A stretch of DNA of 64,000 nt, taken from IMG/VR virus record IMGVR_UViG_3300049460_000196, positions 49,104 through 113,103 of that record; one strand, written 5' to 3'. The notes below the pieces were generated by a model. The model made no database searches. It was not told the origin of the DNA and was given only the letters and a program-made list of their open reading frames with translations. Positions 1-64,000 of the stretch are shown here, piece by piece (the stretch's first letter is position 1; every line of letters begins with the position of its first letter). Source of the stretch: a virus. Both the position numbers and the translations under genes were made by a program.

Positions 1-56
1 CCATGTGAAAACTTGATTACAAGGCTTTCGATAAATACTGTTTTAATGAGGTATTC

Positions 57-521
57 ATGCGAGCTATCGAAATCTTCCAAAATTCAGTATTGAACGAATC
101 AGTTACTGAACAAATAATCGCCAAAGCACAGTCATTTGTTAATGCGGTAAAACGCATGAGTGGTATGGAGACCGCAATGGTGCAAGCTAATAGCTATCAG
201 CAAGAATTGTTGAATATTTTTGAGAACTGCGTAGATGCCGAAGATCTCAAAATGAAGATTCAGCAACTTGGTCAAACCATCACGATGTCACAAGTACATG
301 AAGGTGTGGGATCCAAGATTGCCAAGGCATCACTGTTGACTCTGGCTGGTGTTGGTGCGGTAGTATGTGCCAAACTGGTCGGCATCTACAATCAAATGGG
401 CCAACCAGATGTTATTGACGGCAGTCATTTGAACATGGTTGGAGGTGTACTGTTTGGTGTTATTCCAGCCGTGTTATGTGCGATGCTGGCTATCTTTATC
501 GCCCTTGACAGCCGGGCTTGA
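57..521 (+). CDS. Small membrane protein, unknown
   Basis: 154 residues with a TGAGGT ribosome site just upstream. The N-terminal half is polar and helical; two hydrophobic segments (about 92-108 and 127-150) suggest a C-terminal membrane hairpin. The N-terminus (MRAIEIF, then LNE) resembles the short leader shared by several proteins here and compared in the findings with T4 capsid-targeting peptides. Family not recognised; it is one of few plus-strand genes in this part. Confidence 0.7.
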   Translation: MRAIEIFQNSVLNESVTEQIIAKAQSFVNAVKRMSGMETAMVQANSYQQELLNIFENCVDAEDLKMKIQQLGQTITMSQVHEGVGSKIAKASLLTLAGVGAVVCAKLVGIYNQMGQPDVIDGSHLNMVGGVLFGVIPAVLCAMLAIFIALDSRA

Positions 522-634
522 TGGCAAACAACCAATAAAATCAGGACACACTTGTTCTTCTTTTGGTGGATGAGTGGCCGAAAAATTAGTGCGGAAGATC
601 ATTGGTCGTCCGCACTTGATGCAAGTATAACCCA

Positions 635-1009
635 TTAAATGGATACCGCCAACAGGTCAGTGGCCACAACATGTGGCGGCACGTTTGCACGTACATGATG
701 CTGAATCAACAGCATACCAATGTATTTGTCGAAGTTGCCGTCATCCGCGTCGTCTACCCAGCCGTTGTAAGGATACGTGGTTTCGTCGTATCCCTCTTCA
801 CCTTCCTGAAACTTCACTAATTCACTTACTGGCGTGGGATCGTCAATCTTCAGACTCAGCTTGTACTTAAAGTCACCGTCCTGATAGTCCAGCATCTTGT
901 AGTCGTACTCCAATGCATCATCACGAAGCATCTGATACATCCAATCTGGCAAGTCATAGCCACGGATAGTGTGAATATAAGCTGGGCTGTGATCAGTTAT
1001 TGCCAACAT
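635..1009 (-). CDS. Acidic hypothetical protein
   Basis: 124 residues, acidic and rich in Tyr/Asp, no signal peptide or membrane segment. It starts 3 bases after the stop of the GatB-tail gene on the same strand, so the two are probably cotranscribed. No family recognised. Confidence 0.7.
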   Translation of the reverse strand: MLAITDHSPAYIHTIRGYDLPDWMYQMLRDDALEYDYKMLDYQDGDFKYKLSLKIDDPTPVSELVKFQEGEEGYDETTYPYNGWVDDADDGNFDKYIGMLLIQHHVRANVPPHVVATDLLAVSI

Positions 1010-1012
1010 GAA

Positions 1013-1621
1013 TTATCCTTCAGATATTAAGCGCTTGATGGTCGCTGTGACCAATTGTGGATCGGCCTTCATTTGACGCATAACTTGCCCCATGAGCGAG
1101 CCGATTGCTTTGTCCTTACCAGACTTAAATTCCTGGACTGCCTTGGCATTCTGCGCCAAGACTGTTTTTACAATCGCATCCAGTTCACTCGTATCTGCCT
1201 CATCCAGTGCCGTAGAGGTCACCAAAACGTCTTCCAGCAAAAGTCCGATGTTGGACGTCAGCAGCACATCTTTCAGCAGCAAACGCGCCTGGTCTTTGCG
1301 AATCAGGTTTTTGTCGAGGAGCTGGGCAATTGCGAACAACGAACGCCCAGCACCATAGTGGTATTCTGGAATGTCGGTCAAGACCAAACCTGATTGACTC
1401 AGTTGGCCTGACACGTCGTTGATCATGAACTTGTGGAAAACATCCAGATCAGAACTGAGGGTGAAACTTGCCGCATCTTTGCCGTGGAGATTAGCCATGA
1501 CAGCACGGTACATGAGTTCCTGATCTTTCATCACATTGATGTTTTGGTACAGTTTCAGCACCTCGGTATCATCAATGTGGGCAATACTGGCCACAACAGC
1601 GGCAATTTCTAATTGTTTCAT
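1013..1621 (-). CDS. GatB/YqeY-type tRNA-binding tail domain, stand-alone
   Basis: About 202 residues from the Met at 1621. The last 55 residues match the GatB/YqeY tail of the amidotransferase subunit GatB: VVL/VLAQN, an acidic-aromatic stretch, then GKDKAIGSLMGQVMR and a final LVTATIKRLI. In GatB this helical tail contacts tRNA-Gln/Asn while GatCAB amidates the misacylated tRNA. The catalytic cradle of GatB is absent, so this is not an amidotransferase. The frame is open further upstream, but that part reads through a tRNA-like element, so I prefer 1621; the ribosome site there is weak. With the truncated GluRS at 52845-53732 it suggests action on Glu/Gln charging (inference). Confidence 0.7.
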   Translation of the reverse strand: MKQLEIAAVVASIAHIDDTEVLKLYQNINVMKDQELMYRAVMANLHGKDAASFTLSSDLDVFHKFMINDVSGQLSQSGLVLTDIPEYHYGAGRSLFAIAQLLDKNLIRKDQARLLLKDVLLTSNIGLLLEDVLVTSTALDEADTSELDAIVKTVLAQNAKAVQEFKSGKDKAIGSLMGQVMRQMKADPQLVTATIKRLISEG

Positions 1622-1634
1622 ATACGTTAAATTC

Positions 1635-1716
1635 TGGTGGACGCGACGGGACTTGAACCCGCGTATTTCCTTGTACCCGGGCATTACTCCGGGATCTAAC
1701 ACAACTTGGAAAATCC
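1635..1716 (-). tRNA. Degenerate class II tRNA-like element, anticodon unclear
   Basis: Encoded CCA, perfect T-arm (GCGGG/TTCAAGT/CCCGT) and a 5-bp anticodon stem CCCGG/CCGGG, followed by a long variable region. The acceptor stem pairs in only about five of seven positions and the anticodon loop seems to have eight bases (AGTAATGC). Probably a decayed or non-canonical tRNA, perhaps Leu or Ile. Confidence 0.4.
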
Positions 1717-1887
1717 GCTTCCCTTGCTGTTTATCGCCACCTGTTGCCAGGCCGCTATAGGTGCGGGGTAAAACCATGCGTTATGCCAGACTTGCGACTT
1801 GGAACCCATTTTATTGGAACCCCTGCCTATTTTTAGGAGTGCATCGCCCTCTTTGCTACGCGCCCATGTTCATATGGTATTGCCAGT

Positions 1888-2046
1888 TTACCGGGAAGTC
1901 AAGCGATCTATTACCGCCCAAGCTTTTAGCCGATCAATCTCGAGTGAAATTTCAAGATCCGTGTAACCTTCCAGTTCCATCACGGTGGCGATGTAGAAAT
2001 ATGGATCAGGCTGTAACGAAGCCCAGATTTTCTTGAGCCAATTCAT
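1888..2046 (-). CDS. Small hypothetical protein
   Basis: 52 residues (MNWLKKIWASLQ to the C-terminal LTSR). Its ATG overlaps the stop of the gene at 2043-2267 in an ATGA arrangement, good evidence for translational coupling. Amphipathic and helical; no family recognised. Confidence 0.6.
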   Translation of the reverse strand: MNWLKKIWASLQPDPYFYIATVMELEGYTDLEISLEIDRLKAWAVIDRLTSR

Positions 2047-2267
2047 GATATCAACACTGCATTGGTGGAGATAACTTCGTTAATCAGTTCACGCTGTTTA
2101 TCAGCCAAAGCCAAGGGAAACATGGGCGAATCGTATTGCTTCTGGGTTAAGTTGAAGGTTAGCTCAGCGGTCATCAACACACCAACACCCAACCCTTCCT
2201 GAAATTCTTTGGTGGCCCCGTTTACCACTACGGATAGCTTGTAGACTCGCTTGATCGTTTCGGTCAT
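2043..2267 (-). CDS. Hypothetical protein
   Basis: 74 residues; alternating beta-type pattern in the first half (KRVYKLSVVVNG). Sits between the genes at 2277-2525 and 1888-2046 in one minus-strand run, overlapping the latter by 4 bases. Function unknown. Confidence 0.65.
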   Translation of the reverse strand: MTETIKRVYKLSVVVNGATKEFQEGLGVGVLMTAELTFNLTQKQYDSPMFPLALADKQRELINEVISTNAVLIS

Positions 2268-2276
2268 AGCCAGCTC

Positions 2277-2525
2277 CTAGTGAACAGTGTTGTTGCCAGG
2301 CATTACCAGCGCATGATTGTTCCGGTACAGCAAGCCAGCATGAATCATATTCACTTCTTCCACAAACGCACGGATCTTTTCAGGCGATACCATGTCCTCT
2401 TCATGCGACTTGATATCTAGGACAAAAACTTCGACATCAAAGTCTGGTTTAGGCGGAAGAACTTCAGTCCGCTCACTCATGAATTTTTTCAACAGGTCAC
2501 GCCATTCCAATTTCTTGTCGTCCAT
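2277..2525 (-). CDS. Acidic hypothetical protein
   Basis: 82 residues, acidic N-terminal half, no membrane segment. A GGAG-type ribosome site lies just before the ATG, and the next gene follows after 9 bases. No family recognised. Confidence 0.65.
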   Translation of the reverse strand: MDDKKLEWRDLLKKFMSERTEVLPPKPDFDVEVFVLDIKSHEEDMVSPEKIRAFVEEVNMIHAGLLYRNNHALVMPGNNTVH

Positions 2526-2579
2526 GATTGCTCCTTTTCTGATGTTTCATTTTACACGCAAGTGAACAATCATGCAAGC

Positions 2580-2954
2580 CTATTCTGGGAGATCGCTTGG
2601 GTGCATGCCATAGAGGTCAGCTACTGGTTCACGTAAGACAGTTTTGAGGTTGGCAACCAAATCTTCCAGATAAGCGAGGCGAGCTTCCAACTCGCTCTTT
2701 TGCTCTTTGTGCATGGCATGAGCAGTTGCATAAGTGTAGTCATCAGCATACGATAAACTACCGTAACCAGAAAGACTGTAACCAATCAATTGTGCGAACT
2801 GATTTTGATCATCTTTGTCAACATCATCCATACAGGCGATGTCATTGAGGTTGATCACGTTGGTGTCAACTAACTGACGAATGATCTTATTGGCTTTGAA
2901 GCGAAGGGTGCCGTGCTGGTCGAGTTCCAGCGGCTGAATTGGATGTTTGGACAT
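2580..2954 (-). CDS. Hypothetical protein with C-terminal coiled coil
   Basis: 124 residues from MSKHPIQP; an upstream in-frame Met would translate the neighbouring tRNA and is rejected. Residues about 80-110 form a heptad-like helix (KSELEARLAYLEDLVANL). It begins directly downstream of tRNA-Arg(CCT). Unknown function. Confidence 0.65.
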   Translation of the reverse strand: MSKHPIQPLELDQHGTLRFKANKIIRQLVDTNVINLNDIACMDDVDKDDQNQFAQLIGYSLSGYGSLSYADDYTYATAHAMHKEQKSELEARLAYLEDLVANLKTVLREPVADLYGMHPSDLPE

Positions 2955-2959
2955 GTTTT

Positions 2960-3031
2960 TGGTCCCTCGTACTGGAGTCGAACCAGTCAAGCACGCTTAG
3001 GAGGCACGCTGCTCAATCCCTGAGACGAGAG
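2960..3031 (-). tRNA. tRNA-Arg(CCT)
   Basis: CCA encoded; acceptor CTCTCGT/ACGAGGG, T-arm ACTGG/CCAGT; anticodon loop CTCCTAA on a stem with G-T pairs (CGTGC/GCGTG); reads AGG. The D-arm is reduced, as in the related tRNA-Arg(ACG) at 21798-21869, whose acceptor 5' strand is identical. Confidence 0.8.
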
Positions 3032-3111
3032 GTAATGGTTAAGATATTGCCACTCTACTGGCAATACTTGATGCACACAATAATCTAAATACCAGTCATT
3101 GGAGACATTAT

Positions 3112-3654
3112 ATGAAAATTCTTATCACAGGTGCAAGTCGGGGTATTGGTCTTGCCACAGCGTCTTTGCTGACGTCTATGGGGCATACCGTGATTGATGC
3201 TAGTCGGAGTACCGGCCATGACATTCGTCGCCCACAATCATTCTTGAATCTACTGCGCGACTGCGATGTATTCATCAACAACGCATATTCATTCCAGGCA
3301 CATTTCGCACAAACGGAAGTGCTATATGGCGCATATGATCTCTGGAAGGATACCAATAAACACATCATCAGTATTGGATCAAACTCAGCAGATGGCATTA
3401 AGAATCATCCGCACCTATACGCCGTAGCCAAACATGCGTTGGATAAAGCATCCGAGCAATTGGCCAACACTGGATCGAAATGCCGTGTGACCAATGTGAG
3501 GTTTGGATTAGTTGACACCCAAATGAGTGCCAGTATTGTGGGATATCCTGGGCAGCGTCGTATCACTCCCCAGGAAGCCGCAGAGACGATTGTGTGGGCT
3601 ACGAATCAGCCAAGTGGATTGCTGATGAAAACCACTACAGTGCAACCGTGTTGA
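3112..3654 (+). CDS. Short-chain dehydrogenase/reductase-like protein
   Basis: 180 residues. Rossmann start ILITGASRGIG (residues 3-13), NNA motif (about 56-58), a catalytic-type Ser (IGSNSAD) and YAVAK, the classical SDR Tyr-x3-Lys pair. It is shorter than the usual 240-260 residues, lacking parts between beta strands, but keeps cofactor and catalytic motifs. Substrate unknown. GGAG ribosome site upstream; plus strand among minus-strand genes, so probably a separate transcript. SDR fold is well supported, activity is inference. Confidence 0.85.
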   Translation: MKILITGASRGIGLATASLLTSMGHTVIDASRSTGHDIRRPQSFLNLLRDCDVFINNAYSFQAHFAQTEVLYGAYDLWKDTNKHIISIGSNSADGIKNHPHLYAVAKHALDKASEQLANTGSKCRVTNVRFGLVDTQMSASIVGYPGQRRITPQEAAETIVWATNQPSGLLMKTTTVQPC

Positions 3655-3655
3655 A

Positions 3656-3850
3656 TTACTGACGTGGCATTTTGCTGGTTTTGGTAGGCCAGGCAGCGGG
3701 ATTACGGGCGGTATTGTACTTCTGTTCAGGAGCTGATTCGCGGATCATATTGATCGTCGTTGTCAGTGGAGATTCATGGCCGGGGGCAAACAACTTGCTA
3801 ACTTTTACAACAACCGAGTTAATAAAGTTTTGTTTGGAAGTGTTTGGCAT
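3656..3850 (-). CDS. Small basic hypothetical protein
   Basis: 64 residues from MPNTSKQNF; positively charged with a Pro/Lys-rich tail. It converges on the SDR-like gene with one base between stops. An overlapping plus-strand frame also exists; the minus frame is preferred on composition. Unknown. Confidence 0.4.
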   Translation of the reverse strand: MPNTSKQNFINSVVVKVSKLFAPGHESPLTTTINMIRESAPEQKYNTARNPAAWPTKTSKMPRQ

Positions 3851-4026
3851 GATGGTCATCCAGCTAGTTAAGATAACGCAGTATAGTACCAAATGAACAA
3901 AAGATCAACTTCTATTTGAAGACAGCCACCAACCCTGATCACAAAGTTGGTGCTGCGGAGAATCAGACCACCATCCAGAATAAACCAGATAGCCTGGGGA
4001 ACGAGTGCTCCCGGGTCATTGAATTT

Positions 4027-4104
4027 TGGTGGTGATAGGCGGGATCGAACCGCCGACCTGCGGGTTATGAATCCGCCGCTCTAACCAGTCTGAGCTATAT
4101 CACC
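4027..4104 (-). tRNA. tRNA-Met(CAT), elongator or Ile(CAT)
   Basis: CCA encoded, acceptor GGTGATA/TATCACC, T-arm GGCGG/CCGCC, anticodon loop TTCATAA. All arms canonical. Whether the C34 is modified to lysidine (Ile) cannot be told from sequence. Confidence 0.92.
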
Positions 4105-4106
4105 TT

Positions 4107-4191
4107 TGGTGTCCTGGGCGGGACTCGAACCCGCACGCCTTTCGGCACCACCCCCTCAAAGTGGCGAGTCTACCAATTTCTCCACCAGGAC
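4107..4191 (-). tRNA. tRNA-Leu(GAG)
   Basis: Class II tRNA with long variable arm, CCA encoded, acceptor GTCCTGG/CCAGGAC, anticodon loop TTGAGGG. Two bases from tRNA-Met, so probably one precursor. Confidence 0.92.
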
Positions 4192-4236
4192 ATTTTGTAT
4201 TGCATGTATTATAGAACCTATTTACTAGTCTTGCAA

Positions 4237-4632
4237 CTACAGCCGTTTGAAAATTCCTTCCAGGGCCTGATATTCAGTACCCTTCAGATCTTTTGTTGCC
4301 TTATTGGCTGCACGAATTGCTGAACGGCTACTCTTAACCTGATTGATCAACTCTGCCAATACCTTCGGATCCAAGCATTCAAATTCATGAAGAGCCATGA
4401 TACGGCTGCACCCATATTTACCCGTGAAAGAAGTGGTAACATGCAGATGCACGGCATCCAGATTTGCATTATAGCCAGCGAGGAAAATCCGGAAGACGAC
4501 ATCGTGATTCTTTTTCGTTCTCGCAAGCAGGTATGGGCTCCATTGTGTTGGCTCAGTGACGGCGAGGTTCAACATATTGGCTTTCGCGACAAAGCGATTC
4601 GCAACATCTTGTTGCACAGGATTGAGAATCAT
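4237..4632 (-). CDS. Hypothetical protein, paralogue of 4641-5063
   Basis: 131 residues. N-terminal helix (NPVQQDVANRFVAKA), a beta-rich middle, and C-terminal block FECLDPKVLAELINQV followed by SSRSAIRAANKA. The same blocks recur in the next gene, so the pair arose by tandem duplication. No known family recognised. Confidence 0.7.
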   Translation of the reverse strand: MILNPVQQDVANRFVAKANMLNLAVTEPTQWSPYLLARTKKNHDVVFRIFLAGYNANLDAVHLHVTTSFTGKYGCSRIMALHEFECLDPKVLAELINQVKSSRSAIRAANKATKDLKGTEYQALEGIFKRL

Positions 4633-4640
4633 GTTGTACC

Positions 4641-5063
4641 TTAAATCAGCTTATTGATCAAGTCGTTGATCTTCACACCTTCAGCGCCGATGGCAACCTG
4701 TAGGGCTTTCTTGGCTGCACGGTGAGCCGTACGACTGTCAGTGATTTGTTGGTGGAGCGCAGCCAAAGCCTTGGGATCAATGCGCTCAAATTCTTCAATC
4801 GTGATGTACTTGATCGACTCATGGATGCCCGAAATACTTGATTGGACATGCTGGGTGATCTTTGGGCCGTTCGCACTCAATGGATCAGCACTCACATTGA
4901 ATTGGAACAGGATAGAACGGTTCTTGGCATGCCGGGCTTCGTGCGTCCAAGTATTCCACCAATTCATGGTTGATGTTGGATTACGAAAATCCAGAACGAA
5001 GCCAATGTGTTCAGCTTTAAGGATAAAGCGATCGGCTAGTGCCTGCATGGCGGGATGAATGTT
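4641..5063 (-). CDS. Hypothetical protein, paralogue of 4237-4632
   Basis: 140 residues from MNIHPAMQ. Shares the N-terminal helix and the C-terminal pattern FERIDPKALAALHQQ...SRTAHRAAKKA with its neighbour, with a longer divergent middle. Adjacent and same strand; tandem duplicates. Unknown function. Confidence 0.7.
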   Translation of the reverse strand, partial: NIHPAMQALADRFILKAEHIGFVLDFRNPTSTMNWWNTWTHEARHAKNRSILFQFNVSADPLSANGPKITQHVQSSISGIHESIKYITIEEFERIDPKALAALHQQITDSRTAHRAAKKALQVAIGAEGVKINDLINKLI

Positions 5064-5139
5064 CATGTGAATACAAAAAGATTGACAATACCACATGGTA
5101 CTGCCAATCTGGCAACTACTCTACTGGGGAGTTTTCACA

Positions 5140-5373
5140 TTATTGGAAAACTTTGGTGACGATCAGCATACGACCTGGATACTTGACCGAGCGAGTGGCG
5201 CCATCCAGATAGACTTTGCCATTTTTGATCTCAGTTACTTCCTTGATCTCGATGTCATACGACGTTGCGATTTTACCCAACACAACGCCACGGACGACTT
5301 TGTCGCCAACCTTGTAGTCGTTACCCAGCATGTCTTTGGCTTCGGTACCGAGGAAATCGCTCTGGATGGTCAT
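5140..5373 (-). CDS. Small beta-rich hypothetical protein
   Basis: 77 residues with an SH3/KOW-like rhythm: GNDYKVGDKVVRGVVLGKI, then short strands ending in MLIVTKVF. A nucleic-acid or protein-binding small barrel is possible but unproven. Confidence 0.65.
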   Translation of the reverse strand: MTIQSDFLGTEAKDMLGNDYKVGDKVVRGVVLGKIATSYDIEIKEVTEIKNGKVYLDGATRSVKYPGRMLIVTKVFQ

Positions 5374-5436
5374 CTGCTACTCCGTGTTCGTTTATCTTGT
5401 TCCTATTATAGGCGTAGATGAACAAACAATCAAGTA

Positions 5437-5649
5437 TTAGTCACGTTTGTTTGCCAGTTCGTTCAACTGTTTGCTGAGGTCGGCGTCGGTTTCGGCGGTG
5501 ATCACGCCCAGCTTAACCATGTTGTTCATGGTACCACGATACACTTCAAACTCGCGGTTATCGAACGACTCAACCATCACGTGCTCGCGACCAGTGTCGC
5601 TGTCGAAGGTGTCGTAGTTGTGTTTGATCTGCGCGTTGATGATATACAT
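5437..5649 (-). CDS. Small hypothetical protein
   Basis: 70 residues, acidic. No family recognised. Its promoter region resembles that of 5140-5373 (both upstream areas contain TATAATAGG/TATAATG before AACA-type bases), suggesting separate similar promoters. Confidence 0.65.
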   Translation of the reverse strand: MYIINAQIKHNYDTFDSDTGREHVMVESFDNREFEVYRGTMNNMVKLGVITAETDADLSKQLNELANKRD

Positions 5650-5712
5650 GGTCGCTCCTGCATTTGTGTAGAATCACATTATAGACGCAGATGAACAGAA
5701 AATCAAGTAATA

Positions 5713-5812
5713 TTTGGTGGACCAGAGCGGAATTGAACCGCCACGACGTCGCGAACGTCTTTCCCAGTGCGGAGGACTTGTACTCACCTGAGTAGCCCAG
5801 CGAAGCACCAAT
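5713..5812 (-). tRNA. tRNA-like element, 3' half intact, 5' half unclear
   Basis: CCA, acceptor 3' strand CTGGTCC, T-arm GGCGG-type/CCGCT and an anticodon-like hairpin with loop TTCGCGA (CGC, Ala-like). No matching 5' acceptor strand (GGACCAG or wobble form) was found downstream, so the gene is either decayed or interrupted. Confidence 0.35.
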
Positions 5813-5823
5813 ACATGATGCTT

Positions 5824-5970
5824 TGGTGGACTATGGGGACTCGAACCCCCTCTCCCTGGCCCGTAATGATCAGCCTCGTGGGGCTTGTCCCACAATCTCC
5901 GCCATTAGATGTAGCGGTGCTGAATCACGCTTCTGAAGCTACTCGCTTGAAGCCGATCATTACGAGCGAC
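5824..5970 (-). other. tRNA-like 3' end joined to a structured element
   Basis: CCA, acceptor-like ATAGTCC and T-loop TTCGAGT in a G/C stem, but the T-stem has only four clean pairs and no 5' acceptor partner is seen. The region to about 5966 holds a 10-bp inverted repeat (CGTAATGATC at 5861 and its complement at 5957) and the hairpin GTGGG/CCCAC. Decayed tRNA or an unknown RNA. Confidence 0.3.
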
Positions 5971-5992
5971 TGTTGCCAGTCACCCAGCTGGT

Positions 5993-6277
5993 TTAATGGT
6001 CTTTGCAGTGACTCAGGTCGCCACGTGATGGCTTTGCACCAGCACGATGTTGTTTCGACCAGTCGTAATCTGCACCCGCGGAGGTAGCACCAGCTTTACC
6101 AACGCTGTTTGGGTTCTCGGATACCATAGTCACGAAACGAATCTTACCCGTTTCTTCACCTTCGCGGCGCAGAGCAGCCTGAAACTCCAGTGGCTCTGCC
6201 AACAGTACGGTATCAAACACGCGGGATTTTGCTTCCAGGCCGTCTTCGTGAACTTCCGACCAATAAATCATAAACAT
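5993..6277 (-). CDS. Hypothetical protein
   Basis: 94 residues; begins MFMIYWSEV and ends in a basic tail rich in Ser/Gly. No family recognised. Well spaced from its neighbours, so probably its own promoter. Confidence 0.6.
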   Translation of the reverse strand: MFMIYWSEVHEDGLEAKSRVFDTVLLAEPLEFQAALRREGEETGKIRFVTMVSENPNSVGKAGATSAGADYDWSKQHRAGAKPSRGDLSHCKDH

Positions 6278-6393
6278 TTTACTTCCTCTCTCTTTTCATC
6301 TTTATATTTACAAGAGAGTATATGGTAAAATGGCCACATTTTCAACTGTTATTTCAGATGGGTGGGGAAAGTTGACTTTCCCCAGTTTACGCA

Positions 6394-7041
6394 CTATGCA
6401 GCCTCACGCTCCAATTCGGCCATAGCCGTCTGGTATTCGTCATCGCTGTAGTAATGATTGCCCAGAACGTCTATCCAAACATTGGTAGTAGCATACTGAT
6501 TGTTGTCGCAGAATTGAGCATCGACTTTGAATTGTTCACCATCAACCGAATAGGTTTTCGGTACAGTCACGTTATTGCAATAACGATCGACATGAAGGAA
6601 CATTTGAGACAAGCGGGCATGACTTGCGACACGCGCTTTGGTGATGTCGCGAGTGAACTCAGTTACCTTCGCATCAACGGCATAAATGGGCTCCACGCCT
6701 TTATGATAAAACTTGACCAAGTATGCAGTCTTGGCTGGCTCGTAACGGAGTCGAGCATCGCGTCCGAGAACTTTCGTTTGACGAAACATGGTGGACACAC
6801 ATTCGATAACCTCTGGTTTGAATCCTTCAGGGCCCACCAGTTTAACGTTCATCAAAAGCTCGCCTTTGTATTGGAGCCCGACCATATTATGACCGTGGGT
6901 ATCAAGCAGCTTGCGAACGGCTTTGGCATGATGCTTGGTGCCCGTATATAGCGTCAATAGCGTATTGGGTTTGAACCCACGCTCCATCAATGCTGTAACG
7001 GCCCGAACTGGATCTGAATCTACAATACGATGCGAAATCAT
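6394..7041 (-). CDS. Hypothetical protein, 215 residues
   Basis: Mixed alpha/beta protein without membrane segments; no motif recognised. A GGGGAAAG inverted repeat at 6366-6386 lies just past the stop and may act as terminator, although no T-run follows. Function unknown. Confidence 0.7.
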   Translation of the reverse strand: MISHRIVDSDPVRAVTALMERGFKPNTLLTLYTGTKHHAKAVRKLLDTHGHNMVGLQYKGELLMNVKLVGPEGFKPEVIECVSTMFRQTKVLGRDARLRYEPAKTAYLVKFYHKGVEPIYAVDAKVTEFTRDITKARVASHARLSQMFLHVDRYCNNVTVPKTYSVDGEQFKVDAQFCDNNQYATTNVWIDVLGNHYYSDDEYQTAMAELEREAA

Positions 7042-7102
7042 GTGCTTCCCCGGTGCGTTAAAAAAAACACACTATACTGTAATTAATACAATGTTCAAAG
7101 CT

Positions 7103-7405
7103 CTACACTACTAAAACATCAATGAAGGCAGTTGGGGTATTGGTGGGTTCAGGAGGAAAGACGGCGGCCCATTGTGCGGCATAGCGCTCAATAGATTCGC
7201 CTAGAATGAATTTATAGCCAACCACACAACCATCACCAGTAAACGCATTCAGCGTCGTGATCAGGAGTTCATTGGTTGGTGTTTCTTCGTAGTCATCACT
7301 CAATGAATATGAGTCGATGTTGTGTGATTCGAGCCATGACTTTGCTTCCGGGTAATCACCGAACCAGAGTCCGTAAATGGCAATGCCCGTGTATGCAACT
7401 GTCAT
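7103..7405 (-). CDS. Acidic hypothetical protein
   Basis: 100 residues, acidic. No family recognised. Starts 12 bases before the 3' end of an interrupted tRNA-Leu (7417). Confidence 0.6.
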   Translation of the reverse strand: MTVAYTGIAIYGLWFGDYPEAKSWLESHNIDSYSLSDDYEETPTNELLITTLNAFTGDGCVVGYKFILGESIERYAAQWAAVFPPEPTNTPTAFIDVLVV

Positions 7406-7416
7406 AGTCTTTTATG

Positions 7417-7454
7417 TGGTAGGGAGAGGGGGACTTGAACCCCCACGCCACTAT
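7417..7454 (-). tRNA. tRNA-Leu 3' half (interrupted gene)
   Basis: CCA, acceptor 3' strand TCTCCCT, perfect T-arm GGGGG/CCCCC and part of a variable region, ending where the next tRNA begins. Its probable 5' half is at 8001-8036 (acceptor TGGGGGA; six of seven positions pair). Anticodon stem missing. Confidence 0.5.
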
Positions 7455-7539
7455 TGGTACCCTGAGCCGGAATCGAACCGGCACGCCTCACGGCGCTTGA
7501 TTTTGAGTCAAGTGCGTCTACCAGTTCCGCCATCAGGGC
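7455..7539 (-). tRNA. tRNA-Leu(CAA)
   Basis: Complete class II tRNA: CCA, acceptor GCCCTGA/TCAGGGT, anticodon loop CTCAAAA. The HNH gene upstream ends inside its acceptor stem (TGA at 7533-7535). Confidence 0.9.
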
Positions 7540-7988
7540 TCATTCTGTTTATATTGACTGCGTTTCTTACCAGTAAGAGCTTGAGCAATTTTCGCTCTAT
7601 GTTCGGGAGATTTTGGCTTCCCTGCATTACCCTTACCAGCTTTACGTGCTTGCTCTACACCTCTACTCTGTGAGGCACATGCAGCTTCGTATCCATTCTT
7701 AGCGACATTCTGTTCCCAAAGCGTCATACCCGTATGGTCTACACGATCAATATAATTGTCTTTGTGCGTACCCCAATACAAATGATTGGGGTTACTGCAT
7801 TTTTCATTATTGCAAGCATGACACAACAAAGTTGTGTGAGTTTCGGGTATGGTAGTTCCCAAAGTTGCTGCCAACAATCCGCGAAATTCAACTGATTTGC
7901 CACCACGTTCAACACATGGAAGTTCAAGAGCTAAATGACTACGGCGTTCTTCTCTACTCAGAAGCATATGGTCGATGATATTCATCAT
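7533..7988 (-). CDS. HNH homing endonuclease with NUMOD3-type tail
   Basis: 151 residues. The HNH core is in the first half: HTTLLCHACNNEKCSNPNHLYWGTHKDN, typical of phage HNH_3 proteins (first His and Asn-His pair, with a zinc-type Cys). The C-terminus has GNAGKPKSPEHRAKIAQALTGKK, the NUMOD3 DNA-binding repeat. The stop codon lies within tRNA-Leu(CAA), and the gene sits between two halves of another tRNA-Leu, consistent with homing into the tRNA array. Likely a selfish DNA-nicking enzyme. Confidence 0.88.
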   Translation of the reverse strand: MMNIIDHMLLSREERRSHLALELPCVERGGKSVEFRGLLAATLGTTIPETHTTLLCHACNNEKCSNPNHLYWGTHKDNYIDRVDHTGMTLWEQNVAKNGYEAACASQSRGVEQARKAGKGNAGKPKSPEHRAKIAQALTGKKRSQYKQNEP

Positions 7989-8000
7989 CTATTTAGTAAA

Positions 8001-8036
8001 CACGGCTGCTGTGTCTACCAATTCCACCATCCCCCA
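8001..8036 (-). tRNA. tRNA-Leu 5' half (interrupted gene)
   Basis: Reads TGGGGGA, TG, then GTGG and the Leu-type D-arm AATTGGTAGACAC, then GCAGC as the 5' anticodon stem; sequence diverges immediately afterwards. Partner is probably 7417-7454. Confidence 0.5.
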
Positions 8037-8049
8037 TAAGCGTATATTT

Positions 8050-8134
8050 TGGTGCCCAGAGCCGGAATCGAACCGGCACGCCTTGCGGCAGCGGATTTTG
8101 AGTCCGCCAAGTCTACCAGTTTCATCATCTGGGC
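8050..8134 (-). tRNA. tRNA-Leu(CAA), second copy
   Basis: Class II, CCA, acceptor GCCCAGA/TCTGGGC, anticodon stem GCGGA/TCCGC, loop CTCAAAA. Independent of the copy at 7455 (different stems). Confidence 0.9.
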
Positions 8135-8207
8135 GACAAAATATAAGTTCACGTGCTGCTAGTGCTCCGCATTATACATATCGGAGCCCAGTATGCCAAA
8201 TGTTTTT

Positions 8208-8286
8208 TGGTGGATGCGGTGGGCATCGAACCCACAAAGCCCAAGATTTTAAGTCCCGGAGGTATGCCATTTCCCGTCACGCATCC
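8208..8286 (-). tRNA. tRNA-Leu(TAA)
   Basis: CCA, acceptor GGATGCG/CGCATCC, T-arm GTGGG/CCCAC, anticodon loop CTTAAAA on a stem with G-T pairs. D-arm of the GGGAAATGGCATACC type seen in other Leu tRNAs of this array. Confidence 0.85.
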
Positions 8287-8312
8287 ATGGGATGACGCAC
8301 GTCATCCATGTA

Positions 8313-8711
8313 TTACAGATACAGCCTGGTGTTCCAGTCGTTGTACTGGTCACCATCATAGGTGGTATTCCACCTAAACGAACGTTTAACCAGCTTCTTG
8401 TCCCACGTATATTCCACGCGATCAAAACTGTATTCAAACGAACTTACTACCGACTCGCCATCAACCAATACTGCTTGGCCATAGCGAACCTTATTGAGCA
8501 TCTGATCAGGCTCAAAGAAAATTGTTCTCACTTCGTTATGCCAATCCGCAGGCACATAAAGGTCAATCAACTTCTGGACATTCTCAAATGTTGCATCCCA
8601 TTGTTCAGGTATGCGAATGGTCTCCATGGCCATGTGTGTGCCATTCCAAGCCGCATACCGTATCTCAACGGACGGTTTGATTCTATATTGGGGAAGGGTT
8701 ATGGGAAACAT
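8313..8711 (-). CDS. Hypothetical protein, paralogue of 8719-9132
   Basis: 132 residues: FPITLPQYRIKPSVEIRY at the start, VPADWHNEV...FEPDQML in the middle. The following gene has the same layout (ITLPKYAYKPSVFLVYDD; VPPQFHDTVSYVAFISDQL). Tandem duplicates, family unknown. Confidence 0.7.
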   Translation of the reverse strand: MFPITLPQYRIKPSVEIRYAAWNGTHMAMETIRIPEQWDATFENVQKLIDLYVPADWHNEVRTIFFEPDQMLNKVRYGQAVLVDGESVVSSFEYSFDRVEYTWDKKLVKRSFRWNTTYDGDQYNDWNTRLYL

Positions 8712-8718
8712 CGTCTAT

Positions 8719-9132
8719 TTACCGAACATAGAAATACTTGGCATGATCTTCACCATTTGCACCAGTTCGACGTGAGCGTTTGGTGATCTTACCTGCAACT
8801 CCCTTATTCATCGCAACATCAACTTGTTCATACGAGTATGACTCAACGTGCATAACCAGATCACCATCGTCGCTCAAATAGGCTTGATCATATTGAAGCT
8901 TGGGAATCAACTGGTCAGAAATGAAGGCCACATACGATACGGTATCATGAAATTGTGGAGGAACATGCTTGTGCATGAATGCTACTGCATTGTCGCGTGT
9001 TGGCGCAAGCTCAACGTCCTCGGACACCAGGATAGCCATGTTGCCACGAGTGTGCGACAAGCCATCGTCATACACCAGAAAAACGCTTGGCTTGTAGGCA
9101 TACTTGGGTAAAGTGATCGACAAATCCATCAA
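8719..9132 (-). CDS. Hypothetical protein, paralogue of 8313-8711
   Basis: 137 residues; see the partner for shared blocks. Its ATG overlaps the stop of 9129-9506 by 4 bases, so these three genes are probably one operon. Unknown function. Confidence 0.7.
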   Translation of the reverse strand: MMDLSITLPKYAYKPSVFLVYDDGLSHTRGNMAILVSEDVELAPTRDNAVAFMHKHVPPQFHDTVSYVAFISDQLIPKLQYDQAYLSDDGDLVMHVESYSYEQVDVAMNKGVAGKITKRSRRTGANGEDHAKYFYVR

Positions 9133-9506
9133 ACACCCTTTGCGATGTCAGGATGTTTTGCCAGCAAAGTAGCCAACAGTTCTTTCTCTGCCGCCTCGTC
9201 TTTGGCTTTCTTCTTCAGTGCCTTTTCCTTACGGGTGAGATCAGCTTTTGCTTTACGTTGACGTTCTGCTTCTTCTTCCTTAGCAATAATATCCACGTAG
9301 TCGCGAACAGTTTTCTTGATGAAAGCTGCTTCGTCTGCTGGACGTTCAATGATCGAAAAGTTCATACGATGCGATGCACCATACAGCTTGTTATAGGTAT
9401 CTTCGTCAACTTCAGTCCACTCAGTGATTGAATTTACGATCTGATCGCAATCATCACCATAATTATAGTAGAAGTCGCGAGTGGTTATAATGGCAATTTT
9501 TCTCAT
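9129..9506 (-). CDS. Hypothetical protein with charged coiled-coil tail
   Basis: 125 residues. The N-terminus is beta-like (KIAIITTRDFYYNYGDD); residues 75-115 are a lysine/glutamate-rich helix (KEEEAERQRKAKADLTRKEK). First gene of a three-gene run. No family recognised. Confidence 0.65.
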   Translation of the reverse strand: MRKIAIITTRDFYYNYGDDCDQIVNSITEWTEVDEDTYNKLYGASHRMNFSIIERPADEAAFIKKTVRDYVDIIAKEEEAERQRKAKADLTRKEKALKKKAKDEAAEKELLATLLAKHPDIAKGV

Positions 9507-9522
9507 TTGCTCTTGTTATTGT

Positions 9523-9593
9523 TGGACCCACCTGCTGGGCTCGAACCAGCCTCACAGAGGTCGGAGCTCTGTGGCGTCTCCCTACGAGGTGAG
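9523..9593 (-). tRNA. tRNA-Arg(CCG), short D-arm
   Basis: CCA, acceptor CTCACCT/AGGTGGG, T-arm GCTGG/CCAGC, anticodon stem CAGAG/CTCTG with loop CTCCGAC. The D-arm region is unusually short and position 8 is C rather than T. Confidence 0.75.
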
Positions 9594-9600
9594 TTATGTT

Positions 9601-9684
9601 TGGTCTCGGTGACAGGAGTCGAACCTGCAAAAGCCTGGGGTCTAGACCCAGTAGGTGTACCTGATTTCCATGAGCCACACCGAG
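9601..9684 (-). tRNA. tRNA-Leu(TAG) with C33
   Basis: Class II, CCA, acceptor CTCGGTG/CACCGAG. Aligned base for base with tRNA-Leu(CAG) at 15359, the loop is TCTAGAC, giving anticodon TAG but C at position 33 in place of the universal T. Confidence 0.8.
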
Positions 9685-9693
9685 GTAATTCTA

Positions 9694-9942
9694 TTATTCA
9701 ACTATTTGATTTGCAGCCATCGTGGCATCGATTTTTCGTTGTTGATCCTGATCATATAATCGAACAAAAATTAGTTCAATACGTTGACTCCATTGCTGAT
9801 CACGAATTTCCTTTTCAGTCTTCTCCGCTGAAGCAATGGCGAGATCAACAGCACGATCATCTGGAAAAATATGGACCACAGATGACGAAGCAAAATCACC
9901 ACCATTGACATGCTTGGTTATAATCAATACCGGACAAGTCAT
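9694..9942 (-). CDS. Hypothetical protein
   Basis: 82 residues, helical second half (AIASAEKTEKEIRDQQW). Overlaps the gene at 9939-10121 by 4 bases; part of a coupled three-gene run. Unknown. Confidence 0.65.
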   Translation of the reverse strand: MTCPVLIITKHVNGGDFASSSVVHIFPDDRAVDLAIASAEKTEKEIRDQQWSQRIELIFVRLYDQDQQRKIDATMAANQIVE

Positions 9943-10121
9943 TTTCGTTTTTGTTGTTGATAAGCCAGGGTCATCACGTGTGTGATTTCGTCATCGTCGG
10001 TGTGATATACCTCACTACCATCTGCATACTTGACTTTACAATATTTCTTGCGGGAATCAAGTAAGTGGAGATCACCATACTCAACTGAAAGCATGATGCG
10101 ATTGCTCGTGATTTCAATCAT
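9939..10121 (-). CDS. Small hypothetical protein, related to 10118-10324
   Basis: 60 residues. Shares the order VEYGDLH...CKVKYADGSEVYHTDDDEI with the next gene (VDYNYDH...CMVIFADDSKKHITTKAEL). Overlaps both neighbours by 4 bases. Unknown function. Confidence 0.65.
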   Translation of the reverse strand: MIEITSNRIMLSVEYGDLHLLDSRKKYCKVKYADGSEVYHTDDDEITHVMTLAYQQQKRK

Positions 10122-10324
10122 ACCGGATAGCGGATGACTTCACCTGCCGCCAAGGCTTTAACTTGCTCAGCCAACTGTTCTTGAATCAGCAACAGCTCTG
10201 CTTTTGTGGTGATGTGTTTTTTGCTGTCGTCAGCAAAGATCACCATACAATCAACATTTTCTGGATGATCGTAATTGTAGTCTACCGACTTGATGTACAG
10301 CGGATATTTGTCCATGTAAGCCAT
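10118..10324 (-). CDS. Small hypothetical protein, related to 9939-10121
   Basis: 68 residues, first gene of a coupled set with 4-base overlaps; weakly paralogous to its neighbour. A ribosome site GAGGAG lies upstream of the ATG. Unknown function. Confidence 0.65.
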   Translation of the reverse strand: MAYMDKYPLYIKSVDYNYDHPENVDCMVIFADDSKKHITTKAELLLIQEQLAEQVKALAAGEVIRYPV

Positions 10325-10386
10325 TCAAATGCTCCTCGAAAGCATTATGGTAACAAGACAAATACTTGATGTCTAATTATGAATTC

Positions 10387-10462
10387 TGGTGCTGATGAAG
10401 GGGATCGAACCCTTGACCTCTTCCTTACCGAGAAAGTGCTCTTCCAACTGAGCTACATCAGC
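10387..10462 (-). tRNA. tRNA-Thr(GGT) with C33
   Basis: CCA, acceptor GCTGATG/CATCAGC, T-arm AAGGG/CCCTT, anticodon stem CTTTC/GGAAG and loop TCGGTAA: anticodon GGT preceded by C33. Confidence 0.85.
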
Positions 10463-10466
10463 GTTG

Positions 10467-10495
10467 AAGGGACGGGAAGAACTCCCGTCCCTTTT
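10467..10495 (-). terminator. Rho-independent terminator
   Basis: GGGACGGGA/TCCCGTCCC hairpin with flanking A/T runs, overlapping the stop of the HNH gene at 10494. Confidence 0.7.
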
Positions 10496-11063
10496 AGTTA
10501 CCTGGCAACAGGCGACTTTTCTTCTGCACACCAGCCAGCAAAAATTCCATCTGGTCAGCCAGGATGTTGCGGTTACGCATGATCAATCCTTCGTTACGGT
10601 CAGGTACGTATGGTACGTACAAGAGTGGCATTTTTGCTTCTTCAGGAGTACGGTCAGCTTTACGACTGTTGCATGGCTCGCAAGCCGCAACAATGTTCTG
10701 CCATGTGAATGGACCACCACGCGAGTCTGGCATGATGTGTTCCATGCGCAGGTCATCTTTATGGAACTGACCACCGCAGTAAGCACAGGTGTGACGGTCA
10801 CGAAGAACCAGAGCATCCTTGCTCAAAGCAATCGACAAGCGGTGACGCTGATCGCTCTTGCCCTTTACTGCGATAATGGTTGGCACTCGCATGGTGGACT
10901 GGTCACCATCACGATTGTGACCTCCGCGCAGAGTGATCTGCTCATCGCCCATTTCCCAAAGAATCTTACCCAGCGATTGCAGGTAAGCGTAGTGTTCAAT
11001 ATCTGACCACTGGGTTGGCGTACCATACGCATCCAGTGTCAATATCCGTATCCGATCCAACAT
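10494..11063 (-). CDS. HNH endonuclease
   Basis: 189 residues. Central HNH domain: CAYCGGQFHKDDLRMEHIMPDSRGG, then NIVAACEPCNSRKADRTPEEA, i.e. two CxxC zinc pairs around the E-H-I metal-binding motif, the layout of bacterial restriction-type and phage HNH proteins. Flanked by terminators on both sides, so it is an autonomous unit, as is common for free-standing homing endonucleases in phages. AGGAGG-type ribosome site upstream. Confidence 0.88.
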   Translation of the reverse strand: MLDRIRILTLDAYGTPTQWSDIEHYAYLQSLGKILWEMGDEQITLRGGHNRDGDQSTMRVPTIIAVKGKSDQRHRLSIALSKDALVLRDRHTCAYCGGQFHKDDLRMEHIMPDSRGGPFTWQNIVAACEPCNSRKADRTPEEAKMPLLYVPYVPDRNEGLIMRNRNILADQMEFLLAGVQKKSRLLPGN

Positions 11064-11101
11064 ATCGTACCTCCTTTCAGTTATCAGTTATTTAATCAAA
11101 C

Positions 11102-11129
11102 AAAAGGCCCAGGAATTCCTGGGCCTTTT
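11102..11129. terminator. Bidirectional terminator
   Basis: AAAAGGCCCAGGAATTCCTGGGCCTTTT palindrome split by the centre GAATTC; A-run and T-run on both sides. Lies between the YkgJ-type gene and the HNH gene promoter. Confidence 0.85.
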
Positions 11130-11145
11130 CAATTGTGTGTATCGC

Positions 11146-11550
11146 TTAGAGTGCAAGTAAGGGTGGTAAACCTATTCCTGCTCGCAACCTCTGACAATCT
11201 GGATTCGGCGTACCATCATCCATCCAGACTGGAAATTCCCTACATACTGATGGACGGTTGGTGTAAATTGCACAACCGATACCACCGACACCAATCTCAC
11301 CCTGGAGTGCAGAGCAGCGACCATTACCACATTCAGTACCAGTCATGCACGCCATGAAATCATTGACCTTAGATGTCAATGCAACGGGCACCGTACCACC
11401 AACATCAGTCGTTTCACCCTGGTAGAATGAAACCCGGTAATGGGAGCAGCAAATGCCGCAAGTCAAGCATGGATTGTCTGGGCCGTCAGGCATGTCAATA
11501 AAGACCTTGCCGTCATCCTGAACCCTGGATATTTGTTTGATCGTTTCCAT
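11146..11550 (-). CDS. YkgJ-family cysteine-cluster protein
   Basis: 134 residues from METIKQIS. Contains CLTCGICC (CxxCxxCC) about residue 25, then further Cys in CGNGRCSAL and CAIYTNRPSVCREFP, the pattern of the YkgJ/Fe-S or zinc cluster family, whose members bind an iron-sulfur or zinc centre and whose role is poorly known. Starts 10 bases after the stop of 11561-11809. Confidence 0.8.
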   Translation of the reverse strand: METIKQISRVQDDGKVFIDMPDGPDNPCLTCGICCSHYRVSFYQGETTDVGGTVPVALTSKVNDFMACMTGTECGNGRCSALQGEIGVGGIGCAIYTNRPSVCREFPVWMDDGTPNPDCQRLRAGIGLPPLLAL

Positions 11551-11560
11551 GACGGCCTCG

Positions 11561-11809
11561 TCAGACCTTAATAGCAATGTTGACGTTATCCATTTCCATA
11601 AGACCCTGGTGATACACATCTTCGCTATCGATGTACAGGCGAATTTCTTGGTTGTTCATGTTTGTGTCAACTTCCATCCACCAAGCTTCTTGGTCGCGTG
11701 GTGGATAACCAAATACACGAACAATCTCATGACTGATTTGCAGAATGTTGTGGGTATAAAAGTTGAAGCGGAAACCGAATTTGGATTTCTTGGGCTTGAA
11801 TTCGTGCAT
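11561..11809 (-). CDS. Hypothetical protein
   Basis: 82 residues from MHEFKPKK (an earlier Met at 11863 lacks a ribosome site). Beta-rich, aromatic; no family recognised. Cotranscribed with the YkgJ-type gene. Confidence 0.6.
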   Translation of the reverse strand: MHEFKPKKSKFGFRFNFYTHNILQISHEIVRVFGYPPRDQEAWWMEVDTNMNNQEIRLYIDSEDVYHQGLMEMDNVNIAIKV

Positions 11810-11883
11810 GGCAACCTCGTGATTAGAAGTTGCCAGTTTAACTGGCAGAATGCTATTTTGCAAACGGCATTCTTCAGGTATAC

Positions 11884-12444
11884 TTAGATATATGCCGAAC
11901 GAATCTGATCGTACAATTCAGCTTTGGCCTTTTGCTTACCGATTGGTCCAAGCTTGTTGATGGTGCGCAGATATGCGTTGAATGGCTGCAATACCGATTC
12001 ATATTTGTCTTCCACGTCCGGGCCTGGATTCGTCAATGCTTCAATGAGGACGGACAATACGGCATCTGCACCAGTGCCAACATGGTTGATCAAGGCAGTC
12101 ATTACCGTATTTGGAGTTACACCCGCCATATCACCAACATAATCGGAAACGTTATCTGGGTTTGCAACCAAGAAGTCATACATTGAATCGCAGTAGTCTT
12201 TCATGAACGCTGGCAGATCAATACCGAACGACTCAAAAGTTCTCGGCTCAAAATTCTTTCGATCACCACGACGTTCAGCTGCTGCTTGTTTGTTACGGGT
12301 TCTGATGTTTTCAATCTCGCGGAATGCCGCATCGCGTGCTTTCGCATTTACTTCAGGACTGAATTCATCACTGTATTGCCACAAGCTCGAGAGCTTTGGG
12401 ACTGGTTCAGCTTCCATTAATTGTTTGATTTCGTTGAATCGCAT
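11884..12444 (-). CDS. Hypothetical protein with capsid-targeting-like N-terminus
   Basis: 186 residues, helical, no membrane segment. Begins MRFNEIKQLMEAE, ending in LxE followed by A, which resembles the T4 internal-protein leader and its gp21 protease site. If the comparison holds, this would be packaged in the prohead and trimmed. Function otherwise unknown. Confidence 0.7.
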   Translation of the reverse strand: MRFNEIKQLMEAEPVPKLSSLWQYSDEFSPEVNAKARDAAFREIENIRTRNKQAAAERRGDRKNFEPRTFESFGIDLPAFMKDYCDSMYDFLVANPDNVSDYVGDMAGVTPNTVMTALINHVGTGADAVLSVLIEALTNPGPDVEDKYESVLQPFNAYLRTINKLGPIGKQKAKAELYDQIRSAYI

Positions 12445-12479
12445 AAGATACTCCCATTAAGAGAGTATTTATCTTGTGG

Positions 12480-12555
12480 TGGTGCCCATTACCAGAATCG
12501 AACTGATGGCCTCCTGATTACGAAACAGGCACTCTTCCAACTGAGCTAAATGGGC
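12480..12555 (-). tRNA. tRNA-Thr(CGT)
   Basis: CCA, acceptor GCCCATT/AATGGGC, anticodon loop TTCGTAA, with a T-T mismatch closing the anticodon stem (31-39). Confidence 0.88.
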
Positions 12556-12556
12556 T

Positions 12557-12877
12557 TTAAACTTTGGCGCGAGCTACAAAGAGCTGCATGGCTTTCTGAA
12601 TATCAATGCTGTACAGGTTAGGCCCAATCAACTCACTCATTGGTAAGTTGCGGCCAGGAGCCCGGTAGGCTTTGATCTGATGTACGTTATTGGCACTGAG
12701 GAATTGAATCAACTCAGCCAACAATCGACGAGTGATTACACCGTGAAGACCAGTCACCCAGACTACATGGGGTGTTTCCCACATGAGCGTACAAATGGCG
12801 TCATATGGTGCATACGGGTCGGTGGATGACTCGTTGAAGAATCGAACTTGCGAGGTTACCGTAGTGTGTCGAATCAT
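12557..12877 (-). CDS. Hypothetical protein
   Basis: 106 residues, alternating strand/helix pattern (TPHVVWVTGLHGVITRRLLAEL). Ends two bases before tRNA-Thr(CGT). Unknown. Confidence 0.6.
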   Translation of the reverse strand: MIRHTTVTSQVRFFNESSTDPYAPYDAICTLMWETPHVVWVTGLHGVITRRLLAELIQFLSANNVHQIKAYRAPGRNLPMSELIGPNLYSIDIQKAMQLFVARAKV

Positions 12878-12921
12878 ATTTCACCATAAATGTATTCCTG
12901 TATTTATGGTGAATCTATGGT

Positions 12922-13197
12922 TCATTTACTACATGTAATTGGCTGAACTGGATTGCCACGGAAACCTGGTTGATACACTTGCACCAAGGCCACGCCACCA
13001 GCACCATTACTGGTATTCGACTTTTCCTGCGAAGCAACAGCAAACACGAAGCCACTCAAGCATACCGTGTTGACTGTTACCGTTGCATTGTTGTTAGTCT
13101 TAGTTGATACCGACTCTGGGCGAAACACAGGAGCAACGGCATCAGCCGCAAATGCGGTACTGGCGAGCAACAGGGTAGTGAGGATTACTTTTTTCAT
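12922..13197 (-). CDS. Secreted/periplasmic hypothetical protein
   Basis: 91 residues from MKKVILTTLLLASTAFA, a textbook Sec signal peptide with AFA cleavage site. The mature part is Thr/Asn/Val-rich with two Cys, perhaps a disulfide. Begins about 12 bases downstream of the 3' part of the split tRNA-Thr. Target in the envelope unknown. Confidence 0.75.
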   Translation of the reverse strand: MKKVILTTLLLASTAFAADAVAPVFRPESVSTKTNNNATVTVNTVCLSGFVFAVASQEKSNTSNGAGGVALVQVYQPGFRGNPVQPITCSK

Positions 13198-13209
13198 ATT
13201 TGATATTAT

Positions 13210-13253
13210 TGGGGGCGGGTGGAGGACTCGAACCTCCGACAACGTCCTTACAA
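13210..13253 (-). tRNA. tRNA-Thr(TGT) 3' part (split gene)
   Basis: CCA, acceptor ACCCGCC, T-arm GGAGG/CCTCC, variable loop, 3' anticodon stem GGACG and loop bases TTGTAA. The 5' part lies at 13931-13962; acceptor (7/7) and anticodon stem (5/5 with one G-T) match. Joined, the loop gives anticodon TGT. Confidence 0.75.
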
Positions 13254-13372
13254 GGGAATTGAGGGTTATGCTGTGACTATCCTGATCAGGATCGTGCCTT
13301 TCGGCTTCTACAGCTAAATAAGGTCGCGAGATTGCAGTCTCCACCTTTCTAACGCTTTCAAGGAGCATCAGC

Positions 13373-13951
13373 ATGGATATTTATCCGCCAACTTTTCTTT
13401 ATATAAAACAACACGCAATTACTGGCAAACTTTACTTTGGCAAAACCGCAAAGGACCCAGAAACTTATTTGGGATCAGGCACTTATTGGCGCAAGCATAT
13501 CAAAAAACATGGAACAGAACATGTCATTACTGTGTGGTATTGTTTGTTTTATGACACGACAACAATAAGTGAATTTGCATTATCATTTTCGGCAATGCAC
13601 AACATTGTTGAATCTACAGATTGGGCAAATCTTAGGCCTGAAAATGGTCTAGATGGTAACCTTCCTGGAAATGTCCCGTGGAATGTCGGACTAGAAGCAC
13701 ACAATAAAGGCACAACCAGTCCAAACAAAGGGCGAACTTTGTCAGTTCGTTCTCAAGAACATAAAGACAAAATATCAGCAAGCTTAACTGGTAAAACCAA
13801 GTCTAGTAAACCTCAACCCAATCGAAAAGCACGGGTACATGTAAAACACGACACCGTAATCTGCCCTCATTGCGGAAAAACTGGCGGAAGTAATATAATG
13901 GGTAGGTGGCATTTTTCTAATTGTCCAGCTAAGACGTGCTCTACCAACTGA
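13373..13951 (+). CDS. GIY-YIG homing endonuclease inside a split tRNA-Thr
   Basis: 192 residues. GIY-YIG core: FLYIKQHAITGKLYFGKTAKDPETYLGSG (Tyr-Gly-Lys and the YxGSG motif) and HVITVWYC; then NUMOD3-like NKGRTLSVRSQEHKDKISASLTGK and a C-terminal CPHCGK...CPAKTC zinc finger. It is antisense to the interrupted tRNA. Its last codons and TGA stop lie in the D-arm of the tRNA 5' part. Expected role: homing into the tRNA gene. Confidence 0.88.
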   Translation: MDIYPPTFLYIKQHAITGKLYFGKTAKDPETYLGSGTYWRKHIKKHGTEHVITVWYCLFYDTTTISEFALSFSAMHNIVESTDWANLRPENGLDGNLPGNVPWNVGLEAHNKGTTSPNKGRTLSVRSQEHKDKISASLTGKTKSSKPQPNRKARVHVKHDTVICPHCGKTGGSNIMGRWHFSNCPAKTCSTN

Positions 13952-13962
13952 GCTAACCCGCC
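13931..13962 (-). tRNA. tRNA-Thr(TGT) 5' part (split gene)
   Basis: GGCGGGT, TA, D-arm GCTCAGTTGGTAGAGC, A, then CGTCT and one T of the loop, after which sequence diverges into the inserted DNA. See partner at 13210-13253. Confidence 0.75.
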
Positions 13963-13972
13963 CAAAAACTGT

Positions 13973-14308
13973 TTAGCAGCCTGCCGCAGGGCCGCGATGT
14001 GCCATGCCGTAGGCAATGTGATCGGAATTACTACCCGCCTCTGCAAGCATTTTGGCCATGCGAGCGCGAGTCATATCATCTTCGAGACGTTTAGCTTCAG
14101 CTTCAGTCTGGATGGCAAGTTGCAGGTGATTGCCGATGATGTTCAGCTTTTCTTGAGTAATGCCGGTCGGTTTACTGACTTCCAGATAACCACGGAGCCA
14201 GTAAACGAAATCGCGAGAATTCATTGGAGTTAATCCTTGTTGTTGTTCAATAGCTAGACGTCGAATCCCGTCTACCAGTGCCTGTAATAAGACTTGTTTG
14301 CTCATCAT
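13973..14308 (-). CDS. Hypothetical protein
   Basis: 111 residues from MMSKQVLL; helical with heptad-like segments. Probably cotranscribed with 14347-14763. No family recognised. Confidence 0.6.
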   Translation of the reverse strand: MMSKQVLLQALVDGIRRLAIEQQQGLTPMNSRDFVYWLRGYLEVSKPTGITQEKLNIIGNHLQLAIQTEAEAKRLEDDMTRARMAKMLAEAGSNSDHIAYGMAHRGPAAGC

Positions 14309-14346
14309 GTGGCAACTATACAACAACAAGGTGGTACCATGCAAGC

Positions 14347-14763
14347 TTACATGATATCCAGATAATCAAACCGTTCGTCAGGAGACATTGGCGCTTCTTC
14401 GCTCAACATCTTGGGATTGAACGCCTTCAGGAAAGCCTGAATGTCGGCTTGGGAAATGCTTGTGATCTCGTCGTAAACCTTGTACTGCCATTCCACGAGT
14501 TCACGCTCGGAGAGGCGATCAGGCATGACCACAACGTCGCAAGCATCGAAGCTCGACGCTGGGTTGCTCCAACCGAAGTCGTTTATCCTAGGACGAATCT
14601 CGGCGAGAACGCTCGCAACATCGGACAGCTTAACGTTGCAGACCACAAGCTCGGTATGCGAACCTTTTGGACGCCAGCTTTGAGGCACTTCTCCGGTGCC
14701 GTCCCAATCCTCAACACCCTTGTTGATCCAGTACTGACCCGTTATCGCGATTTGAACCAGCAT
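14347..14763 (-). CDS. Hypothetical protein
   Basis: 138 residues from MLVQIAITG, chosen because GGAG precedes it (an earlier Met exists). Acidic alpha/beta protein, unknown. Confidence 0.65.
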   Translation of the reverse strand: MLVQIAITGQYWINKGVEDWDGTGEVPQSWRPKGSHTELVVCNVKLSDVASVLAEIRPRINDFGWSNPASSFDACDVVVMPDRLSERELVEWQYKVYDEITSISQADIQAFLKAFNPKMLSEEAPMSPDERFDYLDIM

Positions 14764-14773
14764 CGAGTGCTCC

Positions 14774-15139
14774 TTAAGATTGGAAGATCGTGGTGCCGTA
14801 CAGTTCATCGATGGTAAGGAAATCTACCACTGGCCGTCGGCCATTAACGAAGCCAAAAATCAGGCTGATGTATTTGAAACCGTTGACCAGTTCGCGGTTC
14901 ACGTCGACCGTGCATGGGTAACCAGCAGCACGAAACTTAGCTGCCAAGCGTTTCGCTGGCAACAGCTCGGATTTGTAGGGGTCAATCGTCAGGCGAGTAA
15001 AACCACCTTGCACAATCGACACATCACTTTTGTCGAACGTGTAACCAGCTGTTTGCATGAGTGCGACCATGTTGTTGATCGTCTTCTGTGCTTTTTTGCT
15101 TGGCTGTTTCATCTTCTGCTCCGCTTGTCTGTTTACCAT
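14774..15139 (-). CDS. Hypothetical protein
   Basis: 121 residues, basic N-terminus (KQPSKKAQK) and a beta-alpha body. Alternative start at 15112. First gene of a three-gene run. Unknown. Confidence 0.65.
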   Translation of the reverse strand: MVNRQAEQKMKQPSKKAQKTINNMVALMQTAGYTFDKSDVSIVQGGFTRLTIDPYKSELLPAKRLAAKFRAAGYPCTVDVNRELVNGFKYISLIFGFVNGRRPVVDFLTIDELYGTTIFQS

Positions 15140-15192
15140 GTTCCTATTATAGGTTCATTTGAAACATGAATCAAGCAAAAGATGAAAATATT

Positions 15193-15271
15193 TGGTAGCT
15201 GTGGTCGGCCTCGAACCGACAGAACCCTTTGTTTTGAGCAAAGGAGGTATTCCAATTCCCTTCACACAGCC
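15193..15271 (-). tRNA. tRNA-Leu(CAA), third copy
   Basis: CCA, acceptor GGCTGTG/CACAGCT, T-arm GTCGG/CCGAC, loop CTCAAAA. Variable region only six bases, short for Leu, with the GGGAATTGGAATACC D-arm. Confidence 0.8.
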
Positions 15272-15277
15272 ATTGTT

Positions 15278-15352
15278 TGGTGGAGCTAGTGGGACTCGAA
15301 CCCACGACCTACGACATGCCATGCCGCCGCTCTCCCTCTGAGCTATAACCCC
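15278..15352 (-). tRNA. tRNA-Ala(GGC)
   Basis: CCA, acceptor GGGGTTA/TAGCTCC with G-T pairs, anticodon loop ATGGCAT. Confidence 0.88.
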
Positions 15353-15358
15353 ATTGTT

Positions 15359-15442
15359 TGGTCCCCTGGGCGAGATTCGAACTCGCAAAAGCCTGCCTTC
15401 TGACGACAGTAGGTGTACCAGATTTCCACTAGCCACCAGGGG
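15359..15442 (-). tRNA. tRNA-Leu(CAG)
   Basis: Class II, CCA, acceptor CCCCTGG-type pairing with CCAGGGG, loop GTCAGAA. Confidence 0.88.
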
Positions 15443-15451
15443 TAAAAATAC

Positions 15452-15624
15452 GTATTAGGGAAGGCAGGTTGGATTCAGGGATTGCCGCCCCTTGCACCAA
15501 CTTTCGGACTTGGCCCATTAGCCGCACAGACAGGGAACGTCGACTCCCCTATCCAGCATCCGACACTACCGTTCGACTTCCACATCAGTGCCTGTTCCTA
15601 CCAGGTTGCTGCCTTCTCTAATAC
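15452..15624 (-). ncRNA. Helix-closed RNA element with a 16S rRNA stretch
   Basis: About 173 nt bounded by complementary ends (GTATTAG, AAGGCAG and their complements). Inside, the minus strand reads CAGGC, ten bases, then AAGTCGAACGGTA (15567-15579), as in the E. coli 16S rRNA near helix 6 (CAGGC, eleven bases, AAGTCGAACGGTA). No reading frame. Candidate structured RNA of rRNA ancestry or mimicry. Confidence 0.5.
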
Positions 15625-15653
15625 ATACTTGGTATTTCATACTTGAAAAACTT

Positions 15654-15731
15654 TGGTGGATATGGGGAGACTCGAACTCCCACACGACGGTCTCTGAAAC
15701 CGCCAGGTATACCAATTCCCTTCACATATCC
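15654..15731 (-). tRNA. tRNA-Leu(CAG), second copy
   Basis: CCA, acceptor GGATATG/CATATCC, T-arm GGGAG/CTCCC, loop TTCAGAG. Variable loop short; shares the GGGAATTGGTATACC D-arm with other Leu tRNAs here. Confidence 0.8.
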
Positions 15732-15733
15732 TT

Positions 15734-15809
15734 TGGTGCTGTTAGTTGGACTCGAACCAACCACCTCATACCTACCAAGTATGTGCTCTGCCAGATGAGC
15801 TATAACAGC
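15734..15809 (-). tRNA. tRNA-Thr(GGT), second copy
   Basis: CCA, acceptor GCTGTTA/TAACAGC, anticodon stem CATAC/GTATG, loop TTGGTAG. Confidence 0.92.
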
Positions 15810-15810
15810 A

Positions 15811-15886
15811 TGGACCCACCAACACGACTCGAACGTGCGACCTCCTGAGTCGAAATCAGGCGCTCTTCCAACTGAGCTACGGTGGG
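15811..15886 (-). tRNA. tRNA-Arg(TCG)
   Basis: CCA, acceptor CCCACCG/TGGTGGG, anticodon stem CCTGA/TCAGG, loop TTTCGAC. One base from tRNA-Thr(GGT). Confidence 0.92.
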
Positions 15887-15887
15887 A

Positions 15888-16172
15888 TTAACTTTTGAAC
15901 ACGGAGTCTAACCACCAATGTGGGAACAAACCGTCCTCATACAACTCTTGCTTGAACAACGTGCCCAAGCACATATCCTCTTTCCACATTTTCACATGGA
16001 CATTCAGATACATTTTACCAACAGCATAACCATTATTGCCTGACACTGGTGTGCCAAATGATTCGCCGTTAAACAACTCCAACATAGCGTCATCGCTATG
16101 ATCTAACACATGATCCCAGTGACGAGAAAAGACTCTGTACACTTCGCACATGCGTTTGAACTTCTTACTCAC
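15888..16172 (-). CDS. Hypothetical protein
   Basis: 94 residues with a GTG start at 16172; the frame is open upstream for about 25 more codons (to about 16250), but no ATG is seen. A GGAGG site and ATG near 16226 lead into another frame that stops after 12 codons, so either the start is non-canonical or a frameshift is involved. No family recognised. Confidence 0.5.
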   Translation of the reverse strand: MSKKFKRMCEVYRVFSRHWDHVLDHSDDAMLELFNGESFGTPVSGNNGYAVGKMYLNVHVKMWKEDMCLGTLFKQELYEDGLFPHWWLDSVFKS

Positions 16173-16278
16173 ACCGTTGATGGTTAGCTTTGGCTGACCT
16201 TTGTTGCGTTTAGCTGTGACATGGCATCCTCCAGGGTTATTATTCGATTTCTATAGTCACGACGAAAGACGATGAGTC

Positions 16279-16392
16279 TTAGATTGCCAGTGCTGCCAGG
16301 CGCAAGGTGGTCGTGGTTGCCAAACCCAGAGTCAGAGCGGTTGCGGTAACGGTTAGCGATAAGTCAGCTTTTACGTAAGTGCGGTTGCTCAT
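16279..16392 (-). CDS. Very small hydrophobic peptide
   Basis: 37 residues: MSNRTYVKADLSLTVTATA, then a Leu/Thr/Ala-rich segment that could span a membrane. GGAG lies 8 bases before the ATG. Unrecognised. Confidence 0.5.
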   Translation of the reverse strand: MSNRTYVKADLSLTVTATALTLGLATTTTLRLAALAI

Positions 16393-16414
16393 ATGAGACT
16401 CCATGGGTTAAAAG

Positions 16415-16490
16415 TGGTGGTGATGAAGGGATTCGAACCCCCGGTCCTCTCCGTATGAAGGAGTTGCTTTACCAACTAAGCTACATCACC
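16415..16490 (-). tRNA. tRNA-Met(CAT)
   Basis: CCA, acceptor GGTGATG/CATCACC, loop TTCATAC on a four-pair stem CTCC/GGAG. The downstream-strand gene at 16486 ends inside its 5' end. Confidence 0.85.
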
Positions 16491-16770
16491 GTATTGATTG
16501 TATTGCATAAACCAAGCTGGGCAGCGTTGCCCGCAAAGTCCATTCAAATTCAGGTCTTGTTTGATTCAAGCTTATTATATCACCCAAAGGAAATACTCGA
16601 CCGTCTGGGTGCAAATAAGTGAATCGCATTTTGTTTGGATACCATTGGTAGAAAGTAGCTGGGCAAACCTTTGGATCATCCCTTGGGATCAGTATGCCAG
16701 TCACACCGCAGTCGCACAGGCGATGCGTCATAACTGCTGCAACTATCTTCTTAAATGTCTCTACCGTCAT
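16486..16770 (-). CDS. Hypothetical protein
   Basis: 94 residues from MTVETFKK; three Cys early (LCDCGVTG, KVCPATF). Start chosen downstream of tRNA-Met at 16782; the stop overlaps tRNA-Met at 16490. Unknown. Confidence 0.6.
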   Translation of the reverse strand: MTVETFKKIVAAVMTHRLCDCGVTGILIPRDDPKVCPATFYQWYPNKMRFTYLHPDGRVFPLGDIISLNQTRPEFEWTLRATLPSLVYAIQSIR

Positions 16771-16781
16771 GGTATCATGTT

Positions 16782-16858
16782 TGGTTGCGGATGGGTGGAT
16801 TCGAACCACCGACGTAGAGGTTATGAGCCTCCTCTTCTGACCACTGAATTACACCGCA
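16782..16858 (-). tRNA. tRNA-Met(CAT) with bulged acceptor stem
   Basis: CCA, T-arm GGTGG/CCACC, anticodon stem GGAGG/CCTCT with loop CTCATAA. The 3' acceptor strand has one extra base, so the stem pairs only with a bulge. Confidence 0.75.
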
Positions 16859-16948
16859 TTTGTTTGATCGACCCTCTTGCGAGGATGGCACTTTCTACAG
16901 CAGCCACTCCGTCTGTGAGCTTACGCTCGATCACTAAGCCGAAACCTG

Positions 16949-17257
16949 TTATCGTTTGACCAACTTACCGTCAACGACTTTAAATTCTTCATCTTCGAGT
17001 GGATGTGGCTCATCCACTTTGCTATCTGGGGTTGCCAATGCAGGATTGAGAACCTTTACTGTCTCCCAGAGCTTCCAGTCTATCGAATCAATTTTGGTTT
17101 GCATCTGTGCCAACTTATCGTTGATGCCCTGGAGGCCATATGCCATCACACGAAACATCTCAAGTTGAACTTCAATTTGCAAACGCTGCAATATTACGGG
17201 ATCTTCTGAATCCAAAGCATTCCGGTAACTCTTTACTGTATTTTCTATATCGCTCAT
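16949..17257 (-). CDS. Hypothetical coiled-coil protein
   Basis: 102 residues; residues 20-65 form amphipathic helices (LQIEVQLEMFRVMAYGLQG, KLAQMQTKIDSI), acidic C-terminus. No family recognised. Confidence 0.6.
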   Translation of the reverse strand: MSDIENTVKSYRNALDSEDPVILQRLQIEVQLEMFRVMAYGLQGINDKLAQMQTKIDSIDWKLWETVKVLNPALATPDSKVDEPHPLEDEEFKVVDGKLVKR

Positions 17258-17325
17258 ATGTCTCTCGCAGGATCAAGTCCTTTCTTGTTATTATACGGAC
17301 AAGAGACAACAGTGCAATATATGAT

Positions 17326-17402
17326 TGGTGGACAAGACCAGGAATCGAACCCGGCTTCCTCCGCCCTACTTCCAAGGCGACTGATTAGCGGATCACTTGC
17401 CC
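17326..17402 (-). tRNA. Non-canonical tRNA, probably Ser(GGA)
   Basis: CCA, acceptor GGGCAAG/CTTGTCC, T-arm CCGGG/CCTGG with one extra base before the acceptor. The anticodon hairpin is irregular: stem CGCC/GGCG encloses TTGGAAG, giving GGA with T33. Confidence 0.55.
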
Positions 17403-17408
17403 AATGAC

Positions 17409-17484
17409 TGGTTGTTGAGAACGGGATCGAACCGTTGACCTGAGGTTTATCGAACCCCTGCTCTACCGACTGAGCTACTCAACA
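17409..17484 (-). tRNA. tRNA-Ile(GAT) with C33
   Basis: CCA, acceptor TGTTGAG/CTCAACA, T-arm AACGG/CCGTT, loop TCGATAA: anticodon GAT preceded by C. Confidence 0.85.
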
Positions 17485-17494
17485 TCATATAACT

Positions 17495-17553
17495 GGATGC
17501 CATTCTTTGGTTTTCGGAAAAGGAAAATTTAGAAAGGTTTGCTGTTGGCATCC
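17495..17553 (-). other. Arm-poor tRNA-like element, motif GGATGC-ACAGCAA
   Basis: 59 nt closed by GGATGCC/GGCATCC, starting with GGATGCCAACAGCAA; one central hairpin carries CCGAAAA (GAA, Phe-like). No T-arm and no CCA. Related by its start to elements at 22831-22886 and 51699-51764. Confidence 0.35.
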
Positions 17554-17559
17554 AAAACT

Positions 17560-17616
17560 TGGTAGGATAAGTCAAGTATTCCCTTTGGCGGGGAACGTAG
17601 TTTATCAAACTTATCC
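17560..17616 (-). other. Arm-poor tRNA-like element, CCA-type anticodon
   Basis: 57 nt: acceptor-like GGATAAG/CTTATCC ending in TACCA, hairpin TTCCC/GGGAA with loop CGCCAAA (CCA, Trp-like, G at 33), and no T-arm. Possibly a minimal or decayed tRNA. Confidence 0.35.
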
Positions 17617-17621
17617 AAAAC

Positions 17622-17706
17622 TGGTACCCTGGGCGAGACTCGAACTCGCAAACCTTACGGCACATGGACCTGAACCATGCGTGTCTTCCAATTCCACCAC
17701 CAGGGC
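17622..17706 (-). tRNA. tRNA-Leu(CAG), third copy
   Basis: Class II, CCA, acceptor GCCCTGG/CCAGGGT, anticodon stem CATGG/CCATG, loop TTCAGGT. Confidence 0.9.
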
Positions 17707-17955
17707 ATTACTGTATTACTATCAAGTCGCGTGCTGCTACGCCAAAGGAGAGCTGCCCATACGCCGCCCAAGACGACTTTTGGCTACATGCTTCTATCAA
17801 CATTTATCCCTGCCACATCACCATTCTATACCACCACTAGGGTTCGGCATTATGGCATTTCGCGGCTCGGGTGCTTCGCTCCACTCATTAAGGATGGCTG
17901 CTTCTAAGCCAACCACAAGCTTGACTCAAGTACCTGACTGGCTGTCAGGATTTGG
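17707..17955 (-). ncRNA. RNA element with 23S GTPase-centre stretch
   Basis: About 250 nt without a convincing gene. The minus strand contains GACAGCCAG, a 22-nt insert, then TTGGCTTAGAAGCAGCCATC (17893-17912). Both occur in this order in E. coli 23S rRNA before and in helix 43 of the GTPase-associated centre, the L11/thiostrepton/EF-G site. The helix 44 sequence is not conserved. Further 3' it holds ATGCCGAAC and a 58-nt element closed by AAGTCG/CGACTT. Candidate rRNA-derived or mimicking RNA. Confidence 0.6.
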
Positions 17956-17960
17956 AGAAA

Positions 17961-18036
17961 TGGTAGTTCCTGACGGGTTCGAACCATCGACATCCACTTT
18001 GTAAGAGTGGCGCTCTACCAGCTGAGCTAAGGAACC
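17961..18036 (-). tRNA. tRNA-Val(TAC)
   Basis: CCA, acceptor GGTTCCT/AGGAACT, anticodon stem CCACT/AGTGG, loop CTTACAA. Confidence 0.92.
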
Positions 18037-18038
18037 AT

Positions 18039-18114
18039 TGGGGTGAAGGATGGGGATCGAACCCACGACGACCGGAATCACAATCCGGGACTCTACCACT
18101 GAGCTACCTACACC
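18039..18114 (-). tRNA. tRNA-His(GTG)
   Basis: CCA, C73 with an extra 5' G as usual for His, anticodon stem CCGGA/TCCGG, loop TTGTGAT; one mismatch (4-69) in the acceptor stem. Confidence 0.88.
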
Positions 18115-18124
18115 ATTGAAACTG

Positions 18125-18793
18125 TTACGGAAACTTCATCTTTCGACCAAGCTTCCAATTTCGAGAAAGCCACAAATCAATGTCTTCTCGATTTATCTTT
18201 ATCGTGCGCTTTTCTATTTCAGAAAATATCCACATAGTGCCATACTGCGAGTTACCAGTACCGCGTGCGCTTTTTGATACGTTATCTCCAATTTTCTTCT
18301 TGGTTTCTTCGGTATGATTTTTACCTTTAAAACTGGGAGGCGGCGTGCCTGGTAAATTGGCTATGCCTGCTGATGATCTATTGGTTTTTGTTTGTTTTGC
18401 CCATTCGGGGTCATTATCTCTCAACCATTGCTGCCTTTGTTGACTGATCTTATTCTTGGCAGTTTGACGACATGAATCGGCATTAATGATATTGTTAGGC
18501 CAACTGCTACCACCTAAAGATATGTTCATACACATCGGATCAGTTAGCATTTCGGCACACACCAATTCTGCTTCGCGTTCTCTCAACCACTCCCTACTGA
18601 AGTAATGCTCGAGAATCGCACATACGTGATTTTCCTTACCGTGAACATTAACTGATCGCCCAAGCAGTTTGCCAGAACCAATATAACCGTCATTCAGGTC
18701 ATAAGTGCTGTGCATACCCAAGTAATATTTTCCAGTCACAATGCACGTGGTGCGATATATGTAATGATACTGTCTGTTGGTCATATCCGCCAT
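18125..18793 (-). CDS. GIY-YIG homing endonuclease
   Basis: 222 residues. GIY-YIG core YHYIYRTTCIVTGKYYLGMHST, then DDGYIGSGKLL-type motif (DGYIGSG) and catalytic Glu in REREAELV; the NUMOD3 repeat FKGKNHTEETKKKIGDN follows near residue 160, and the C-terminus resembles a DNA-binding tail. Lies between two tRNA-His genes, ending 10 bases from one of them, as expected for an endonuclease that has homed into the tRNA array. Confidence 0.88.
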   Translation of the reverse strand: MADMTNRQYHYIYRTTCIVTGKYYLGMHSTYDLNDGYIGSGKLLGRSVNVHGKENHVCAILEHYFSREWLREREAELVCAEMLTDPMCMNISLGGSSWPNNIINADSCRQTAKNKISQQRQQWLRDNDPEWAKQTKTNRSSAGIANLPGTPPPSFKGKNHTEETKKKIGDNVSKSARGTGNSQYGTMWIFSEIEKRTIKINREDIDLWLSRNWKLGRKMKFP

Positions 18794-18832
18794 TGTATAT
18801 GACCATTGATATGGTGCAATAAAGTATTAAGG

Positions 18833-18904
18833 GGTGGCCACCGAGAATTGAACTCGAGTAAACGGGATCACAACCCGCGTCATTAACCACTATGATATGG
18901 CCAC
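18833..18904 (-). tRNA. tRNA-His(GTG)-like, no encoded CCA
   Basis: Acceptor GTGGCCA/TGGCCAC, D-arm TCATAGTGGTTAATGA, stem GCGGG/CCCGT, loop TTGTGAT. The 3' end reads CCCTT, so CCA would need to be added; there is no extra 5' G. Confidence 0.75.
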
Positions 18905-18977
18905 ACCTTAATACTCTAAAGTGACGGTTACGAGCTCCGTCAATCGCTCTATATTGCGCTCGCTTTCTACTACTGTT

Positions 18978-19051
18978 TGGCAGGCCATGAGGGAATCGAA
19001 CCCCCGTCCTTGGTTTTGGAGACCAGTACACTACCGTTGTGCTAATGACCT
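18978..19051 (-). tRNA. tRNA-Trp(CCA)
   Basis: CCA end, G73, acceptor AGGTCAT/ATGGCCT, loop CTCCAAA. Confidence 0.9.
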
Positions 19052-19057
19052 AATGTA

Positions 19058-19140
19058 TGGCAGGAGCTGTGGGACTCGAACCCACGTGGATTTCTCGACG
19101 GCTTTGGAGACCGTTGCAATCGCCGCTATGCGAAACTCCT
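19058..19140 (-). tRNA. tRNA-Trp(CCA) with long variable region
   Basis: CCA end, G73, acceptor AGGAGTT/AGCTCCT, stem ACGGT/GCCGT, loop CTCCAAA, but a 12-base variable region and unusual D-arm (CGCATAGCGGCG). Class I tRNA-Trp normally has 4-5 bases here. Confidence 0.75.
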
Positions 19141-19222
19141 GTTGAAACTAATTGTACCTGAGCCTCGAATTCCACGACGCCAGTCTATCCTTCAGGTACG
19201 TTTTGACGTATTGCTTGGCAGC

Positions 19223-19555
19223 TTACGCTGCTTTGTCTGGATATTGCTCATCCAGAATATCGATGTAATACAGTGGGCTCATGCCAGGTTCCAGGAAATG
19301 GACCTTGCTGAAGCCGTTTGCTTCATCGATCATGCTATCTTGTGGCTGGATGGCGCCGGCATACTTACGGAAGCCTGGCTTGTTCATCATCTTGCCTGTT
19401 GCTGGATCAATGGAACCCCATTCAGTCCAGTCTGTTTTACTACGACCATCAATCGGTTCAACGAAGTAGCGTTTGCCAGTACGTTGCGAGTTGACGATAA
19501 AACGACCAGTGTCGTCTGTGTTGGTAAGGAACCGTTTAAGGAAGTCGGCATTCAT
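19223..19555 (-). CDS. Hypothetical protein
   Basis: 110 residues from MNADFLKRFL; contains FIVNSQRTGKRYFVEPIDG...WTEWGSIDPATGKM, a beta-rich pattern of unknown family. Surrounded by tRNAs. Start chosen over an earlier Met that would run through tRNA-Gly. Confidence 0.65.
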   Translation of the reverse strand: MNADFLKRFLTNTDDTGRFIVNSQRTGKRYFVEPIDGRSKTDWTEWGSIDPATGKMMNKPGFRKYAGAIQPQDSMIDEANGFSKVHFLEPGMSPLYYIDILDEQYPDKAA

Positions 19556-19666
19556 GTTATTATTCTCGGGTTGATTTAAAATCTCCGAGACATTGTCATC
19601 GGAGCAGCTTAGATTGTGATGACAAAGTGGTACATGATAGCCTCCATGGCTGGTTAATAAAATGTT

Positions 19667-19743
19667 TGGAGCGGATAGCGAGGTTCGAACTCGCGACATT
19701 CACGTTGGCAACGTGATGCTCTACCAGACTGAGCTATATCCGC
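19667..19743 (-). tRNA. tRNA-Gly(GCC)
   Basis: CCA, acceptor GCGGATA/TATCCGC, stem TCACG/CGTGA, loop TTGCCAA. Confidence 0.93.
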
Positions 19744-19749
19744 ATTGTT

Positions 19750-19824
19750 TGGCGACGCCTAGGGGGATCGAACCCCTGACCTTCGGATGGACAATCCACT
19801 GCTCTTCCGCTGAGCTAAGGCGCC
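19750..19824 (-). tRNA. tRNA-Asp(GTC)
   Basis: CCA, G73, acceptor GGCGCCT/AGGCGTC, loop TTGTCCA. Confidence 0.9.
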
Positions 19825-19877
19825 AATTTGTTAGGAAATTTCCTTAAAGATGATTTGCATTCATGTTTAAAGAAACT

Positions 19878-19953
19878 TGGTGGACGCGGTGGGGTTCGAA
19901 CCCACGACCTTCGGATTAAGAGTCCGTTACTCTACCAGCTGAGTTACACGTCC
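19878..19953 (-). tRNA. tRNA-Lys(CTT)
   Basis: CCA, acceptor GGACGTG/CGCGTCC, T-arm GTGGG/CCCAC, loop CTCTTAA. Confidence 0.92.
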
Positions 19954-19959
19954 GTACTG

Positions 19960-20035
19960 TGGTGGAAGTGGAGGGACTCGAACCCCCGTCGCACCGGTTA
20001 AGAGCCGGGCCTCTAGCCTGTTGAGTTACACTTCC
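19960..20035 (-). tRNA. tRNA-Lys(CTT), second copy
   Basis: CCA, acceptor GGAAGTG/CACTTCC, loop CTCTTAA; differs from the first copy in most stems. Confidence 0.9.
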
Positions 20036-20048
20036 AAGTGTATTTGAT

Positions 20049-20136
20049 TGGTGGGAGCAGTGGGGATCGAACCCACTCTGGACTTTCGTCTCGCCGGATT
20101 AAAAGTCCGGTGCCTACCCAATTCGGCATTACTCCC
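20049..20136 (-). tRNA. Class II tRNA with Lys anticodon (TTT)
   Basis: CCA, acceptor GGGAGTA/TGCTCCC, stem CCGGA/TCCGG, loop CTTTTAA, Leu-like D-arm (TGCCGAATTGGGTAGGCA) and a 17-base variable arm with hairpin GAC/GTC. Body is class II while the anticodon is TTT. Confidence 0.8.
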
Positions 20137-20146
20137 TGTGAAACAA

Positions 20147-20221
20147 TGGTAGGGCCGCAGGAGCTCGAATCCTGTTTGTCTGGTTAAAAGCCAGATACTT
20201 CACCATTAAAGTTTCAACCCC
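20147..20221 (-). tRNA. tRNA-Lys(TTT)
   Basis: CCA, acceptor GGGGTTG/CGGCCCT with G-T pairs, stem TCTGG/CCAGA, loop CTTTTAA. Position 8 is A. Confidence 0.8.
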
Positions 20222-20292
20222 TTTGATTTGACGTGGCACACGTCGATCTCGGGGGTGGCAGGAGCAATCCAATCAAACAACTACACTTGGAA

Positions 20293-20337
20293 TTACTTAG
20301 TCACCCCCGAAAGTTTGCCAGATTTGTCACTTTCCAT
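20293..20337 (-). CDS. Possible 14-residue leader peptide
   Basis: MESDKSGKLSGVTK with a strong AAAGGAG ribosome site 7 bases upstream, located in an otherwise non-coding gap; the GGGGGTGAC near its end can pair with CACCCCC about 50 bases on. A translated leader or a chance frame. Confidence 0.3.
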   Translation of the reverse strand: MESDKSGKLSGVTK

Positions 20338-20367
20338 GACAGGCTCCTTTCAGAAATGTAATTTGGA

Positions 20368-20490
20368 TATTGCGATTTACCAGGTATCCCAATGACGAGA
20401 CCAATCGCTCCAACAGGCTGGAGTTCCAGATGATGCGCATTCAACTCGCGTTGACCATACGTGCCACTCACGGCATAACACCTCGCAATA
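20368..20490 (-). ncRNA. Helix-closed RNA element
   Basis: 123 nt bounded by TATTGCGA/TCGCAATA, GC-rich inside with short hairpins (CTGGAACTCCAG; GCCTGTTGGAGC). No frame and no match I recognise. Lies between tRNA-Ala(TGC) and the possible leader peptide. Confidence 0.35.
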
Positions 20491-20495
20491 AAACT

Positions 20496-20571
20496 TGGTG
20501 GAGGATATCGGGATCGAACCGATGACCTTTAGCTTGCAAAGCTACTGCTCTCCCAGCTGAGCTAATCCCCC
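20496..20571 (-). tRNA. tRNA-Ala(TGC)
   Basis: CCA, acceptor GGGGGAT/ATCCTCC, loop TTTGCAA. Confidence 0.9.
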
Positions 20572-20572
20572 A

Positions 20573-20611
20573 GGGTGGCAATGTTTGTACCGGTATGGCA
20601 AACATCACCCG
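20573..20611. other. Strong hairpin
   Basis: GGGTG(A)TGTTTG paired with CAAACA..CACCC around the loop CCATACCGGTA; no T-run, so an RNA-processing or spacer structure rather than a terminator. Confidence 0.4.
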
Positions 20612-20661
20612 CACATGCCGACTAGAACCTTTTCAGGGGATGAGGACATGAACGTTTAACT

Positions 20662-20738
20662 TGGTCTCCAGTGCAAGATTCGAACTTGCGCCCCATGGTC
20701 CCAAACCACGTGGATTAACCTGACTTTCCTAACCGGAG
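20662..20738 (-). tRNA. tRNA-Pro(TGG)
   Basis: CCA, acceptor CTCCGGT/ACTGGAG, stem CGTGG/CCATG, loop TTTGGGA. Confidence 0.9.
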
Positions 20739-20747
20739 ATAAAAACT

Positions 20748-20790
20748 TGGTATCTAGTACTGGTCTCGAACCAGTGACCTCATCGATTTA
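20748..20790 (-). tRNA. tRNA-Phe(GAA) 3' part (split gene)
   Basis: CCA, acceptor ACTAGAT, T-arm ACTGG/CCAGT, variable loop AGGTC, 3' anticodon stem CGATG, and AAAT of the loop. The 5' part is at 21572-21607. The inserted gene's TAA stop lies in this loop. Confidence 0.7.
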
Positions 20791-21045
20791 ATCGATTGTA
20801 CCGTTGACTTTTATTTGTACAAGATCGCTAAACATTTTAGAGATCCCACTCAACTCATTCAAATAATCTTCCGTCAACTTATCGTCTTCGGTTAATTCAA
20901 CTTTTAAATTAAGTTCAGCTCTTTGTTCTTGTACTTGTTTGTGAATAAGTGCAGTGGCCACTTGCAATGTGTCGATTGGTAAACTACTCGCCAACATAGC
21001 TACTGCATTCCGAAGTGCCAATATTTGTACTTGAGTTGATGACAT
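20788..21045 (-). CDS. Hypothetical protein within a split tRNA
   Basis: 85 residues from MSSTQVQIL (AGGAG ribosome site). Helical, acidic C-terminal half. Its stop codon falls in the anticodon loop of the 3' part of tRNA-Phe, so its end is built from tRNA sequence. Function unknown; part of the inserted segment. Confidence 0.6.
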   Translation of the reverse strand: MSSTQVQILALRNAVAMLASSLPIDTLQVATALIHKQVQEQRAELNLKVELTEDDKLTEDYLNELSGISKMFSDLVQIKVNGTID

Positions 21046-21104
21046 ATGATTCTCCTTTAGAACAAACAGGATGCACATGTTTTTGTCATACCGCAATATT
21101 ATTC

Positions 21105-21179
21105 TGGTACTCACGGAAGGAATTGAACCTTCGACCCTCTCCACGTCAAGGAGGCATTCTACCACTGAACTACGTGAGC
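21105..21179 (-). tRNA. tRNA-Val(GAC)
   Basis: CCA, acceptor GCTCACG/CGTGAGT, T-arm GAAGG/CCTTC, loop TTGACGT. Complete gene carried inside the split tRNA-Phe; HNH gene ends next to it. Confidence 0.85.
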
Positions 21180-21180
21180 A

Positions 21181-21534
21181 TTATCTTTTCTTGTTACCCC
21201 AGGTAGGGGTCTGTCTGTGGCAGTTTGGACACAGAAATCTCAAATTATCTGGATGATTGTTGGTCTTTACCCCATCCATATGGTCGATATCCAAACTAAG
21301 TGGTTTACCGCACCAGTCACTTACTGCACAACATGAACAGGCATAACCGTCGCGTTCCGTTAAGAACTTGATCATCGCCGGGCTATTATAATGAACAGCA
21401 CCTTGCAATATTTTCGGTTTGGTAACCGATATCCAGGTAAATGCGTGTTGGCATTTGTTCGAGCAGTATTTGCCATTAAATGCTGGCGGTTTATACTTTG
21501 TTGGTTTACCACAATTGATACATGATCTTTCCAT
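21181..21534 (-). CDS. HNH endonuclease with zinc finger
   Basis: 117 residues. N-terminal finger CINCGKPT...KYCSNKCQ; HNH core LSLDIDHMDGVKTNNHPDNLRFLCPNCH, with the D-H metal pair, central N and final CPNCH, as in phage HNH nucleases. It stops one base before tRNA-Val(GAC) and lies between the parts of the split tRNA-Phe. Confidence 0.88.
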   Translation of the reverse strand: MERSCINCGKPTKYKPPAFNGKYCSNKCQHAFTWISVTKPKILQGAVHYNSPAMIKFLTERDGYACSCCAVSDWCGKPLSLDIDHMDGVKTNNHPDNLRFLCPNCHRQTPTWGNKKR

Positions 21535-21571
21535 ATAAGCACCTTTTCAGGTATTTATAAGAGCGATCTGG

Positions 21572-21607
21572 TTCAACGATGTGCTCTACCAACTGAGCTA
21601 ACTAGAT
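21572..21607 (-). tRNA. tRNA-Phe(GAA) 5' part (split gene)
   Basis: ATCTAGT, TA, D-arm GCTCAGTTGGTAGAGC, A, stem CATCG and loop TTGAA, then divergence. Acceptor (7/7) and anticodon stem (5/5) match the 3' part at 20748-20790. Confidence 0.7.
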
Positions 21608-21616
21608 ATTGAAACT

Positions 21617-21691
21617 TGGCAGCGAATCTAGGGCTCGAACCTAGGACCTTGAGATTCAAAATCTCCTGCTCTACCTCTGAGCTAATCCGCA
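21617..21691 (-). tRNA. tRNA-Gln(TTG)
   Basis: CCA, G73, acceptor TGCGGAT/ATTCGCT with the weak first pair typical of Gln, stem GGAGA/TCTCA, loop TTTTGAA. Confidence 0.9.
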
Positions 21692-21700
21692 ACTGAAACT

Positions 21701-21780
21701 TGGCGACCTAGATGGGTATCGAACCCACCTGAATATCTTCCGTGACAGGGAAGTGACCACTCCATGCAGTCCCCTAGGCC
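21701..21780 (-). tRNA. tRNA-Asp(GTC), second copy
   Basis: CCA, G73, acceptor GGCCTAG/CTAGGTC, stem CTTCC/GGAAG, loop CTGTCAC; eight-base variable region and irregular D-arm. Confidence 0.8.
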
Positions 21781-21797
21781 ATATTACTAATTGTCAA

Positions 21798-21869
21798 TGG
21801 TCCCTCGTGATGGAGTCGAACCACCCTATTAGCGTTCGTAGCGCCAATGCCGTATCCCACGGACGAGAG
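21798..21869 (-). tRNA. tRNA-Arg(ACG)
   Basis: CCA, acceptor CTCTCGT/ACGAGGG, stem TGGCG/CGCTA, loop CTACGAA. Reduced D-arm, as in the related tRNA-Arg(CCT) at 2960. Confidence 0.85.
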
Positions 21870-21881
21870 AAATATTCTTAG

Positions 21882-21967
21882 TTGCGGGCCCTGGATTTGA
21901 ACCAGGACAAGCATTAGATGTCTCGGGATTATGAGCCCCGCGTGTTACCAGGTTACACTAACCCGCG
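21882..21967 (-). tRNA. Initiator-type tRNA-fMet(CAT), no encoded CCA
   Basis: Acceptor CGCGGGT/GCCCGCA gives the C1-A72 mismatch that marks bacterial initiators; stem CGGGG/TCCCG with loop CTCATAA resembles the three G-C pairs. The variable region is 17 bases and the end reads CTA, not CCA. A further 9-bp helix (ATTCTTAGT/ACTAAGAAT) extends the acceptor stem outward. Confidence 0.8.
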
Positions 21968-21997
21968 ACTAAGAATACTTGGTATTACATACTTGAA

Positions 21998-22076
21998 TGG
22001 TGCGTCAGGCAGGGTTCGAACCTGCATGTGTCCAGTTACCTTTCGCCTGGTTCGTAGCCAAGGGGGATACTGACGC
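21998..22076 (-). tRNA. D-armless tRNA candidate, anticodon ACG
   Basis: CCA, perfect acceptor GCGTCAG/CTGACGC and T-arm GCAGG/CCTGC; only about eight bases (TATCCCCC) separate the acceptor from stem CTTGG/CCAGG with loop CTACGAA, followed by a 20-base variable region. No room for a D-arm. Confidence 0.65.
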
Positions 22077-22078
22077 TT

Positions 22079-22153
22079 TGGTAGTTCCTGTTGGGATCGA
22101 ACCAACGACCTTCGCCTTGTAAGGGCGCTGCGCTACCTCTGCGCCAAGGAACC
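22079..22153 (-). tRNA. tRNA-Val(TAC), second copy
   Basis: CCA, acceptor GGTTCCT/AGGAACT, loop CTTACAA. Confidence 0.92.
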
Positions 22154-22169
22154 ATTGCATTGTTGATTG

Positions 22170-22246
22170 TGGTCGCTTCTGATAGTATCGACGTATCGTC
22201 TACCCCTCTTCACGGGGCCGCTAGTACCATTCTCAGCTAAGAAGCA
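22170..22246 (-). tRNA. tRNA-Phe(GAA), divergent T-loop
   Basis: CCA, acceptor TGCTTCT/AGAAGCG, stem GCCCC/GGGGT, loop GTGAAGA. The T-loop reads GTCGATA, not TTCRANY, with a C-C mismatch at 53-61. Outer helix TTGTTGAT/ATCAACAA flanks the gene. Confidence 0.65.
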
Positions 22247-22279
22247 AGTTTTTATCAACAACGATTTACTACAAAAATC

Positions 22280-22354
22280 TGGCAGGGAATGTTGGGCTTG
22301 AACCAACGACCTTCGGATTCAGAATCCGCTGCTCTACCTCTGAGCTAATCCCCA
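22280..22354 (-). tRNA. tRNA-Gln(CTG)
   Basis: CCA, G73, acceptor TGGGGAT/ATTCCCT, loop TTCTGAA. Confidence 0.92.
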
Positions 22355-22371
22355 ACTGTGTACTACTAAAC

Positions 22372-22446
22372 TGGTGCCCCAGGATGGAATCGAACCACCG
22401 CACGCTGCTTACAAAACAGCACCTCTACCATTAAGGATACAAGGGC
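22372..22446 (-). tRNA. tRNA-Thr(TGT), intact
   Basis: CCA, acceptor GCCCTTG/CTGGGGC, stem GCTGT/GCAGC, loop TTTGTAA. Supplies the same anticodon as the split tRNA-Thr at 13210/13931. Confidence 0.88.
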
Positions 22447-22459
22447 GTAATATCGTTTG

Positions 22460-22544
22460 CTCCGAGAGCTGGATTCGAACCAGCGGCGGCCTTTACGGCG
22501 ACGGATTAACAGTCCGGTCTCTGCTACCACTCGAGTACCTCGGA
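22460..22544 (-). tRNA. Class II tRNA with Asn anticodon (GTT), no CCA
   Basis: Acceptor TCCGAGG/TCTCGGA, T-arm GCTGG/CCAGC, stem CCGGA/TCCGT, loop CTGTTAA, 13-base variable arm. Ends GCAAAC in place of CCA; GTTTGC/GCAAAC extends the acceptor helix. Confidence 0.7.
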
Positions 22545-22572
22545 GCAAACAATACTACCTATAAATCATATG

Positions 22573-22645
22573 CTGTCAAGACTGGGCTCGAACCAGTGAC
22601 CCGATGATTAACAGTCATCTGCTCTACCAACTGAGCTACATGACA
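22573..22645 (-). tRNA. tRNA-Asn(GTT), no encoded CCA
   Basis: Acceptor TGTCATG/CTTGACA, stem GATGA/TCATC, loop CTGTTAA, normal D-arm. G73 followed by CAT; a perfect 10-bp outer helix AATCATATGC/GCATATGATT extends the acceptor. Confidence 0.85.
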
Positions 22646-22663
22646 GCATATGATTCATAAACT

Positions 22664-22741
22664 TGGTGGTGTTGGGCGGCCTCGAACCGCCAAGCAACAG
22701 GATCTCGACCTGTTAGGTATACCAATTCCCTTCACAACACC
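22664..22741 (-). tRNA. tRNA-Leu(GAG) with C33
   Basis: CCA, acceptor GGTGTTG/CAACACC, stem ACAGG/CCTGT, loop TCGAGAT; GGGAATTGGTATACC-type D-arm. Confidence 0.82.
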
Positions 22742-22742
22742 T

Positions 22743-22819
22743 TGGTAGTCCCTGTTGGATTTGAACCAACGACCTATGCGTTATCAACACATTGCTCTAA
22801 CCAGCTGAGCTAAGGAACC
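22743..22819 (-). tRNA. tRNA-Ile(GAT), second copy
   Basis: CCA, acceptor GGTTCCT/AGGGACT, stem ATGTG/CGCAT, loop TTGATAA. Confidence 0.9.
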
Positions 22820-22830
22820 TTCGTATTAAC

Positions 22831-22886
22831 GGGATGACTTTTGGTTTCTGTTTTCAAAAGAAGTTTTTAGTTGCTGTACGCATCCC
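22831..22886 (-). other. Arm-poor tRNA-like element, motif GGATGCGTACAGCAA
   Basis: 56 nt closed by GGGATG/CATCCC, containing GGATGCGTACAGCAA (identical 15 bases at 51749-51763) and hairpin TTCT/AGAA around TTGAAAA (GAA, Phe-like). No T-arm, no CCA. Confidence 0.4.
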
Positions 22887-22909
22887 ATAAGTCTTGCGAC
22901 TCATTTTCT

Positions 22910-22985
22910 TGGCTAGGGTTGATGGACTCGAACCACCGACATACGGGATCAAAACCCGCTGTTCTACCAACTGAACTAAACCCCA
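22910..22985 (-). tRNA. tRNA-Gln(TTG), second copy
   Basis: CCA, G73, acceptor TGGGGTT/AACCCTA, stem GCGGG/CCCGT, loop TTTTGAT. Confidence 0.92.
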
Positions 22986-22996
22986 ACTGTAAACCA

Positions 22997-23071
22997 TGGT
23001 CGTTGATATTGGTATCGAACCAATCTCTATGCCTTATCAAGACATTGCTAATCCATCTCAGCTAATCAACG
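22997..23071 (-). tRNA. tRNA-Ile(GAT), third copy
   Basis: CCA, acceptor CGTTGAT/ATCAACG, stem ATGTC/GGCAT, loop TTGATAA. Confidence 0.88.
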
Positions 23072-23081
23072 ATTTAATACT

Positions 23082-23158
23082 TGGCGGAACAGACGGGGCT
23101 CGAACCCGCGACCTTCGCCGTGACAGGGCGACGCTCTAACCAACTGAGCTACTGCTCC
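23082..23158 (-). tRNA. tRNA-Asp(GTC), third copy
   Basis: CCA, G73, acceptor GGAGCAG/CTGTTCC, stem TCGCC/GGCGA, loop CTGTCAC. Confidence 0.92.
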
Positions 23159-23202
23159 AACGACATGCAGGGCAGTTTTGCCTCACATCATGTTATGAAA
23201 TC

Positions 23203-23273
23203 TGGTGGACCGTACGGGACTCGAACCCGTGATAGAGCATTGCAAGTGCCCCGCCAACCCCTGAAGACAGCCC
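23203..23273 (-). tRNA. tRNA-Ala(TGC), second copy
   Basis: CCA, acceptor GGGCTGT/ACGGTCC, stem GGGCA/TGCTC, loop CTTGCAA; D-arm shortened (CTTCAGGGGTTGGCG). Confidence 0.82.
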
Positions 23274-23293
23274 AGAAATCTTATTACTAAACT

Positions 23294-23369
23294 TGGTGCA
23301 GTCAACTGGTATCGAACCAGTATCCCCGGACTTTCAAACCGTCGCATAGACCATCTTTGCTATGACTGC
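23294..23369 (-). tRNA. tRNA-Phe(GAA), second copy
   Basis: CCA, acceptor GCAGTCA/TGACTGC, T-arm ACTGG/CCAGT, loop TTGAAAG on a stem with only three clean pairs. Confidence 0.75.
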
Positions 23370-23399
23370 ATGAAACTTGATTGCTCAAGTTCTAAAACT

Positions 23400-23474
23400 T
23401 GGTGCCCCCGGTTGGTATCGAACCAACCTCTACGACTTTTCAGGCCGTCGCTAATCCATCTCAGCTACAGGGGC
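23400..23474 (-). tRNA. tRNA-Phe(GAA), third copy
   Basis: CCA, acceptor GCCCCTG/CGGGGGC, stem ACGGC/GTCGT, loop CTGAAAA. Confidence 0.88.
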
Positions 23475-23501
23475 ATATTCACATTATTCAAATTCACTAT
23501 G

Positions 23502-23575
23502 TCAGATGTGAAGGGATCGAACCTTCGACCTCATGGTCCCAAACCACGCGCTCTCCCTGGCTGAGCTAACACCTG
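23502..23575 (-). tRNA. tRNA-Pro(TGG), second copy, no encoded CCA
   Basis: Acceptor CAGGTGT/ACATCTG, T-arm GAAGG/CCTTC, stem CGTGG/CCATG-type, loop TTTGGGA. Outer helices TATGT/ACATA and CACATTATTCAA/TTGAATAATGTG flank it; first tRNA transcribed after the ncRNA region. Confidence 0.82.
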
Positions 23576-23595
23576 ACATAATAAACTTGAATAAT

Positions 23596-23637
23596 GTGTG
23601 TAAATGAATGTCGATGAACTGATCTTCATTTACACAC
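23596..23637. other. Long hairpin
   Basis: GTGTGTAAATGAA/TTCATTTACACAC, 13 perfect pairs with a 16-base loop, at the head of the tRNA array. Likely a processing site or spacer structure in the precursor. Confidence 0.5.
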
Positions 23638-23778
23638 ATGAACTTGATTTTACTATCCGCGTTATCGCCGCGTGTTCATCCCAAGTTCCGCCCATTTGAC
23701 TCTCTTTTAAGTGTGAGCCGAGGATCTCGTTCCCTCATTTTCACTGTACTGCTTGCTGCTTTTCGTGTCCCAAAACAA

Positions 23779-23811
23779 AAAACCCCGGGACTTTTCAGTT
23801 TCCCGGGGTTC
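23779..23811 (-). terminator. Rho-independent terminator (minus strand)
   Basis: AACCCCGGGA/TCCCGGGGTT stem followed on the minus strand by TTTTTTGTTTTG; downstream of the 48-residue gene at 23830. Confidence 0.85.
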
Positions 23812-23829
23812 TGTGGAGGAGCTTAGACT

Positions 23830-23976
23830 TTACATCTTCGCTCGTCCCTTAATCCCGGGCACGGTAATATTAAACAACTTCGCATCAATCGCCAGCGGCC
23901 AGACAGCCATACGCACGGTCGCTGGAAGGCGGCGTGTCGCTTGCTGTTTAGGTTGATGGAAATTGAAGGCGTTCAT
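23830..23976 (-). CDS. Small basic hypothetical protein
   Basis: 48 residues: MNAFNFHQPKQQATRRLPAT at the start, a central hydrophobic patch, basic tail. Followed directly by a strong terminator, which supports a real transcription unit. Weak ribosome site. No family recognised. Confidence 0.5.
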   Translation of the reverse strand: MNAFNFHQPKQQATRRLPATVRMAVWPLAIDAKLFNITVPGIKGRAKM

Positions 23977-24104
23977 TTTAATTTACTCGTTTCTCTCGAA
24001 AAGTTTATGCAGGGAACAACATTGCTCTCTGCTTCATATCTATTTAGTTAAGTGACTCAAATCCCTGCACAAAAGCACAGAAAACTGAGGTTTTAACAAA
24101 TAGC

Positions 24105-24239
24105 AACAAGTTTTAAGCCGTTCACTGTGGAAATTCGCATCCCACGTAATCGCCGCTGTACTATCCCCGCCGCCCCAGCACTACAAGAGCGCCTCAAATG
24201 CGATTCACCGGCAGGAAACATGAAAGCTTAAAACTTGTT
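24105..24239 (-). ncRNA. Helix-closed RNA element, 14-bp ends
   Basis: Perfect 14-bp inverted repeat AACAAGTTTTAAGC/GCTTAAAACTTGTT encloses about 107 GC-rich bases with no reading frame. Lies between the leftward promoter at 24469-24497 and the tRNA array. Candidate processed RNA. Confidence 0.45.
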
Positions 24240-24320
24240 ACCACTTAGTTTGTAACACTCTACAGCATAATTTATAAATGTCAAGAATTATTTTTGCCTT
24301 CTTGTCATTTATTTTCAGCT

Positions 24321-24421
24321 GTTAGGTTTGCCCCTGTCTGTTACCCAGGACTACTAGGCTATCGACCTGCGAACAAGTCTAAGCGCTCCATCTCGGGCGG
24401 ATGATCAGAGGCAAACCTAAC
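24321..24421 (-). ncRNA. Helix-closed RNA element, 12-bp ends
   Basis: GTTAGGTTTGCC/GGCAAACCTAAC encloses 77 bases; the interior has CCTAGTAGTCC, close to the 16S CCTGGTAGTCC, too short to be conclusive. No gene. Candidate processed RNA just downstream of the promoter at 24469-24497. Confidence 0.45.
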
Positions 24422-24468
24422 AACTGGCAATTTACTGCGTGCCACTTTGTTGCTGCATCATGTGTTGA

Positions 24469-24497
24469 ACTTTACAGAACTAATTTCGTAAAGTCAA
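24469..24497 (-). promoter_or_regulatory. Sigma70-like promoter
   Basis: TTGACT, 17-base spacer, TAAAGT on the minus strand, preceded by TTTCAAAAAGT (UP-element-like). Points toward the RNA elements and the tRNA array. Confidence 0.65.
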
Positions 24498-24529
24498 ACA
24501 CTTTTTGAAATCTTTTTACAACAACGACA

Positions 24530-25250
24530 TCTTGCTGTTTTGCTGCAACAGAAGCCACTTTACATGGCTTCCTGTGTCTGGTCAAATATGCTTTGACTTT
24601 AACTGGATGGTCCGACGGTCGTTTTTACTGTTTATCGTGGAGTCCTCAGTAACGTAACTGTTGATGTCTTCCCCGGATCTAACCGAGCGTCAATCAACCA
24701 GCCCTTTATAGTTACTGCCATCGACTACACTATGGCACCTCGCTGCACCATGCGTCTAGTTCACGTCCTACTAGCAAATAGTTGAGTCTCAAGTATTGCT
24801 ACAATCTCCCAACACATCATTTTTAGGTGAGTTGCTGTACCCATCCAAGGGTGTCAGATCGTTGATGCTTGCGTGATAGTTGCCTATCCCATGTGGTCCA
24901 ACGATCCAACAAATTTAACAGGATTAGCTGTTTCCCTTTTCATTTAAGCGCACGTCAGGATCCATATACGCCGAGATGGATTACCATCATCATCTAGGTT
25001 TCTGTCTAGCCCATACAGGGTTCTCGTCCCCGACACAGTGTGAAGAACAGGTGGTTTTCACAACCCATTCGATCTTGTCACACGCACAGTTCTCCTCGTC
25101 CTCAACAATCCGCTTCAAAGCCACAGACAACTTCCGGCTCCACGAACTTTCCCACGCTGTCATAGTAGTTGAGGTGGAAAACAACACTTTTAAAGTTGGC
25201 TTTTTTAGTGTGTTTTGCTGTATCTAATCCTACCAGCGATTTCCGGATTA
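24530..25250 (-). other. Non-coding stretch with rRNA-like fragments
   Basis: About 720 bases without a convincing gene. The minus strand shows AGGATTAGATAC (25220-25231, 16S 790 loop) preceded by CGTTAATCCGGAAAT (resembling 16S near 560), and GCGAGG-N10-TAGTCGATGG (24718-24743, same spacing as a 23S segment). Also hairpin GAAGCCA/TGGCTTC at 24551-24571, GATCGTTG/CAACGATC at 24848/24898, and a ttgctgtacccatcc motif at 24832. A short frame (MTAWESSW...) and a second overlapping one cross 24990-25230; neither has a ribosome site. Confidence 0.4.
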
Positions 25251-25269
25251 ACGTTGTCGCCAGGTCACT

Positions 25270-25298
25270 AATATAACGTACTGGTACTCGTGATGCAA
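25270..25298 (-). promoter_or_regulatory. Sigma70-like promoter
   Basis: TTGCAT, 17-base spacer, TATATT on the minus strand, preceded by ATTCAAAAAGT, the same A-tract as at the promoter 24469-24497. Drives the non-coding region leftward. Confidence 0.6.
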
Positions 25299-25321
25299 TA
25301 ACTTTTTGAATTCTTTTTGAA

Positions 25322-25804
25322 TTATTCGGTCTGGCTCTCGTAAGGCATCTTGCCAGCTGCCAGACGGCGCATGATGTGGCGCATTTCAACAGGCTCAAAC
25401 ATGCGATCTTGCGCGTCCAGTGACGCATCCTTGAATGCAGTCATCTTGTACTCTTTGCCGCCCAGGAAGATACGATTCATAGCTCCCTCTGGGTTATTGG
25501 GCAAGTAACGATGCCATACCAGTTTAGTGCCAGTGTCGTCACCAGCAACAACCACGAAGGAGCCAGCTGACGACATATAACCGTCGCGCAGGGCGGCGCC
25601 TATTACAATGTGGGTGAGGCCTTGACGCTCACACAGCGCCTTGACAGCAAGCCAGTGCTTTTCCATCACAGACGAACTGAACTGGAAGCTGTCTGGATGG
25701 CCGTAGAAATAGGAGGTGGGGAAGGTGATGGTTTGGTCACCGATGCCGGTCAATACACGGTTTGGAATTCCGTTCGCATCGTAGGTGATTTTGCGCTTGG
25801 CCAT
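25322..25804 (-). CDS. Hypothetical protein
   Basis: 160 residues: MAKRKITYDANGIP, mixed beta/alpha body, no membrane segment. Single gene between the non-coding region and 25863. No family recognised. Confidence 0.7.
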   Translation of the reverse strand: MAKRKITYDANGIPNRVLTGIGDQTITFPTSYFYGHPDSFQFSSSVMEKHWLAVKALCERQGLTHIVIGAALRDGYMSSAGSFVVVAGDDTGTKLVWHRYLPNNPEGAMNRIFLGGKEYKMTAFKDASLDAQDRMFEPVEMRHIMRRLAAGKMPYESQTE

Positions 25805-25862
25805 TCATTGCTCCGTTGTGTTCAGATGTTCCTATTATAGACACAAATGAACAAAGGATCAA

Positions 25863-26786
25863 CTAGAAGGACCAGGTTTGTCCAACCAATTTTGCAAGCC
25901 AGACGTGACATTCACGCGCCAGACCAACCTCCATGGCATCGATCATCTTTTGCATATGAGCATCGCCGTGCTGTTCACGGAAATATGCAAACACATCAGC
26001 TTTGCGGATCAATGAGTAGTATTCGCCGCTTCCAAGATGATTTTTACTGTCTTTCAAGGCCGCAAAGCGCTGAGCCCATTCGCTTACGGGCAATAGCGAA
26101 ATCTTACCGGTTATGATATACTGAGCAATTAATTCAGAGAAACAATCAGCTGTATTGTTTAACGCAATCTTACGGGCGCACCTGGTATTTTGCAGCACCA
26201 TCAGGGTTGGTCGCCATGCATCTGGATACATATCGCACTCTTCTGGCGGGCTCTCAAATTCTGCCTGTCGAGCTTTTCCAGTTTCAATTTCATAACGATA
26301 CTGCCGTGGTTGGCCATCTGAGGCTAGCTGACAATATTCGATCATACATTCACGTACTACTTGAAAGACATGACCATTCTCCAGACGGCGACCGATAGCT
26401 TGGTTGGGGCGATAGATTAAGTTCAGATGCCCAATACGATGGGCCAGCATCCATGCTGTGAACGGCATGTAATTGCTTATGCCCGTTATATTATTGCAAT
26501 AAATGAGCTGAATACTGTTGGGGGCTTCCTGCTGTTGTTCAAGTTCAGCAGCTTTGAAGAACTCGTGATCAAGGCCCATCATGGCCTTGTTGTTTGCCAA
26601 CGGATGAATTTTGAAGCGAAAATCGAAGGGAGTTTTGTTAAACGAACTGAGAATCTTTGCTCTCCCAGAGCTAGATACTATGGGCAGTATGTCGTCAGTT
26701 GTAAGCTGGGCGGAGCTCATCTTACCATCTTCCCGGTAACGAGGAGTGTTTATTTCACCACATACTTGTAAGGACGATATGCTCAT
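25863..26786 (-). CDS. Hypothetical protein, 307 residues
   Basis: Cytosolic by composition. A conserved-looking block FTAWMLAHRIGHLNLI with a later CFSELIAQYIITGKISL could place two His and a Glu in helices, reminiscent of zincin-type sites, but the spacing does not fit HExxH. Ends in an aromatic tail QTWSF. Family unknown. Confidence 0.7.
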   Translation of the reverse strand: MSISSLQVCGEINTPRYREDGKMSSAQLTTDDILPIVSSSGRAKILSSFNKTPFDFRFKIHPLANNKAMMGLDHEFFKAAELEQQQEAPNSIQLIYCNNITGISNYMPFTAWMLAHRIGHLNLIYRPNQAIGRRLENGHVFQVVRECMIEYCQLASDGQPRQYRYEIETGKARQAEFESPPEECDMYPDAWRPTLMVLQNTRCARKIALNNTADCFSELIAQYIITGKISLLPVSEWAQRFAALKDSKNHLGSGEYYSLIRKADVFAYFREQHGDAHMQKMIDAMEVGLARECHVWLAKLVGQTWSF

Positions 26787-26846
26787 AAGCGACTTTCATT
26801 TAAGATATGCCATTATAGCAAGATCTCATAATCAAGTCAACAAATG

Positions 26847-26872
26847 AAAAAGCCCCAGGAATTCCTGGGGCT
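26847..26872 (-). terminator. Rho-independent terminator
   Basis: AGCCCCAGGAATTCCTGGGGCT palindrome followed on the minus strand by TTTTTC; ends the outer-membrane protein transcript. Confidence 0.85.
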
Positions 26873-26895
26873 GATGATCCGAAGATCAGTACAGC

Positions 26896-27342
26896 TTAGA
26901 AGCCGTAACGAACGCCGACAGCAACTTGATTGCCGCCCAGAGCGCGGATTTGGCTTTCGGTACGCAGGTAACCGTATTCACCAACAACGCTGACATGCTT
27001 GGTCAGTGGGTAAGCGGCTTCCAGAGCCACTTTCGCACCGTAGCCATTCAGACCCTTGGTTGCATCCAGGTAATTGACACCAGCTTTGGCGGTCACGACA
27101 GTCGAACCCAGTTTTGCTACCGGATAGCCAACAGCTACACCATAGTTGGTTACACGGTGGGTACCAGTAACATCACGGGTGACCGATGCTTCGCCTTTCA
27201 GCGGGCCAAAGGTTTCACCAACGACAACACCAGCGTTGTTGGTTTCGGTACCGTAGTTACGACCACCAACAGCGGTCAGTTCGGTTGCGGATGCTGCGGT
27301 TGCAGCCAGGATCAGGGCGGTTGCCAGAATAGTTTTAGTCAT
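26896..27342 (-). CDS. Small outer-membrane beta-barrel protein
   Basis: 148 residues from MTKTILATALILAATAASA, a clear signal peptide. The mature part alternates polar and hydrophobic residues in about eight strands with Gly/Tyr turns (GGRNYGTETNN, VTNYGVAVGYP, AKAGVNYLDA) and ends GVRYGF, a C-terminal Phe as recognised by the Bam machinery. Size fits OmpX/OmpA-type 8-stranded barrels. By analogy with lambda Lom-like or superinfection-exclusion proteins it may alter the host surface (inference). Own terminator at 26847. Confidence 0.85.
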   Translation of the reverse strand: MTKTILATALILAATAASATELTAVGGRNYGTETNNAGVVVGETFGPLKGEASVTRDVTGTHRVTNYGVAVGYPVAKLGSTVVTAKAGVNYLDATKGLNGYGAKVALEAAYPLTKHVSVVGEYGYLRTESQIRALGGNQVAVGVRYGF

Positions 27343-27424
27343 TTTGTAGTTTCCTATTGTACGGCTGAAGCTAATCTTCAGCACGGCCATCATTGTACTG
27401 GTCTGGCCCTAATAGTCAAAATAA

Positions 27425-27451
27425 TAATGGCGAGGATCTCCTCGCCATTTT
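27425..27451 (-). terminator. Rho-independent terminator
   Basis: AATGGCGAGGA/TCCTCGCCATT with T-rich flanks, downstream of the gene at 27470. Confidence 0.8.
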
Positions 27452-27469
27452 GTTACAGCATGTTACTTA

Positions 27470-29074
27470 TTACTTGAACACAGCAACACTAGCCTTGACA
27501 TTGAGACCAATATCATTGACCTTGTCAACAATCTCACCATCACGGAAGCCAACAATATTGAGTACCTTGTAATAGCCTTTGCTCGCCTGGGTTTGATCAT
27601 GGAAACATTCATGAGTGGTATTCAATTCACCCATCCAATTCTTCGACGGTCCACTGCTAGCCAGGAAGGTAATGCGCTCATCATCCACCTTCATACACAC
27701 CAAAATCGTCTCGTCATGTGGGGCCCACTCACTTGCGGCAGTCTTGATGTCAACCACTCGTTTACCATAAAGAACCATGGTGGCGGGCAAAATGGCCCAA
27801 CCCTTACTCCGACGATAATCAGCCATCGAATTGCGAGCTTCATCCACTTCCTGATCTTCACTGACACTTTGGACTAATACGTGACGACCTGGTGGCAAAT
27901 TGCATTCTTCCACTATTGGATCCATATCATCAGTCTCAAACACATAGACAGTTGCTCCAACGGGCTTCTGCTCATCAAAGACCGTAGGCGATGGAGTATG
28001 ACCTTCAGCCATTGATTTCACGGAAGCAGACGGCATACCACCAATCATAGCACTATAGACAGCCGCCGCACAACGACGTAACTCTGAACTTGAGAAACCA
28101 CCCATCGACAACGCACCACGCAAAGCCTCAGCACCCTTACCAAGCTGTGTCTGACTAGGCGTCAACTTCACCATCTTCTCTGGTGTCGCAACCATGACAT
28201 CCTCGTCAATTGCCTGACCTTTCCTCATAGCATCTAATGCGGAAAGAATGGCAGTATGTTCTGCTTGTACTTGTGGATCAAAGTAATCACGATAACATCC
28301 AGAACCAATATCTGAATGTACAACCGGCGGCATTTGACCCGACCGAATCGCATTAGCGGCCATGGCCATCATCGCCGAATCCGGACCATTCCAACGCTCG
28401 TCTGGATCATCATACTCAGGATCATAGTCAGCTGCAAGCTTGGCATAGTTGCCCAAGAATGTATCAATACGGTCAGCCAAATCCTGACCGGCTATTGACT
28501 CATCAACAATGGCAGCTTCTGGAGCCACAGCACCTGCCATAAAATCTTCATCAGTGGTCTTTGGTAACTTGTCATTGTAGAACGTACCAACACCATCCAT
28601 AAACGAACCCACCTTCTCACCCTGCGCATTCAGGGCAATATAGCAACGCGATCCAATACCCACAGGATCACGCTCAATAGTGAAACCATAATGATCGCAC
28701 ATATGACGGAAGGCAGCAGTGGTATGAGTGGTGGTGAATCGACCAACCTGATAGGTGTTTTCCATGGACTCCTTGACACTCGGCTGCAAATCCTCAACAG
28801 TTACATTACCTGGTGTAATCTTGGCCTTGTAATGATACCAAATATGATTGAACGTTTCCTCATCAGGAAAGTACATGCAGGTATCCTCAACATCCAATGC
28901 AACACCATCACGCTTGGCCGCAATATCACGAACTTTATTCGCCAACTCCGCATTGGCAAACTTCAAATACTTGGTGTAACGAACACCAGCATCCTCGATA
29001 ATCTGATTGGCTTCATCCGACTCATAAATGGATGACTCAATCTCACGAAGACTCTCTTGAATTGTTTTATACAT
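27470..29074 (-). CDS. Hypothetical protein, 534 residues
   Basis: Begins MYKTIQESLREIESS, a helical leader that could be a variant of the T4-type capsid-targeting peptide. The body is soluble, rich in Met and acidic residues, with no recognised domain. Its codon use (many CA- and AC-ending codons, also seen through 30616) differs from neighbours. Perhaps a virion or internal protein. Confidence 0.65.
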   Translation of the reverse strand: MYKTIQESLREIESSIYESDEANQIIEDAGVRYTKYLKFANAELANKVRDIAAKRDGVALDVEDTCMYFPDEETFNHIWYHYKAKITPGNVTVEDLQPSVKESMENTYQVGRFTTTHTTAAFRHMCDHYGFTIERDPVGIGSRCYIALNAQGEKVGSFMDGVGTFYNDKLPKTTDEDFMAGAVAPEAAIVDESIAGQDLADRIDTFLGNYAKLAADYDPEYDDPDERWNGPDSAMMAMAANAIRSGQMPPVVHSDIGSGCYRDYFDPQVQAEHTAILSALDAMRKGQAIDEDVMVATPEKMVKLTPSQTQLGKGAEALRGALSMGGFSSSELRRCAAAVYSAMIGGMPSASVKSMAEGHTPSPTVFDEQKPVGATVYVFETDDMDPIVEECNLPPGRHVLVQSVSEDQEVDEARNSMADYRRSKGWAILPATMVLYGKRVVDIKTAASEWAPHDETILVCMKVDDERITFLASSGPSKNWMGELNTTHECFHDQTQASKGYYKVLNIVGFRDGEIVDKVNDIGLNVKASVAVFK

Positions 29075-29082
29075 GTTTCCCC

Positions 29083-29562
29083 CTAGAAACCATTATCTGT
29101 GATTTTAGTATGCTCCGGAATACTTGATACAATGAATAACGAATTATCCGTCAGATCACCAACTCTCTTGTAGGTGGGATACTTGGTCAATAGCGAACTG
29201 ACTAGACGACGATACAACGATTGACGGCTAACCTCATCAGCACTAAATGCCAAATACTCAGGCTTCACGGCAATCATAAACTCATCAATGACCCGCAACA
29301 CACAAGCGAATACCTGAGCAGCATTCCCGGTATTGGTAACGCTAGTATCAAACACTTGACCAGATGCAGACTCAACCAATAACTCGAAACGGACATCCCA
29401 TCCAGGACCAAACTCAGTCAAGTTCTCATCATCCCGGCTAAACGTAATCTGATACCGCTTATCAGTTACCTGAAACGCAGCAACATGACGCTTCGATGTG
29501 CTGACCTCCCACGTATACGGAACACGACTGTCAAATAACTCCAAGAGAGAACTATACCTCAT
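29083..29562 (-). CDS. Hypothetical protein with MRYSSLLELF leader
   Basis: 159 residues from the Met at 29562, preceded by GGGGAT. The leader MRYSSLLELFDS (LxE at 6-8) again resembles a capsid-targeting peptide. The rest is beta-rich. Eight bases upstream of 27470-29074; likely one operon. Unknown function. Confidence 0.65.
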   Translation of the reverse strand: MRYSSLLELFDSRVPYTWEVSTSKRHVAAFQVTDKRYQITFSRDDENLTEFGPGWDVRFELLVESASGQVFDTSVTNTGNAAQVFACVLRVIDEFMIAVKPEYLAFSADEVSRQSLYRRLVSSLLTKYPTYKRVGDLTDNSLFIVSSIPEHTKITDNGF

Positions 29563-29602
29563 AAATATCCCCAATTAACAACATACTTAAAAGGGTATTT
29601 AT

Positions 29603-30112
29603 ATGCGTGGCGATATCGTGGCAATGCTCCACTACGAAGCAAAAGTGAAACCTGAAGTCAAAAAATTGGTCGACAATATAATGAACATGACCACTCAAGA
29701 CATCGAAAACGCCCAAGTACCACTGCCCTGGTACAGACAAGCCCTCCTGATCCTGAAAAACAGAACCACAATCCAATCAACTATTACATTCGGGGAAAAT
29801 GCAGATCCCTTGGGATGGATCGCAAGATGGCATGACGTGGACTCCGACCTGATGATCGATCGAAATAACACAATTGAAATAAAAACTAATACCCTGGTAT
29901 GGTTCCCAGACTCAGGTGGCGTCTGGATCGAATCACTGTTCAGCCAAATAATCGACCCACGACTCTCAACACTACATCAAACCGAAATCCTAACAAAGAG
30001 CCAATACATGATACGATACCGCGAACGACTCAACGGCCTCGTACCAGAATCAATCATCGACCTCACAAACGGTGCCAGCACAGCTCCAAGATTCACTATC
30101 ACACGACACTAA
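29603..30112 (+). CDS. Hypothetical protein
   Basis: 169 residues, AAAGGG ribosome site. Soluble alpha/beta, no motif recognised. Codon use is strikingly C/A-ending, like 27470-29562 and 30125-30616, suggesting this block entered together. Confidence 0.65.
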   Translation: MRGDIVAMLHYEAKVKPEVKKLVDNIMNMTTQDIENAQVPLPWYRQALLILKNRTTIQSTITFGENADPLGWIARWHDVDSDLMIDRNNTIEIKTNTLVWFPDSGGVWIESLFSQIIDPRLSTLHQTEILTKSQYMIRYRERLNGLVPESIIDLTNGASTAPRFTITRH

Positions 30113-30124
30113 ATCGTCACACAA

Positions 30125-30616
30125 TCAACGAACACGAGTCAACATCGCACCTACATCATCCACCGGACCACGCCACAACCATACACGATCCCTGGTACTA
30201 ATGAGACCAGGTAACCCCAACTCCAACACCCGCTTGGTGAAATCAACAAATAAACTAGGCAACCAACTCCACTGATTACCCGGAATACTCTCCCCAATAC
30301 CAGGTAATTCACTCATCTCCTGATACGCTGAAGTGACATTGCATGCACCAAAGGGAATCAAATACTCCTCAGGTCCATAATTACGAGTTACATATAATAT
30401 CTCCCACTCCTGACGAAACCTCTTATCCACTACCATACGCAACTCAATACGAGGAACAGGCAAACCACTTCCATCCTCACAACGATGACGACACCACGAC
30501 CAATCACGATCATCTATCAACTTGTCCCGTCTCGCTATCTCATTCCGTAATCCCTCCAACTCCTGATCACGTATGTCCATCAACTCCTGCATACGAGCTA
30601 ATACCCTATCACTCAC
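30125..30616 (-). CDS. Hypothetical protein with N-terminal coiled coil
   Basis: 163 residues; residues 1-35 are a heptad-rich helix (VLARMQELMDIRDQELEGLRN), then a beta-rich part. Convergent with 29603-30112. Unknown. Confidence 0.65.
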   Translation of the reverse strand: MSDRVLARMQELMDIRDQELEGLRNEIARRDKLIDDRDWSWCRHRCEDGSGLPVPRIELRMVVDKRFRQEWEILYVTRNYGPEEYLIPFGACNVTSAYQEMSELPGIGESIPGNQWSWLPSLFVDFTKRVLELGLPGLISTRDRVWLWRGPVDDVGAMLTRVR

Positions 30617-30789
30617 ACTATACCCCCTTGTAAAAACTTACTCACCTATTGCCATATGATTAATACCTTCATGAGGAAGGAAGAGATCATGAAATATGAT
30701 TCTTGAAGAATTATGTCAGAAATGACACACCTGATGTCGTAAACTCCAGGTAGGTATTTCAAAACTTGATCGATTTCTGCTTGATTTCG

Positions 30790-31155
30790 TCAAGAATCAC
30801 AAAAATGCAGTTTCCTAAATTTCGCGTCAGGCTTGTTATGGCACATGCGAATCGTCCATTCGCCCATAGCGTCTTTCCTTATCAACTTGTGATAACTTAC
30901 CTTAATCATATCCCCACCAACTTCCACATAGACGCGATATCGCTCACTCGCGAACTTCTCCATGGCCATACATGCTTCTGTGAACTGAACCAGTCCCAGG
31001 TGTAAGTGCATGAACTCTTCATCCTCCAGCATGGTGTCAGGAAACGACAGTCGGTGGTCGCATTTGAGTTTTTCGTGCCAGGTGCGAGGTGGCTTAGGAT
31101 CGAAGATTGAAGGCGATTCTGGCCAGCGGCCATTCGATAAGCGTTTGTATGTCAT
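30790..31155 (-). CDS. Hypothetical protein
   Basis: 121 residues from MTYKRLSNGR (an earlier Met would overlap the terminator region). Basic N-terminus, helical middle. No family recognised. About 170 non-coding bases separate it from 30616. Confidence 0.6.
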   Translation of the reverse strand: MTYKRLSNGRWPESPSIFDPKPPRTWHEKLKCDHRLSFPDTMLEDEEFMHLHLGLVQFTEACMAMEKFASERYRVYVEVGGDMIKVSYHKLIRKDAMGEWTIRMCHNKPDAKFRKLHFCDS

Positions 31156-31202
31156 GTTGATAATGGTACACTGCTGTTCATCTATGTGCAAGCCTAGTCG
31201 TA

Positions 31203-31226
31203 AAAAAGCCCACACGATGTGGGCTT
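31203..31226 (-). terminator. Rho-independent terminator
   Basis: AGCCCACATCGTGTGGGCT stem followed on the minus strand by TTTTTTA; downstream of 31255-31482. Confidence 0.85.
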
Positions 31227-31254
31227 ACTGGGAGTCATCCAGCAGTCGTTTGAC

Positions 31255-31482
31255 TTACTGGTGACCTCTGGTGACGTCCGTGGCGACATCCAGCATCTGG
31301 AGATCGTGGCCGTATTCTGGACGGATAACATTCATGCCATCGCGAGTCCATTCCACTTCTTTACCATTGACCGTGCCATACACGGAAGTGGCATTGAAGC
31401 CCAGGATTGTCGGCCGGCCACCACCACGAGTTACTACTGGGTGGCCTTGCTGCCAGAGCAAAAGATCGAACGGTGCGTTCAT
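31255..31482 (-). CDS. Small hypothetical protein
   Basis: 75 residues, beta-like; immediately downstream of 31485-31925 (2-base gap) and before a terminator, so the last gene of an operon. Unknown. Confidence 0.65.
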   Translation of the reverse strand: MNAPFDLLLWQQGHPVVTRGGGRPTILGFNATSVYGTVNGKEVEWTRDGMNVIRPEYGHDLQMLDVATDVTRGHQ

Positions 31483-31484
31483 GA

Positions 31485-31925
31485 TTAGTTGATCGTCCGT
31501 TTGATTGGATTGACTGGTACTGAGTTTGGTGCATGCGAAGCCTCGTAGGCTTCGCAGCGTTTTGCAAGCTGCGAATAGTAGTCGGCTTTGGCGTTGGCCT
31601 CGCGTTCCATCTTGTAGATGGATTCCAGACTTACCACCAGGCCGGTGCGCTCGCGGAAGTTGGTCTGGATCGCATCCAGCAGCCGAGCTTCAAATCGCGT
31701 GTAGCCTTCTTCCGTGATCTTGAACGCATCGTGTTGGCGTTCGTTTGCCGTCACAGCGTCTGTGATGAAAAATAACCAGCCGTCGTTCGGGTTGATCGTG
31801 CCCGTATAACGAGCGACCATGCCGATGTCGCGGGCATCAACGTGCATGTTGCCCGAAACTTCGTGGTTGTTCAGGTTGAAGAAGGTATCGTGAAAACGCT
31901 TGGCCAGCTCTTGAATGCGAATCAT
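31485..31925 (-). CDS. Hypothetical protein
   Basis: 146 residues; helical C-terminal half (KMEREANAKADYYSQLAKRCEAYEA). Cotranscribed with 31255-31482. No family recognised. Confidence 0.65.
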   Translation of the reverse strand: MIRIQELAKRFHDTFFNLNNHEVSGNMHVDARDIGMVARYTGTINPNDGWLFFITDAVTANERQHDAFKITEEGYTRFEARLLDAIQTNFRERTGLVVSLESIYKMEREANAKADYYSQLAKRCEAYEASHAPNSVPVNPIKRTIN

Positions 31926-31996
31926 AGCATTGTTCCTTGTTGTTTACCAATAACGCAATGGTAACACCAAATGGTTAAAAAGCAAACAGCTGATAT

Positions 31997-32272
31997 TCAG
32001 TTGTGGTTTGCCACACTAACCAGAACATGACGATTCAATATATCCATTAGTAAACCCACATACGAGCCATATTTTTGACGAGCATGGCTGTGGTTGATTG
32101 GATAGGCGCGATGAATCAAGCGCACATGGGCGCGATATTGTTCAGCACAGCAATGGCGGAAAATTTCCTTGCTGTCAGCCATAGTGACTCCTGGTATGTC
32201 GTCTCCGTTGTAGATTGCACGGAACAACAGCAGGATGCGATCGTCATATGGTGACGGCAGGTCAACGTTCAT
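31997..32272 (-). CDS. Hypothetical protein
   Basis: 91 residues; its ATG overlaps the stop of NAD kinase by 4 bases, implying translational coupling with that enzyme. Helical, His-rich tail; unknown function. Confidence 0.65.
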   Translation of the reverse strand: MNVDLPSPYDDRILLLFRAIYNGDDIPGVTMADSKEIFRHCCAEQYRAHVRLIHRAYPINHSHARQKYGSYVGLLMDILNRHVLVSVANHN

Positions 32273-33111
32273 TTATGATTCCAATGCAATTTTGTGGTCA
32301 GCAGGTCGAAGAAGTTCCACTCTGGGGCATGAAGGAGGGTGACTTTCTTTTCCAGGCGGTTCACTTCAACGGTATATTGGGTTGCATCGTCAGGCCAACA
32401 TTGCTCGATATTGACGCCGTCTGCCTTGATAGACAGGTCTCGGCCCGGCTTGCGCTTTACTTGGACCTTGATCGTATTCTTGCCACCTACCACCATAGGG
32501 CGAGCACTCATGCTCATTGCGGCCAAGTGTATGATTTCTACAACATCAAGATCTGGTTCAATTATAGCACCACCACTGAATAACGCATAAGCGGTCGATC
32601 CTGTCGGCGTGGAGATGATTACGCCGTTGCTTTTGTGATTGCCCGCATAAGAGTCGCCCACATGAAGATCGTAGTCCACGATCGAGTCGCTGTAACGGTC
32701 ACTAACCACGATTTCATTCATAGCCACATACTCTTTGCCGCAAATGTTCACGGTGAGCAGTGTGCGACGATCTCGCTTGAAAGCTTGTGGATTGCGCAGC
32801 CGTTCAAAGAACTTGTGCGAGTCTTCACGGTCAAGCGGCAACAGGTCAGTGAGGAAGCCCAAGTTGCCAATGTTCACGCCGATGATTGGAATATCCAGCT
32901 CGACTGCTTTCTTGGCTGCAACCAGAACCGTACCATCGCCGCCGATGGGGATCATGACGGTATGGGCTGAATCGGTTACTTGATCGAGATCGCGGATTAC
33001 TTGGAATCCATGAATCTTTGCATGACGTTCGAGGTCATCTGCAATGCGTAGCGAATCTTCGACGCGATTGCCGCCGACTTTTGTTTGTATCAGTATTGTG
33101 GTGAATGTCAT
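32269..33111 (-). CDS. nadK: NAD kinase
   Basis: 280 residues, normal family length. Catalyses ATP-dependent phosphorylation of NAD to NADP. Motifs: GGDGTVLVAAKKA (the GGDG ATP/catalytic loop, about 55), NIGNLGFLTDL, the NE/D pair (MNEIVV), and the substrate motif SNGVIISTPTGSTAYALFSGG. All key residues are present. Upstream terminator at 33123 isolates it from the preceding gene. With NadV and NadM-Nudix 1-4 kb away it extends the phage NAD salvage route to NADP. Confidence 0.95.
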   Translation of the reverse strand: MTFTTILIQTKVGGNRVEDSLRIADDLERHAKIHGFQVIRDLDQVTDSAHTVMIPIGGDGTVLVAAKKAVELDIPIIGVNIGNLGFLTDLLPLDREDSHKFFERLRNPQAFKRDRRTLLTVNICGKEYVAMNEIVVSDRYSDSIVDYDLHVGDSYAGNHKSNGVIISTPTGSTAYALFSGGAIIEPDLDVVEIIHLAAMSMSARPMVVGGKNTIKVQVKRKPGRDLSIKADGVNIEQCWPDDATQYTVEVNRLEKKVTLLHAPEWNFFDLLTTKLHWNHK

Positions 33112-33122
33112 GATGACCTCAT

Positions 33123-33159
33123 AAAAAATCCTTGTTCATTATAACACGAACAAGGATTT
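33123..33159 (-). terminator. Rho-independent terminator
   Basis: AAATCCTTGTTC/GAACAAGGATTT stem followed by TTTTTAT on the minus strand; ends the gene at 33174. Confidence 0.8.
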
Positions 33160-33173
33160 GGTTCAATGCCGTT

Positions 33174-33548
33174 TTACCAGTCCCAAGTCCAACGGCCAAT
33201 CAGTTCCAACATGGCTTCTTCCATACAGGCATTCACATCGTCTTGTGTGAACTTATGCTTACCTGAGTCTGCCTTATCTTGCAAGCGCTCTATGATGTCA
33301 TCAATGCTTTTGGATTGATGACGGTCGATATCAAAATCATCGTACGGCGAATCAAAGATACAGCTTGCATGGTTGAGTGGAACCTCGCTGTCGTCGACAT
33401 CACGCCGCCAGTCGTCTGGAGCCAGCAGGAAAGTGCGCCACCGTTCAGCGAGTGGATGATCTTTATTGGTGATGAAGGTGTACCAATCAGTCTTGATTGT
33501 TGAAGCAGATTTGACGTATTCGTGAATACGAGTTTCAATTTCGTTCAT
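33174..33548 (-). CDS. Hypothetical protein, paralogue of 33604-33975
   Basis: 124 residues: LAERWRTFLLAPDDWRRDVDDSEVPL, FDSPYDDFDID and a C-terminal ACMEEAML...WDW. The next gene has the same blocks (LDDRWEAFLAAPSDWRKKHSD; FDSPYDHFHMD). Each copy has its own terminator. No known family recognised. Confidence 0.72.
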   Translation of the reverse strand: MNEIETRIHEYVKSASTIKTDWYTFITNKDHPLAERWRTFLLAPDDWRRDVDDSEVPLNHASCIFDSPYDDFDIDRHQSKSIDDIIERLQDKADSGKHKFTQDDVNACMEEAMLELIGRWTWDW

Positions 33549-33571
33549 GTTATTGTTATTATGGTGAACGT

Positions 33572-33598
33572 TAAAAAGCCCGGACCAGCCGGGCGCTT
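33572..33598 (-). terminator. Rho-independent terminator
   Basis: GCCCGGCTGGTCCGGGC stem followed by TTTTTAAC on the minus strand; ends the gene at 33604. Confidence 0.8.
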
Positions 33599-33603
33599 AC
33601 GGG

Positions 33604-33975
33604 TTACTGATCGTAAAACCAGGAACCCAGATTCTTTTTGATTGCTTCTTCCTTGCAAGCGTTCAGTTCTATCTCCGTGAATTCGCCGTCTTCAACGAAC
33701 TCTTCCAGCTTGTCGAAAAGCTCTTTGACAGTCATGGTCTGTTCCAGGTCCATATGGAAGTGATCATACGGGCTGTCGAACTTCTTGTAGGCAGTTGGCA
33801 ATGGAACACCGCCGTCGCTGTGTTTTTTGCGCCAATCAGATGGTGCTGCCAGGAACGCTTCCCAACGATCATCCAGCGGTTGTTTCTTGTCGTTGATGAA
33901 CTTTGTCCAATCAGGGACAATAGTCTTGCTCAATGCCACGTAAGTGTTGATGCGTTCCAGAACAGTTTGGGTCAT
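33604..33975 (-). CDS. Hypothetical protein, paralogue of 33174-33548
   Basis: 123 residues; tandem duplicate of its neighbour with about half of residues shared in the W-R-x-F-L-A-P block and the FDSPYD block. Lies between NAD kinase and NadV; a role in that pathway is only a guess from position. Confidence 0.72.
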   Translation of the reverse strand: MTQTVLERINTYVALSKTIVPDWTKFINDKKQPLDDRWEAFLAAPSDWRKKHSDGGVPLPTAYKKFDSPYDHFHMDLEQTMTVKELFDKLEEFVEDGEFTEIELNACKEEAIKKNLGSWFYDQ

Positions 33976-33994
33976 GTTTTGCTTTCGATAGTCA

Positions 33995-34019
33995 CAAAAA
34001 GGGCCACTTGCGTGGCCCC
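33995..34019 (-). terminator. Rho-independent terminator
   Basis: GGGCCACGCAAGTGGCCC stem then TTTTTGTG on the minus strand; ends the NadV transcript. Confidence 0.85.
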
Positions 34020-34026
34020 CAAGGTA

Positions 34027-35601
34027 TTACTGATTTGCGCGAGCGCGGACTTCTTCCAGATCGTATTCTTTCAGGATTTGACCGTTGTACCACACGTCTT
34101 GCATGACTTCGGTGTGATCCTCGGTCATGTCTTCGATACGGATGGTCATGTACTCGCCGACCTTGCTTTGCACCACGGTCAAGCGACCTGCTTTGCTACG
34201 CTTACCCGAGTCGGTGATTGGATCCTTGAACACGTCGACCCATACGCCGTCAACTTCGGCCGCGCACGTCTTTTCAGCGAACTTGTAGGTATCGCGGTTG
34301 ACTTGTTGCAGCAGACCACCACCCTGACCGAAGACCATGTTTTCGATCGAGAAGCCGGCCGATTTCACTGCCATGCAAATGCGCTCGAAATCTTCAGGTT
34401 TCGACAAGCCGTCACCTTGCAGGATGCGGACAACGTTCAGGACTTTGTAGCCCTTGCTGTTGACCGTAACGCCGAAGCCTTCTTCGAAGATCTTCAGCAG
34501 TTCCAGGATGACCGTGACTGCGTCGCCGCTGTCTGGACGAACAACCAGCTTGATGCCTTTGTCCAGGATCTTTTGGCGCAGATCGCCTTTCGCGAATTCA
34601 CGTGCCAGGTTGAAGATGTCGTAGCCGTCGCTGACGATCGAGATCAACGTACCGACACCAAAGCGGCCGAATTCGTCGATGATGTCGTTCACGGTTTTCA
34701 GCTCGCCGTCACGACCACGCATGGTCATGATGCTGTGTTCAGTTGCGAACACGCTGTAGGCCGACATTTCGCTGTTGTAGTACGTGTTCGCGAACAGCGC
34801 ACCCGTGATAGTGTCGGTGCCCATTGCACCCGTTGCCAGGTGAGCGGCGCCGCCGATACCAGCCGATACGATGCTCGAAACGCCGCGGGCGCCGAAGTCG
34901 TGGAACATGAACGCAATTGCTTCAGCGATCGACAGATCCGAGGTTTCGCTGATGTACTTCTTCAGGATGTTACGAACGGTCATGGAACGCGACGCAACCG
35001 TCGTTGGGTACCAGACTGCACGCAGCATCGAGGTCTCGAAGTATGCGACCATCCAGGCGAGTTCTGGGTCGGTGCTTTCGATGGTGACCAGCGCATTGCG
35101 GGAGTCGATCACCATACCTTCTGGCAGAGCGCGGATGCGCAGTGGCAGGTGGCCGCCGTAGACGTTGACCACTTTTTCCCAGTCTGCGCGGGGGAAGATT
35201 TCTTTGCCGCCGATGATGTGCTTCTCGAAGAACGCTTCAGCCTGATCGATCATTTCCATGGTGATCGGGCGCAGACGTTTGATCCAGATTTGCAGACCGA
35301 AGAACAGCACTTTCTCCGCAAACGAACGCGGTTCGATGTAGCTGAACGCACCGGTCACGCCCAAACGGCCGTACATTGCTTGGTGGCACAGCTTGTACGA
35401 GTCAACGTCCAGGATGACGTTGTCTTCAGGCTTTTCGATCGTGCGGGGATCACCCAGCAGTTTCAGATCAGCCCACAGTTTAGCGCGACGGATGGAGTCG
35501 GCGATGAACTGGTCAGCTTGTGCTTTAGCGGCATCCAGGGTGGCTACCGATACGGCTTGTTTGGTATAGCTGGTTTCGATTACGTTGTCTTCAGTTTTCA
35601 T
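34027..35601 (-). CDS. nadV: Nicotinamide phosphoribosyltransferase (NadV/NAMPT)
   Basis: 524 residues, matching NAMPT length. Converts nicotinamide and PRPP to NMN, one-step NAD salvage. Motifs: NVILDVDSYKLCHQAMYG near the N-terminus (DxYKxxH), RGRDGELKTVNDI, HDFGARGVSS, the PRPP/nicotinamide signature IVSDGYDIFN and VVRPDSGDAVTVILE, and the glycine-rich FGQGGGLLQQVNRDTYKFAEK. Start at 35601 fits AGGAAT. The leader holds a hairpin shared with the NadM gene (35599-35650). Codon use is more GC-rich than flanking genes. Confidence 0.96.
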   Translation of the reverse strand: MKTEDNVIETSYTKQAVSVATLDAAKAQADQFIADSIRRAKLWADLKLLGDPRTIEKPEDNVILDVDSYKLCHQAMYGRLGVTGAFSYIEPRSFAEKVLFFGLQIWIKRLRPITMEMIDQAEAFFEKHIIGGKEIFPRADWEKVVNVYGGHLPLRIRALPEGMVIDSRNALVTIESTDPELAWMVAYFETSMLRAVWYPTTVASRSMTVRNILKKYISETSDLSIAEAIAFMFHDFGARGVSSIVSAGIGGAAHLATGAMGTDTITGALFANTYYNSEMSAYSVFATEHSIMTMRGRDGELKTVNDIIDEFGRFGVGTLISIVSDGYDIFNLAREFAKGDLRQKILDKGIKLVVRPDSGDAVTVILELLKIFEEGFGVTVNSKGYKVLNVVRILQGDGLSKPEDFERICMAVKSAGFSIENMVFGQGGGLLQQVNRDTYKFAEKTCAAEVDGVWVDVFKDPITDSGKRSKAGRLTVVQSKVGEYMTIRIEDMTEDHTEVMQDVWYNGQILKEYDLEEVRARANQ

Positions 35602-35650
35602 GATAATTCCTATCAATGTTAAAACCCGACTGGTCTATCCTGTCGGGGGT
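35599..35650 (-). promoter_or_regulatory. Structured 5' leader of nadV (candidate riboswitch or operator RNA)
   Basis: Hairpin CCCGAC/GTCGGG with loop AGGATAGACCA, followed 13 bases later by TGATA/TATCA holding the ribosome site GGAAT in its loop next to the ATG. The NadM leader at 36856-36905 has the same loop and second hairpin with compensatory stem changes. Confidence 0.6.
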
Positions 35651-35709
35651 GCTACGGTTTAAATTAATGCCATATTGTGGCGCAATGGCTTCTACGAGTC
35701 AAGCACTGA

Positions 35710-36858
35710 TTACTGATATTTTTTCAACTGGCTCAGTGCGTACAGGAGCATGTCGTAGTGATCTTCGAAGAACTGGATGCGCGACAGCATGTGAACAGGA
35801 ACCCAGATTGCTTCTTTGGCGTCGTCACTGCCTTTTACTTTAGGCAGACCTTTGCCATCGCTTGGCAGCACGATGATTTGTGCAGTAGTGATGACGCGAC
35901 CACGGCGGGAACGGTTGACGGCGTCGAAGACTTTTTCTTCCTTGATGCAGCCGCGAATCAGTGCTTCGGGCAGCTTGATCTTGGTTTCTTCGAACAGTTC
36001 ACGGATGCCGCATTCGAGCATGCTTGCATCAGCTTTGATCAGCTCGCCCTTCTTGTTCGTGTAGGTCTTGGCGTTGACGAATCCGCCTGGGAATGCCAAC
36101 AGGTTTTTGCCTGGATTGGACTTACGGCGGATCAGCAGGACGTGACCATCTTTGAACACGATTGCGTCGCCGGTGTTGAACGTGATCGGATATGGCAGGT
36201 GCTCGAATTGCTTGCGATAGTCCCGGATGTACTTGGCTTCGTCAACCACGTATTGGTAGTTGGTCGAAGTCAGGAAGCGTTCCAGGAAACGCGCAGTTGC
36301 GCTTGGTACAACACCTTTGAACAGGTTCAGATTGCACTTCGGGCTGAAGTACAGTTCGCGGATAGTGGTTGCATCCAGGATTTCCACCAGCGGCATTTCG
36401 ATCGGCTCGCCCCACTGCGGGAACATCTTCAGGTAGAAGCTCGAATCGTCTTTGCTGTGGCCGATCAACTTCACGTTGTCGCCGAGCAGCAGCGGCTGAA
36501 CTTGTGCTGCGACGTCCATGCCCCAGCCTGCATTGCTGTAACGTTGGTTTTCTACAGAGATGAACTTCAGGCGGTCGTCCAGATCATCGACTGGAATGTT
36601 GCGAGCGATGCATGCGTCGTGGATGCTTTCGCGGATCACTTCCATGCGTTCGTCTTGCGTGAACGGATTGTCTTCGTCACGCGGTTCGTTCGCAGAACCC
36701 ACTGCCACGATCACACGGTAGGCCAGCGTCATGGCGTGCATGATCGTTTCCAGGTGTGCATTATGGAATGGTTGGAAGCGGCCAATGTAGATGACCGTGT
36801 CATACGCATATTTGATAGCCTGCGCAATAGGCTTGAGGGTTGGTGCTGCGGTTGTCAT
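35710..36858 (-). CDS. nadM: Bifunctional NMN adenylyltransferase / Nudix hydrolase
   Basis: 382 residues from MTTAAPTLKP. N-terminal NadM-type adenylyltransferase: YIGRFQPFHNAHL (GxFxPxHxxH variant) about residue 25, later DATTIRELYF for the ISSTxIR motif. C-terminal Nudix domain about 215-375: AFPGGFVN then ECGIRELFEETKI (REUxEE core, with an insertion in the box). Known NadM-Nudix proteins make NAD from NMN and ATP; the Nudix half cleaves ADP-ribose or similar. Pairs with NadV upstream product NMN. Confidence 0.94.
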   Translation of the reverse strand: MTTAAPTLKPIAQAIKYAYDTVIYIGRFQPFHNAHLETIMHAMTLAYRVIVAVGSANEPRDEDNPFTQDERMEVIRESIHDACIARNIPVDDLDDRLKFISVENQRYSNAGWGMDVAAQVQPLLLGDNVKLIGHSKDDSSFYLKMFPQWGEPIEMPLVEILDATTIRELYFSPKCNLNLFKGVVPSATARFLERFLTSTNYQYVVDEAKYIRDYRKQFEHLPYPITFNTGDAIVFKDGHVLLIRRKSNPGKNLLAFPGGFVNAKTYTNKKGELIKADASMLECGIRELFEETKIKLPEALIRGCIKEEKVFDAVNRSRRGRVITTAQIIVLPSDGKGLPKVKGSDDAKEAIWVPVHMLSRIQFFEDHYDMLLYALSQLKKYQ

Positions 36859-36905
36859 GATAATTCCTATCAAGTTATGCTCAACTGGTCTATCCGGTCG
36901 AGGTA
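36856..36905 (-). promoter_or_regulatory. Structured 5' leader of nadM, matching the nadV leader
   Basis: Stem CTCGAC/GTTGAG with loop CGGATAGACCA, then TTGATAGGAATTATC before the ATG. Against the nadV leader the stem bases change while pairing is kept. Confidence 0.6.
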
Positions 36906-36964
36906 CTACTGGTGGGTTTATTGCCACACCGTCATGCTACTGGCTTCAGGCCAGTTACGCAAGA

Positions 36965-37351
36965 TTACTTGGCAATTTGCTCGTCGAGTGCTGCGACTTG
37001 TGCAAGCAATGCCGTACGTTCTGTGATCAGTTTTTGGTTATCTGCTTCTTCAGCAGCACGGATGCGTTGAGCTTTGAGCTCTGGATCGTGTGCAATGACA
37101 GTAACTTCTCGCAGGACGATTTCCCCGCCGCTACCCCAGCTCCAGAAGTCTGGATGGGCGATAGCCATATAGATCACATCTTCCAGCATACCGGAAAACA
37201 GACCAATTTTGGTACCATTGTAGCCACGGTCATCACCCTCGCCAATGACTTCCCAGACGCCAATAGTGTCGAGTGGGATATGCGCGAGGTGCCGCTTAAA
37301 AAAGTTACCGCTGATGAAACTTTGAAGACGCTTGTGCGTGGTAATACTCAT
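36965..37351 (-). CDS. Hypothetical protein with C-terminal coiled coil
   Basis: 128 residues from MSITTHKRL. Residues 1-85 alpha/beta (FISGNFFKRHLAHIPLDTIGVWEV), 90-128 a coiled coil (AQRIRAAEEADNQKLITERTA). The leader (37383-37402) contains GGGATAGACCCG, similar to the nadV/nadM hairpin loop, hinting at coregulation with the NAD genes. Confidence 0.65.
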   Translation of the reverse strand: MSITTHKRLQSFISGNFFKRHLAHIPLDTIGVWEVIGEGDDRGYNGTKIGLFSGMLEDVIYMAIAHPDFWSWGSGGEIVLREVTVIAHDPELKAQRIRAAEEADNQKLITERTALLAQVAALDEQIAK

Positions 37352-37382
37352 GATTAATATGAATCCCATATTAAAGTTGATA

Positions 37383-37402
37383 GCGTCGGGTCTATCCCTT
37401 GC
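37383..37402 (-). promoter_or_regulatory. Third copy of the GGATAGACC leader motif
   Basis: GCAAGGGATAGACCCGACGC, about 30 bases upstream of the ATG at 37351; stem less clear than in the nadV and nadM leaders. Confidence 0.35.
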
Positions 37403-37544
37403 TAGTTGTATTTAGGATACTGGCTTACCAGATAAAAGTCAAATACTTTATGACTAGTTAACCTACTTGTATATGTCAATAACCGCCGTGTATAGGACAA
37501 ATCTCAAATGAATAAATATTGAAAAATAATCCAGGTGCATTGAT

Positions 37545-37907
37545 ATGAGTTACACTCCTCTTAAGTTGATTGAAAATCTCACAGTTAAAGATATCAATCT
37601 CACTTCGTCCGTCACTATGACCACAACCGAAGACCCCGTTGTGGTTGACGAATTTCCGATTGGTACTTATCGATCAGCAAAATACGAAACCCAAGTCAGT
37701 GACGGGACCAATTTCCAAATATCCGAAATTAGAGTGTTACACGATGGAGCCCTCGCCTACATGACTGAGTACGGCGTGATCACGAACGCTTCCTTGATGG
37801 GGACGTTTGTGGTAACTATATCAAATGGATTATTGCAGTTGATGTTCACTCCGGTGGACGCATCAAGCAAAACCATCAAGATTGCTCGATCAACAATAAC
37901 AATCTAA
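37545..37907 (+). CDS. Tail-fibre-associated protein, short
   Basis: 120 residues. The C-terminal 85 residues (TYRSAKYETQVSDG...LHDGALAYMTEYG...TIKIARSTITI) match the last domain of the adjacent fibre at 37918 (FRSAKYVIQVTD...IHDGTNVHAVTYGD...AVKVSRDAIAV). It is therefore a stand-alone copy of a fibre tip or trimerisation domain. First gene of the plus-strand fibre operon. Confidence 0.75.
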   Translation: MSYTPLKLIENLTVKDINLTSSVTMTTTEDPVVVDEFPIGTYRSAKYETQVSDGTNFQISEIRVLHDGALAYMTEYGVITNASLMGTFVVTISNGLLQLMFTPVDASSKTIKIARSTITI

Positions 37908-37917
37908 AGGAAACGTT

Positions 37918-39450
37918 ATGTCGATCAATAAAGATCTCGTATTAAAAACCGGGCTTGCTCTCGGTACCACTATCACTAAAGTTAACGGAGTCGCGTTGAC
38001 CGACGGCCAATTACTTATTGGCAATTCTGCAACTGGCGCTATGTCAGTTGCCACTCTGGCATCATTAAATGGGGCATCCATCACGAACGGCAATGGCACC
38101 ATTTCGGTGTCCACGAATGCTACCAATCTCAATACAGTTTCAACCATTGTTGCCCGTGATGGCTCTGGTAATTTCTCTGCTGGTACAATTACCGCTGCAC
38201 TGACTGGTAATGCTACCTCGGCAACCACAGCAGCGGCACTCACAACCGCCCGCACAATTAATGGTACGGCATTTGACGGTACTGCCAATATCACATTTAC
38301 GACTGATGCTACCGCCGAGGGTACCACGAACAAATACTACTTGGATTCGCGTGCGCGTGCTGCAATCTCTGTATCGGGTTCGTTGGCGTACAACTCGTCC
38401 ACTGGTGTGCTTTCATACACCACACCAGTAACCACGGTGTTTGGACGTACTGGTGCGATTGTGATGTCGTCAAGTGATGTTACCACGGCACTGGGCTATA
38501 CTCCAGTGAATGCCGCTTTGTTGGGTGCAAACAGTGGTGTCGCAACGCTTGATAGTACGGGCAAATTGACGACTAGCCAGATGCCAGCCGCATTGGTTGG
38601 TGCTGTGGTTTATCAAGGTACATGGAATGCAAATACCAACACACCAACTCTTGCGAGTGGTACTGGCACGAAAGGTCAGTATTACAAGGTATCGGTTGCG
38701 GGCTCTACCAGCATCGATGGTATCACGAACTGGCAAGTCAACGATTCCATTATCTTCGATGGTACAACTTGGGACAAACTCGATGGTGATACGAATGAAG
38801 TATATTCCTTCAACACTCGTACGGGCGCAGTAACTCTGACCTCTGGTGATGTCACCACAGCTCTGGGTTTCACACCATACAATTCAACCAACCCATCGAA
38901 CTTCATCACCTCAGCTGGCGCACCTGTTCAAACTGTTGCGGGTCGTACTGGCGCTGTAGTTCTTGCCAATACTGATATCTCGGGGTTGGGTACAATGTCA
39001 ACCCATAATGCAACCGCAATTGCTGTTACGGGCGGTACAATCAATGGTACGACTATTGGTGCCACTACGCCATCAACAGGTGCGTTTACGACATTAGCAG
39101 TTATTTCACAAACCCTGAACAGTGTCGCTGCCAAAGCTGCATCGTCAACTGCGGTAACAACCACCTCTGCCACTGCGGTTGATTCATGGCCAGTAGCTTC
39201 GTTCCGCTCAGCTAAGTATGTGATTCAGGTTACGGATACAACAAACTCTGCCTATGAAGCAATCGAGATGTTGGTCATCCATGATGGTACCAACGTGCAT
39301 GCTGTGACTTATGGCGACGTATTCACTGGTGCTGCTTCGATGGGGACATTCGATGCCACCATCTCGGCTGGTACTCTGACGCTCACATTTACTGCTCTGG
39401 TGGCATCAACCAAAGCCGTTAAGGTGAGTCGAGACGCGATCGCGGTTTAA
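37918..39450 (+). CDS. Tail fibre protein
   Basis: 510 residues, Thr/Ala/Gly/Ser-rich, low Cys, repetitive. N-terminus KTGLALGTTITKVNGVALTDGQLLIGN; repeats of the type GNFSAGTITAALTGNA; two copies of VFGRTGAIVMSS/VAGRTGAVVLANTDI and DVTTALGYTPVN/DVTTALGFTPYN, patterns common in phage fibres; the C-terminal domain is shared with 37545-37907. AAAGGA ribosome site. Probably the receptor-binding fibre or part of it. Confidence 0.88.
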   Translation: MSINKDLVLKTGLALGTTITKVNGVALTDGQLLIGNSATGAMSVATLASLNGASITNGNGTISVSTNATNLNTVSTIVARDGSGNFSAGTITAALTGNATSATTAAALTTARTINGTAFDGTANITFTTDATAEGTTNKYYLDSRARAAISVSGSLAYNSSTGVLSYTTPVTTVFGRTGAIVMSSSDVTTALGYTPVNAALLGANSGVATLDSTGKLTTSQMPAALVGAVVYQGTWNANTNTPTLASGTGTKGQYYKVSVAGSTSIDGITNWQVNDSIIFDGTTWDKLDGDTNEVYSFNTRTGAVTLTSGDVTTALGFTPYNSTNPSNFITSAGAPVQTVAGRTGAVVLANTDISGLGTMSTHNATAIAVTGGTINGTTIGATTPSTGAFTTLAVISQTLNSVAAKAASSTAVTTTSATAVDSWPVASFRSAKYVIQVTDTTNSAYEAIEMLVIHDGTNVHAVTYGDVFTGAASMGTFDATISAGTLTLTFTALVASTKAVKVSRDAIAV

Positions 39451-39468
39451 GCCCTCGGTAATGTAATC

Positions 39469-39489
39469 AAGGGGAGCCGTGCTCCCCTT
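39469..39489 (+). terminator. Terminator-like hairpin
   Basis: AAGGGGAGCCGTGCTCCCCTTC after the first fibre gene, followed by TTTG. Confidence 0.7.
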
Positions 39490-39511
39490 CTTTGATGGAT
39501 AGTGAAATCAA

Positions 39512-40444
39512 ATGGCAACAAATAAAGACTTCTTGGTGAAAAATGGCCTGACGTTAGGTGGCACAATCACTAAGGTAAATGGGGCGGCTCCCACTAATGG
39601 CCAACTCTTGATTGGTAATACCACCAATTCAAATTTCTCAGTTGGTACACTTACGGTATCAAACGGAGTACTGATTGTCAATGGTGCAGGCACTATTAGT
39701 CTCAGTACCAATGCAACTTCTAATAATACTGCTTCAACTATTGTATCTCGTGATGCCACTGGGAACTTTTCGGCTGGCACGATCACCGCTGCATTGTCAG
39801 GTAATGCGTCGACGGCAACCAAATTACAAGTTAGTCGAAATATGTCTATAACTGGCGATATTGTCCCAGTATCTAACCAAGTTGATTGGAGCACTGACTA
39901 CGTCTTCGATTTACAATTGACTGCTACTGGTGTGGCTGCGGGTACATACAATACGGTAACCCTTGATACCTCGGGCCGGGCAACTGCCGCACAGAATGCC
40001 AATGGAACAGTGGCACAAAAAATTATTGGCGAAGTCGCACAGGTATCAGGCACCAGTCAGATCGCATATGGTAATACTGCACCGGTATCTACCGCAGGCA
40101 CACAGATATGGTCTCAAGCATTTACGCCAAAGTCGGCGACCTCTGATATCGCAATTGAGTTTTCTGGGTTTGTTGACTCAGGTACCAACAATCGCTATGT
40201 GACGCTTACCTGCTTCCGTGGTACAACCTTAATTGGGCTTACTTCTGCATATATCGCATCTACCAATAGTCCCAATGCGGTTTGTTTGCGATTGATGGAT
40301 AATCCAAATACCACATCCAGTGTTACCTATTCTATGCGGATAGGCATATCAACATCTGGCAATACTTGGTATTTGGGTAAAAGTCAGGGCGCCACCTTTG
40401 GTGGTACTAATTGGTCTGGTTGGAGTATTACGGAGATTTATTGA
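39512..40444 (+). CDS. Tail fibre protein, partial duplicate of 37918-39450
   Basis: 310 residues. The first 115 residues repeat the neighbour's N-terminal module (KNGLTLGGTITKVNGAAPTNGQLLIGN; STIVSRDATGNFSAGTITAAL); the last 190 are unrelated, a C1q- or jelly-roll-like beta domain ending SGWSITEIY. Looks like a recombined fibre with a different tip. Its stop overlaps the next start. Confidence 0.85.
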   Translation: MATNKDFLVKNGLTLGGTITKVNGAAPTNGQLLIGNTTNSNFSVGTLTVSNGVLIVNGAGTISLSTNATSNNTASTIVSRDATGNFSAGTITAALSGNASTATKLQVSRNMSITGDIVPVSNQVDWSTDYVFDLQLTATGVAAGTYNTVTLDTSGRATAAQNANGTVAQKIIGEVAQVSGTSQIAYGNTAPVSTAGTQIWSQAFTPKSATSDIAIEFSGFVDSGTNNRYVTLTCFRGTTLIGLTSAYIASTNSPNAVCLRLMDNPNTTSSVTYSMRIGISTSGNTWYLGKSQGATFGGTNWSGWSITEIY

Positions 40445-40941
40445 TGGATTACATTTTAACACTTAGTCGCAAATTCCCTAACGTTCAAGCAACATGCTTT
40501 GGGGATCCTGAAACATACGATCATATCATTTGGGAAGATGGCGATCCGCTTCCATCTGAAGAAGTCATGCAGACTGCTTGGCTCCAGGTAATGAAGGATC
40601 TCATGTGGGAATCAATCAAAGGCGAACGCGATCGCCGTAAAGCGGGTGGCGTGAAAGTTGGCAACTATTGGTTCCACTCAGACGATACCTCTCGTATTCA
40701 ACAAATAGCATTGGTCATGTTGGGCGCCAACATTCCCGCAGGCTTGCAATGGAAAACCATGGATGGCACATTCACCACCATGACGCAAACACTGGCGGGA
40801 CAAATCTTCGGAGCAATCGTTATGAGTGACCAGAATGTTTTCGCAATTGCGGAACAAAAGAAAGCAGCTATGGAAACTCTTGAAGATCCATTGTCGTATG
40901 ACTATTTGTCTGACTGGCCCATTATTTACGGCGAGCAATAA
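40444..40941 (+). CDS. DUF4376-like tail-fibre accessory protein
   Basis: 165 residues; core ERDRRKAGGVKVGNYWFHSDDTSRIQQIAL, the pattern of DUF4376 domains found at the end of phage tail-fibre clusters, preceded by a helical part. Starts at the stop of the fibre gene (overlap), so translation is coupled. Possibly a fibre chaperone. Confidence 0.75.
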   Translation: MDYILTLSRKFPNVQATCFGDPETYDHIIWEDGDPLPSEEVMQTAWLQVMKDLMWESIKGERDRRKAGGVKVGNYWFHSDDTSRIQQIALVMLGANIPAGLQWKTMDGTFTTMTQTLAGQIFGAIVMSDQNVFAIAEQKKAAMETLEDPLSYDYLSDWPIIYGEQ

Positions 40942-40970
40942 ATACTAAAATTAACCATTTGAGGTGACTC

Positions 40971-41588
40971 ATGTTTTATAAAATAGTATCGTTTTTTGCC
41001 AAGATCATTGGCAAAATCAACTGGGGTGGCAATCGATACAAGATGACCAACGCCGAACTTGAACTGATCCGTAATATGTTGAAAGACAATTACTACATCA
41101 TTTTGACTCGCCACGATGGTCACCTGTCAACCTATGCCATCTCTTTGGCACACAAGTACCTGACTGGTAACTGGGGTCATTACGCTCACGCACTTATGAA
41201 TCTGGAAGGCAATGATGTATCTGCCGACTCAGATTATCGCTTCATTGAAGCTACGGGCAAAGGCGTTCATTACTCGTACTTCATGGATGTATTTGATTGC
41301 GACTCCGTGGCATTGCTGAAGCCAAAGAGTATGACTATCGAACGTTGGAGTATTGTGATGGAAAAATTGAAGGACAACTTAGGTAAGCCATATGACACCA
41401 TGTTTGACTTGGCAGACGAATCCAAGATGTCATGTGTTGAATTGATCCGTAGCGCACTCATGAGTGAGCCCAACTACGCGGTCGACTATGCAAACTTCGA
41501 GGCAATGATCCAGAAGAGCAGTAACTTGGATCCAAATATGTTCTACGAATGTCCTGACTTCGAGCTTGTTTGGGAGTCACGCCACTAA
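40971..41588 (+). CDS. NlpC/P60-superfamily cysteine hydrolase (YiiX/LRAT-like permutation)
   Basis: 205 residues. A basic N-terminal helix, then YYIILTRHDGHLSTYAISLAHKYLTGNWGHYAHALMN with the candidate catalytic His, an acidic strand YRFIEATGKGVHYS and a late Cys in MSCVELIRSAL. His before Cys marks the circularly permuted NlpC/P60 group. These act on peptide, amide or lipid bonds; in a phage, cell-wall or membrane action is possible. GAGGTG site; bidirectional terminator follows. Confidence 0.75.
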   Translation: MFYKIVSFFAKIIGKINWGGNRYKMTNAELELIRNMLKDNYYIILTRHDGHLSTYAISLAHKYLTGNWGHYAHALMNLEGNDVSADSDYRFIEATGKGVHYSYFMDVFDCDSVALLKPKSMTIERWSIVMEKLKDNLGKPYDTMFDLADESKMSCVELIRSALMSEPNYAVDYANFEAMIQKSSNLDPNMFYECPDFELVWESRH

Positions 41589-41593
41589 TAATA

Positions 41594-41615
41594 AAGCCCG
41601 GAATTCCGGGCTTTA
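41594..41615. terminator. Bidirectional terminator
   Basis: AAAGCCCGGAATTCCGGGCTTT, perfect palindrome between convergent genes 40971-41588 and 41613-42557. Confidence 0.88.
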
Positions 41616-42557
41616 TGCTGGGATCTTACCAACCACACATATGATGTAATTCATCGCCATATATGGTGGCAAAACAGCGGGCATCGTCACACTGACGGGC
41701 ACATTGATAGGTTGTGACGAACCGGTACTGACGATGGTTGGAGCACCACCCGTAAATTGGACGCTTTCGTCAAAAGGCTTTAATGTGGCATTCGCAGCGT
41801 TGGTGCTATATATTCTATTTGCTGGACCGGCAGCAGACGCTAATACCAAGGTATTGTTGGGACTTAGATCTGTGGCTGAGCCAGTATTTACTGGTATGTG
41901 GATGGTAACCGTGCCAGTAAGTGTCCCAGCCAAAGCATTGTGAGTATGTGATGGTAATTGCGAGGGATCGGTCAGTGTGAAGGTACTCGTTGAATTCAAT
42001 GTGGTGCTATTGGTGCCACCAATTGATCCGAACGTATAGGTATCAAGTGGCCCCGTTCCTTGTTGGATTACAACTCGACCACGGAGATCTGGTAATGAAA
42101 ATGTAGTTATACCATCTCCACCAAATTGGTTTCCGATCACATTGAATAGAGCTGAATGGTCATTGATCAGTAGTGATTGACCTTGGCACAGCATCCAGTT
42201 GGTAGGAGCAAAATTAAAGGCAATTGCCTTCATTTCCCCAATAAAACTGACAGCATTGAGTGCTTGATCGACATATGACTTGGTGGACGCATGTAGGGGT
42301 GCGGTTGGTAGGCCGCTTAAGGTAAGCGAGCCTGTCATGGTGTCGCCAGCCCGGTTGACAGGAATCAAATTTAAGGCCGTGGTTATGGTTGTGAAATTTA
42401 ACTCGGTTAGCTCAACTATTGATTGATTTCCATCGTCCTTGATGAAAAACATCTTGCCGTCATACGTATTGATAGCTACTTCGCCAAGATGCAAATCGCT
42501 CAATACTGGTTTTTTGTTTTGAACAGCTGACTTCTTTAATACAATACGTATAGCCAT
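41613..42557 (-). CDS. Tail fibre protein with phage tail-collar domain
   Basis: 314 residues. N-terminus RIVLKKSAVQNKKPVLSDLHLGEVAINTYDGKMFFIKD, the baseplate-side module seen in many fibres; middle YVDQALNAVSFIGEM; collar domain about 105-175 with WMLCQGQSLLINDHSALFNVIG and TTFSLPDLRGRV, as in T4 gp12-type short fibres. The tail is glycine/threonine-rich. Minus strand, opposite to other fibres. Confidence 0.92.
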   Translation of the reverse strand: MAIRIVLKKSAVQNKKPVLSDLHLGEVAINTYDGKMFFIKDDGNQSIVELTELNFTTITTALNLIPVNRAGDTMTGSLTLSGLPTAPLHASTKSYVDQALNAVSFIGEMKAIAFNFAPTNWMLCQGQSLLINDHSALFNVIGNQFGGDGITTFSLPDLRGRVVIQQGTGPLDTYTFGSIGGTNSTTLNSTSTFTLTDPSQLPSHTHNALAGTLTGTVTIHIPVNTGSATDLSPNNTLVLASAAGPANRIYSTNAANATLKPFDESVQFTGGAPTIVSTGSSQPINVPVSVTMPAVLPPYMAMNYIICVVGKIPA

Positions 42558-42568
42558 ATATTACCTCG

Positions 42569-43057
42569 TTAAATGCAATGCCACCCATCCCCAAATACTA
42601 GTGTGATACTATATCGTGGTGTCGAGACCACATATGTGGTCTCGCCATCAATTGTCTCGCTGCCATAAGGATGCAATGTGATGGTTTTTGTCTCTGAGAC
42701 ATTGCCACCCTCGTCCTTGATCACGAAACTTTTATTCTCTATACCTGGTGGCAAGTAGATATCCACCGAACCGTTACGATTGACACCCAGGTAATATTGT
42801 TGATTAGTAGCAGTGAATTCGGCGGTGGTAATTACGGTACGATTCAAGGAAACGTTTCCTTGTTCAAGCCATACACCAGAACGCATTTGAAATAAACTGG
42901 GCGAAGATCCATAGCGAATAAAGAGATCGCCATCGTTGCCTGACACTGAATCCTCATCGGGATTACCTGTTCCTTGACGGATTGTTGGGCCGACTTGTCC
43001 TATACGGAAATAGGGCATGATCGTGCCTGCCAATCTCTGAAATACTGATAAACCCAT
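42569..43057 (-). CDS. Tail fibre/baseplate-associated protein
   Basis: 162 residues, 11 bases upstream of the collar-domain fibre. N-terminus DGDLFIRYGSSPSLFQMRSGVW, then a beta-rich part with SETIDGETTYVVSTPRYSITLVFGDG, an ending typical of phage fibre domains. Probable structural partner of 41613-42557. Confidence 0.72.
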   Translation of the reverse strand: MGLSVFQRLAGTIMPYFRIGQVGPTIRQGTGNPDEDSVSGNDGDLFIRYGSSPSLFQMRSGVWLEQGNVSLNRTVITTAEFTATNQQYYLGVNRNGSVDIYLPPGIENKSFVIKDEGGNVSETKTITLHPYGSETIDGETTYVVSTPRYSITLVFGDGWHCI

Positions 43058-43235
43058 TTACACCCTCGTCATGTTCTTGTTGTTGGTCGTGATACCTTTT
43101 GTGACATTTTAATAACATCCGCGCAACATATCAAAATGATATGGCGAAAAATCGACTTTGGTATTTATGAAACATGGAACCTCAAAATATTCACCTGCAC
43201 GCTAAATACGTTTGTTCACTTCCTGAGGTCTTCCC

Positions 43236-44459
43236 ATGTTCATTATTCCTATCCTGGTCATGTTGGTGGCCAGTTATATTGGATACCGTCTGTACCAATC
43301 ACATCTGCAAGATAGTATTCATCCACCAACCAAACCCGAAATCCCAAACGTACCATTTGACAAGTCAGTCAAAGTTCAATTCATCCTCAAACAACGCGAA
43401 ACACTCTACGTTGATGAAAAAGAAGGTGATGGTAACTATTCATACGGCGTGCTGCACTCTGGTCTCTACAACAGTGCCAAGTTCATGAACGATATGCTGC
43501 TTGACCAAGGTTATCAGTCTGAAATCATTCACGTATTCGATAACAGTTTTATCGATCGCGAAGTAACACGTTTCCGCCCAAACATTGTCGTCATTGAAGC
43601 CTTCTGGGTGGTTCCAGAAAAGTTCGATGTGCTGGTCAAACTGCATCCGAAAGTTAAATTCATCATTCGCAATCATAGCAAGACTCCATTCTTGGCAAAT
43701 GAGGGCATCGCGTTTGACTGGATCATGCGTTACAGCAATACGCCAAACGTCTACGTGAGTTCCAACTCACTCGACACAAACGAAGAAGTAATCGAGCTGC
43801 TCCACAGCATGCACGGCGATTGGTCATACGAAGATGCCGCTGCTCGTTGCCCATTCCTGCCAAACTATTATCCAGTTGAATTCAACACCAAGTTGCATGA
43901 AGAACGTATCAAGACCCCAGGTGTTATCAACATTGGTTGCTTCGGTGCCATTCGTCCATTGAAGAATCAGATGATTCAAGCAATCGCGGCAATCGCATTT
44001 GCGGAACGTCATAGCTTGAAATTGCGTTTCCACATTAATGGCAACCGTATCGAAGGCAATGGCAATCAAGTTCTGAAAAATCTGCGTAATCTGTTCAGCC
44101 ACCTGGAACATGAACTGGTTGAAAACGCATGGATGCCACATGACAAGTTCATGACTCTGGTGGCAAGCATGGATATGGGCATGCAAGTCAGCTATACGGA
44201 GACATTTAATATCGTGGCTGCTGATATGATTGCTCAAGGTGTGCCTGTTGTGGTGAGCAAGGAAATTGATTGGGTTGATCCACAATTCTATGCTGATCCA
44301 AATAGCTGCGATGATATCGTGCGAGTAATGGATCATATCTTTGAATGTGCGCAAACACAGGATAGTTTCAAGATGCTCAAGAGCACATTTGATAACATTC
44401 ACTACTACGACGAAAAGACCATCTATCATTGGAAGACAATGATAGAACAGTTGAAATAA
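43236..44459 (+). CDS. Glycosyltransferase-like protein (GT4/group 1 fold)
   Basis: 407 residues. An N-terminal hydrophobic segment (3-20) could anchor it. Two Rossmann-like halves: SGLYNSAKFMNDMLLDQGYQ and NIVVIEAFW; then VINIGCFGAIRPLKNQMIQAIAAIAF, the group-1 glycosyltransferase donor-site start, and a later SYTETFNIVAADMIAQGVPVVVS with the EX7E-like Glu. Members transfer sugars from nucleotide donors; the phage could modify its fibres, DNA or the host surface. Confidence 0.82.
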   Translation: MFIIPILVMLVASYIGYRLYQSHLQDSIHPPTKPEIPNVPFDKSVKVQFILKQRETLYVDEKEGDGNYSYGVLHSGLYNSAKFMNDMLLDQGYQSEIIHVFDNSFIDREVTRFRPNIVVIEAFWVVPEKFDVLVKLHPKVKFIIRNHSKTPFLANEGIAFDWIMRYSNTPNVYVSSNSLDTNEEVIELLHSMHGDWSYEDAAARCPFLPNYYPVEFNTKLHEERIKTPGVINIGCFGAIRPLKNQMIQAIAAIAFAERHSLKLRFHINGNRIEGNGNQVLKNLRNLFSHLEHELVENAWMPHDKFMTLVASMDMGMQVSYTETFNIVAADMIAQGVPVVVSKEIDWVDPQFYADPNSCDDIVRVMDHIFECAQTQDSFKMLKSTFDNIHYYDEKTIYHWKTMIEQLK

Positions 44460-44463
44460 AAAA

Positions 44464-44486
44464 CAGGGGGAGCATCTGCTCCCCTT
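44464..44486 (+). terminator. Terminator-like hairpin
   Basis: AGGGGGAGCATCTGCTCCCCTT followed by ATTC, after the glycosyltransferase gene. Confidence 0.7.
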
Positions 44487-44561
44487 ATTCATACAGGTTA
44501 ACTTAGTTGTTCATCTGTTAGAAACTCAGATAAATATTGGTCTCTAACATAGGAGACATTT

Positions 44562-46376
44562 ATGGCTAATACAAAGAATTTTGGATTAGACGGCGTTGCT
44601 TCATCCTTGCAATTGGGCAAGGGTGGCCAGCATGTGGTCAGCGAGGGTGGTAAGATTTCCGCCAAGTCTGCTGATGGCACAACTCTGGTTAACGTGCAAG
44701 CTGCTGATCCAGTAGCACCTAGCGACGTAGTCACCAAGCAGGTCCTCGATGCAGTTGATGGTGCTGCAATCAAACTCGGTAACCCTACCGATGCAAGTCT
44801 GGCTGATGGCGCAGTGCCACTCACCAGCACAACAACCGTGGTTAATGCGGTTGATCAACTGAACGAAATCTTGGGTAAACTCGTTCCAGTAGCACCAACT
44901 AACTTCCCTGCTGGTCAAACACTGACTGTTACTAGCGTGGGTACTACACCATTGCTGGCTTCTGGTTCAGTTCCAGATAATACTTCAGGTGGCACTTTGC
45001 CTGTTGTGGCTGGTGCTTCGGTCACTCGTATTACTGCTGCTACTGTTTCGTCGAACGTAATTGGCGACAACGGTACAACTGGTTTCGTGGGTCCAGGTGA
45101 CTCCGGTACCCTGCAAGCTTTGGTAAACAATGCCGTTGCTGATTCACAAGTTATGGCAACTGGCTCACAAAACAAGTCAGGTGTTCTGACCATCAGTAAT
45201 GATCAAGCATATCCACTGGCAACTCCTGGTTTCTGGGAGAGCTTCCGTGCGCAAGTCGCAGGTGCTGCTGCAACTCAAGGTTGGAACCGCATCAAGTTGA
45301 ATCACACTGGTGCCGGTGCAACCAACGATGTGTACTTTGTTCGTGACAACATTACCGCCAACCCAGTAGTATCGGCTGGTACCGTTGTTGAAGGCACGGC
45401 TGGTACATTGGCTTACTCGTCAGGTGTTCCACACTATGGCACAGGCGCAAGTTTGACAATTGGTTTCACTGCATCGAATCTGGCTGGTGAGACTTACAAG
45501 AGTGGCACAATCTTGTCGACAGCGCCAACAACCGCTGGCGCATTCACAACCGTTAATTATGCTGCTGGTTCGGGTGGTCTGCCTGCAATCCTGGCTCGTC
45601 AAACTACTTCGTTCACCGCATCTGGTTTGTCATTGCCAATCGATGGTACCAACTTCCACAACACTACCCAAGTTTCGGCTTTGGCAAGCAATGTGAACGG
45701 TACAGGTTCGACCACTATTGGTCCAATCGTACTGGTTAAACGTGGTACAACTAGTCGTGTTGACGAACTGTCCTTCCCAGTATCGATTGCTGTCAACGGT
45801 GGCGTCACTGGTAACGGTTTCCGCGTCGTAATGGGCAACAATGATAATCCGGCTGACGACAAGTCCGGTTTGACTGCCACTGACTGGATCCAAGCAAATG
45901 CGATTTCAGCATGGGATGCAACTGTAGTGGGCGGTGTTCTGAAAAATGACACCACGAACTACACAACTGGTTATCTGCCAGTTGGTCCTAACCTGTCAAC
46001 CCAAAATGCAAGTCAGTACATCACTATCGCCGTGCGTCGTACTGCTGTGTCGAAGTTTGATATCGCGGTAACTGGTTCATATGCGGGTATGTGGGTTAAA
46101 CTGCCAGGCGTAACTGATAGCAAGACTACAAGTGCAAATGGTTGGTACTCGATGTCAACTCTGTACGGTGGTGCTGGTTTCCCAGGTGATACTGGTGGTG
46201 CTAACGGTTCGTTGGGTTGCGCTTTGGGTGCGGTTGCAAGCGGTAGTGGTTCGTTCACTTGCACATTCGGTACTCTGAGTTCCACCTCATCCGCAAATAA
46301 CCTGATCTTGGTTCGCATCAAGCTGAACGCTGGTCAGAGTATTTCGGCATTGAGCTTTGTTCCAGCCACACGCTAA
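44562..46376 (+). CDS. Large virion/fibre protein
   Basis: 604 residues, Thr/Ala/Gly/Val-rich, low charge. N-terminus MANTKNFGLDGVASSLQLGKGG with VTKQVLDAVDGAAIKLG, like fibre and collar-spike adaptor modules; long beta-rich body with GTLAYSSGVPHYG, a motif seen in phage fibre or tail-sheath decoration proteins. AGGAGA site. Twelve bases before 46388-47413, so one operon. Probable fibre or whisker. Confidence 0.8.
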   Translation: MANTKNFGLDGVASSLQLGKGGQHVVSEGGKISAKSADGTTLVNVQAADPVAPSDVVTKQVLDAVDGAAIKLGNPTDASLADGAVPLTSTTTVVNAVDQLNEILGKLVPVAPTNFPAGQTLTVTSVGTTPLLASGSVPDNTSGGTLPVVAGASVTRITAATVSSNVIGDNGTTGFVGPGDSGTLQALVNNAVADSQVMATGSQNKSGVLTISNDQAYPLATPGFWESFRAQVAGAAATQGWNRIKLNHTGAGATNDVYFVRDNITANPVVSAGTVVEGTAGTLAYSSGVPHYGTGASLTIGFTASNLAGETYKSGTILSTAPTTAGAFTTVNYAAGSGGLPAILARQTTSFTASGLSLPIDGTNFHNTTQVSALASNVNGTGSTTIGPIVLVKRGTTSRVDELSFPVSIAVNGGVTGNGFRVVMGNNDNPADDKSGLTATDWIQANAISAWDATVVGGVLKNDTTNYTTGYLPVGPNLSTQNASQYITIAVRRTAVSKFDIAVTGSYAGMWVKLPGVTDSKTTSANGWYSMSTLYGGAGFPGDTGGANGSLGCALGAVASGSGSFTCTFGTLSSTSSANNLILVRIKLNAGQSISALSFVPATR

Positions 46377-46387
46377 GGAGATAATAT

Positions 46388-47413
46388 ATGTCAATTCTTG
46401 ATACATCAAAAGTAGACTTCTTGTGGAAGAAGGTTATCTACGGCGTTGGTAAAACTGACGGCTCCGGTGCTAAGTCGGGTTCAAATGAAACAGTGGCAAG
46501 CCCACTGCCAGTATTTGCTAGTCAAATCTGGGCACAAGCTAGCAACATTCCTGCTTCGCCACCAGCATCGACTGGTGGCGTGGTTCAAGTGTACACGGGT
46601 GCTGCCCGTATTGCTGCAACCAAGGATGCAACTTCGACCCTGAACGTAACCTGGATTTCTGGTCTTACCGACTGGATCCCAGCAACATTCAGTGCGAACT
46701 ACAGCGTGAAAGTTTATGCTGGTGATCCACAGACGACTGGTGTTCAGATCTTCCCAGACACCAACAATGAAGAGTATGTGTTCGACTACGCTTCCGGTAC
46801 TCTGCATTTCCCTAACACGGTTCCAGCAGGCGTTGTTGCTAACGGCGTGTACTTGGTTGGTTATCGTTATGTTGGTACCAAAGGTCTGACTGGTGCTGGT
46901 GGTGCGTCGAAGGTAACCGTGGTTGCTAACATCGCAGCACGTGATGCTCAGACTGGCTTGGCTATTGGCGACATGACTTTCGTGACTGATGCTTCGGCAA
47001 ATGGCGCGGATGCAGGCGCGGGCGAGTTTGCTATGTATATCTGGAACGGCTCTGCTTACACGGTAGTCGCAACTCAGGATAGTGCAAATGGCGATGCAAA
47101 AACCAACAGCGTGGCATTGACTGCCGCTTCAACGGGTACAATCGCGTTGAGTCGTGCTGGTAATGGTTCGCGTATTGTTGAATGCACAGTTGAAGTCACA
47201 ACTCCGTTTGACGGCACGTTTGACTTTACGATTGGTCAAGCTGGTCAACAGGCTTGGGTAATGAGCGTCAACGACCACGACGTGAAAGAAAACGGCGTGT
47301 ACTACATCACTTCGTCAACTCAGCTGTCCCTGTCACAAGAAACACAGATCAACGTGTATGTGAGCGGTACTGCAACGGTCGGTAATGCTGTTGTAACTTT
47401 GACATACGCCTAA
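46388..47413 (+). CDS. Virion protein, fibre partner
   Basis: 341 residues; N-terminus SILDTSKVDFLWKKVIYGVGKTD resembles adaptor parts of phage fibres, body beta-rich with repeated Gly/Thr/Val, ending TVGNAVVTLTYA. TAAGGAGAT site. Terminator follows. Function within the virion unknown. Confidence 0.75.
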   Translation: MSILDTSKVDFLWKKVIYGVGKTDGSGAKSGSNETVASPLPVFASQIWAQASNIPASPPASTGGVVQVYTGAARIAATKDATSTLNVTWISGLTDWIPATFSANYSVKVYAGDPQTTGVQIFPDTNNEEYVFDYASGTLHFPNTVPAGVVANGVYLVGYRYVGTKGLTGAGGASKVTVVANIAARDAQTGLAIGDMTFVTDASANGADAGAGEFAMYIWNGSAYTVVATQDSANGDAKTNSVALTAASTGTIALSRAGNGSRIVECTVEVTTPFDGTFDFTIGQAGQQAWVMSVNDHDVKENGVYYITSSTQLSLSQETQINVYVSGTATVGNAVVTLTYA

Positions 47414-47429
47414 TCTTAGGTAACGTCTT

Positions 47430-47455
47430 AAAAGCCTCCTTCGGGAGGCTTTTTT
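47430..47455 (+). terminator. Rho-independent terminator
   Basis: AAAGCCTCCTTCGGGAGGCTTTTTT, ends the fibre operon. Confidence 0.9.
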
Positions 47456-47476
47456 ACGACTTATCGACTTCAAGTC

Positions 47477-47836
47477 CTAGAGCGCTTTATTGCCAAGAGC
47501 ATTTTTCATGTTATAGAAACGATCTGATTGTACGGCCCTAAATTCATTTAGCCAATGCTGTTCGCGTGCTTTAATTGATGTATTGGCATCAACGTATTCG
47601 AGGATGACTCGCTGGAATTGGGTTATGCCATAGTATTCAAATACGCGTCTGAACATGCGCCCAGAACCCCGGTATTCGTCATTTGCAATCCCAAGATGCG
47701 ATCCGATGTAGTACCGATCTTCCGGGATACATTTCCACATGTAGATGAAGCCCTGATATGCTTCAGGCTTCTCGGCGTTGAGTGCTGGAAAGTCTTCCAG
47801 CAGAGGATTAGTGTGAGTGAGTATGATTGGTTTCAT
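47477..47836 (-). CDS. GIY-YIG endonuclease-like protein
   Basis: 119 residues: GFIYMWKCIPEDRYYIGSHLG (GIY and YIG), DEYRGSGRMFRRVFEYYG and the catalytic-type Glu in KAREQHWLNEF. Short, without a recognised DNA-binding tail; a free-standing homing-type nuclease remnant or compact enzyme. Sits at the edge of the fibre cluster, a usual site for such genes. Confidence 0.82.
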   Translation of the reverse strand: MKPIILTHTNPLLEDFPALNAEKPEAYQGFIYMWKCIPEDRYYIGSHLGIANDEYRGSGRMFRRVFEYYGITQFQRVILEYVDANTSIKAREQHWLNEFRAVQSDRFYNMKNALGNKAL

Positions 47837-47871
47837 GAGAACATGATAGCGAAATCATGTTCTTCATGCAA

Positions 47872-48204
47872 TTAATGGCAGTACACCATCTCTTGTTTGT
47901 TGGTCAGTACACCGAACAAAATGTCAGCGAAACGGTATGCCCACTTGCCGCCCTTCCAAGCCTTGACGTTGTCTGGATGAGTAGCAACCGGATGACGCAC
48001 ACTTGGATCTTGCCCGAAGTTCCAGTGATTGAACTCCATTTCCTTCTTGTCGTTCAGACGATACCAGATAGTGATTCGACCACAGTGCTTCAATTCTTCA
48101 AGTGATCGGAAACCATAGCGTGCCAGTACTGCACGCCCAGCATCATTGGCACCTTTAATACCACCACCGGGCCCACCTGGAATGAAAGAGGGAATATCGC
48201 TCAT
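47872..48204 (-). CDS. Hypothetical protein
   Basis: 110 residues; N-terminal Gly/Pro-rich segment (FIPGGPGGGIKG), then WYRLNDKKEMEFNHWNFG. No family recognised. Confidence 0.65.
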   Translation of the reverse strand: MSDIPSFIPGGPGGGIKGANDAGRAVLARYGFRSLEELKHCGRITIWYRLNDKKEMEFNHWNFGQDPSVRHPVATHPDNVKAWKGGKWAYRFADILFGVLTNKQEMVYCH

Positions 48205-48251
48205 ATGTGCTCCTGATCCATAAAGCCATGATAGTACAGGAGCACAACCAG

Positions 48252-48437
48252 TTAGTCAACTGGTGGGGTCACTCGAGTGACGATAAGCTTTGCGAGTTCC
48301 TTCAATACATCAACTTCGTAAAGTTGTTCTTGTGTGAAACCATTCTTGTCGATGAATTGCACCATCTTGTGCCTGTCATCGTAGTCGTAAACTGCCACTT
48401 TGCGTCCATCAGGAAACATTTTGGTGCTGCCAATCAT
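48252..48437 (-). CDS. Small hypothetical protein
   Basis: 61 residues: an SH3-like short beta start (MIGSTKMFPDGRKVAVYDYDD) then a helix. Follows the membrane protein gene by 8 bases. Unknown. Confidence 0.55.
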   Translation of the reverse strand: MIGSTKMFPDGRKVAVYDYDDRHKMVQFIDKNGFTQEQLYEVDVLKELAKLIVTRVTPPVD

Positions 48438-48445
48438 GATTCACC

Positions 48446-48787
48446 TCATAGGTTGAACTTCTTGATCACACGAGATACCGCATATTCGGCTAGGAATTCT
48501 GGCATCCCCATTTGACTACTAATCGTCACAGCAACTTGCTGGAAGAATTCAGTACGGCGCTCTGGTTCCTGATACGCAGTCACGCCACGCAGGACCATCT
48601 CCTTGACAGTACGATAGTCCATGTAAATCATCACTGGAATAGTGAACACAACAATGCCCAGCATGATCAAACCGCACACAACTGGCACAATACCGTCGGT
48701 TGCGTAAATGGCCACAATCCAGGCCACTAAGGCGATGATGATTGCAGTAAGGTATGGTACGATGTACCACGAAATAAGATGTTTCAT
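48446..48787 (-). CDS. Small membrane protein
   Basis: 113 residues with hydrophobic segments at about 9-29 and 31-55, then a cytosolic helical part. Overlaps the stop of the gene at 48787 by one base. Unknown function. Confidence 0.65.
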   Translation of the reverse strand: MKHLISWYIVPYLTAIIIALVAWIVAIYATDGIVPVVCGLIMLGIVVFTIPVMIYMDYRTVKEMVLRGVTAYQEPERRTEFFQQVAVTISSQMGMPEFLAEYAVSRVIKKFNL

Positions 48788-49107
48788 TAGTCTTTCTTTC
48801 CATGCTCAAGAATGAAGGCACGCTTCTCTTCTCGAGTCATATTATTGGGCATCTGTATTGATGGGCTATCAAGTGCTTCCTGAATGCGTTTGATATTCAG
48901 GTCGAGTTCAACATCGATTAAATGTTCAGGGGTGGGATGACCTCGATATTGCTCTAGTTCACGTTCATCCCATTCGGCCCTGATTTCGTTCTGGTATGTC
49001 AGACCATCAATTGGACCACCTTCGCGATTCTTCCACAGACCGAATAAAGACTCAATCGCTTTACGTCGACGCTCAAGGCGTTCATCGTAGTCGGTAAGGT
49101 CGCTCAT
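48787..49107 (-). CDS. Charged hypothetical protein
   Basis: 106 residues, highly charged helices (RLERRRKAIESLFGLWKNREGG). Overlaps 49104-49283 by 4 bases. No family recognised. Confidence 0.6.
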   Translation of the reverse strand: MSDLTDYDERLERRRKAIESLFGLWKNREGGPIDGLTYQNEIRAEWDERELEQYRGHPTPEHLIDVELDLNIKRIQEALDSPSIQMPNNMTREEKRAFILEHGKKD

Positions 49108-49283
49108 TTGCGCTTTGCTCGTTGGATGGTCTTCTCGGCCATTGCAATCAGTCGGTCATCGCCACTTTTAAGCGCTTCAGCCATGTAGGCATTGATGCTG
49201 GCCTTACTGTTCAGATAATCTTCGGGTTTGAATTCCGGGAGATCATGGATCGACTGCAATTCGTCTTTGTAACGTTTACTCAT
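49104..49283 (-). CDS. Small hypothetical protein
   Basis: 59 residues from MSKRYKDELQS; longer frame starts exist but overlap 49276-49461. Part of a chain of overlapping genes from 49461 down to 48446. Unknown. Confidence 0.55.
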   Translation of the reverse strand: MSKRYKDELQSIHDLPEFKPEDYLNSKASINAYMAEALKSGDDRLIAMAEKTIQRAKRK

Positions 49284-49461
49284 ATGGTTTATGAACCTCC
49301 CCATTACTTTTAATGATGGGTGGCAATCCATCTTTTGTGACTCGATTGCCCCACTTTTTTGCTTCTCGTGTGATCGAGTCAAGGTCAATGTCGACAGTGG
49401 TATTCACACCTTTGACTATCTTACCTAGTTCATCCAACCGAATCAATTCGTTGTATCTCAT
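49276..49461 (-). CDS. Small protein with MRYNELIRLDE leader
   Basis: 61 residues from MRYNELIRLDELGKI, a leader almost identical in its first five residues to 53817-54248 and ending in LxE, as in T4 capsid-targeting peptides. GGAGG lies just upstream. Candidate prohead-packaged protein (inference). Confidence 0.6.
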   Translation of the reverse strand: MRYNELIRLDELGKIVKGVNTTVDIDLDSITREAKKWGNRVTKDGLPPIIKSNGEVHKPYE

Positions 49462-49529
49462 AGACACCTCCTTCGCGTTATTTACACCAAATGAAGATAT
49501 GGGATAAATACTAGACAACGGAGGATATC

Positions 49530-49706
49530 ATGTTTGAGCTTATTGGATACTTGATCTTTATGCTGCTGGGTTTGACCTTAGATCAAACAGCGAAAACCTT
49601 CAGACAGGCCGTGATTGCCATATTCATTCTGTTTGCTGCCACGTTCTGCTTCATGGAAACTTTGGTGATCCAGGGTGTCAAACTGTTATGGTACATTGTG
49701 GCATAG
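49530..49706 (+). CDS. Small membrane protein
   Basis: 58 residues, two hydrophobic segments (4-17 and 27-43) linked by a polar turn (DQTAKTFRQ). GGAGG ribosome site 5 bases upstream. Not recognised; possibly envelope-acting. Confidence 0.6.
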   Translation: MFELIGYLIFMLLGLTLDQTAKTFRQAVIAIFILFAATFCFMETLVIQGVKLLWYIVA

Positions 49707-49755
49707 GCATTGTGCCACATCAACAGCTTAGTGGTATTGTTGATAAATAATCATC

Positions 49756-50316
49756 ATGAGATTATACGAATTCGACCTTTCCCAAGCCAATACACCAATG
49801 AGCTTCTGGGGCCTTGCTGACCTCCTAGGCCTCAAACAATATGCTGAAAATATGGATGACCTTGCTTTGCCATGGCTCAACCATAATAAGCCAGCATGCA
49901 TCAACAAGATGCTGAATGATACGAAATACCATCAAGCCTCGTTGTTGAAGCTGTATTGGGATACTCAGTTCAAACACAAAAGCTGGACAGATCCTATTGG
50001 GTCATATGCGGGATTAAAGGCATTTTTAGCGTCACCAATGACGTTCTGGCGCGGTGGCGGAGGGGAATATGACCCCAACTATACCGGCAATGGTTGGTTC
50101 GCTTATACGTACAGCCGTGACCGTGTCCAGACATTCACTGACTACGATGGCACGTATGCCAGCAAAAGCCAGTTTCTTAGCAAACGCCAGGGAGAGAGTT
50201 GGGTAGTTGAATTGACGATTCCAGTCGGTGAGATTGGACTATACCTGCACAATAGTATGGACTCAGAAGTGATTATTCCTGCCCATTTGTCCGCTACGGC
50301 GCGTCAGATCAAATAA
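49756..50316 (+). CDS. Candidate ADP-ribosyltransferase
   Basis: 186 residues. FWRGGGGEYDP (catalytic-type Arg), WFAYTYSRDRVQTF (position of the STS strand) and a final DSEVIIP (catalytic Glu) follow the R-S-E order of VIP2/Alt-type toxins. These move ADP-ribose from NAD onto host proteins; T4 Alt is carried in the virion and acts at infection. The leader MRLYEF is similar to others discussed as capsid-targeting. NAD consumption fits with the NAD genes. The S position is only approximate, so confidence is moderate. Confidence 0.6.
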   Translation: MRLYEFDLSQANTPMSFWGLADLLGLKQYAENMDDLALPWLNHNKPACINKMLNDTKYHQASLLKLYWDTQFKHKSWTDPIGSYAGLKAFLASPMTFWRGGGGEYDPNYTGNGWFAYTYSRDRVQTFTDYDGTYASKSQFLSKRQGESWVVELTIPVGEIGLYLHNSMDSEVIIPAHLSATARQIK

Positions 50317-50317
50317 A

Positions 50318-50345
50318 AAAGCCCGAGATTGCTCTCGGGCTTTTT
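50318..50345 (+). terminator. Rho-independent terminator
   Basis: AAAAGCCCGAGATTGCTCTCGGGCTTTTT after the ADP-ribosyltransferase-like gene. Confidence 0.88.
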
Positions 50346-50383
50346 CACGATTCTAACAACTGGAGGAAGTAAGAATTGTGAAC

Positions 50384-50457
50384 TGGAGTCCTAGGATGGA
50401 TTCGAACCACCCTACATGCCTTTGCAAGGCACTACATAACCACTCTGCCACCAGGAC
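50384..50457 (-). tRNA. tRNA-Cys(GCA)
   Basis: CCA, acceptor GTCCTGG/CTAGGAC, stem GTGCC/GGCAT, loop TTGCAAA. Confidence 0.9.
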
Positions 50458-50463
50458 TTTGAC

Positions 50464-50538
50464 TGGAGTGATACCAGGGAATCGAACCCCGCTGGACGCC
50501 TTTGCAGGGCGTTGCCTAAACCGATCGGCCAATATCAC
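50464..50538 (-). tRNA. tRNA-Cys(GCA), second copy
   Basis: CCA, acceptor GTGATAT/GTATCAC, stem ACGCC/GGCGT, loop CTGCAAA. Confidence 0.9.
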
Positions 50539-50548
50539 ATAAAACTTT

Positions 50549-50660
50549 AACGGAATAGCGTCATCTAAAGCCCGGGAGTCGAACCCTTATCGATGACTTG
50601 TCCCCATTGGACTAGGCTGGAAAGGTTGGCTCCATAAGTTGTTTGCTGAATCTATTCCAA
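50549..50660 (-). other. tRNA-like sequence inside an outer helix
   Basis: Outer ends GGAATAG/CTATTCC. Inside, a D-arm-like TAGTCCAATGGGGACA, then GGGTTCGACTCCC like a T-arm, and AGCC/GGCT as a short acceptor. Anticodon not identifiable. Decayed or unusual tRNA in an extended stem. Confidence 0.35.
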
Positions 50661-50671
50661 AACTTTACAAT

Positions 50672-50872
50672 TTACTTAAAGCTGAATCCCACAGTCGATG
50701 GTAAACGAATCCCATTCCTCCGATAGACTCGGTGCTCTGGCCGTCTGAGCTACTGCCACCTCAAAATTCCACCTTGCCGGATCACCCCACTGGGTTTACC
50801 GCGGAATTCCAATTATAAGTGTTGAGACCCATGCCTGCGTACTTAGCGGCAAGACCTTTCAGCTTTAAATAA
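50672..50872 (-). ncRNA. Helix-closed RNA element
   Basis: About 200 nt between TTTAAAGCTGA and its complement (50676 and 50860), with inner helix GGAATTCC/GGAATT at 50774-50815 and a tRNA 5'-half-like segment (GTGGCAGTAGCTCAG, 50740-50767). No gene. Candidate structured RNA next to the initiator-type tRNA. Confidence 0.35.
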
Positions 50873-50874
50873 AC

Positions 50875-50951
50875 TGGATGCGGGGGATGGATTTGAACCA
50901 TCGACCTTCGGATTATGAGCCAGACGAGCTACCAGACTGCTCCACCCCGCA
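50875..50951 (-). tRNA. Initiator-like tRNA-Met(CAT), host-fMet-like
   Basis: Follows E. coli tRNA-fMet over nearly its whole length: GCGGGGTGGAGCAG, CTGGTAGCTCGTC, GGCTCATAA, GAAGGTCG, TTCAAATCC, CCCCGCA, CCA. Differences: base 1 is T (pairs with A72, removing the initiator mismatch), base 73 is T, and the anticodon stem lacks one of the three G-C pairs. Confidence 0.85.
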
Positions 50952-50993
50952 CTGTCAAGTACACATTCTATGTACTTTTTACCACATGGTCAA

Positions 50994-51341
50994 TTACTTT
51001 TCAAACTTCTTTTTCAACTTCAAATACTCTTGATACTGCGGATCTTTATCTCTGGCATGCTCATCAAGTATCTTTTGATAATCGCCTGCATCTCCACCTT
51101 TGCCGAAAGCATAGCCGGTAAGGAAATGCTTCAACTTATCCACCGATGAACTGGCGCCACCATCATCATGGCTTCCAGAATAACCAGCATTCAGACTACG
51201 TTCAGCTGCACTATGTAATACTGCATCGATGATGATTTTAAGATCAGGATTATCATCCTGATAACCAACAGACCCTAAACGTGAACGATAACGAGGTACT
51301 TCATTGTCCACTTGACGATCCCAATCTGCACTCATACGCAC
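50994..51341 (-). CDS. Hypothetical protein
   Basis: 115 residues: Arg/Ser-rich start, a flexible GYSGSHDDGGASSS middle, and a charged C-terminal helix. No family recognised. Confidence 0.6.
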   Translation of the reverse strand: MRMSADWDRQVDNEVPRYRSRLGSVGYQDDNPDLKIIIDAVLHSAAERSLNAGYSGSHDDGGASSSVDKLKHFLTGYAFGKGGDAGDYQKILDEHARDKDPQYQEYLKLKKKFEK

Positions 51342-51349
51342 TTTCTGAA

Positions 51350-51698
51350 ATGATGTTTACTGGCTTTCTCATCCTGCACCACTAGGCCGTTGGAACTGGT
51401 GTAGACATCCACCTTTGATGTCTCATGCAACGTGTTGTTGACTTATTGGTCCCCTACGATGACCGCTCATCTAGTCACTTCGTGGCAAACACCATATAGA
51501 GTCGCACATCTAAATTCCACATTTCGACGACTGGGGATCTTTACGACCTCTTTCATCCTGAACATAATGCCATCTGTAGCCTCGGGAGCTCCCGAAATTT
51601 AATACGGGCCTATGTGGCACTATGGATTTTCAGAACTATCCAGCAGTATTGGAACGCCGCTGAGCGAATGTACGACCGTATATGGGTTCGCGGTTAAC
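51350..51698 (-). other. Non-coding stretch, possible structured RNA
   Basis: About 350 bases without a convincing gene (a 32-codon frame at 51467-51565 has no ribosome site). The minus strand reads TTCGGGA, then GAGGCTACAGATGGC, and later GTCGAAATGTGG and ATTTAG, loosely like 16S around 1020-1090; too degraded to call. Hairpin GGGAGCTCCC at 51583-51592. Confidence 0.3.
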
Positions 51699-51764
51699 AG
51701 GATGCGGTTTTTAACGTGGTCAAATTTAAAGTTTGAATGTTTTGTAATTTGCTGTACGCATCCT
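51699..51764 (-). other. Arm-poor tRNA-like element, motif GGATGCGTACAGCAA, anticodon TTA
   Basis: 66 nt closed by AGGATGCG/CGCATCCT; TACAGCAA after the 5' strand; hairpin TCAAA/TTTGA with loop CTTTAAA (TTA, would read TAA). No D- or T-arm, no CCA. Shares 15 bases with 22831-22886. Confidence 0.4.
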
Positions 51765-51820
51765 AGTTCCTAGTATAGCTCGCCACTTCCAAGCCATCAA
51801 TACTTTTTACGATGGCTATT

Positions 51821-52036
51821 TCAACTTGGCAATCGGTACTTCTTCAGAGCTGCATTTGCCAAATCATACGATGGCATGCGACTGACGGCAACGTCAACAA
51901 GTTCTACCGCAGCCATTGCAAACAATTCCTGTGAATAAAGCAGATCATCAGGAGTTGCGGTTGCCCGCCATTTGGCCAACTCTTCAGGAGTTGATTCCAT
52001 CAAAAATTTCAAGTTGTTCAGGTCGTGTTGATTCAT
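51821..52036 (-). CDS. Small hypothetical protein
   Basis: 71 residues, helical, acidic; no family recognised. The 300 bases upstream (52037-52338) hold only a terminator and short inverted repeats. Confidence 0.6.
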   Translation of the reverse strand: MNQHDLNNLKFLMESTPEELAKWRATATPDDLLYSQELFAMAAVELVDVAVSRMPSYDLANAALKKYRLPS

Positions 52037-52296
52037 ACTTGTTCCTTGGAGGACTTCTCATTATAGACTGGACCTGCACGCTGTCTTGCCACACTTCTGA
52101 TGTCTAATATTAGAAGTAAGTTTATCAAGGCAAAACTTGATGCACCCAAGATCAACTCAGTCATCTTAGTATATAAGAGTTGATTACTTGGAAATCCATT
52201 GATGATTTAAGCTTCTGACCCTTATGTCATACGCCGATCACCCAAGGTCAGTATAGACTTCATAGTTGAATGGCACAAATAGGATTTACCAGATAT

Positions 52297-52318
52297 AAAA
52301 AAAGCGCCCGAAGGCGCT
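52297..52318 (-). terminator. Rho-independent terminator
   Basis: AGCGCCTTCGGGCGCT stem, then TTTTTTTA on the minus strand; ends the GluRS operon. Confidence 0.9.
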
Positions 52319-52338
52319 AAAGGGTGCTACGGAACTTG

Positions 52339-52848
52339 TTAGCGAGTCACCGCATCAATCGTCGCCTGCGTCATATACGGGATGCCGTTCAGTGTGTAGG
52401 TGCAGCAAGTGCAACCAAAACACTCCTTGTTGATGTCGCCGGAGCAAAGGTCAGGCTTGACCTTCTGAAGCTTATTCTGGTCATCCACGTAGAGGCCACT
52501 GTAGTACGAAGTTTCACCAGCACGGAAGAACATTTCCCGATCTTCTTCACGGATGGCAACCATGTGGAAGATAGGGTCAGTGCGATCCAGACGTGACACT
52601 GCTTCGCTGTGAACAGCCGGCCAGTCTTGGCCCACATTGCTCAACAGGAAGCGATACAGTGGTGTATAGTCGAGGCCACGCTGCACGTTGCCGTTCATAC
52701 TACCCCGCGTCACACCTTCTTCCAAAAGACGCTTGGATGACTTGGTATGACGTTCATGACGATGCTCGCCACCGAAATCCAAATAGCTACCGCACCGACG
52801 AACACGTTTGTTCTCTTTGCGATACAGGGGTTCTTTAACTTTGTTCAT
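52339..52848 (-). CDS. Hypothetical protein with Cys cluster
   Basis: 169 residues: basic N-terminal quarter (RKENKRVRRCGSYLDFGGEHRHERHTKSSKRL), then alpha/beta, with LCSGDINKECFGCTCCTY near the end, a possible metal site. Overlaps the GluRS stop by 4 bases, hence coupled to it. A tRNA or RNA role is possible but unproven. Confidence 0.65.
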   Translation of the reverse strand: MNKVKEPLYRKENKRVRRCGSYLDFGGEHRHERHTKSSKRLLEEGVTRGSMNGNVQRGLDYTPLYRFLLSNVGQDWPAVHSEAVSRLDRTDPIFHMVAIREEDREMFFRAGETSYYSGLYVDDQNKLQKVKPDLCSGDINKECFGCTCCTYTLNGIPYMTQATIDAVTR

Positions 52849-53732
52849 CCTTGCTCCTTGGCTTTAGCGGCTTTGTACTTTTTGTCGTAGTGGGCCAGTT
52901 TGCTGAAGTCCACTTTGGAGTGAACGCCGCGCAGATTGCCGCCATCCAGGAACAGTTCCAGGGCACGATCACGGCCAATTATCGCAGCAGTTTTGTCATC
53001 GACCTTGGGCCCCCAGCCCAAGCGCAACAGGAAGTTCAGCATGGCGTCAGGATCGATGCCTTGATCCTGGTAGTCCAGAAGCGACGTGGCGCCGTCAGAC
53101 TTCGACAGTTTCTTGCCGGTCGTCAGATCGCACAACAGGCCCACGTGTGCGTAGTCAGGCAGACGAACTTGCGTACCTTCAGCAGCATGAATGGCTTCGT
53201 AGAGCGCTACTTGCTTCATGGTGTTGTTGGTGTGATCGTTGCCACGAATGATCATGTTGATGCCATGATCTATGTCGTCCACGACATTGGCGAAGTGATA
53301 GGTTGGCATGCCGTCGCTTTTGCGCAGCACCATGTTCTGGATGAAGTCGGTGTCGATCTTCGTGACCTTCACATTTTTCAACGCCCGGTCATCGAACGAG
53401 TCGCGTTCCAGCGAGTGCTTCAGGAACACCGCGCCGTCGCGGACTTCAGCCTTATCCGCCTTGACCATCATTTCCAGGCAGGTATTGTAACGATCCAGCC
53501 GGTCGCTTTGCTTGAACGTGTGGTCGAAGTTCAGTCCCAGGTAGTCCATGGCACGATAGATCACATCGATGTATTCCTGGGACGACTTTTCCGTGTTGGT
53601 GTCATCGATGCGCAGCAAGAAGGAACCGCCAGTTGCACGGGCAGCCAGCCAGTTAAAATAAGCCGTTCGAGCGGTTCCTAGATGGAAGTGCCCTGATGGA
53701 CTCGGTGCGATGCGCGTATGTTTACGATACAT
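52845..53732 (-). CDS. Truncated glutamyl-tRNA synthetase-like protein
   Basis: 295 residues. Class I catalytic core: RIAPSPSGHFHLGTARTAYFNWL with HFHLG as the HIGH motif, RIDDTNTEKS, VLRKSDGMPTYHFANVVDDIDHGI, IRGNDHTNNTMKQ, and GKKLSKSDGATSLLDY with KLSKS as KMSKS; then the stem-contact part AMLNFLLRLGWG. The anticodon-binding cage of GluRS (about 470 residues in bacteria) is missing. GluQ-RS has a similar size, but this retains the GltX-type KLSKSDGA and LLRLGW blocks. May charge Glu on an unusual tRNA or act on another acceptor (inference). Confidence 0.88.
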   Translation of the reverse strand: MYRKHTRIAPSPSGHFHLGTARTAYFNWLAARATGGSFLLRIDDTNTEKSSQEYIDVIYRAMDYLGLNFDHTFKQSDRLDRYNTCLEMMVKADKAEVRDGAVFLKHSLERDSFDDRALKNVKVTKIDTDFIQNMVLRKSDGMPTYHFANVVDDIDHGINMIIRGNDHTNNTMKQVALYEAIHAAEGTQVRLPDYAHVGLLCDLTTGKKLSKSDGATSLLDYQDQGIDPDAMLNFLLRLGWGPKVDDKTAAIIGRDRALELFLDGGNLRGVHSKVDFSKLAHYDKKYKAAKAKEQG

Positions 53733-53816
53733 GATATGCTTTCATTTGAATGATGCGCCATTCTACGTGAATATTGGTCTGGTTTCAAGCATAAATATGA
53801 TTTCAAGGAGAACAGT

Positions 53817-54248
53817 ATGCGCTACAATGAATTGCTGGAATACAAGAAATACTCAGATGATGGGCGTGATTTCGATTATGTGGATTCGCCATTGCATCGA
53901 GGCACCAACGAACTGTTGAGAAATCGTCCTGATACCGATCGTGGTCCACATCAAAACAAAGAGTTGAATATGATGTTGGCTGGGGTTAAACCAGCTGCAT
54001 TAATCGACGTTGACGAGTATGATTTACTGTGGAAACCTTATGTGGACCAAGGCAAATTTATTGCTCGGAAATTTACCAATATCGCTGGGTGGGACAACTA
54101 TATCGTTGCATTACCTGGAGAGGAACAACGTATCGATCGTATGATAAAAATGTTGACTGATACCGGCCCCGCATCCGACGTATATCATGTGAAACTTGGT
54201 CGGATGTTGGGCTATACCAAGGATCAAATCCGCAAGTTTATTGGCTAA
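53817..54248 (+). CDS. Hypothetical protein with MRYNELLEYKK leader
   Basis: 143 residues, AAGGAG site. The leader matches that at 49461 (MRYNEL). The body has GTNELLRNRPDTDRGPHQNKE and a C-terminal helix GYTKDQIRKFI. Possible internal virion protein by leader similarity only. Confidence 0.65.
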   Translation: MRYNELLEYKKYSDDGRDFDYVDSPLHRGTNELLRNRPDTDRGPHQNKELNMMLAGVKPAALIDVDEYDLLWKPYVDQGKFIARKFTNIAGWDNYIVALPGEEQRIDRMIKMLTDTGPASDVYHVKLGRMLGYTKDQIRKFIG

Positions 54249-54781
54249 GTTTTGGCGTGAGCAAGTCTATATAGCGCGGCATCTGCTTCAGTTTCAAACA
54301 ACCAGAACGCGCTATGCCACCAAGCTTTATTGGCGCAATGCTGCTTGATCCATTCCCATTCTTCCATGTGATCTTTTTGCCGAGATTTAACCTGAACTGG
54401 ATCGTCAGTTCGCATATGGGATATCATGTACCCGCTGATATGACTGGTCTTCACAGTTGGCATATAATCAACTAATGGATTCCAGTCATATTTGCGACAC
54501 AGTTCATCCCATTGGAACATGAACATCTGTTTGGTCATCTGACCTCGGGCCAATAGCCATCCCGTACCTTTGACTTCGGGCATGAATGTATTCATGTTTG
54601 TGGTAAAACTAGCATCAGTCAAGATAATTGTATTCTCACTGAGATTGCCACGACAACGTATTGTTTCTATATTTTGTCGTGCTGGACCAGACACATCAAA
54701 GGTCATCACCACTATCAGTTCGGAGTTTACCCCAATTGGTTCATGTTCTGGAACTTGATATGGTGGTGCTTCGCGTTTCAC
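54245..54781 (-). CDS. Hypothetical protein
   Basis: 178 residues, alpha/beta, aromatic-rich (WEWIKQHCANKAWWHSAFWLF). Overlaps 54778-54993 by 4 bases. No family recognised. Confidence 0.65.
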   Translation of the reverse strand: MKREAPPYQVPEHEPIGVNSELIVVMTFDVSGPARQNIETIRCRGNLSENTIILTDASFTTNMNTFMPEVKGTGWLLARGQMTKQMFMFQWDELCRKYDWNPLVDYMPTVKTSHISGYMISHMRTDDPVQVKSRQKDHMEEWEWIKQHCANKAWWHSAFWLFETEADAALYRLAHAKT

Positions 54782-54993
54782 TCGTCAAACTCCGCGATCA
54801 CATCCGCAACATCCATAGCATCGTCAGGATTAATGATTCCGCCGCCTTCACTCAGGTCGTACGAATACCTTTCAGCTTCCAGTTTTTCCAGGAAGAGATT
54901 GAGTGCTTCTTGTGATTTGAACAAGCGAATGTTTGCGGAGCCATCGCCGGAGTCAGTGATGCAATAGAACAGCGGGTCTTGTTGTTGTGCCAT
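54778..54993 (-). CDS. Acidic small protein
   Basis: 71 residues, strongly acidic, ending DVADVIAEFDE. Coupled to 54245-54781 by an ATGA overlap. Unknown. Confidence 0.6.
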   Translation of the reverse strand: MAQQQDPLFYCITDSGDGSANIRLFKSQEALNLFLEKLEAERYSYDLSEGGGIINPDDAMDVADVIAEFDE

Positions 54994-55057
54994 CTTGTTT
55001 CCCCTTCAGAGTGGTTATTATGCCACCATGATAGAAAGAAAAGATGATGTGGTAAAT

Positions 55058-55351
55058 TTATCCCCAGCGTGGTTTGCCAAGTAATTTGATCATAACGATT
55101 GCTTGATCAGCTGAGTCATATGGGCCTATAAGCTCCATCTTATCTCTATCCCAGATATCATTCGCGCCAATCCACCATTTGTACGGCTCTTTGGTTGCCG
55201 AAAATGCGAATACGCCAATCCCATTAATCATAAAAGGCGGATCTGGATCACTGTATTGGAAAAGTTGAAGATTCAAGGACAGCTTGAAACTACGATAGTA
55301 TCCATGACCATCGATTTTGAAATCAGTTTGTGTCTGGACAATGGCCGTCAT
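55058..55351 (-). CDS. Hypothetical protein
   Basis: 97 residues, beta-rich (FKLSLNLQLFQYSDPDPPFMINGIGVFAF, shortened here). One base after 55353-55643. Unknown. Confidence 0.6.
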   Translation of the reverse strand: MTAIVQTQTDFKIDGHGYYRSFKLSLNLQLFQYSDPDPPFMINGIGVFAFSATKEPYKWWIGANDIWDRDKMELIGPYDSADQAIVMIKLLGKPRWG

Positions 55352-55352
55352 A

Positions 55353-55643
55353 TTAACGACGTCGCTGCTGACGATAAGCCGCTATAGCTTGGGTTTCTGG
55401 AAATGGCTTCAAACCTGTACGCAAGTAGAAGACAAGTGGATCTTCATTACCAAAGGCGACTTCATATAAGTCGCCTTTGCTTATCTTGGCTAAGTCGTTA
55501 CATATGAACTTGACTCTGTTAACGTTAAGTTCAATTTCCAATACTCGTTCGATGTCTTTACCAAGAGACCAATTTGTCTTGCGGTCGTATGGGACATCAA
55601 TGTACAGCATGGGCTTCTTACGCCAAAAGTTTAATACATTCAT
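55353..55643 (-). CDS. Hypothetical protein
   Basis: 96 residues, basic start (NFWRKKPMLYIDVPYDRKTNW). Its ATG overlaps the stop of the HNH gene by 4 bases. Unknown. Confidence 0.6.
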   Translation of the reverse strand: MNVLNFWRKKPMLYIDVPYDRKTNWSLGKDIERVLEIELNVNRVKFICNDLAKISKGDLYEVAFGNEDPLVFYLRTGLKPFPETQAIAAYRQQRRR

Positions 55644-56485
55644 TCTGATAGATAACGAAAAGTCGATGAAGTTGACCGTATGCGTTGACGTATTGCTTCA
55701 ACAGTCAACTTATAATGTTTAGCAGCATCAGTCAATGACGCGAACACATTGCCAGCACCATCTGAAATTTTCTTACTGTTGCCCTTTAGTATACACGACT
55801 TATTTGAACAATATTTTCTTTTGTTATCAACACTTTCAAATATGGCATTACAGTTAGCACATGAGTACGTATACACTGGCTTAGTCTGTTCAGGCTTGGG
55901 TGATTTGATACTTTTTGGTTTCGTATTCTGTTTTACATATTCGATACAACTAGGGCATTTCTTTCTGGACTCAACTTTAGACGTTTGAAATTCAACTAAA
56001 CATCGCTCGCACTTTGATAAAATTTGGTTGCGGCCCCATAGACATCCGTCAGGTAAATCACCTCTGATTTTATATGTAACGCTAGTAGTAATATTGGTTA
56101 CCCATTTGCTACCGAAATTATTATTCTTGCTACCAGATTGATCCATTGATTTCTTTATGCTATATGCTTCTCGTAATGTGGCATATAGTCTATTATTGAT
56201 ATAGCGAGACATCTTTGAGTTTGACGCCCTCATGATGATGGTCGCATTTACCATTTTATGATAATTTGGCGTATTTGGCACTTGCATTTTGACAAGAAGC
56301 ATATGACAAATGAAGTGCTCTCGGGCGGTAAGTCTTACCAAGTTTTCAGCAACATCCGTGCCACCAAGACTTCTTGGGATTATATGATGACGTTCAACAT
56401 AACCAATTGGTGGATTTTGAATCCGATTGTTGATGATGGTGTGATAGATCTTTTGATAGGCCAAAACAAGAAATCCTAAAAGCAA
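55640..56485 (-). CDS. HNH homing endonuclease with NUMOD1 motif
   Basis: 281 residues. YQKIYHTIINNRIQNPP, then YVERHHIIPRSLGGT and NLVRLTAREHFICHMLLVKM: the HNH layout of T4-type homing nucleases (RHHIIPxSLGG, N, ARExFxxH). Middle: two CxxC fingers (KCERCLV...KCPSC; CANCNAIF...CSNKSC). C-terminus: VFASLTDAAKHYKLTVEAIRQRI, the NUMOD1 helix-turn-helix. Lies just below tRNA-Ser(TGA). Confidence 0.92.
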   Translation of the reverse strand: MLLGFLVLAYQKIYHTIINNRIQNPPIGYVERHHIIPRSLGGTDVAENLVRLTAREHFICHMLLVKMQVPNTPNYHKMVNATIIMRASNSKMSRYINNRLYATLREAYSIKKSMDQSGSKNNNFGSKWVTNITTSVTYKIRGDLPDGCLWGRNQILSKCERCLVEFQTSKVESRKKCPSCIEYVKQNTKPKSIKSPKPEQTKPVYTYSCANCNAIFESVDNKRKYCSNKSCILKGNSKKISDGAGNVFASLTDAAKHYKLTVEAIRQRIRSTSSTFRYLSE

Positions 56486-56533
56486 TCAGCTTAAAGGATT
56501 TGAGCAAAAGATCAATATTGGAATAAAACAGAT

Positions 56534-56628
56534 TGGCAGAAGCAGTCAGATTCGAACTGACGGAGCGTGTGTCTAGCACGCTCGGCGGTTTTCAAGACCG
56601 CTGGGTTCAACCACTCCCCCATGCTTCC
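56534..56628 (-). tRNA. tRNA-Ser(TGA)
   Basis: Class II with long variable arm, CCA, G73, acceptor GGAAGCA/TGCTTCT, stem GCGGT/ACCGC, loop CTTGAAA. Confidence 0.92.
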
Positions 56629-56680
56629 ATTCTAGTATTTATAGACCGCAAATGACGCGGGTTAACTGGATCATCTTTTT

Positions 56681-56765
56681 ATGTCACCGCTCTACCAACT
56701 GAGCTATGAGCAGCTTTATCCAAACTGCTCAGAAGGATTCGAACCTCCGACAAACGACTTGTATT
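56681..56765 (-). tRNA. Circularly permuted tRNA gene candidate (Val-like)
   Basis: On the minus strand the 3' half comes first: loop bases TACAA, stem GTCGT, variable TTGTC, T-arm GGAGG/TTCGAAT/CCTTC, acceptor TGAGCAG, then an 11-base linker, then the 5' half: acceptor CTGCTCA, TA, D-arm GCTCAGTTGGTAGAGC, G, stem GTGAC, AT. Acceptor pairs 7/7 and anticodon stem 5/5 (two G-T). No CCA encoded. Joined loop could be ATTACAA (TAC). Same arrangement as permuted tRNA genes of red algae and archaea. Confidence 0.65.
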
Positions 56766-56855
56766 AGATTTTGCTGAACTGATCCAACGTTGCTCGTCAC
56801 GGCCAGTGCATCACAACAATTCCAGTATAGAGTACTGGCACCAAAACCGCAAATT

Positions 56856-57158
56856 TTAATAATCGGGTTTCTGGTCGCCAGTTATCTTATTCAACGAATT
56901 CTTGCCAATATGATAGCCATTGCAATACAGACACTTCCAATTGCTGAAATGCACACCGCGCTTCTTGCCCATGGCTTCAGCAGATTTGAGTGCAGTGGCT
57001 TTGGTGTTGTACATGATCTTGGGCGTACCCTCTTTAGTAATATGCGACCTGATACTGAACCATCCTTTCAAATGGCCAGCACGCCAGTTCCGGATAAACC
57101 GGGACAGCGGAAATTGATCTTTTATGCCAAGATAGAGATTGCGTAGTGTGATTTTCAT
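56856..57158 (-). CDS. Hypothetical protein with zinc-type motif
   Basis: 100 residues: basic start, then NWKCLYCNGYHIGKNS, a C-x2-C-x2-H pattern common in small phage proteins. Function unknown. Confidence 0.65.
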   Translation of the reverse strand: MKITLRNLYLGIKDQFPLSRFIRNWRAGHLKGWFSIRSHITKEGTPKIMYNTKATALKSAEAMGKKRGVHFSNWKCLYCNGYHIGKNSLNKITGDQKPDY

Positions 57159-57197
57159 GATGGTTCATGGTAGCATGAACCAGTCATTGATTCAATA

Positions 57198-57503
57198 TTA
57201 CTTGATACGACGAATGGTTCTGTCGACCATATCGGGGTCGGTTAGTTCAGTAAGTTGTGGCTTCGGGCGGAAATATTCTCTCAACTGATTCCGTAGCTCA
57301 ACGGCTTCTTGCGTTTCTGTATGTTGGGTGGTTTGTTCGCGGTGATTATACCACGACGTCCAACGAATACGAATGACTTTTTTGAAACGATACCATGCCT
57401 TAAAATGCAGTGTCACCTTGGTGTACACGCCATCATCAAGGATCTTTTCAGAGGTGTCTTCGTAGTATTCGACTTGCTTCAACAAATTTTCAGGCAGCAG
57501 CAT
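57198..57503 (-). CDS. Hypothetical protein
   Basis: 101 residues from MLLPENLLKQV; beta strand rich middle (TKVTLHFKAWYRFKKVIRI), helical tail. Overlaps 57490-57765 by 14 bases. Unknown. Confidence 0.62.
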   Translation of the reverse strand: MLLPENLLKQVEYYEDTSEKILDDGVYTKVTLHFKAWYRFKKVIRIRWTSWYNHREQTTQHTETQEAVELRNQLREYFRPKPQLTELTDPDMVDRTIRRIK

Positions 57504-57765
57504 CGTTATCCCTTTCGGCACGTTTAGCTTTTGCTCGTTCAAGAGCGCGTTCCAGAATTTCAACCGCACCAGGCCAGCTTCCATCGTGGATGACCTTGTA
57601 ATAATCCAGATCGAATTTGGTATTCTGGAGGTCGTCATACACGACATCGAAGAACTGTTGCTGCTCCAAGGGAATCAATGCCATGTGCTTTTGGAAAGCA
57701 CGATAGTTATTGCAGATGTCGCATTCACATCCGTTATGCTTGTGTGTTTCACTTGCTGTGTTCAT
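57490..57765 (-). CDS. Hypothetical protein with Cys motif
   Basis: 91 residues from MNTASETHK: HNGCECDICNNYRAF near the N-terminus (C-x-C-x2-C), helical remainder with a charged tail. First gene of a coupled pair. Unknown. Confidence 0.62.
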   Translation of the reverse strand: MNTASETHKHNGCECDICNNYRAFQKHMALIPLEQQQFFDVVYDDLQNTKFDLDYYKVIHDGSWPGAVEILERALERAKAKRAERDNDAAA

Positions 57766-57822
57766 ATATGACCTTGCTATTGATTGAAGCCAGTATAGCA
57801 AGGTCATACTCAGGATACAATA

Positions 57823-59364
57823 CTAGCAAGCATTTTGTGCGGCACATATACACCCGCCGTTCTTTGGACCACAACTCCAGCAAGGATTCACACATGCACC
57901 ACACGTTGCACCACTACATGTCAACAGCGTAATGTCAACCGGAGTATCATTGGGGGCGGTACCCGCCTTTGCCAAATGCAATGTCAATGGGAAGGTATTT
58001 GTTGCTCCAGATGCAAAGGTAAGTGTTACCAGATATGACAGTGTTGTGGTTGATTCTGGAGCAGTATCCAGTTTGCCCACTAGCCACCCATTACTCAAAC
58101 TCAAGCCAGATGGCAAGTCGTTATCGAGTTCGATCTTCGTCGTGTAACTGCCGTATGCAATGAAACCATGAATCTCCGTGTTGTCATAGGCAATACGGGT
58201 CATTGAATAATTGCCGGTATCAACACCTACGGGCATGTCCATGAAGAAGGTAGAAATCACGTTGATGCTTGTTTTATAGCGAGCATCACTCAAGTTGAGC
58301 ATGTTGGTTCTGAACAGCGAGAATGCACGCAGGTGATCCAAGTATTGGGCCGTGAAGCCATCATTTGAGTACAGGAAGTCACTATTGTAGGCCAAGCACG
58401 CAGTCATGATTGCGGCTGCAACGGAAGTGCCAGATGCTGAACCCATTGTACCATCAATACTTGCAACCTTGATGTTGGTACCAGGAGACCAGCAATCCAG
58501 CGCACCGGAGTTTGTTGCCTGTTGAGTGTTTGAAATATCGCTCGAGTAGTTGGAGAAGTCAGCTGGCTTGAATTCATCAGTGTATGCGCCAACTGTCAAT
58601 ACTGCTTCCATTGACGCTGGTGTGACATTCGCAATAGCCACACCGCTATTGCCAGCCGCAGCAACAACAAAGGCACCGGTATCAATCAAACCTTGAATGC
58701 GAGTTTCCACATAGGTGTTCTTGGGGATCGACCAACTCATATTCACGATTGCAACCGCACCTGGATTAGCCAACATGTCAATCAGAATCGCATCTAAGGC
58801 GCGAACGATATCAGAGACCATGGTTGCTGTGTTGGGATCAAAGATCTTCACGGCTTTTAGGGTTGAATCGCTGATGCCCAATGTGGTACCAACCACCAAG
58901 CTACTGAGTGCGGTACCATGACCGGATACGTCAGTATGATCGTCATTGAACGCAAACAAACGTTGAACTGTTGCATTGACTAAATCAGGATGATCCACCT
59001 TCACACCTGAATCGACCAGATAAACATTGGTCTTCTTACCGCGCTTCTGGAAGGTAGACGAATCTGCATTGAAGTCTACCACATTCGAACATGCAGTTTT
59101 CCACCAATCAGAGTCATGATCAAACGACGTTGTCTCGCCGGTGCTGGCAGGCAGGATTTCAACCACACCCAAAAGTTGGGCAGAGATATTTTGATCCTCA
59201 TGAACCTCAATGGCAAGCCCATCAATAGGTGGAACCGTGGCGCTGACCACCTTGTAGATGTTGACTGTGCTGGTCAATTTTTCAAAACTGATTGTATTGT
59301 CAGTCAACCATGTATCGATGCTCTCTTGGGTGGCATCAGCCCTAAATTCAACAATGTACGTCAT
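57823..59364 (-). CDS. Subtilisin-like serine protease (S8) with Cys-rich tail
   Basis: 513 residues from the second Met after GAGG. Triad: Asp in VYLVDSGVKVDHPD, His in SGHGTALSSLV, Ser in GSASGTSVAAAIMTA, with the oxyanion Asn in VAAAGNSG. Residues 1-80 look like an inhibitor-type propeptide (YIVEFRADATQESIDTWL). After the protease comes a beta domain (cadherin-like, LPSGLSLSNGWLVG) and a final Cys-rich tail (CSGATCGACVNPCWSCG). No classical signal peptide. Phage subtilases are rare; it may process virion proteins or be a structural protease on the particle (inference). Confidence 0.9.
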   Translation of the reverse strand: MTYIVEFRADATQESIDTWLTDNTISFEKLTSTVNIYKVVSATVPPIDGLAIEVHEDQNISAQLLGVVEILPASTGETTSFDHDSDWWKTACSNVVDFNADSSTFQKRGKKTNVYLVDSGVKVDHPDLVNATVQRLFAFNDDHTDVSGHGTALSSLVVGTTLGISDSTLKAVKIFDPNTATMVSDIVRALDAILIDMLANPGAVAIVNMSWSIPKNTYVETRIQGLIDTGAFVVAAAGNSGVAIANVTPASMEAVLTVGAYTDEFKPADFSNYSSDISNTQQATNSGALDCWSPGTNIKVASIDGTMGSASGTSVAAAIMTACLAYNSDFLYSNDGFTAQYLDHLRAFSLFRTNMLNLSDARYKTSINVISTFFMDMPVGVDTGNYSMTRIAYDNTEIHGFIAYGSYTTKIELDNDLPSGLSLSNGWLVGKLDTAPESTTTLSYLVTLTFASGATNTFPLTLHLAKAGTAPNDTPVDITLLTCSGATCGACVNPCWSCGPKNGGCICAAQNAC

Positions 59365-59388
59365 CATAAACCTCAAATGGATTGAGCA

Positions 59389-60285
59389 TCAACCCAATGG
59401 GCATGTCACAGAAACAAAAGGAGGTTTTTCGTAAAAATCCTTGTTGTATGTGAGTTTGATGCTGTAATGATTGCGAAATGCAATCAGATATTTATTCCGG
59501 AAGAGTTGGTCGAAAACTCGTTGAGATGGCAAATGAGCATACATTAACTTCATCGCCGAAGTTACTCGCTTGGTGCATGAATCATATGACAATTTGATTT
59601 GCTCAAAGCCAGTATATTTCTCCGGCTGACGTATGATTGGAAATCCCAAACGTTCATAGTGCTCACACTTGATTTCGTACGTCATCGCGATTCCATTTAG
59701 TGGAACACTTGCTACCAAACTGGCACGAGTGCTTTTATCGGTGCCATGTAGAAAGAACGGGATGATCGACCGGCCACGCATGGTCGCATATCTCTGAAGA
59801 CCATAGATGGTATTGTCGATAGACAATCCATTGATGTTTGGTAGATTACCAGAGAATATGCAGGTACCCGATGCCATAGTTGATATCGCCATATGGGTAC
59901 AGATTTGCGGACTTGCACACTCGTATCGGGTGGCGTATGAATCCAAGTTGTGCTCTAGAAATCGCACGATATCAAACATCTGAACTACCAGTTCGATACC
60001 TTCTCGTTCGCAGAACTGCTGTATTTCCTGATAGTCATGATGATTCAATCCCATATAGTTGACATGTAGGGCAGTGAATGGCACTTTAGCTTTATGCCAA
60101 ATATATGCCATAGCCTGGCTATCAACTCCACCAGAAACAAATAGAGTATAGGGAGCGGGATATGTGGCAACTATATGATGAACATACGCAACCAATTCAT
60201 CCATACAATTGAGGGTAAGGTCAGCATCATGCAGTGTGATGTGACACTCGCGATTCAAATTGAGGTTGTCGTCTGATAAGTTCAT
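59389..60285 (-). CDS. PP-loop ATPase-like protein
   Basis: 298 residues. TLFVSGGVDSQAMAYIWHKA is the PP-loop (SGGxDS) of N-type ATP pyrophosphatases; FTALHVNYMG then follows. Such enzymes adenylate a substrate (asparagine synthetase, QueC, tRNA thiolases, NAD synthetase). No QueC zinc cluster is evident. Substrate unknown: tRNA modification or NAD synthesis would both fit the window but neither is shown. Confidence 0.85.
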   Translation of the reverse strand: MNLSDDNLNLNRECHITLHDADLTLNCMDELVAYVHHIVATYPAPYTLFVSGGVDSQAMAYIWHKAKVPFTALHVNYMGLNHHDYQEIQQFCEREGIELVVQMFDIVRFLEHNLDSYATRYECASPQICTHMAISTMASGTCIFSGNLPNINGLSIDNTIYGLQRYATMRGRSIIPFFLHGTDKSTRASLVASVPLNGIAMTYEIKCEHYERLGFPIIRQPEKYTGFEQIKLSYDSCTKRVTSAMKLMYAHLPSQRVFDQLFRNKYLIAFRNHYSIKLTYNKDFYEKPPFVSVTCPLG

Positions 60286-60346
60286 GGCATTACTATAAAA
60301 GTAATGCCATGCTGACGCAATTTAAATCGTTACATGAATTGCAAAT

Positions 60347-60538
60347 TCATTCCAGGTTACGATTGTCAAACAGTTCTGGGTCACGATCTTCGCGCAGAAT
60401 GACTGCATACTCACCACTTGACGTGGTATCGCATTGCCACAAGCCATCGACAAACTCAGCATCGCTGTATGCCTTATAGCTGTCCGTTAGGTCGTAGACG
60501 ACGTCCCCACGCTTCATGTCTTTGATTTGGATTTCCAT
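60347..60538 (-). CDS. Small hypothetical protein
   Basis: 63 residues from MEIQIKDMKRGDVVYDL, acidic. Its ATG overlaps the stop of 60538-60717 (TAATG). Unknown. Confidence 0.6.
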   Translation of the reverse strand: MEIQIKDMKRGDVVYDLTDSYKAYSDAEFVDGLWQCDTTSSGEYAVILREDRDPELFDNRNLE

Positions 60539-60717
60539 TATTCGTCGTTGTCGCAGTAGATGACAGTCATGACGAGCAAGATAATACTGGTCACCACTCC
60601 CGCCAGCACAAATGCAAAATGACCGCCATTCGACCATATACAGGCTGTGGCCCAAACCATTGCCAGGGCGGCAATGAGAAACATTTTCCAGAATCGATTG
60701 AGCAAGAGGTCGAGCAT
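60538..60717 (-). CDS. Small membrane protein
   Basis: 59 residues from MLDLLLNRFWK; two hydrophobic segments (11-27 and 33-54), tiny acidic tail. Coupled to 60347-60538. Unknown. Confidence 0.6.
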   Translation of the reverse strand: MLDLLLNRFWKMFLIAALAMVWATACIWSNGGHFAFVLAGVVTSIILLVMTVIYCDNDE

Positions 60718-60781
60718 AGTGGTCTCCAAAGTAATTGAAGCCACTATACTGGCACAGTTGACGAACGTCAACTGGAGGTGA

Positions 60782-61123
60782 TTATTCTTTAATCAGCAAC
60801 ATCAGCGTGCCTTCGTGCAAGCCACGCGCAATGTGTTCAACCGACCAACCCATTTTCTTCTTGTACTCGCGGCCGGTTTTGCTCACCAGCACCATGTCGT
60901 AAACCAGGTCAGCGGTGGCCGTGCTGTTGCCGATGAACGAAGGGCGGCAGCCGACGATCTTGAACGAGTTACCGGCACGGACCGAACACGCGAGCGAAGT
61001 GCCCAAATACGGCTCCACCCAGGTGATAACGGTTCCATCTGGAAAAGGGGTCAGGGATGCACGCCAAGCCTTGTAACCGTGGAGGCTGGTAGCTGCCGTT
61101 ACATGAACGATGCCTTGAGTCAT
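60782..61123 (-). CDS. Hypothetical protein
   Basis: 113 residues, beta-rich. ATGA overlap with 61120-61434; last of a three-gene coupled run. Unknown. Confidence 0.65.
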   Translation of the reverse strand: MTQGIVHVTAATSLHGYKAWRASLTPFPDGTVITWVEPYLGTSLACSVRAGNSFKIVGCRPSFIGNSTATADLVYDMVLVSKTGREYKKKMGWSVEHIARGLHEGTLMLLIKE

Positions 61124-61434
61124 TTCTTCTCCTGCGACATTTTGGTGACGATCTCGTCAATGGTTGGGGATGGATCCACGTATCGAACAAGCTTGTGACC
61201 CATGTTACGGGGAGCACCAATGCGCTCCAGGCTTGGCCGTTTGTAGCGATTGTGATCGTCCAGCTGAACTTCACGAGCGGTGACCTTGACAACTTTGCGC
61301 AGATATTCACCACGTGGCAGATACATGGTTTGAACCACCACAGTTTCGCCTTCGCGGGGAACCCAGGTGGGCTTTTGATCGAAGCCAAGCGCACGTTCAA
61401 TGGCGTGCCCGATCATGTCGTCGTGGTTACTCAT
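61120..61434 (-). CDS. Hypothetical protein
   Basis: 104 residues from MSNHDDMIGH; ATGA overlap at both ends. Contains WVPREGETVVVQTMYLPRG, a small-barrel type pattern. Unknown. Confidence 0.65.
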   Translation of the reverse strand: MSNHDDMIGHAIERALGFDQKPTWVPREGETVVVQTMYLPRGEYLRKVVKVTAREVQLDDHNRYKRPSLERIGAPRNMGHKLVRYVDPSPTIDEIVTKMSQEKK

Positions 61435-61766
61435 TTCATGCACTCTTTGTGGTAATAATCCCTCAAAGCTTCTTTGCCGCCGGTATTGTACAGGGCGAGC
61501 TTCAAGCGAATTTCCTTATCGTTCTGCACCACTATGCCACAGTGATACAGATCGCAATTGCCAATCTTGCCGGTCAGGATCGATTGCACGGACATGTCAC
61601 CCGAATTGCGGTCAACATTCAAAACATGGCCGATATGCAGATCGCAGGATTCCACAATCGAGCCGACTTTCACGTCTTTGCGCACGCCGCGATTCCAGAT
61701 GCGATGCATGCGAGCTTTCCAGTCAGCAGCGATTTTCAGCTTCTTTTTCTTTTCGCGCGTTTTCAT
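61431..61766 (-). CDS. Basic hypothetical protein
   Basis: 111 residues, very basic N-terminus (KTREKKKKLKIAADWKARMHR), later CDL...VDRNSGDMSV. First gene of a coupled run. Nucleic-acid binding is plausible from charge only. The C-terminal pattern (YNTGGKEALRDYYHKE) resembles 61777-61986 (YNTGGYEAAQITHK). Confidence 0.65.
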   Translation of the reverse strand: MKTREKKKKLKIAADWKARMHRIWNRGVRKDVKVGSIVESCDLHIGHVLNVDRNSGDMSVQSILTGKIGNCDLYHCGIVVQNDKEIRLKLALYNTGGKEALRDYYHKECMK

Positions 61767-61776
61767 TTGGTCTCTA

Positions 61777-61986
61777 TTAATCGTGGAGCCACTTCAGGCA
61801 CTGGCCCAGCATCTTGATCGACACCATGACTGCTTGACCGAAGTCATCCATCAGGTACATGGGGCCGATGTCTTCCAGTTCGGTGGTGTAAAAGAGCCCA
61901 GTTTTATGCGTGATCTGAGCTGCTTCGTAGCCACCAGTGTTGTAGGTGGCGATAAGGTGTGCGACGCGTTCGTTGCTCATAGTCAC
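61777..61986 (-). CDS. Small hypothetical protein
   Basis: 69 residues: VAHLIATYNTGGYEAAQ, then strands. Shares the YNTGG motif with 61431-61766. Unknown. Confidence 0.62.
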   Translation of the reverse strand: MTMSNERVAHLIATYNTGGYEAAQITHKTGLFYTTELEDIGPMYLMDDFGQAVMVSIKMLGQCLKWLHD

Positions 61987-61989
61987 TCC

Positions 61990-62346
61990 TTAGCGATTGT
62001 GCAACCCGTTGTCCATGTAGTCATCAAACCATTTCATGTGTTGACCCATTTGCAGACGAACCGCCGCCAGACGGCCCACGTTGAACACGTCGCCAGCAGC
62101 GATGAAGATCAGGTCAGTACGACGACCGGTTTTGTTTTCGTACTTGCGCACGCTCGACCACATTGCTTCTGGAGTGGCGATGCCCGCGTTGGCGCATTTT
62201 TCGGTGATCAGGAAGTCGGTAACTTGCTGGATATATTCAGCATCTTTCTCGGGGGTCGAGACGTCGCAACCCAGAACAACGATGCCCAGCCCTTGTTCGC
62301 GTTCGAACTTAGCCAGTTCGTTTTTGGCAATCGGTTCAGTGTTCAT
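61990..62346 (-). CDS. Hypothetical protein
   Basis: 118 residues; contains GLGIVVLGCDVSTPEKDAEYI, a beta-alpha unit. Three bases upstream of 61777-61986. No family recognised. Confidence 0.65.
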   Translation of the reverse strand: MNTEPIAKNELAKFEREQGLGIVVLGCDVSTPEKDAEYIQQVTDFLITEKCANAGIATPEAMWSSVRKYENKTGRRTDLIFIAAGDVFNVGRLAAVRLQMGQHMKWFDDYMDNGLHNR

Positions 62347-62402
62347 GTTTGACTTTCTGTAAGTTCACAATACAGTCATTATAATGACTAATGAACAAGA
62401 GA

Positions 62403-62567
62403 TCAAGTCTTAAATGAACTAACGGCCTTGAGGTCAGCAATGACGCGTTCCAATACATCGCGCCGTGCCTGATATGCATCAGGAGGCATTGCATCGTCCG
62501 TGCGTTGGTCGATGCCGATCATGCGCAGCTCTGCTTCGTATTTTTGGATCAAGTCTTGGATGCTCAT
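62403..62567 (-). CDS. Small hypothetical protein
   Basis: 54 residues (MSIQDLIQKYEAELRMIG...), preceded by GGGAGGACGT and overlapping the stop of 62564-62827 by 4 bases; strong evidence of translation. Helical, unknown. Confidence 0.65.
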   Translation of the reverse strand: MSIQDLIQKYEAELRMIGIDQRTDDAMPPDAYQARRDVLERVIADLKAVSSFKT

Positions 62568-62827
62568 ACGTCCTCCCGGTTACGCCATGTTGCTTGTGGC
62601 AAAATATCGTCGAGCGTTTGCTTCTCTTTAACCAGTGTTTGATTCAACATCGCCTGCAATACCGTTACGGTAAAGCCTGATGCCAATGCGGCAAAAATGC
62701 ACTGGTCCAATACTTCAAGGATTTGCAGTGATGTTGGTTCCTCGTCCCATTTCTCAATCAGGGGGAACATACTGTGGTCCAGTTGACTATCGGGTGCCTG
62801 GAGCAGCATTGCTTTGATATTCTGCAT
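62564..62827 (-). CDS. Hypothetical protein
   Basis: 87 residues, all-helical by pattern (ILEVLDQCIFAALASGFTVTVLQ). First of a coupled pair. Unknown. Confidence 0.62.
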   Translation of the reverse strand: MQNIKAMLLQAPDSQLDHSMFPLIEKWDEEPTSLQILEVLDQCIFAALASGFTVTVLQAMLNQTLVKEKQTLDDILPQATWRNREDV

Positions 62828-62910
62828 AATGAATCCTCAAAAATTCATTATAACATATGGTGGGATGGTGGTGGCTGATTTTCTCTACGCCCAGCCACCT
62901 GAAGCGACTA

Positions 62911-63276
62911 CTATTTCATCCAGATTTTGAACTGAAGGAACGTCTTTTTGCCAGCCTTATATTCATCACTCAAGGTCTGGCTGTATATCAATTGTTCGTT
63001 GAGGGTTGGCAACGTGGCCAATTCGCCATCAAGCTTGTCGCGGAAACGATTTGCAAACTTAACAGCGCGTTCCTTTGAATCATCATCGGCCAATTCCATA
63101 TCTAGGCGTGGAGCCAAAATGGCAGCAATGTCCAGGAACAGGTTGAACAACAGGTCGTCATCCGTGTACGAACGACGTGGGGTAGCGGCCAGAAACTTAC
63201 GACGTGAACTTGATTGGCGGATGTTCTGGATTGGACCAAGACCGCGAATAGGGAACAAGCTCAATGGATCTGACAT
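62911..63276 (-). CDS. Hypothetical protein
   Basis: 121 residues from MSDPLSLFPI; start chosen because the longer frame would translate tRNA-Ser. Middle DDDLLFNLFLDIAAILAPRLD, basic-helical tail. Unknown. Confidence 0.62.
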   Translation of the reverse strand: MSDPLSLFPIRGLGPIQNIRQSSSRRKFLAATPRRSYTDDDLLFNLFLDIAAILAPRLDMELADDDSKERAVKFANRFRDKLDGELATLPTLNEQLIYSQTLSDEYKAGKKTFLQFKIWMK

Positions 63277-63292
63277 AACACCCTTTAAATTC

Positions 63293-63384
63293 TGGCAGAG
63301 AGTTAGGGATTCGAACCCTAGATGCAGCTTACGCCGCATGCTTCCTTAGCAGGGAAGTGCCTTCGACCGCTCGGCCAACTCTCC
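63293..63384 (-). tRNA. tRNA-Ser(GCT)
   Basis: Class II, CCA, G73, acceptor GGAGAGT/ACTCTCT, T-arm TAGGG/CCCTA, stem CTTCC/GGAAG, loop CTGCTAA. Confidence 0.93.
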
Positions 63385-63433
63385 GTATCTTTAACGGGCT
63401 CTATTGTAGCATCACACTGGCAATACCACAAGA

Positions 63434-64000
63434 CTACTCGTCAACCATAATGCCAGCTTTAGAACTTGCTACTTTGGGCGAATCCCCCTTCCAACGATAG
63501 CGGTAATATTGACATGCCGCTTTATCGTTTTCATTCAAGCCCTCAGCATTTTGTTCACCGATGCCAATCTGATAATACATGATTGACTTTGAATTACGGC
63601 TGTGATCCAGAGCTATGACGTGCCCCATCTCGTGCATTACAACCAAGTTGAATATCTGATCACGATAACGACGATCTGCGAATGAATTCTCACTCAAGGT
63701 CATGGTGAATTCATATTCAGGACCACGAGCCGAACCTTGAGTTGCTTCCCCCAATGTCGCAGCATCCTCAAATGTGCCCCAATGAATTAAGCCAACATCA
63801 CTATTATTGCGCGACGAATAATCGCTTGACCGATTACCCATATACTTGAATGTTATGTTGCAGCCATTACCCCATTCACGATTGGCATTATCGATCGCTT
63901 CCAAGAATCGAGCTTGACTGATGCCCGCTGGCGCATTTGTCTTATCGTAATAGAACGGAATCTCCAGATGTTTGAATTGGCTGACCGGAGCGGGGGTGGG
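63434..64000 (-). CDS. Matrixin-type zinc metalloprotease, partial
   Basis: At least 188 residues, 5' end outside the window; the frame is open to base 64000 and protein-like upstream of the first in-window Met-equivalent (IPFYYDKTNAPAG...FLEAIDNANREW). Zinc motif VVMHEMGHVIALDHSRNSKSIMYY: HExxHxxxxxH followed by the Met-turn SIMYY, as in matrixins/astacin-like metzincins. Target unknown; host-wall or extracellular matrix hydrolysis by the virion is possible. Confidence 0.85.
   Translation of the reverse strand, partial: PTPAPVSQFKHLEIPFYYDKTNAPAGISQARFLEAIDNANREWGNGCNITFKYMGNRSSDYSSRNNSDVGLIHWGTFEDAATLGEATQGSARGPEYEFTMTLSENSFADRRYRDQIFNLVVMHEMGHVIALDHSRNSKSIMYYQIGIGEQNAEGLNENDKAACQYYRYRWKGDSPKVASSKAGIMVDE

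What the first reader, a model, noticed from the sequence alone, without database searches (positions are those of the whole stretch)
15567..15579. 16S rRNA helix 6 stretch inside a helix-closed element
The minus strand has CAGGC, 10 nt, AAGTCGAACGGTA; E. coli 16S has CAGGC, 11 nt, AAGTCGAACGGTA near position 60. The 173-nt element is bounded by complementary ends like a processed RNA and lies in the tRNA array. Together with the 23S match it points to a set of rRNA-derived elements.
Basis: partly seen in the sequence, partly recalled or inferred. Interest (0 to 1): 0.8.

Follow-up and report, generated by a model that had tools for sequence, protein, structure and literature searches.

The report
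New structured RNA in phage tRNA array
Between two tRNA genes this phage encodes a small, intricately folded non-coding RNA that also occurs in a distantly related phage; its 13-letter likeness to bacterial 16S ribosomal RNA is a coincidence, but a neighbouring RNA in the same gene cluster really does copy part of the 23S ribosomal RNA.

Summary
The 13-mer AAGTCGAACGGTA is at 15567-15579 (-), as stated, inside a helix-closed 185-nt element (15446-15630) between tRNA-Leu and tRNA-Arg. The 16S reading fails. Two 16S 13-mers occur in the window and shuffles give 2.0; no SSU model matches; nothing beyond 15 of 16 letters aligns. The element itself is real. A covariance model built from it alone finds one full-length homologue (E about 4e-22), again in a tRNA array, in another IMG/VR phage contig (209 kb). 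22 of 53 predicted pairs change on both sides and still pair; slid controls give 1-3. Two 1-nt length differences argue against coding. The 16S-like 13-mer is not kept in the homologue. Its GUCGA core is predicted to kiss a second hairpin loop, with one compensatory change. No Rfam family matches. Best reading: a new orphan phage non-coding RNA, co-transcribed with the tRNAs and released by their processing; its molecular target is unknown. About 60 distinct viral loci, including unannotated gaps of several named phages, have both halves of it. That 23S mimic is the more striking discovery.

The parts
15446..15630 (-). Whole structured RNA element, 185 nt, closed by a 21-bp helix with one bulge
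   Evidence: Fold z -4.8; homologue and covariation
15459..15617 (-). Core used for covariance models R1 and R2 (159 nt)
15618..15630 (-). Outer P1, 5' strand (AAGTATGTATTAG), pairs with 15446-15458
   Evidence: not conserved in the G020 homologue, whose closing helix is about 9 bp
15609..15616 (-). Inner P1, 5' strand (GAAGGCAG); GCAG kept in both members
   Evidence: 4 of 8 pairs with changes on both sides
15591..15605 (-). P2 hairpin CCUG-GUAGGAA-CAGG; CUGGUAGGAACAG identical in both members, the most conserved stretch
15564..15590 (-). P3 hairpin; its apical loop carries the reported 16S-like 13-mer
   Evidence: 3 of 8 pairs with changes on both sides
15567..15579 (-). The reported 13-mer AAGTCGAACGGTA; chance identity with 16S 59-71
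15573..15577 (-). GUCGA of the P3 loop: proposed kissing strand 1
   Evidence: 5 Watson-Crick pairs in both members, one compensatory change
15539..15543 (-). UCGAC of the P4a loop: proposed kissing strand 2
15504..15563 (-). P4 domain with hairpins P4a (15524-15557) and P4b
   Evidence: covariation in both arms
15468..15501 (-). P5 hairpin with internal loop UGCA opposite GAAU
   Evidence: 5 of 10 pairs with changes on both sides
15460..15467 (-). Inner P1, 3' strand (CTGCCTTC)
15446..15458 (-). Outer P1, 3' strand, ending 3 nt before tRNA-Arg
15654..15731 (-). Upstream tRNA-Leu(CAG)
   Evidence: ARAGORN and Rfam
15359..15442 (-). Downstream tRNA-Arg(CCT); RNase P cleavage here would cut about 3 nt past the element
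   Evidence: ARAGORN
17707..17960 (-). Sister element in the same array: split mimic of the 23S GTPase-associated centre; H43 copy 17893-17913, H44-like piece 17729-17743

Best explanation
The element is a small structured non-coding RNA of a tRNA-rich phage, unrelated to 16S rRNA. Shown by sequence comparison: it folds into a multi-helix junction (P1 closing helix; P2 hairpin with invariant GUAGGAA loop; P3; P4 with arms P4a and P4b; P5). The same fold with many compensatory changes exists in a distant tRNA-array phage, and the P3 and P4a loops are complementary in both. Inferred: it is transcribed with the tRNAs (no promoter or terminator of its own was seen). It is released when the tRNA-processing enzymes cut at its neighbours, because in one phage it ends 3 nt before a tRNA and in the other starts 1 nt after one. 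It then persists as a stable RNA that acts in trans during infection, most likely by presenting the invariant P2 hairpin and the locked P3-P4a face to a host translation or RNA-handling protein. The last step is a commitment without direct evidence; I give it about 0.4. The overall confidence below is for a conserved, processed, structured phage ncRNA that is not 16S-derived.
For: Fold z -4.8, none of 200 shuffles as stable. A single-sequence model R1 finds a full-length homologue at 100.9 bits, E 3.6e-22, among 50 phage records. Between the two, 97% of cells pair, 22 of 53 pairs differ on both sides, slid controls 1-3. The homologue folds independently into the same architecture. Loop-loop contact GUCGA/UCGAC versus GUCGC/GCGAC; shuffled loops reach 5 pairs in 0.5%. 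Internal 1-nt gaps in the alignment speak against a coding sequence. Position 3 nt from tRNA-Arg here and 1 nt after tRNA-Pro in the homologue. No promoter-like or terminator-like site in 15150-16000. No Rfam match for either member. 16S similarity at chance level.
Against: Only two members are known, so the covariation rests on one pairwise comparison, made on an alignment fitted to the model. Closer relatives (G001, G003) and about 130 other phage records give no match, so it is rare or patchy; those records may be fragments and the CM searches use filters. No transcript or processing data. The homologue's own folding z-score is modest (-1.9).
Confidence: 0.85

Rival explanations
1. 16S helix 6 derived mimic: a fragment of small-subunit rRNA kept as a decoy or scaffold.
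For: Exact 13-mer, 15 of 16 letters, and CAGGC at nearly the same spacing. A real 23S mimic sits 2 kb away.
Against: Number of 16S 13-mers equals the shuffle mean; no SSU match; 13-mer not conserved in the only homologue; the region lies in a hairpin loop predicted to kiss another loop; the conserved columns of the pair match rRNA no better than column shuffles.
Confidence: 0.03
2. A cis-acting structured spacer: the hairpin domain separates and exposes the flanking tRNAs for processing and is then degraded, with no role of its own.
For: Sits flush against tRNA ends in both phages.
Against: A spacer would not need an invariant CUGGUAGGAACAG hairpin, a conserved junction or a loop-loop contact. 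Flanking tRNAs differ between the phages (Leu/Arg versus Pro/Ile). Most other tRNA gaps have no such structure.
Confidence: 0.1
3. A structural, not sequence-level, mimic of some ribosomal RNA domain or other host RNA, acting as a decoy for its binding protein, in parallel with the 23S mimic in the same array.
For: Both phages with this element also carry the 23S mimic, and RNA decoys for ribosomal proteins are plausible in translation takeover.
Against: No sequence support above null against E. coli 16S, 23S and 5S. Co-occurrence is biased, because most records searched were chosen for carrying the 23S mimic.
Confidence: 0.12
4. A remnant of a selfish or catalytic RNA (intron or self-cleaving ribozyme) lodged in the tRNA array.
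For: The array is full of homing-endonuclease-like genes.
Against: No Rfam intron or ribozyme model matches even at E 10. It lies between, not inside, tRNA genes.
Confidence: 0.05

Closest known systems
T4 stable RNAs C and D (species 1 and 2; 139 and 119 nt)
   Same: Small non-coding RNAs inside a phage tRNA cluster, next to tRNA ends; function unknown as far as I know.
   Different: Model R2 finds nothing in the T4 tRNA region; no shared motif seen.
GOLLD and ROOL RNAs
   Same: Structured RNAs of phages and prophages, often near tRNA islands, function unknown (PMC12286853).
   Different: GOLLD often exceeds 800 nt and both form nanocages (PMC12286853); this one is 185 nt and matches no Rfam model.
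Split 23S GTPase-associated-centre RNAs of tRNA-rich phages (seen here, not found described)
   Same: Same arrays, closed by a helix; both phages with the element carry one.
   Different: Those carry H43 and H44 of 23S; this element carries neither and shows no rRNA similarity above chance.

Membership tests
Bacterial 16S rRNA (SSU), helix 6 region | Match to an SSU covariance model | tested here: not met
   cmscan gathering and E up to 10: no SSU hit
Bacterial 16S rRNA (SSU), helix 6 region | Alignment extending beyond the 13-mer | tested here: not met
   Best local alignment is 15 of 16 nt; 54/400 shuffles as good
Bacterial 16S rRNA (SSU), helix 6 region | The shared stretch is conserved in homologues of the element | tested here: not met
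   Homologue has GAGGUCGCCAAGC instead
23S GTPase-associated-centre mimic | H43 (GUUGGCYUARAAGCAGCCAUC) and H44-like GGCGUA..AGCA halves | tested here: not met
   Absent from 15446-15630; present in the sister element 17707-17960
GOLLD / ROOL | Match to an Rfam family model | tested here: not met
   No Rfam match at E up to 10 for either member
T4 stable RNA C/D | Homology to T4 rnaC or rnaD | tested here: not met
   R2 over the T4 tRNA region: no match
Phage structured ncRNA of tRNA arrays (broad kind) | Conserved base-paired structure between phages | tested here: met
   22 of 53 pairs change on both sides between two members
Phage structured ncRNA of tRNA arrays (broad kind) | Accumulates as a discrete RNA during infection | not testable with these tools
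   No expression data

The most novel reading that the evidence does not exclude
The element and the neighbouring split 23S GTPase-centre RNA are parts of one phage RNA toolkit, encoded among the tRNAs, that acts on the host translation machinery: one copies the L11/elongation-factor site of 23S, the other engages a second, unidentified translation component.
Probability: 0.2. Interest if true: 0.9.

Novelty: new member of a known kind. Interest (0 to 1): 0.5.

Why it matters
Stable RNAs of unknown function in phage tRNA clusters have been known since T4. This is a new one with a covariation-supported fold and a testable loop-loop contact, so its structure and partner can be pursued. It also separates chance from signal: one array holds a false rRNA match (16S) and a true one (23S GTPase-associated centre). 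The true one belongs to a widespread group of RNAs for which I found no description, and would make phage mimicry of the ribosome directly testable.

Tried and rejected
16S identity. A 530-loop (helix 18) resemblance of GCAGCA..CUGGUAGGAAC, noticed by eye, dropped after the joint test showed nothing above null. RNase P, SRP, 5S: by-eye motif ideas; no Rfam support. blastn of the element in INPHARED phages: none; blastn in relatives G001, G002, G003: only chance-level hits. DNA patterns for conserved stretches in IMG/VR and GTDB genomes: only the known homologue and coding or chance matches after CM scoring. Xanthomonas phage LucasX R2 hit (18 bits) lies antisense in an ordinary intergenic stretch; judged chance. 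T4 RNA C/D: no homology. Paenibacillus phage Pd_22F H43 hit shows no mimic 3' half and looks like an ordinary 23S sequence; not counted as a mimic.

Full report
What was claimed.

Check of the observation. The letters are there and equal E. coli 16S 59-71. The window is bases 49104-113103 of a 113-kb IMG/VR phage contig with over 50 tRNA genes. The element is best delimited as 15446-15630, between tRNA-Leu(CAG) and tRNA-Arg(CCT). Its fold is far more stable than shuffles (-81.3 against -60 kcal/mol, z -4.8).

Is the 16S match more than chance? No. The window has two independent 13-mers in common with 16S, and shuffled windows have 2.0 on average. The best local alignment to 16S is 15 of 16 letters and 54 of 400 shuffles of the element do as well. 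Within this element alone a shared 13-mer is rare (0.4% of shuffles), but the choice of place was made after the fact. No SSU model matches. By contrast the 23S match at 17893-17913 is exceeded by no shuffle against 23S, and by 2 of 400 against all three rRNAs.

Is the element conserved? Plain BLAST found nothing. A covariance model made from the element alone, run over 50 phage records, found one strong full-length homologue: contig IMGVR_UViG_3300034196_000067, 209 kb, bases 115304-115460, 100.9 bits, E 3.6e-22. It lies in that phage's tRNA array, 1 nt after tRNA-Pro. In the 35 kb of that contig that I fetched, only two window ORFs had a match, at 29-38% identity, so kinship looks remote. 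Of 53 predicted pairs 22 differ on both sides and still pair, 97% of cells pair, and sliding the partner by 1-3 columns leaves 1-3 such pairs. The homologue folds by itself into the same architecture. Internal 1-nt length differences speak against coding. The invariant core is GCAGCA..CUGGUAGGAACAG.CAC near the 5' end and GGUGCA...GGC.GCAA near the 3' end.

What the 13-mer really is. In the homologue the 13-mer is GAGGUCGCCAAGC. The part kept, GUCG, lies in the P3 loop and is complementary to the P4a loop: GUCGA/UCGAC here, GUCGC/GCGAC there, five Watson-Crick pairs with one compensatory change. Shuffled loops reach five pairs in 0.5% of trials and no other loop pair in the element exceeds three. 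So the stretch is best explained as one side of a kissing-loop contact.

How far the family reaches. About 140 phage records were searched by CM, and IMG/VR and GTDB by three and one DNA patterns. Only the two members were found. The closest relatives of this phage (G001, 74% identical NadV; G003) lack it. The family is rare, patchy, or diverges beyond these searches.

How it most likely works. No promoter or terminator of its own was seen. It ends 3 nt before a tRNA here and begins 1 nt after one there, so tRNA 3' processing and RNase P would release it (inference from known tRNA maturation). I infer a stable trans-acting RNA that presents the invariant P2 hairpin and the locked P3-P4a face to a host translation or RNA-handling protein; this last step is unsupported by direct evidence.

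The sister element. Window 17707-17960 carries GUUGGCUUAGAAGCAGCCAUC (23S 1059-1079, helix 43 of the L11/GTPase-associated centre) and further on GGCGUAGCAGCACGC (helix 44-like). A scan of IMG/VR for H43 gave 95 stretches, nearly all without longer rRNA similarity. 60 distinct loci have both halves with a 65-379 nt insert between them. The flanks form a closing helix: mean 10.2 bp in 55 non-redundant loci, 5.8 bp when partners are swapped. Both halves with such a helix were seen in the named phages XacN1, GAP32, Astolliot and 4_4572, in stretches without annotation. XaC1, ME3, Kaldavass, XbC2, Serratia phage BF and Erwinia phages give one-half BLAST hits that I did not confirm further. Rfam's LSU model sees only a sub-threshold trace. 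Literature searches found no description.

Caveats. Two members only; the alignment was fitted to the model; the records searched were mostly chosen for carrying the 23S mimic, so the co-occurrence of the two elements is not an independent finding; no expression data.

Noticed in passing
window 17707-17960 (-); L018:12505-12825; L042-L136; L154, L158, L160, L161: Split mimic of the 23S GTPase-associated centre: H43 and H44-like halves around a variable insert, closed by a covarying helix; about 60 distinct viral loci and unannotated gaps of XacN1, GAP32, Astolliot and 4_4572. Looks like an undescribed, widespread phage RNA family.
   Followed up: partly
window 50539-50874 (-): Helix-closed region of about 205 nt between tRNA-Cys and tRNA-Met with a 17-bp closing helix and a tRNA-like 5' half inside.
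   Followed up: no
window 5435-5914 (-): ARAGORN calls a permuted tmRNA with tag ASLKCIVVP; Rfam does not support it.
   Followed up: no
window 32269-36927 (-): NAD+ cluster: an ORF I read as NAD kinase (only an unknown-function PHROG matched), NadV, and a NadM-Nudix fusion.
   Followed up: partly
window 52845-53732 (-): ORF that reads like a short glutamyl/glutaminyl-tRNA synthetase; PHROGs give only unknown-function families.
   Followed up: no
window 18125-18793, 10494-11063, 21181-21534 (-): Homing-endonuclease-like ORFs among the tRNAs; the first matches a PHROG homing endonuclease, the other two judged by eye as HNH.
   Followed up: no
L044:6690-7067 and L086:3745-4000: Other helix-closed, stable, non-GAC elements between tRNAs in other phages (25-bp and 12-bp closing helices), possibly further array RNAs.
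   Followed up: no

What the first reader, a model, noticed from the sequence alone, without database searches (positions are those of the whole stretch)
17893..17912. Exact 20-nt copy of the 23S rRNA GTPase-associated centre in a phage intergenic RNA
The minus strand reads TTGGCTTAGAAGCAGCCATC, the helix 43 hairpin of 23S rRNA (loop including A1067, E. coli numbering) where L11, thiostrepton and EF-G/EF-Tu act. Upstream is GACAGCCAG, which precedes this hairpin in 23S, here separated by a 22-nt insert. Helix 44 is not kept. A chance 20-mer is very unlikely. It lies between tRNA-Leu and tRNA-Val on the same strand, so it should be co-transcribed and processed with tRNAs. It could bind L11 or translation GTPases and tune translation or the stringent response (inference).
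Basis: partly seen in the sequence, partly recalled or inferred. Interest (0 to 1): 0.93.

Follow-up and report, generated by a model that had tools for sequence, protein, structure and literature searches.

The report
Phage RNA copying a ribosome domain
Many bacterial viruses carry, among their tRNA genes, a small RNA that rebuilds the ribosome domain where protein L11 and the energy-using translation factors dock, with a variable extra arm grafted in; this points to an unrecognised way for a virus to influence its host's protein synthesis.

Summary
The 20-nt match is real and is part of something larger. In fact 17721-17925 (minus strand) rebuilds the whole 58-nt GTPase-associated centre (GAC, E. 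coli 23S 1051-1108): h42, h43, the 1082-1090 strand and the h44 loop. A 29-369 nt domain is inserted between positions 1090 and 1091. I found 238 copies (176 non-redundant), with none in reversed-sequence control. They occur in viral contigs, in isolated phages (pf16, GAP32, CBB, BF, XacN1 and others) and in some bacterial assemblies. Covariation is strong (92.5% of cells paired versus 33-54% in slid controls) and includes the 1082-1086 pair and a helix closing the insert. Of 487 nearby tRNAs, all are on the same strand. Rfam has no such family and my literature searches found none. Best explanation: a free-standing phage RNA, processed from the tRNA transcript, that mimics the GAC and binds host L11, perhaps to blunt RelA or retune translation. 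The identity as a GAC-fold RNA family is near certain; L11 binding is inferred. A few long inserts also carry a sarcin-ricin-loop hairpin, the other half of the ribosome's factor-binding centre.

The parts
17721..17925 (-). Whole GAC-mimic RNA element (205 nt)
   Evidence: h43, h44 loop and P1 in register with 176 non-redundant relatives
17915..17925 (-). P1 5' arm (counterpart of 23S h42 5' strand), one bulged C at 17919
   Evidence: pairs with 17721-17730; pair probabilities 0.66-0.81
17892..17914 (-). h43 hairpin including A1067 in the loop, identical to the bacterial LSU consensus
   Evidence: Rfam LSU alignment, 23 identical positions
17883..17891 (-). Counterpart of 23S 1082-1090 (TTAATGAGT), one base shorter than in most relatives
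   Evidence: GAGU is invariant where the J region has standard length; the short form is shared with L025, L039, L058, L123, L136, L137, L164
17743..17882 (-). Variable insert between 23S positions 1090 and 1091, including P4 and the TTTG linker
   Evidence: insert length 29-369 nt, median 142, in relatives
17879..17882 (-). P4 5' strand, closing the insert
   Evidence: pairs with 17747-17750; covarying in 137 relatives, 89% versus 52% shuffled
17747..17750 (-). P4 3' strand
17743..17746 (-). Linker TTTG, near invariant in the family
   Evidence: T, T and G in 174, 171 and 166 of 176
17731..17742 (-). h44 loop and its 3' side (G1091 to C1102; GCGUAGCAGCAC, includes A1095)
17721..17730 (-). P1 3' arm (counterpart of h42 3' strand)
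17961..18036 (-). tRNA-Val(UAC) upstream in the same array
   Evidence: ARAGORN, Rfam
17622..17706 (-). tRNA-Leu(CAG) downstream in the same array
   Evidence: ARAGORN, Rfam

Best explanation
The element is a free-standing phage RNA gene. It is transcribed with the phage tRNA array, cut out by tRNA 5' and 3' processing, closed by P1, and folds into the ribosomal GTPase-associated centre with a variable domain branching from h44 (fold and location shown; processing inferred). The most likely action is binding of host ribosomal protein L11 (uL11), the ligand known to bind the isolated 58-nt GAC RNA tightly (general knowledge). Held by a stable phage RNA, L11 would be withheld from ribosomes or brought to the insert domain. 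Ribosomes lacking L11 cannot activate RelA, so a likely benefit is a blunted stringent response while the phage, with its own tRNAs, drives translation. Shown: a widespread, covarying GAC fold in phage tRNA arrays. Inferred: L11 binding (about 0.5), sequestration as the purpose (about 0.35), the RelA link (about 0.25).
For: Full GAC architecture in exact register, with covariation including the 1082-1086 tertiary pair and an insert-closing helix. An independent 3'-motif scan recovers the h43 hairpin. 238 elements, none in reversed control. tRNA-array location, 487 same-strand tRNAs versus 0 opposite. Core positions (U1060, A1077, A1085, G1087-U1090, G1093, U1094, A1098) invariant while the exposed apex (A1067, U1097) drifts, the pattern expected of a folded L11 platform rather than of a thiostrepton or elongation-factor contact. 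[quoted passage not shown]
Against: No expression or binding data. Energy-based folding of the window copy alone prefers another pairing for h43 and P4. The h44 insert could hinder L11; no complex model could be made. Elements were found through near-consensus motifs, so invariance of the motif positions is partly by selection (partly controlled). The large variable insert is not explained by L11 binding alone.
Confidence: 0.5

Rival explanations
1. The GAC module is only a structural clamp. Phages adopted a stable, tertiary-folded rRNA domain to close and protect the RNA, and the variable insert is the effector; L11 binding is incidental or absent.
For: The insert is large, variable and carries its own recurrent modules; fold positions are kept while exposed apex positions drift.
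Against: The sequence is kept much more strictly than a clamp needs, for example unpaired A1077 and A1085.
Confidence: 0.22
2. Decoy for a host factor, toxin or defence protein that recognises the ribosomal GTPase-associated centre (or, in the long-insert forms, the sarcin-ricin loop), sparing ribosomes during infection.
For: Mimicry of a ribosomal hot spot, phage tRNA-array context, and RNA-repair enzymes encoded beside two copies (L187, L195).
Against: No nuclease or defence protein acting on the GAC is known to me; A1067 and 1096-1097 drift.
Confidence: 0.15
3. L11-tethered effector: the RNA uses L11, or the L11/L10-L12 stalk, to bring its insert to ribosomes or translation factors and so favour phage translation.
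For: Conserved GAC plus variable insert on a three-way junction in h44.
Against: The L11 site for RNA is already occupied in intact ribosomes (general knowledge).
Confidence: 0.1
4. Cis-acting leader, like a ribosomal-protein leader, that controls the next gene.
For: r-protein leaders mimic rRNA sites (general knowledge).
Against: About 40 of 176 copies run straight into a tRNA gene, and the next gene differs between phages.
Confidence: 0.02
5. Chance match, or a decaying scrap of 23S rRNA picked up by the phage.
For: Only h43 is obvious in the window alone; the Rfam score is below threshold.
Against: Extensive compensatory change; recurrence in unrelated phages; a shared insert site and A1101 that the 23S sequences compared do not have.
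Confidence: 0.01

Closest known systems
GTPase-associated centre of bacterial 23S rRNA (h42-h44, nt 1051-1108)
   Same: Same helices in the same register, same loop sequences, and the same 1082-1086 tertiary pair, kept by covariation
   Different: Free-standing, no other 23S sequence, own closing helix, a 29-369 nt insert between 1090 and 1091, A1101 instead of U1101, in phage tRNA arrays
GOLLD and ROOL RNAs
   Same: Structured non-coding RNAs of phages and prophages, often near tRNA islands (PMC12286853)
   Different: No Rfam match to either in the window or in seven related phage loci; they are larger, and no rRNA mimicry is described in that paper's passages read
OLE RNA
   Same: Proposed to sequester a ribosomal protein, RpsU, in a ribosome-like pocket (PMC12286853)
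   Different: Unrelated RNA; a small-subunit protein; no match here
Ribosomal-protein leader RNAs (e.g. L10 leader)
   Same: Mimic an rRNA protein-binding site (general knowledge)
   Different: They sit in cis before r-protein genes; this one stands among tRNA genes
Phage T4 rnaC and rnaD
   Same: Small stable RNAs inside a phage tRNA cluster
   Different: No GAC motif in their sequence

Membership tests
GAC fold (h42-h43-h44 of LSU rRNA) | h43 hairpin with its loop sequence | tested here: met
   identical to the LSU consensus in the window; 99.4% of cells paired in 80 sequences
GAC fold (h42-h43-h44 of LSU rRNA) | h42 counterpart in register | tested here: met
   P1 85.4% of cells paired, all 10 pairs with two-sided changes
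GAC fold (h42-h43-h44 of LSU rRNA) | h44 with GCGUAAUAGC-type loop | tested here: met
   100% of cells paired, though mostly invariant so no covariation; recovered independently from h43-only loci
GAC fold (h42-h43-h44 of LSU rRNA) | 1082-1086 tertiary pair | tested here: met
   UA 42, CG 24, AU 8, other 6
GAC fold (h42-h43-h44 of LSU rRNA) | binds L11 | not testable with these tools
   needs a binding assay
23S ribosomal RNA gene or fragment | flanking 23S sequence and Rfam gathering score | tested here: not met
   13.6 bits against 50; no other 23S in these loci
Ribosomal-protein leader | precedes a ribosomal-protein gene in cis | tested here: not met
   followed by tRNA-Leu in the window; by tRNAs or varied hypothetical genes in relatives
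GOLLD / ROOL | match to the Rfam model | tested here: not met
   no match in the window or in seven related loci
GOLLD / ROOL | phage or prophage RNA near tRNA islands | tested here: met
   109 of 176 elements have a tRNA within 1.5 kb, all same strand
T4 rnaC/rnaD | sequence relation | tested here: not met
   T4 stretch read and scanned, no GAC element

The most novel reading that the evidence does not exclude
The family is an RNA mimic of the ribosome's whole factor-binding centre. All members copy the GAC, and a long-insert subclass (L019, L158, L223, L258, L312) adds a sarcin-ricin-loop hairpin (mostly UAGUACGRRAGGA, on five different stems), so that one small phage RNA presents both rRNA elements that translational GTPases and RelA use, acting on these factors off the ribosome.
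Probability: 0.2. Interest if true: 0.97.

Novelty: categorically new. Interest (0 to 1): 0.93.

Why it matters
No phage RNA that copies a ribosomal domain in trans turned up in Rfam 15 or in the open literature searched. If it binds L11, it is a direct RNA handle by which phages could control ribosome stalk assembly, translation factors or the stringent response. It would give a testable answer to why large phages keep RNAs inside tRNA arrays. It occurs in phages already in culture (pf16, GAP32, CBB, BF, XacN1), so it can be tested soon. It also gives a natural set of GAC variants with compensatory changes, useful for RNA structure work.

Tried and rejected
GACAGCCAG lead-in: rejected, part of a local hairpin outside the element and not kept in relatives. 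Coding gene: the + strand ORF 17507-18004 runs antisense over two tRNAs, so it is not credible. Rfam: only sub-threshold LSU hits. T4 rnaC/rnaD as relatives: no. Inserts as general further rRNA mimics: blastn-short of inserts against the E. coli rrn operon is little better than shuffled overall (1201 versus 1107 hits); only the SRL hairpin stands out (6 hits in 45 kb of element versus 7 in 1,021 kb of flank). Own promoter or terminator: TATAAT upstream in 10/174 (control 2.9%) and a T-run after P1 in 17/175 (control 2.5%), so only a minority look self-contained. Energy-only folding does not by itself predict P4. Plasmid hits were taken to be genuine rRNA operons and not followed. Literature: searches gave no report of a phage GAC mimic; the library is open-access PMC only.

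Full report
CHECK OF THE OBSERVATION. The 20-mer lies at 17893-17912 on the minus strand, once in the window, between tRNA-Val and tRNA-Leu of a phage tRNA array of about 50 tRNAs. The window is a phage: PHROGs finds tail and structural proteins and a homing endonuclease. The record is a 113,103-base viral contig. Rfam's LSU model matches 17892-17914 with 23 identical positions, 13.6 bits, E=0.044 in a 401-base search, below the gathering score.

RECURRENCE. The exact 20-mer occurs in 78 viral contigs. Only one of these is true 23S; two phage records that hold host 23S were set aside as well. The rest show the hairpin, then usually TTTAAAGAGTG or a variant, then unrelated sequence. Reading on for about 100-400 bases shows a second conserved block, CTTTGGCGTAAYAGCACAC, followed by a strand complementary to the bases just before h43. 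This is the h44 loop and the other side of h42. Numbered by E. coli (my numbering from the known A1067 position), the phage RNA has P1 ending at pair 1055-1104, then 1057-1081 to 1059-1079, 1062-1076 to 1064-1074, 1087-1102, 1090-1101, 1091-1100 and 1092-1099: the 58-nt GTPase-associated centre, interrupted between 1090 and 1091. Joining the two sides gives GAGU-GCGUAAUAGC, the continuous 23S sequence of many bacteria (compare).

INDEPENDENT TESTS. Scanning viral contigs with the 3' block alone gave 94 stretches. In nearly all new ones an h43-like hairpin lies 55-395 bases upstream, some with compensated stems (GGG..CCC, GGA..UCC), whereas random 600-base stretches mostly reach only 6-9 mismatches. 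On 80 distinct spliced sequences (alignment A1) 92.5% of pair cells form standard pairs versus 33-54% when slid; 15 of 21 pairs have two-sided changes; none of 500 shuffles reaches the observed covariation score. The tertiary pair 1082-1086 appears as UA (42), CG (24) and AU (8). The insert is closed by a further helix, P4: 88.9% paired versus 51.9% shuffled. A detector requiring h43, the h44 loop and P1 finds 238 elements in 237 loci and none in the same DNA reversed (2.87 Mb). Non-redundant: 176, insert 29-369 nt, median 142.

DISTRIBUTION. Phages of culture with the full element include Pseudomonas pf16, UNO-G1W1, Astolliot and Milchi, Aeromonas 4_4572, Xanthomonas XacN1 and XbC2, Cronobacter GAP32, Pectobacterium CBB, Serratia BF and Erwinia Kaldavass, with two-part BLAST matches in the Erwinia SNUABM phages. 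None of the regions viewed annotates it. In 84,980 bacterial and archaeal genomes the 3' block occurs 25 times, 17 with an h43 upstream, including assemblies named Flintibacter muris, Clostridiaceae strain 9 and D16-76. These look like prophages or phage contigs; only L187 was looked at, by eye. Within 1.5 kb, 109 of 176 elements have tRNAs, 487 on the same strand and none on the other. The nearest upstream tRNA often ends 14-20 bases before U1060, and the nearest downstream tRNA often begins 30-40 bases after the start of the 3' block.

THE WINDOW COPY. P1 is 17915-17925 with 17721-17730, one bulged C; h43 17892-17914; GAGT 17883-17886; P4 17879-17882 with 17747-17750; linker TTTG 17743-17746; h44 loop 17731-17742. 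It fills 205 of the 254 bases between the tRNAs. Energy folding supports P1 (0.66-0.81) but not h43 or P4 on its own, so the case for those helices rests on the relatives. This copy belongs to a subgroup with one base fewer before GAGT (also L025, L039, L058, L123, L136, L137, L164).

HOW IT PROBABLY WORKS. From general knowledge, the isolated 58-nt GAC RNA binds ribosomal protein L11 tightly and binds thiostrepton, while translation factors contact the apical loops only in the ribosome. In the phage RNAs the core positions U1060, A1077, A1084, A1085, A1088 and G1089 are fixed or nearly so, whereas exposed apical positions drift: A1067 is A in 84/103 of the elements found without reference to it, and U1097 is U in 33/67. 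That pattern fits an L11 platform better than a drug or factor mimic. L11 is needed for RelA activation (PMC4974054). A phage that brings its own tRNAs could gain from ribosomes that do not call the stringent response. The binding, the sequestration and the benefit are inference. The clamp and decoy rivals are listed with their tests.

THE INSERT. About a fifth of inserts share CACCCC-loop-GGTAAG next to P4 (36/176 versus 1 in shuffled). Five non-redundant long inserts share a hairpin, mostly UAGUACGRRAGGA, on five different stems and at a similar place; [quoted passage not shown] coli UAGUACGAGAGGA). GAC and sarcin-ricin loop together are the ribosome's factor-binding centre. Either these RNAs mimic both, or the sarcin-ricin hairpin is a common RNA module reused; I cannot tell.

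NOVELTY. Rfam 15 has no such family. Nine searches of open-access PMC found no report; subscription papers and preprints were not searched. GOLLD and ROOL show that tRNA islands of phages hold large structured RNAs (PMC12286853), but none known to me copies a ribosomal domain. Verdict: a real, widespread RNA family, categorically new in kind as far as these sources show, with an inferred mechanism.

Noticed in passing
L019, L158, L223, L258, L312 (inserts of 307-351 nt): A sarcin-ricin-loop-like hairpin (mostly UAGUACGRRAGGA on five different stems) inside the insert of the GAC-mimic RNA; 6 hits in 45 kb of element versus 7 in 1,021 kb of flank.
   Followed up: partly
Inserts of 36 of 176 elements, e.g. 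L081, L083, L088, L180: Recurrent module CACCCC-(GTAAC/GGAGAC/AGAAA)-GGTAAG at the 3' end of the insert, next to P4 (1 in shuffled); function unknown.
   Followed up: partly
L092, L115, L125, L127, L135, L138, L140, L143, L145, L148: Second insertion, usually starting with a hairpin, between A1077 and the 1078-1090 strand, in addition to the usual one; L143 has two tandem elements.
   Followed up: partly
L187:2522-4714 and L195:1330-1980: RNA-repair enzymes close to the element: a kinase-phosphatase-RNA ligase protein downstream in the Flintibacter muris assembly and an RNA ligase just upstream in phage XacN1. Might fit tRNA-damage countermeasures; only two cases.
   Followed up: no
window 18125-18793 (-): Homing endonuclease gene inside the tRNA array, between two tRNA-His genes.
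   Followed up: no
window 17328-17405 (-): tRNA-like stretch (acceptor GGGCAAG/CTTGTCC, T-arm, CCA) that neither ARAGORN nor Rfam calls; perhaps a damaged or unusual tRNA.
   Followed up: no
window 5435-5914 (-): ARAGORN reports a permuted tmRNA here; Rfam does not support it at its gathering score, so it is probably spurious.
   Followed up: no
phage records such as OR845016, MZ092003, KM209255, CAKLQF020000045: Several deposited phage records carry genuine host 23S rRNA, which looks like host DNA contamination.
   Followed up: partly
L193:5067-5084 region: A Propionibacterium MAG contig holds the insert module and the h44 block but no recognisable h43; a truncated or diverged copy.
   Followed up: no
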